Shown here: piece after piece, positions 1 to 7,392 of the stretch
How positions within the stretch are numbered: the first letter of the stretch is position 1
Layout of the letters: each line of letters opens with the position of its first letter
NCBI GenBank assembly: GCA_017462125.1
Contig: JAFTRQ010000118.1
Span: 1-7,392, forward strand
Reading direction: 5' to 3'
DNA: 7,392 nt
Source of the DNA: Clostridia bacterium
Lineage (GTDB): Bacteria > Bacillota_A > Clostridia > Oscillospirales > CAG-272
The notes under the pieces: model-generated
Told to the model about the DNA's origin: nothing
Seen by the model: the letters and a program-made list of their open reading frames with translations, nothing else
The model's database searches: none
Made by a program: the position numbers and the translations under genes

Positions 1-11
1 AAACCATTTTC

Positions 12-40
12 ATTATACTCGGAGGTTTAGCTCTTTTCAA
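12..40 (-). promoter_or_regulatory. Candidate sigma-A promoter reading left out of the window
   Basis: On the minus strand TTGAAA (40-35) is separated by exactly 17 bases from TATAAT (17-12), so five of six and six of six consensus bases match. It would drive a gene starting left of the window. Against it, the hairpins at 54-80 and 105-130 are oriented as terminators for plus-strand transcription, which suggests a plus-strand gene ends at the left edge; the box pair could be a chance match in AT-rich DNA. Confidence 0.4.
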
Positions 41-53
41 CCTTTTTTCTTTC

Positions 54-80
54 GGGCTTGCTTTTAGCTCGCCCTTTTTA
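54..80 (+). terminator. Weak hairpin-plus-T-tract terminator candidate
   Basis: GGGC (54-57) pairs with GCCC (71-74), and an inner GC/GC pair follows a two-base mismatch. The hairpin is followed on the plus strand by TTTTTATT. It could end a plus-strand gene entering from the left, for example one stopping at TAG 28-30. The interrupted stem makes the call tentative. Confidence 0.35.
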
Positions 81-104
81 TTGTTGCTCCGCTCTTTTCC
101 TGCT

Positions 105-130
105 CCCCCGGTAGAACCGGGGGTTTATTT
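105..130 (+). terminator. Rho-independent terminator candidate, plus strand
   Basis: CCCCCGGT (105-112) and ACCGGGGG (116-123) form an uninterrupted 8-bp stem with an AGA loop, followed by TTTATTT on the plus strand. There is no T-tract on the minus side, so it is oriented to stop rightward transcription. It may be a second terminator of the unseen left neighbour or a shield against readthrough into the minus-strand operon. Confidence 0.55.
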
Positions 131-137
131 GGTTGCC

Positions 138-176
138 AAAACAAATCGGCAGAGAAAACAATATCTCTGCCGATTT
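138..176 (-). terminator. Terminator of the MBL-patatin operon
   Basis: A 13-bp perfect inverted repeat (143-155 with 164-176; core CGGCAGAGA/TCTCTGCCG) with an 8-base loop starts 10 bp past the patatin stop codon. On the minus strand the stem runs directly into TTTGTTTT (145-138). Position, stem length and U-tract fit an intrinsic terminator of the leftward operon. The plus-strand side also has TTTT within its stem end, so some bidirectional activity is possible. Confidence 0.8.
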
Positions 177-186
177 TCATTTCATT

Positions 187-1032
187 TTACTCCAAAAACG
201 CTTTGATCTCCTCTATTCGCTCTTTGGCGGTCTGTCTGCCGATCTCGTAGACGGCTTTCAGCTTTTCGGGGTCCTTTTCCACCTTTTTAATGGGCAGCTT
301 AAAGGGCGGGCGAATGACCAGAAGCTCGCCTTTCTCTTCCCTCTCGTCGATATAATCCATCGTCTCGTTGTAGACCCGATAGCGCTCCTCAAAGGTCTTG
401 ACGAAGGCGGGATATTTTCCGTACCTTGCCTTCATAAGCGGAACGATCTTATCACGGCTTTTTCTGTAGCCTTTCGGCTTGGTCAGGACCGCAACGTTTC
501 GGTCATATCCGATGCTCTCGAAAAAGCGGATCGGAACCGCATCGGCAACGCCGCCGTCAAGCAATCTTTTTCCGCCCACCTCCACGATCTGCGACACCAG
601 GGGCATGGATGCCGAGGCGCGGATCCAATCAAATCCGCCGTCCTGCCATCCCTCGTATCTGTGGTAGACCGCCTCGCCGCTCTCCACGTCGGTGCAGGTA
701 ACGTAAAACTCCATAGGGTTGCGCTCAAAGGTGTCAAAATCAAATTTATCGTGCTTCAAGGGCACCTCGTCGTAGCAGAATTCGGTGCTGTAGATATTGC
801 CTGTCTTCAGCAAGACCCGCAGGCCGCAATACCGCTTATCGCGAACGAATTTCGTATTATATCGGATCACGCGCCCGATCTGCTTTGATTTATAGTTGCA
901 CCCGAAGGCGGCTCCCGCCGAAACGCCGATGACGCCGTCGTAGGCGATGCCGTTTTCCATCATCACGTCGATCACGCCTGCGGTGAACATACCCAGCATA
1001 GCGCCGCCCTCCAGAATCATTCCCTTTTTCAT
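187..1032 (-). CDS. Patatin-like phospholipase family protein (serine hydrolase)
   Basis: A 281-residue predicted acyl-hydrolase of the bacterial patatin/PNPLA fold. The sequence shows the family landmarks in order: a glycine-rich oxyanion-hole segment LEGGAMLGMFTAGV near residues 7-20, the nucleophile elbow GVSAG with Ser38, and the DGG motif with Asp159 that completes the Ser-Asp dyad. The C-terminal 100 residues, rich in charged residues, resemble the short tail of YjjU-type cytoplasmic patatins. There is no signal peptide or membrane segment, so it should act in the cytosol on lipid acyl esters; the substrate cannot be read from sequence. The ATG is the second gene of the operon: the upstream MBL stop TGA is 5 bases before it, and GGAG inside that gene's last codons serves as ribosome-binding site, suggesting translational coupling. 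Length is normal for the family and no key residue is missing. Confidence 0.9.
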   Translation of the reverse strand: MKKGMILEGGAMLGMFTAGVIDVMMENGIAYDGVIGVSAGAAFGCNYKSKQIGRVIRYNTKFVRDKRYCGLRVLLKTGNIYSTEFCYDEVPLKHDKFDFDTFERNPMEFYVTCTDVESGEAVYHRYEGWQDGGFDWIRASASMPLVSQIVEVGGKRLLDGGVADAVPIRFFESIGYDRNVAVLTKPKGYRKSRDKIVPLMKARYGKYPAFVKTFEERYRVYNETMDYIDEREEKGELLVIRPPFKLPIKKVEKDPEKLKAVYEIGRQTAKERIEEIKAFLE

Positions 1033-1037
1033 AGGCT

Positions 1038-1766
1038 TCAGATCTCCATCACGTCGCCGTCGGCAGGTGTCAGCACCTCAAAGGCATACTTGCCCTTGAT
1101 CGCCTCGATATCGCCGTATTTGGCGACAGGAAAAACGTGAGAGAAGATCACCCGCTTGGCGCGGCAATCCTCAAGGTAGGGGGCAAGCTCCGTCATACCG
1201 AAATGCGCCATCTCGCAGACAAAGCCATCGATCTCCTCCTTGATGATCTCGGGCACGTCCTCACCCTTCAGCCAGCCCGAAAAGTCGCCGCCGAAGAGCA
1301 CTCTCGTCTCGCCCTCGGTGATCAGGATCGAGTAGGAATTGGGCATATGCTTGGTGGGGATATACTCTGCCTTGATGTTTTCGTCCTCGTAGACAACACC
1401 TGCCGCGGGAACCTTCATATGAAGTCGGTCGTGCTCGAAGGTGCCGCTTCCCGAGGTCTCGAGCCAGCGGAGCGTGGCGTCAAGATGCGCCTGCTCGGTG
1501 ATGAAAAAGTCGGCGGAGCTCTGCTTATAGTACCAATTCATCAGGCTGATCAGATGCACCATTCCCGCGGTGTGGTCGCCGTGGACGTGGGTTGTAAAAA
1601 GCGCGCGGAAATCGTTGATATTGCCGCCGTAGCGCAGGATCATTTCCGCCGCGGGGGCGCCTGCGTCGACCATATAGATTTTTCCGCCCGATTCGATCAT
1701 ATAGCAGCTGCAGAAGCGGTCAGCCGCGGGGACACCGTGGGAGGTGCCGACAAATGTGATTTTCAT
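1038..1766 (-). CDS. MBL-fold metallo-hydrolase, RNase Z-like
   Basis: A 242-residue metallo-beta-lactamase-fold hydrolase. It opens with the strand MKITFVGTSHGVP typical of the RNase Z-like branch, carries the zinc motif HVHGDH at residues 60-65, a conserved histidine at 140 in TKHMPNSYS, the bridging aspartate in GGD (Asp161), and a late histidine in FSH (210). All metal ligands expected for a dinuclear site therefore appear present. It is shorter than typical tRNase Z (about 300 residues) and no flexible exosite arm is evident, so tRNA 3'-end processing should not be assumed; a small phosphodiester or ester is equally possible. It is the first gene of the operon with the patatin gene. The ATG is preceded by AAAGGA about 8 bases upstream, and a strong promoter lies about 50 bp upstream. 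No signal peptide. Confidence 0.88.
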   Translation of the reverse strand: MKITFVGTSHGVPAADRFCSCYMIESGGKIYMVDAGAPAAEMILRYGGNINDFRALFTTHVHGDHTAGMVHLISLMNWYYKQSSADFFITEQAHLDATLRWLETSGSGTFEHDRLHMKVPAAGVVYEDENIKAEYIPTKHMPNSYSILITEGETRVLFGGDFSGWLKGEDVPEIIKEEIDGFVCEMAHFGMTELAPYLEDCRAKRVIFSHVFPVAKYGDIEAIKGKYAFEVLTPADGDVMEI

Positions 1767-1817
1767 AATTGGTTCCTTTCTTGGGGGTATGTGTGAATTG
1801 ATTTCTTTTCCAAAACC

Positions 1818-1846
1818 ATTTTACCACCAAACTCCTTCATTGTCAA
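1818..1846 (-). promoter_or_regulatory. Sigma-A promoter of the MBL-patatin operon
   Basis: On the minus strand, TTGACA (1846-1841), a 17-base spacer, then TAAAAT (1823-1818). Transcription should start near 1811, giving a leader of about 45 bases before the MBL ATG at 1766. The -35 box is a full consensus match and the -10 box matches five of six. Confidence 0.75.
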
Positions 1847-1884
1847 CAGAATTTATAATTCGCGAAGGCGGACGGGGCGGCAAA

Positions 1885-1926
1885 TGTCCGATATTTACCA
1901 ACAATTTGTCTTGTTCTTACCGACAA
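1885..1926 (+). promoter_or_regulatory. Tandem 22-bp direct repeat, probable AraC-family operator
   Basis: Two copies, starting at 1885 and 1907, share the pattern TGTC-N3-T-N2-TTACC-N-ACAA; 14 of the first 20 positions are identical. The 22-bp period is two helical turns, placing both half-sites on one DNA face. The second copy ends 5 bp before the -35 box of the AraC gene. Tandem half-sites about 21 bp apart next to the -35 box are the usual layout for AraC/XylS proteins, so autoregulation is the simplest reading; control of the divergent operon is also possible. Not experimentally supported. Confidence 0.5.
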
Positions 1927-1931
1927 AACGC

Positions 1932-1960
1932 TTGACAGGCACTCATTTTGATGGTACAAT
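1932..1960 (+). promoter_or_regulatory. Sigma-A promoter of the AraC-family gene
   Basis: TTGACA (1932-1937), 17-base spacer, TACAAT (1955-1960). Transcription should start near 1967, about 26 bases upstream of the ATG at 1993. Possible upstream in-frame starts at 1948 (TTG) and 1951 (ATG) fall inside this promoter and so cannot be in the mRNA, which fixes the gene start downstream. Confidence 0.8.
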
Positions 1961-1992
1961 ATTATCAAAACTTCACCCCTTGGAGGTACGGT

Positions 1993-2856
1993 ATGCAGGA
2001 AAGTGACATCAACACGATCAACAAGCTGAATATTCCGATCACGGGCGGCACCGACTCGCCCGACACCCCAAACGTGCTTTGGCTCAGCTCCTTTTGCTCA
2101 GAAAACAAGGACTCGCTGAACTTCCGCCCCCACAATCACACCTTTTTCGAGGTGCATTTCGGCACGCAAGGCAGCATCTGCTACCGCTTTGACGACGTGG
2201 AGGTGACCGTGGACGAGGGCTCCTACGTTCTGATCCCGCCCCACTGCATCCACTGCATCACCAGCCACACCGAGGACTTTCAGAAGGTGACCCTGTCCTT
2301 TGAGGTCACCCCCGAATCCGACCTTTATTACTCCCTTATGGCAATGACCAAGCGCGCCTGCCCCACAGGGCCCGATCTCGGCACGTCTCTCGACTTCATC
2401 ATTCGCCGCGCCACGGTGAGGACCCCTTATATGGAGTCGATCATCAAGTGCAGGATCGCGGAGGCGGTCTATCTGATCGCCGCAAGCTCGGCCTACCGTC
2501 CCGCCTCGATGGCAGGCATCGTCATCTACGACCCGAGGGTGCTGAAGGCGAAAAAGTTCATTGAGGACAACCCGCAGATCTTTCTGACCTGCGACGAGGT
2601 GGCTCAGCACTGCCGCCTCAGCCCCAAGCAGCTCGGCAGACTCTTCTATCAATATGAAAGCTGTTCCCTCTTAGCCTTCATCCACGGGCAGAAGATCGAG
2701 TCGGCAAAAAAGCTGATCCGCGAGTCGGGCGAGCTGTTTGAGATCATCAGCGAAAGGCTTGGCTTCTCCAGCGTCAACTATTTCGGCAAATTCTTCGCCC
2801 GCTGTACGGGTATGACCCCGGGCGAGTACAGAAAGAGCACCGAGGAGAAGAAGTAA
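1993..2856 (+). CDS. AraC-family transcriptional regulator with N-terminal cupin sensor
   Basis: A 287-residue cytoplasmic regulator. The N-terminal sensor is a cupin barrel at about residues 43-105, with the signature RPHNHTFFEVHF (residues 45-56) and the second cupin motif GSYVLIPPHCIHCI (76-89); in the family this domain binds a small ligand, often a sugar. A helical linker follows, then the AraC double helix-turn-helix at about 184-282: first helix pair around FLTCDEVAQHCRLSPKQLGRLFYQ, second around IISERLGFSSVNYFGKFFARCTGMTPGEYR, which carries the conserved GF/F..F..G.TP.EYR pattern. The start is ATG 1993 because GGAGG (1982-1986) lies 6 bases before it; the open frame extends upstream but through the promoter. 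It sits directly upstream of the large lipoprotein gene with no terminator between, so it probably controls that gene and itself. The ligand is unknown. Confidence 0.9.
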   Translation: MQESDINTINKLNIPITGGTDSPDTPNVLWLSSFCSENKDSLNFRPHNHTFFEVHFGTQGSICYRFDDVEVTVDEGSYVLIPPHCIHCITSHTEDFQKVTLSFEVTPESDLYYSLMAMTKRACPTGPDLGTSLDFIIRRATVRTPYMESIIKCRIAEAVYLIAASSAYRPASMAGIVIYDPRVLKAKKFIEDNPQIFLTCDEVAQHCRLSPKQLGRLFYQYESCSLLAFIHGQKIESAKKLIRESGELFEIISERLGFSSVNYFGKFFARCTGMTPGEYRKSTEEKK

Positions 2857-2859
2857 ACC

Positions 2860-2901
2860 TATTACATTTATCGGACTTTCATTTATACATTTCAGACAAC
2901 C
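2860..2901 (+). promoter_or_regulatory. Possible AraC-family operator upstream of the lipoprotein promoter
   Basis: Two weak half-sites 21 bp apart (roughly 2862-2876 and 2883-2897) share TTA-N-A and TC-N-GAC positions. The promoter-proximal one ends in TTTCAGACAA, which matches TTACCGACAA of the AraC-gene repeat at 8 of 10 positions. GACAA begins 9 bp before the -35 box here and 10 bp before it at the AraC gene. Suggestive only, because the overall match between half-sites is about half. Confidence 0.25.
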
Positions 2902-2903
2902 TC

Positions 2904-2932
2904 TTGCAAAGCTGTGGGGTTGGTGTTATAAT
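2904..2932 (+). promoter_or_regulatory. Promoter of the large lipoprotein gene (extended -10)
   Basis: TTGCAA (2904-2909), 17-base spacer, TATAAT (2927-2932), with TGT directly before the -10 box giving an extended -10 element. Transcription should start near 2939. An open frame runs upstream to a TTG at 2938, but that codon would sit at or before the transcript's first base, which supports the start at 2983. Confidence 0.75.
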
Positions 2933-2947
2933 TACAATTGAGATATT

Positions 2948-2982
2948 TTATCCTGAAATCCAATCGAAAGGATGATTTTTTT
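2948..2982 (+). promoter_or_regulatory. Leader hairpin occluding the ribosome-binding site, with U-tract
   Basis: TTATCCT (2948-2954) can pair with AGGATGA (2969-2975), a 7-bp stem including one G-U, with a 14-base loop. The 3' arm contains the Shine-Dalgarno AAAGGAT, and the stem is followed by seven T residues reaching the ATG. In the RNA it could hide the ribosome site or act as a weak attenuator. The stem is short, so a functional role is uncertain. Confidence 0.3.
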
Positions 2983-5900
2983 ATGAAACACAACCAAATC
3001 AAGCTACTTTCCCTGCTATTGGCGCTAGTCATGGCAGTGGGCATTCTTGCCTCCTGCAAGGGGCCTGAATCGGACACCGAGGTCGAGAGCGAGCTCCCCA
3101 CCGAGACCGAATCGGCTACGGTATCCGACACGGAGCAGACCACCGAAGCCGAGAGCGATGCTATTGAGCTCGAGACCGTAAAGCCCTACGTCTCCCATCT
3201 CGAGGGCGGCGACAGCGCGCTGATCGAGCTGGCCGACTACTTAAAGAACAGCGTAAACTCCTACTTTACCGATTCCTCCCGTACCGCGTTCGTGATGGAG
3301 AACCAAACGGTCTCGGTCACCTACGATATGGAGAGCACGGGCGCTAAGCAGGTGGCAAGCATCAAGACCCCCGGCGGCAAGACCTACATTGAGAACACCA
3401 TGGACGTCTTCCTGCGCATGAAGGACGGCAGCACCTACCTTGCATCGGGCTCTGCCGATGACAGCACGGCAAACATCTACCGCTTGGGTTACTACTATTA
3501 CGACAACCGCATCGAGGGGCAGAGCTTTGTTGGCGAGCCCAATATCACAAAAGAGCAGGCCATCAACCATCTCGCAGTAAAGCGCTTCAATATGACCAAG
3601 CTGGTCTCCAAGAAGAACGATATTCTCAAGGTGAAGGTCACCGACAACGAGGACCCCTGGCTCTCCTTTGCCAAGGTCAACTTCTCTGCCGAGGAATACA
3701 ATATGCTCAGCGTCACCGTGAAGGCGGACGCGCAGTTCTCGGGCACGGTGGGTCTTTACATCATCGCGGGAGAGGCTTCGGGCAGCGAAAACTTTACAAG
3801 CAGCCAATCCTCCTCCTTCAGCATCAACACCGACGGTGAATTCCACACCTATCTGATCCCTCTTGAAAGCATCAACGATTACAACGGCACGGTGACGGGC
3901 ATCCGATTCGACCCCAACACCAACCGCGGCGCCATCGACGCTACCTTTGAGATCAAGGAGCTGAAGGCTGTGAAGGTGGAAAGCAACGGCGCGCCCATCG
4001 ACCCCAAGGTCAGCCGCCACTTCGGTATGTATTCCGACAAGCTGCACCAGACCCTTCAGATCACCACCCACAAGGACGTTGAGGGCGTGGATGCCATCGG
4101 ATTCATCACCCGCATCGACGCGGCAACCGTTGACAAGATCATCCTCAAGGATAAAAACGGAACCCATGAAAGCCTTGACGGCGCAGATATGGCAAGCCTT
4201 GAATACATCGGCTTTGACATCAAGGACGCGGGCGTATTCGGTCTGATCCTGCCCTACGACGGCGCGGGCGGCACCATGAGCGTGTCATTGACAGACGGTC
4301 AATACGTGATCACGCAGGAAAAATCCCCCGAGGGCGGCAAGCTGATCGCCGCTGTGGAGGGCTCCAAGAACGCCGACGACTTCTATATGGGTCACCGCAT
4401 CTACAACGATTACACCCACGACTTCGACAGCTTCCTCAAGGCCGCCGAGGAGGAAAGACATCCTCTTGGCGAGGAAAACTTCATTATAGACGAGGATGCC
4501 TCCACCTTCGGAGATTTCGTATGCTACGATTCCCTGCGCGGCATCTACACCCTGAAGATCGACGGTGTGGACGGCTTCTCCCCCCACTACCTGCTTCACA
4601 ACAACCGTCAGTACAACGTGACCTTCACCGTCAAGGGTGACGGCAGACAGATCTATCTGATGGCGCAGTACGACGGCGGCGCGCTGGAGTGCGCGGCGAT
4701 CCTCAATGCCGACGGAATGCTGATCCCCGTTCCCCTTGAGGTGGGCAAGAACTTCAGCGATGCCACAAGCTTCTTCGACGTGGACGACGCGCGCTTCAGC
4801 GAGACCATCCTCCCCATGATCGCATCCAAGGAGGAAAACACCTATTCCATCGTCAACATCTATCACAAATGGGGCGCGTATCTCTTAAAGCAGATCTCCT
4901 TCATCACCTACTACGCTCCCTATTACCACCTTTCCACAGGTGTTCACGAAAGCAACTGTATCATTCCCTACTATTTCACAAAATCCGGCAACAACCTCAA
5001 TATGCTGCCCGACCACAGAGCGATGTCCTCGCCTCTCTGGAACACCGACCCCCAGCACACCTACTGCGGTAACCACTACTATCTGCAGTACACCGATGCC
5101 GAGGGCAACTACAGCGCAAGCGAGAATATCCGCGACGTGATAGGCTCGTACGGTCCTACCTATGCCGACGTGACTATGGATTATATCTCCTACGACGGCA
5201 AGATAAAGGTCACCTATAATCATATGGAGATGCCTCAGACCGACGAGAACCGCGCTTACTACGAAATGAAATACGAGGTGCTTGAGGATATCAGCTTCGC
5301 CGATTTCCTCCACGATTTCTCCTTCTACAGCGCCACCAGCAACGACCCCACAGGCCTTTACACCAAGGTTGGTTACCTCGATCAGAACAACAAATCGCAG
5401 GTGGCGACCGCCGCTATGGGTGACGAAAGCTTTACCTTCGTCCTCGGCGACAATTGCCCCTACGTTTCCTTCTTCGATATGCCCGACAGCACCGACACCC
5501 GCGGCTACTCCAACCTCTCCTTCTTGATCTACAACTACAGCTTCACCATCGGCGGCAAGGCGGCAGAGCCCTCCTTCGCGGTGGTCAATACCCACGGTAA
5601 GATCGCGATCTCCCTGAATCTTGGCGAGGTCACGTTGAAGGCAGGCGACAGCTTTACCGTCAACGCCATCATCATGCCTTGGGGCTCGCAGGAATCCGAC
5701 TATTCGGGCGCGGCTCCCGACAAGAACGTCCGCGACGTGAGAGAAAACACCCTGCTTGATCCCGTCAAGGCAACTCCCGTGGCAGATTGCGAGAGCGTTT
5801 CCACGGTATTCCTCCCCGCTGTCAAGACCACCAACGGCAAGAGCGCCGAGTTTACGCTCAGCGGCGGTGAAAACAATATCACGGTGCGCGTCTTTGGCTT

Positions 5901-6726
5901 CAACAAGCTGACCGTTCCCGTCATCGAGGAAAAGATCGACGGCAAGTGGACGGAGGTCAAGCTTTCCTCGATCCACACCCCCGACGGCATGGGATACGGC
6001 TATCAGTACGACGGCTATATGGTATTTTATGACGGCGACGGCACCTTCTCCTACTCCTTCGTCACTACTATGAAGGACGGCGCCGAGCGCACCTTCCGCG
6101 TGACCGCCGACACCGATTTCGACGGCTGGAAGGAGGTTGTGGTCGAGGATAAGGAGCCCTTCTACTTCGACGCGGAAACCATCGCGCTCCGCGCAAAGCA
6201 GAATCCCCGATTCACCAAGGTCGAGCAGCTTGAGGAGAACGGCAATGCCTTCGTCCGCTTCGCAGGCTCCACCTCCGAGGCGTACGTCTCGTTCTTCGCA
6301 GACAATAAGGAGGTCACAGGCGACCTTCTGGTGATCAAATACCGCGTTCCCGCAAGCAATCCCAACAATCTTGCCTCCTGGAACTTCTTCACAAGCACGG
6401 TCAACAACACCCCCGTGGCAGCGGATTCCCATTGGGCGGCAGGTATGATCGTCTCGGACGGCCAGTGGCAGGTCATTGTGGTCGATATTTCGGGTCACGG
6501 CAAGGAAAGCTTCAAGGCAAACAGCGACGGAACCTATTCCGTCAACTATCTCCGTCTCGACATCTTCAACGAGGCGGTCAACGCGGCAACGGTTTGCGAC
6601 ATCGAATACGTTGCGCTCTTCGACAGCATGGACGAGGTCTGGGCGCACAACGCCGATATGGCGAAGATCATGCTCTGCACCGCGCAGGAGTCCTCCGAAT
6701 ACCTGACGAACCCCTCCGCAGAGTAA
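2983..6726 (+). CDS. Very large secreted lipoprotein with two carbohydrate-binding-like regions, function unknown
   Basis: A 1247-residue protein I cannot place in a named family. Residues 1-25 form a lipoprotein signal peptide: basic start, leucine-rich core, lipobox LASC with Cys25 as lipidation site, so it should be anchored outside the membrane. Residues 28-66 are an acidic Thr/Glu/Ser linker. Residues about 195-335 and about 1055-1215 each look like a jelly-roll, carbohydrate-binding-like domain; both share a DG(E/Q)-aromatic strand followed by an I/L-R/D strand and a closing hydrophobic strand. The 340-1050 core is beta-rich and aromatic, with clusters of Tyr/His/Trp around 628-705. Eight further cysteines are spread from 514 to 1232. 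The ATG at 2983 follows AAAGGAT by about 10 bases. Codons strongly prefer C endings, leaving long stop-free shadows on the other strand. A role in binding or degrading a surface glycan is inference from the domains and the upstream AraC regulator. Confidence 0.85.
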   Translation: MKHNQIKLLSLLLALVMAVGILASCKGPESDTEVESELPTETESATVSDTEQTTEAESDAIELETVKPYVSHLEGGDSALIELADYLKNSVNSYFTDSSRTAFVMENQTVSVTYDMESTGAKQVASIKTPGGKTYIENTMDVFLRMKDGSTYLASGSADDSTANIYRLGYYYYDNRIEGQSFVGEPNITKEQAINHLAVKRFNMTKLVSKKNDILKVKVTDNEDPWLSFAKVNFSAEEYNMLSVTVKADAQFSGTVGLYIIAGEASGSENFTSSQSSSFSINTDGEFHTYLIPLESINDYNGTVTGIRFDPNTNRGAIDATFEIKELKAVKVESNGAPIDPKVSRHFGMYSDKLHQTLQITTHKDVEGVDAIGFITRIDAATVDKIILKDKNGTHESLDGADMASLEYIGFDIKDAGVFGLILPYDGAGGTMSVSLTDGQYVITQEKSPEGGKLIAAVEGSKNADDFYMGHRIYNDYTHDFDSFLKAAEEERHPLGEENFIIDEDASTFGDFVCYDSLRGIYTLKIDGVDGFSPHYLLHNNRQYNVTFTVKGDGRQIYLMAQYDGGALECAAILNADGMLIPVPLEVGKNFSDATSFFDVDDARFSETILPMIASKEENTYSIVNIYHKWGAYLLKQISFITYYAPYYHLSTGVHESNCIIPYYFTKSGNNLNMLPDHRAMSSPLWNTDPQHTYCGNHYYLQYTDAEGNYSASENIRDVIGSYGPTYADVTMDYISYDGKIKVTYNHMEMPQTDENRAYYEMKYEVLEDISFADFLHDFSFYSATSNDPTGLYTKVGYLDQNNKSQVATAAMGDESFTFVLGDNCPYVSFFDMPDSTDTRGYSNLSFLIYNYSFTIGGKAAEPSFAVVNTHGKIAISLNLGEVTLKAGDSFTVNAIIMPWGSQESDYSGAAPDKNVRDVRENTLLDPVKATPVADCESVSTVFLPAVKTTNGKSAEFTLSGGENNITVRVFGFNKLTVPVIEEKIDGKWTEVKLSSIHTPDGMGYGYQYDGYMVFYDGDGTFSYSFVTTMKDGAERTFRVTADTDFDGWKEVVVEDKEPFYFDAETIALRAKQNPRFTKVEQLEENGNAFVRFAGSTSEAYVSFFADNKEVTGDLLVIKYRVPASNPNNLASWNFFTSTVNNTPVAADSHWAAGMIVSDGQWQVIVVDISGHGKESFKANSDGTYSVNYLRLDIFNEAVNAATVCDIEYVALFDSMDEVWAHNADMAKIMLCTAQESSEYLTNPSAE

Positions 6727-6746
6727 TTTCTCGGAATCATACCCTT

Positions 6747-6781
6747 CCCCCCATTTGACGAGCGTCAAATGGGGGGTTTTT
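6747..6781 (+). terminator. Strong intrinsic terminator of the lipoprotein gene
   Basis: A perfect 14-bp stem (6747-6760 with 6763-6776; CCCCCCATTTGACG and its complement) with a two-base AG tip, followed by five T residues (6777-6781). It begins 20 bp after the TAA stop, so the lipoprotein gene is a single-gene unit, apart from possible readthrough from the AraC gene. Confidence 0.92.
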
Positions 6782-6807
6782 ACGTTTCCGACGGACGGGG
6801 CGCGGCT

Positions 6808-6835
6808 TAGGGGAACTTTTGAAAAAGTTCCCCTA
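6808..6835. repeat. 13-bp perfect palindrome with two-base tip
   Basis: TAGGGGAACTTTT (6808-6820) and its exact complement (6823-6835) flank GA. The right arm is part of the 36-bp direct repeat. There is no T-tract after either arm, so it is not a typical terminator. Similar GGGAACTTTT-type palindromes are, from memory, scattered in intergenic DNA of gut Clostridia; this needs a search. Confidence 0.75.
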
Positions 6836-6853
6836 TAACCCCTCAAAACTTTC
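6818..6853. repeat. 36-bp direct repeat, copy 1
   Basis: Identical over 36 bases to 6926-6961, 108 bp downstream. It begins TTTGAAAAAGTTCCCC and ends CCTCAAAACTTTC. Its ends are themselves partly complementary (GAAAAAGTT near the start and AACTTTC at the end), so each copy can also fold on its own. Confidence 0.85.
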
Positions 6854-6925
6854 CCAAAAAACAAGCTCCGTTTGCGTGTTGAAGCGAAGTGAAGACCAAT
6901 TTCATCATTGCAGGCGAAGAGATAC

Positions 6926-6961
6926 TTTGAAAAAGTTCCCCTATAACCCCTCAAAACTTTC
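6926..6961. repeat. 36-bp direct repeat, copy 2
   Basis: Exact second copy of 6818-6853. Unlike copy 1 it lacks the complementary left arm of the palindrome: the bases before it read GATACTTTG rather than GGGGAACTTTTG. It looks like a truncated member of the same dispersed repeat. Confidence 0.85.
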
Positions 6962-6998
6962 ATAAAACAAATTATAAAAAATATTTTCCAAAAACCTA

Positions 6999-7027
6999 TT
7001 GACAAATTAATTTTTTTGTAGTATAAT
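6999..7027 (+). promoter_or_regulatory. Full-consensus sigma-A promoter upstream of the leader cassettes
   Basis: TTGACA (6999-7004), 17-base AT-rich spacer, TATAAT (7022-7027): both boxes match the consensus at all six positions, and A-tracts lie upstream as in an UP element. Transcription should start near 7034, immediately before a CGTC-GCAA-GACG mini-hairpin (7036-7047) with a GNRA tetraloop that would cap the transcript's 5' end. The strength suggests a highly expressed downstream gene beyond the window. Confidence 0.85.
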
Positions 7028-7033
7028 ATCAAG

Positions 7034-7119
7034 GTCGTCGCAAGACGGTGTATGTGGATTAGCAAAAAGCCCACCTCGGAGACCTCACTCCGTGTAAAAA
7101 TTAAAGAGGGGCTAAGAAT
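7034..7119 (+). ncRNA. Structured RNA leader, copy 1 (ribosomal-protein-leader-like)
   Basis: After the 5' cap hairpin (7036-7047) comes a two-tier fold. The inner hairpin is CGGAG (7077-7081), loop ACCTCA, CTCCG (7088-7092). The outer stem is AGCCC (7068-7072) plus CT (7075-7076) with AGGGGCT (7107-7113), enclosing an unpaired A-rich strand. The 3' arm GAGGGG is the ribosome site for an ATG at 7120. GTGG at 7054-7057 could instead pair with CCAC 7071-7074, an alternative that would free the site. The layout recalls autoregulatory ribosomal protein leaders such as that of L21, from memory and unverified. Confidence 0.5.
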
Positions 7120-7195
7120 ATGCGAGAGCAGTCGCTAAGCGACGGCGGAACGTTAGCAAACGAAGTTTGCGTAGGCAGACCGACGTTGCGAAGCC
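7117..7195. repeat. 79-bp exact repeat, copy 1
   Basis: Identical base for base to 7314-7392, an offset of 197 bp. It begins at AATATG just after the leader and contains hairpins GTCGC-TAA-GCGAC (7131-7143) and GCAAAC-GAA-GTTTGC (7156-7170). Copy 2 reaches the window edge, so the true identical length may be greater. The two leaders in front of the copies are much less similar than the copies themselves. Confidence 0.9.
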
Positions 7196-7296
7196 TTTGC
7201 GAAGCAACTCGAATAGCAAAACGAAGTTTTGCGAAAGCGCACAGCTTGAGGGGCGTGTGGTTTACACTTTTCTCCTCGGAGACCTTCTCCGTGTAA
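7120..7296 (+). CDS. 58-residue ORF spanning the hairpin repeat (doubtful peptide)
   Basis: From ATG 7120, 7 bases after the GAGGGG ribosome-like site, a frame of 58 codons runs to TAA 7294-7296. The predicted peptide starts MREQSLSDGG and ends FSSETFSV; it is basic, has no signal peptide, and matches no family I know. Most of it is dictated by inverted repeats in the DNA, and its last residues come from the second leader's hairpin sequence, so it may be incidental. If translated, the ribosome would pass through the 5' half of the second leader and could change access to the next ribosome site. Confidence 0.25.
   Translation: MREQSLSDGGTLANEVCVGRPTLRSLCEATRIAKRSFAKAHSLRGVWFTLFSSETFSV
7122..7240. 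repeat. Array of hairpins with C-GAA-G triloops
   Basis: Successive inverted repeats occur at 7131-7143 (GTCGC/GCGAC, TAA loop), 7156-7170 (GCAAAC/GTTTGC, GAA loop), 7185-7208 (GTTGC/GCAAC enclosing two TTGCGAAGC copies 11 bp apart) and 7216-7232 (GCAAAAC/GTTTTGC, GAA loop), then GC-GAAA-GC at 7231-7238. GCGAAGC itself is a known unusually stable DNA mini-hairpin. Such density suggests a non-autonomous mobile or REP-like element, or a folded RNA; which one cannot be decided here. Confidence 0.6.
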
Positions 7297-7316
7297 TAAA
7301 TCAAAGGTGTTTCAAT
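7264..7316 (+). ncRNA. Structured RNA leader, copy 2
   Basis: The inner hairpin is CGGAG (7277-7281), loop ACCTT, CTCCG (7287-7291), almost as in copy 1, followed by the same GTGTAA start. The outer stem is ACACTTTT (7264-7271) with AAAGGTGT (7303-7310), 8 bp with one G-U. Its sequence differs from copy 1 but the pairing is kept. The 3' arm AAAGGTG is the ribosome site for ATG 7317. GTGT at 7255-7258 offers an alternative partner for ACAC 7264-7267. Confidence 0.5.
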
Positions 7317-7392
7317 ATGCGAGAGCAGTCGCTAAGCGACGGCGGAACGTTAGCAAACGAAGTTTGCGTAGGCAGACCGACGTTGCGAAGCC
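7314..7392. repeat. 79-bp exact repeat, copy 2 (cut by the window edge)
   Basis: Exact copy of 7117-7195, starting at AATATG directly behind the second leader and still identical at the last base of the window. An open frame from ATG 7317 begins with the same MREQSLSDGG residues and runs off the end, in a different phase from the first copy's frame (offset 197 is not a multiple of three). Confidence 0.9.

Follow-up and report, generated by a model that had tools for sequence, protein, structure and literature searches.

The leader region of the window

The window, which is the whole 7,392-nt stretch of DNA that was analysed, carries a metallo-beta-lactamase-fold gene (1038-1766) and a large lipoprotein-like gene (2983-6726), and ends with a promoter-like site followed by two leader copies, each with a tRNA-like piece behind it (Table 1). 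The homologue of the first gene in locus L003 (57% identity) and those of the second in L083 and L088 (36-39%) also locate near tRNA-Leu(GAG) genes. Upstream of the promoter, two 42-nt repeat copies that are 95% identical occupy 6818-6859 and 6926-6967, and an inverted partner lies at 6808-6825.

Table 1. Positions of the features in the window and of the Gut-1 RNA matches in IVP loci
Feature	Sequence	Position	Strand	Details	Basis
Promoter-like site	window	6999-7027	+	TTGACA 6999-7004, 17-bp spacer, TATAAT 7022-7027	sequence
Helix P1, leader copy 1	window	7054-7074	+	GTGG 7054-7057/CCAC 7071-7074, inner GC 7062-7063/GC 7069-7070	model R3
Pseudoknot, leader copy 1	window	7077-7109	+	S1 7077-7081/7088-7092; loop CCTC 7083-7086 pairs GAGG 7106-7109; linker TGTAAAAATTAAA	
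tRNA-Leu(GAG)-like piece 1	window	7122-7267	+		by eye and alignment with the intact tRNA-Leu(GAG) loci of L008 and L066
Pseudoknot, leader copy 2	window	7277-7308	+	S1 7277-7281/7287-7291; loop ACCTT 7282-7286 pairs AAGGT 7304-7308	
tRNA-Leu(GAG)-like piece 2	window	7319-7392	+	same as piece 1 up to the window end, which cuts it	
Gut-1 (RF01706)	L142	1259-1330			
Gut-1 (RF01706)	L164	1273-1347			
Gut-1 (RF01706)	L150	1415-1485			
Gut-1 (RF01706)	L140	1845-2020			
Gut-1 (RF01706)	L147	785-858		below gathering score	
Gut-1 (RF01706)	L146	948-1034		below gathering score	

The inner hairpin CGGAG/CTCCG, which an earlier sequence-only reading of this DNA had described in both copies, was found in both and is the stem S1. 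The repeat behind each copy is a hairpin-stuffed tRNA-Leu(GAG)-like piece. Piece 1 contains the acceptor 5' strand, parts of the D arm and the anticodon arm of tRNA-Leu(GAG) together with mini-hairpin inserts, without the 3' half, and 79 nt are identical between the two pieces (7117-7195 and 7314-7392). No intact tRNA was found in the window by ARAGORN. The nearest homologue found of the window, L066 (81% identity over query 45-296), has the order of promoter, leader, tRNA-like piece, leader and intact tRNA-Leu(GAG), and L065 from the same genus has one leader and an intact tRNA-Leu(GAG). Because L066 has an intact tRNA-Leu(GAG) after its second leader, one is expected directly past position 7392.

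Homologues and their placement

The exact pattern CGGAGACCT-N(1-3)-CTCCGTGTAA was searched in the genome collection and was present in 20 stretches, 19 from Clostridia/Oscillospiraceae metagenome genomes and one from Flavobacteriales (L006). A tRNA-Leu gene is downstream in 18 of the 19 clostridial loci (17 CAG, 1 GAG), and the remaining one (L019) ends 58 nt after the hairpin, the last ~50 nt of its contig being presumably sequencing-adaptor sequence. Covariance-model searches of related genomes, suggested along with the sequence-only reading, also returned homologues, and with this recurrence the hairpin and its tail are more than a chance feature. Model R1 (42 columns) found sites in 35/395 genomes of one family (E up to 0.01) and in 11/295 genomes in the order, and the wider R2 found sites in 40/395 genomes of the same family (E up to 0.003; at least one, G317, is a chance match), 4/20 in a second family, 10/70 in a third and 16/291 in the class, these R1 and R2 tallies including matches later judged chance. 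With R3, a model that also covers P1, strict-filter searches of 398 genomes of the phylum returned the centre genome and one chance match only. On these tallies, the element is scattered within certain clostridial families. In 355 of the 395 genomes of the first family, R2 detected no element (E up to 0.003, strict filters), and the phage, plasmid and viral collections gave no match.

Both window copies are among the rows of R1 and R2. Copy 1, which is also one of the 30 rows from which R3 was built, is matched by R3 at 7052-7116 with 52.3 bits (E = 9.9e-13). Copy 2, which is not in R3, is matched at 7246-7316 with 27.6 bits (E = 4.8e-6) and two non-standard pairs, because of which its P1 is weak. 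Seven sites in six genomes lie outside the building set of R2. Those in G301, G153 (two sites) and G200 stand before tRNA-Leu; in G380 a tRNA-Leu is further downstream, behind a protein gene, in G271 a tRNA-Leu half is at the contig end, and G317 is the chance match. All 20 sites with E <=1.3e-5 in the 18 genomes that supplied the first loci were already known. For the structure comparison, 88 of 91 matches were kept over 76 sources. L006 (Flavobacteriales, no adjacent tRNA, tail not A-rich), L072, L081, L119, L125 and L133 (E 0.0017-0.0094, in or beside coding sequence) and three further matches (E 0.098-0.21) were dropped as chance.

The sequence-only reading had advised looking for a ribosomal protein gene downstream of the leader; the gene found there in relatives is tRNA-Leu. 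Outside the window, 82/86 instances have a same-strand tRNA within 450 nt, and 82/82 of these tRNAs are tRNA-Leu of the CUN box (62 CAG, 12 TAG and 8 GAG), a figure that is partly a choice, as some real sites have E values as weak as those of dropped ones and the dropping was partly by context. For the other four instances (L019, L059, L063 and L117), the available sequence stops 36-319 nt after the hairpin with no tRNA in reach. Among the matches examined, a set without G052:C19 and part of the repeat listings, every one with E <=0.001 lies beside a tRNA-Leu or half of one. The distance between leader and tRNA ranges from 18 to 320 nt and the structure is kept throughout. In direct leaders, the pseudoknot ends ~10-15 nt before the tRNA start, which is the proposed cut, and no conserved start codon or terminator was seen by inspection between pseudoknot and tRNA. 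A -35/-10 promoter-like motif is present upstream of 50/71 distinct homologous tRNA-Leu genes. The leader is missing at some tRNA-Leu(GAG) genes of leader-bearing loci (L002, L003 and L007).

Two variants of this arrangement were observed. L084 and L088 have a hairpin-extended, window-like D-arm remnant between promoter and tRNA-Leu(GAG), where no pseudoknot was seen. In L101 and L109, the pseudoknot and the intact tRNA-Leu(CAG) are separated by a tRNA-Leu copy that stops after its T arm.

The conserved fold of the leader

Most homologues share a P1 that ends two bases before S1, an S1 whose start is CGG/CCG, a UGUAAAAAU-kind linker and an S1 loop that pairs with the stretch after the linker. 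Together, S1 and the loop-tail helix form an H-type pseudoknot. Loop and tail change together among homologues, as in GTTTCT/AGAAAC, GATCG/CGGTC, CACCG/CGGTG, TAGTTTCC/GGAAACTA and GCTG/CAGC. When one instance per distinct loop was taken, at least 4 bp were present in 33/39 loops versus a mean of 19.8 and a maximum of 29 with swapped partners (20,000 permutations), and at least 5 bp in 27/39 versus a mean of 10.4 and a maximum of 19 (0/20,000 permutations reach the observed number). The summed score over 70 distinct rows was 818, versus a permuted maximum of 713. No other conserved unpaired stretch was seen by eye besides the UGUAAAAAU linker and the internal loop of P1.

A P1 helix of at least 4 bp that closes 2 nt before S1 was found in 66/85 distinct upstream stretches, versus a shuffled mean of 22 and a maximum of 29, its types being GAGG/CCTC (25), GCGG/CCGC (15) and GTGG/CCAC (8). 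The conclusion on P1 relies on this fixed-offset test (offset 2) and not on the first free search, which was weak (1082 versus a permuted mean of 1031; 44/5000 reach it). The numbers at offsets 0 and 3 (55 and 52) were likewise higher than the shuffled maxima (45 and 40), and that at offset 6 (52) was level with its maximum; helices of 5 bp number 9, 10 and 23 at offsets 0, 3 and 6, versus 44 at offset 2. On two alignments, the pair counts were reached by 0/500 shuffles, the relatedness among sequences staying in the controls here as in all the shuffles and permutations for P1, S1 and the pseudoknot. Sliding by 1-3 columns lowered the paired cells of these alignments from 94% and 92% to 46-57%. 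The comparison indicates that changes in one strand of P1, S1 or the pseudoknot are matched in the other so that pairing persists, and the leader fold looks to be kept by selection. Structural selection on a leader RNA in tandem copies, with a repeat after each, had been proposed from the window and is borne out, with P1, S1 and the pseudoknot as the conserved pairings. Free-energy folding of the window copies was unremarkable (z of -1.48 and -1.51; 18 and 14 of 200 shuffles fold as well).

The sequence-only reading had also described an outer stem around the hairpin, covarying between the copies, with the Shine-Dalgarno sequence of a following ATG as its 3' arm. The outer pairs can form in both copies (AGCCC 7068-7072 with GGGCT 7109-7113 in copy 1, and ACACTTTT 7264-7271 with AAAGGTGT 7303-7310 in copy 2), and the minimum-energy fold of copy 1 includes them, but they are not conserved as a helix among homologues. 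At least 5 bp were found in 15/39 homologues versus a mean of 18.1 with swapped partners, and 18,535/20,000 permutations reach 15. The summed score was slightly above swapped partners (460 versus 438; 683/20,000 permutations reach 460), and part of this excess is attributed to sequence shared with P1, the pseudoknot or the start of the tRNA. The GTGG at 7054, which had been regarded as a competitor for the outer stem, does lie in a helix, but this helix is P1, of which it is the 5' strand. The Shine-Dalgarno-like strand is the 3' arm of the pseudoknot and changes with its partner, and the supposed start codon consists of the A and T before the first G of the tRNA-like sequence (..AATAT followed by GCGAGAG). 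Among 46 distinct direct leaders, ATG stands at that place in 30 and Shine-Dalgarno-like letters are found in 35, which is common but not constant. Because the hairpin lengths vary by single bases, the leader is not coding; a translation switch or leader peptide was rejected for this variation and for the inconstancy of the ATG and Shine-Dalgarno letters.

No Rfam match was obtained in the window at E up to 1 when the scan suggested with the sequence-only reading was run, no Rfam family at its cut-off lies over the leader in the window and 14 homologous loci, and the 8 + 6 homologous loci gave no ribosomal-protein leader at E up to 5. The possible outer pairs, the slight score excess and the frequent Shine-Dalgarno-like and ATG letters speak for a leader of the ribosomal-protein type (L21 had been named), in which the outer stem would hide the ribosome site of an ORF. 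However, outer helices of at least 5 bp no commoner than with swapped partners, the Rfam scans, tRNA-Leu as the downstream gene and the single-base variation in hairpin lengths make this reading hardly tenable.

Repeating units and possible roles of the leader

In 30/71 genes, the 5' half of the tRNA, up to the anticodon loop, is repeated upstream with 28 or more of its first 38 bases; the number is 29 when L062 is set aside, where the supposed half is a genuine tRNA-Leu(GAG) gene. Eight more genes have only an upstream 16-nt piece; the reverse-complement control gave 1/71. The distance between half and gene is 164 nt in 10/30 and 162-165 nt in 14/30, CAG and TAG genes included. When 35 upstream pieces, three of which resemble other tRNA copies (L062, one in L101 and one in L105), were compared with the tRNA of their own gene, the D arm was the best kept part, at 0.97 identity; the acceptor strand had 0.80, the stretch up to the anticodon loop 0.89 and the sequence beyond it 0.21. 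The pieces end sharply after position 38-40. The pattern over the 35 pieces is not one of even decay, but recent duplication or gene conversion is possible. The anticodon of the piece is that of the adjacent gene in 25/35 (manual count), which fits local duplication. A re-formed anticodon stem in the upstream halves was unsupported (at least 4 bp in 23/31 versus a shuffled mean of 21.4 and a maximum of 27). D-loop hairpin inserts were seen by eye in other upstream tRNA-like pieces (L005, L051, L052, L055, L056, L115 and others), and units stand in tandem in L068, L105 and L116. The 5' half, the hairpins, P1 and the pseudoknot make up one repeatable unit, and the units of the window are of this kind, their tRNA-like parts being extended by hairpins.

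Protein genes are carried in a few units. L136 has a 23S_rRNA_IVP gene (PF05635, 1.8e-28) between a tRNA-Leu half and the intact tRNA, L002 has a YcxB-like gene (PF14317, 9.1e-9) between half and pseudoknot, and in L137 a tRNA-Leu half precedes each of three reading frames, namely an IVP gene with a PF05635 match, a second ORF and an IVP-like ORF of which the start is present. The second ORF of L137 and the YcxB-like gene of L002 share 74% DNA identity. The IVP genes of L136 and L137 are flanked by AT-rich arms that look complementary by eye. Cargo was present in 1/75 loci scanned (L002), halves with D-loop inserts being missed by the scan, and L136 and L137 were found later. IVP genes are present in 51/73 leader-bearing genomes versus 0/14 control genomes; none was seen among the ORFs of at least 60 aa in the units of the window. 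Because of the cargo genes and the frequency of IVP genes in leader-bearing genomes, an intervening-sequence-like element may be the source of the units or may make use of them.

The explanation that we rank as most likely, with about an even chance of being right, is a structured cis-acting 5' leader of pre-tRNA-Leu transcripts of CUN-box isoacceptors that would be cut off by RNase P. Its position, its covariation and its link to tRNA-Leu are apparent from the sequences; the single transcript, the cleavage and any effect on tRNA supply are inferred. The order is a promoter-like site in most cases, P1, two bases, the H-type pseudoknot with its UGUAAAAAU-kind linker, a spacer and the tRNA, and all of these would be transcribed as one RNA. 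RNase P would cut before each GCG.. start and free the unit as a small RNA, and the pseudoknot may set the rate or occurrence of processing or degradation of the tRNA precursor, thereby tuning the supply of the tRNA that reads CUN leucine codons. Counted against such a cis-acting leader are the lack of a detectable element in most genomes of the same family, the tRNA-Leu(GAG) genes without a leader, the relatedness left in the permutation controls, and the unexceptional energy folding together with the outer stem in the minimum-energy fold of copy 1; the protein genes that a few units carry suggest an element that exists in its own right.

The reading that ranks next is unlikely on balance though it deserves serious weight. 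The units would be what is left of an element, intervening-sequence-like or integrative, whose target is the tRNA-Leu anticodon loop. Such an element would keep a 5' half of the tRNA at its end and so restore the tRNA, and the pseudoknot would be its 3' end, a processing or insertion signal and not a regulator. The cargo of L136, L137 and L002 fits it, as do the tandem units and a copy number that varies among relatives (one leader in L065, two in L066). Yet cargo is rare, casual inspection showed no transposase or integrase, the agreement of anticodons between pieces and neighbouring genes fits local duplication, and P1 and the pseudoknot keep their paired changes in L098, L102, L118 and L120, loci in which no half and no cargo were found. 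Less likely still, and ranked third, the leader freed by tRNA processing would be a trans-acting small RNA that borrows the tRNA promoter and RNase P for its making. The near-constant unit length between tRNA-like starts and a structure kept whatever the distance to the tRNA are consistent with this, but the linker and the P1 internal loop are the only conserved unpaired stretches seen by eye, and occurrence only before tRNA-Leu would be needless for a free RNA. A broader proposal, which we put forward tentatively and consider possible rather than probable, is a new class of element, in which tandem cassettes from tRNA-Leu 5' half to pseudoknot precede CUN-box tRNA-Leu, are separated by RNase P and are able to carry IVP or YcxB-like genes, the pseudoknot controlling the supply of CUN-reading tRNA.

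Known examples of structured regulatory leaders stand upstream of protein genes. T-box leaders and preQ1-I-like riboswitches share with the present element a structured 5' leader; the T-box includes tRNA recognition, and in preQ1-I the fold is that of an H-type pseudoknot whose third loop is A-rich and adjoins the Shine-Dalgarno sequence. The leader also has an H-type pseudoknot with an A-rich linker, a likeness to preQ1-I in topology only; it differs from both in preceding a tRNA gene, not an mRNA, and in loop lengths and conserved letters. Rfam gave no rows for T-box, preQ1-I or group I core in the window (E up to 1) or the homologous loci scanned (8 + 6), and a group I intron in tRNA-Leu was rejected for the lack of a group I core match. 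The 23S rRNA intervening sequences with IVP (PF05635/TIGR02436) resemble the present loci in the IVP genes of L136 and L137, but the leader units lie in tRNA-Leu arrays, not in 23S rRNA, and units without an ORF are the rule in scanned loci. Truncated tRNA-like copies are shared with tRNA pseudogenes and the pseudo-tRNA of Bacillus cereus, whereas the halves here end sharply after the anticodon loop with a D arm at 97%, are tied to a pseudoknot and, in 14/30 genes, belong to units of 162-165 nt. A further likeness is to the 3'ETS-leuZ sponge RNA of E. coli, in which an external spacer transcribed with tRNA-Leu acts as RNA, but the leader is on the 5' side, structured and kept by covariation. 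Gut-1 RNA (RF01706) forms hairpin arrays in the same kind of genomes and does not match the leader itself; one Gut-1 is at L002:1252-1321, 45 nt downstream of tRNA-Leu(GAG).

The leader RNA family and its arrangement, in which units of tRNA half and pseudoknot stand before the tRNA genes of one amino acid, match no kind of system known to us, and the mechanism could be a variant of something known. No description of the leader was met in the literature searched, including passages of PMC2864571, PMC8040213, PMC8632094 and PMC11109978 and, for the 2017 survey of 224 candidate structured RNAs, its coverage in Rfam. The leader is a previously unlisted RNA of some gut Clostridia, short, strongly conserved and easily testable in vitro. 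A conserved covarying pseudoknot tied to the tRNA genes of one amino acid, within repeating half-tRNA units, would be a new layer of tRNA-pool control or parasitism.

The IVP loci themselves were also inspected (best matches, one per genome). Besides the tRNA-Leu locus L151, a same-strand tRNA is upstream of the IVP gene in 11/30 of them (L142, L143, L146, L148, L155, L158, L159, L160, L162, L163 and L164), and in these 11 a terminator-like hairpin and, in most, a mini-hairpin array were seen by eye between tRNA and IVP gene. Gut-1 was matched in 6/20 IVP loci scanned (E up to 0.01; Table 1). It may be part of the hairpin arrays of IVP loci, and in L142 and L164 it lies between the tRNA and the IVP gene.
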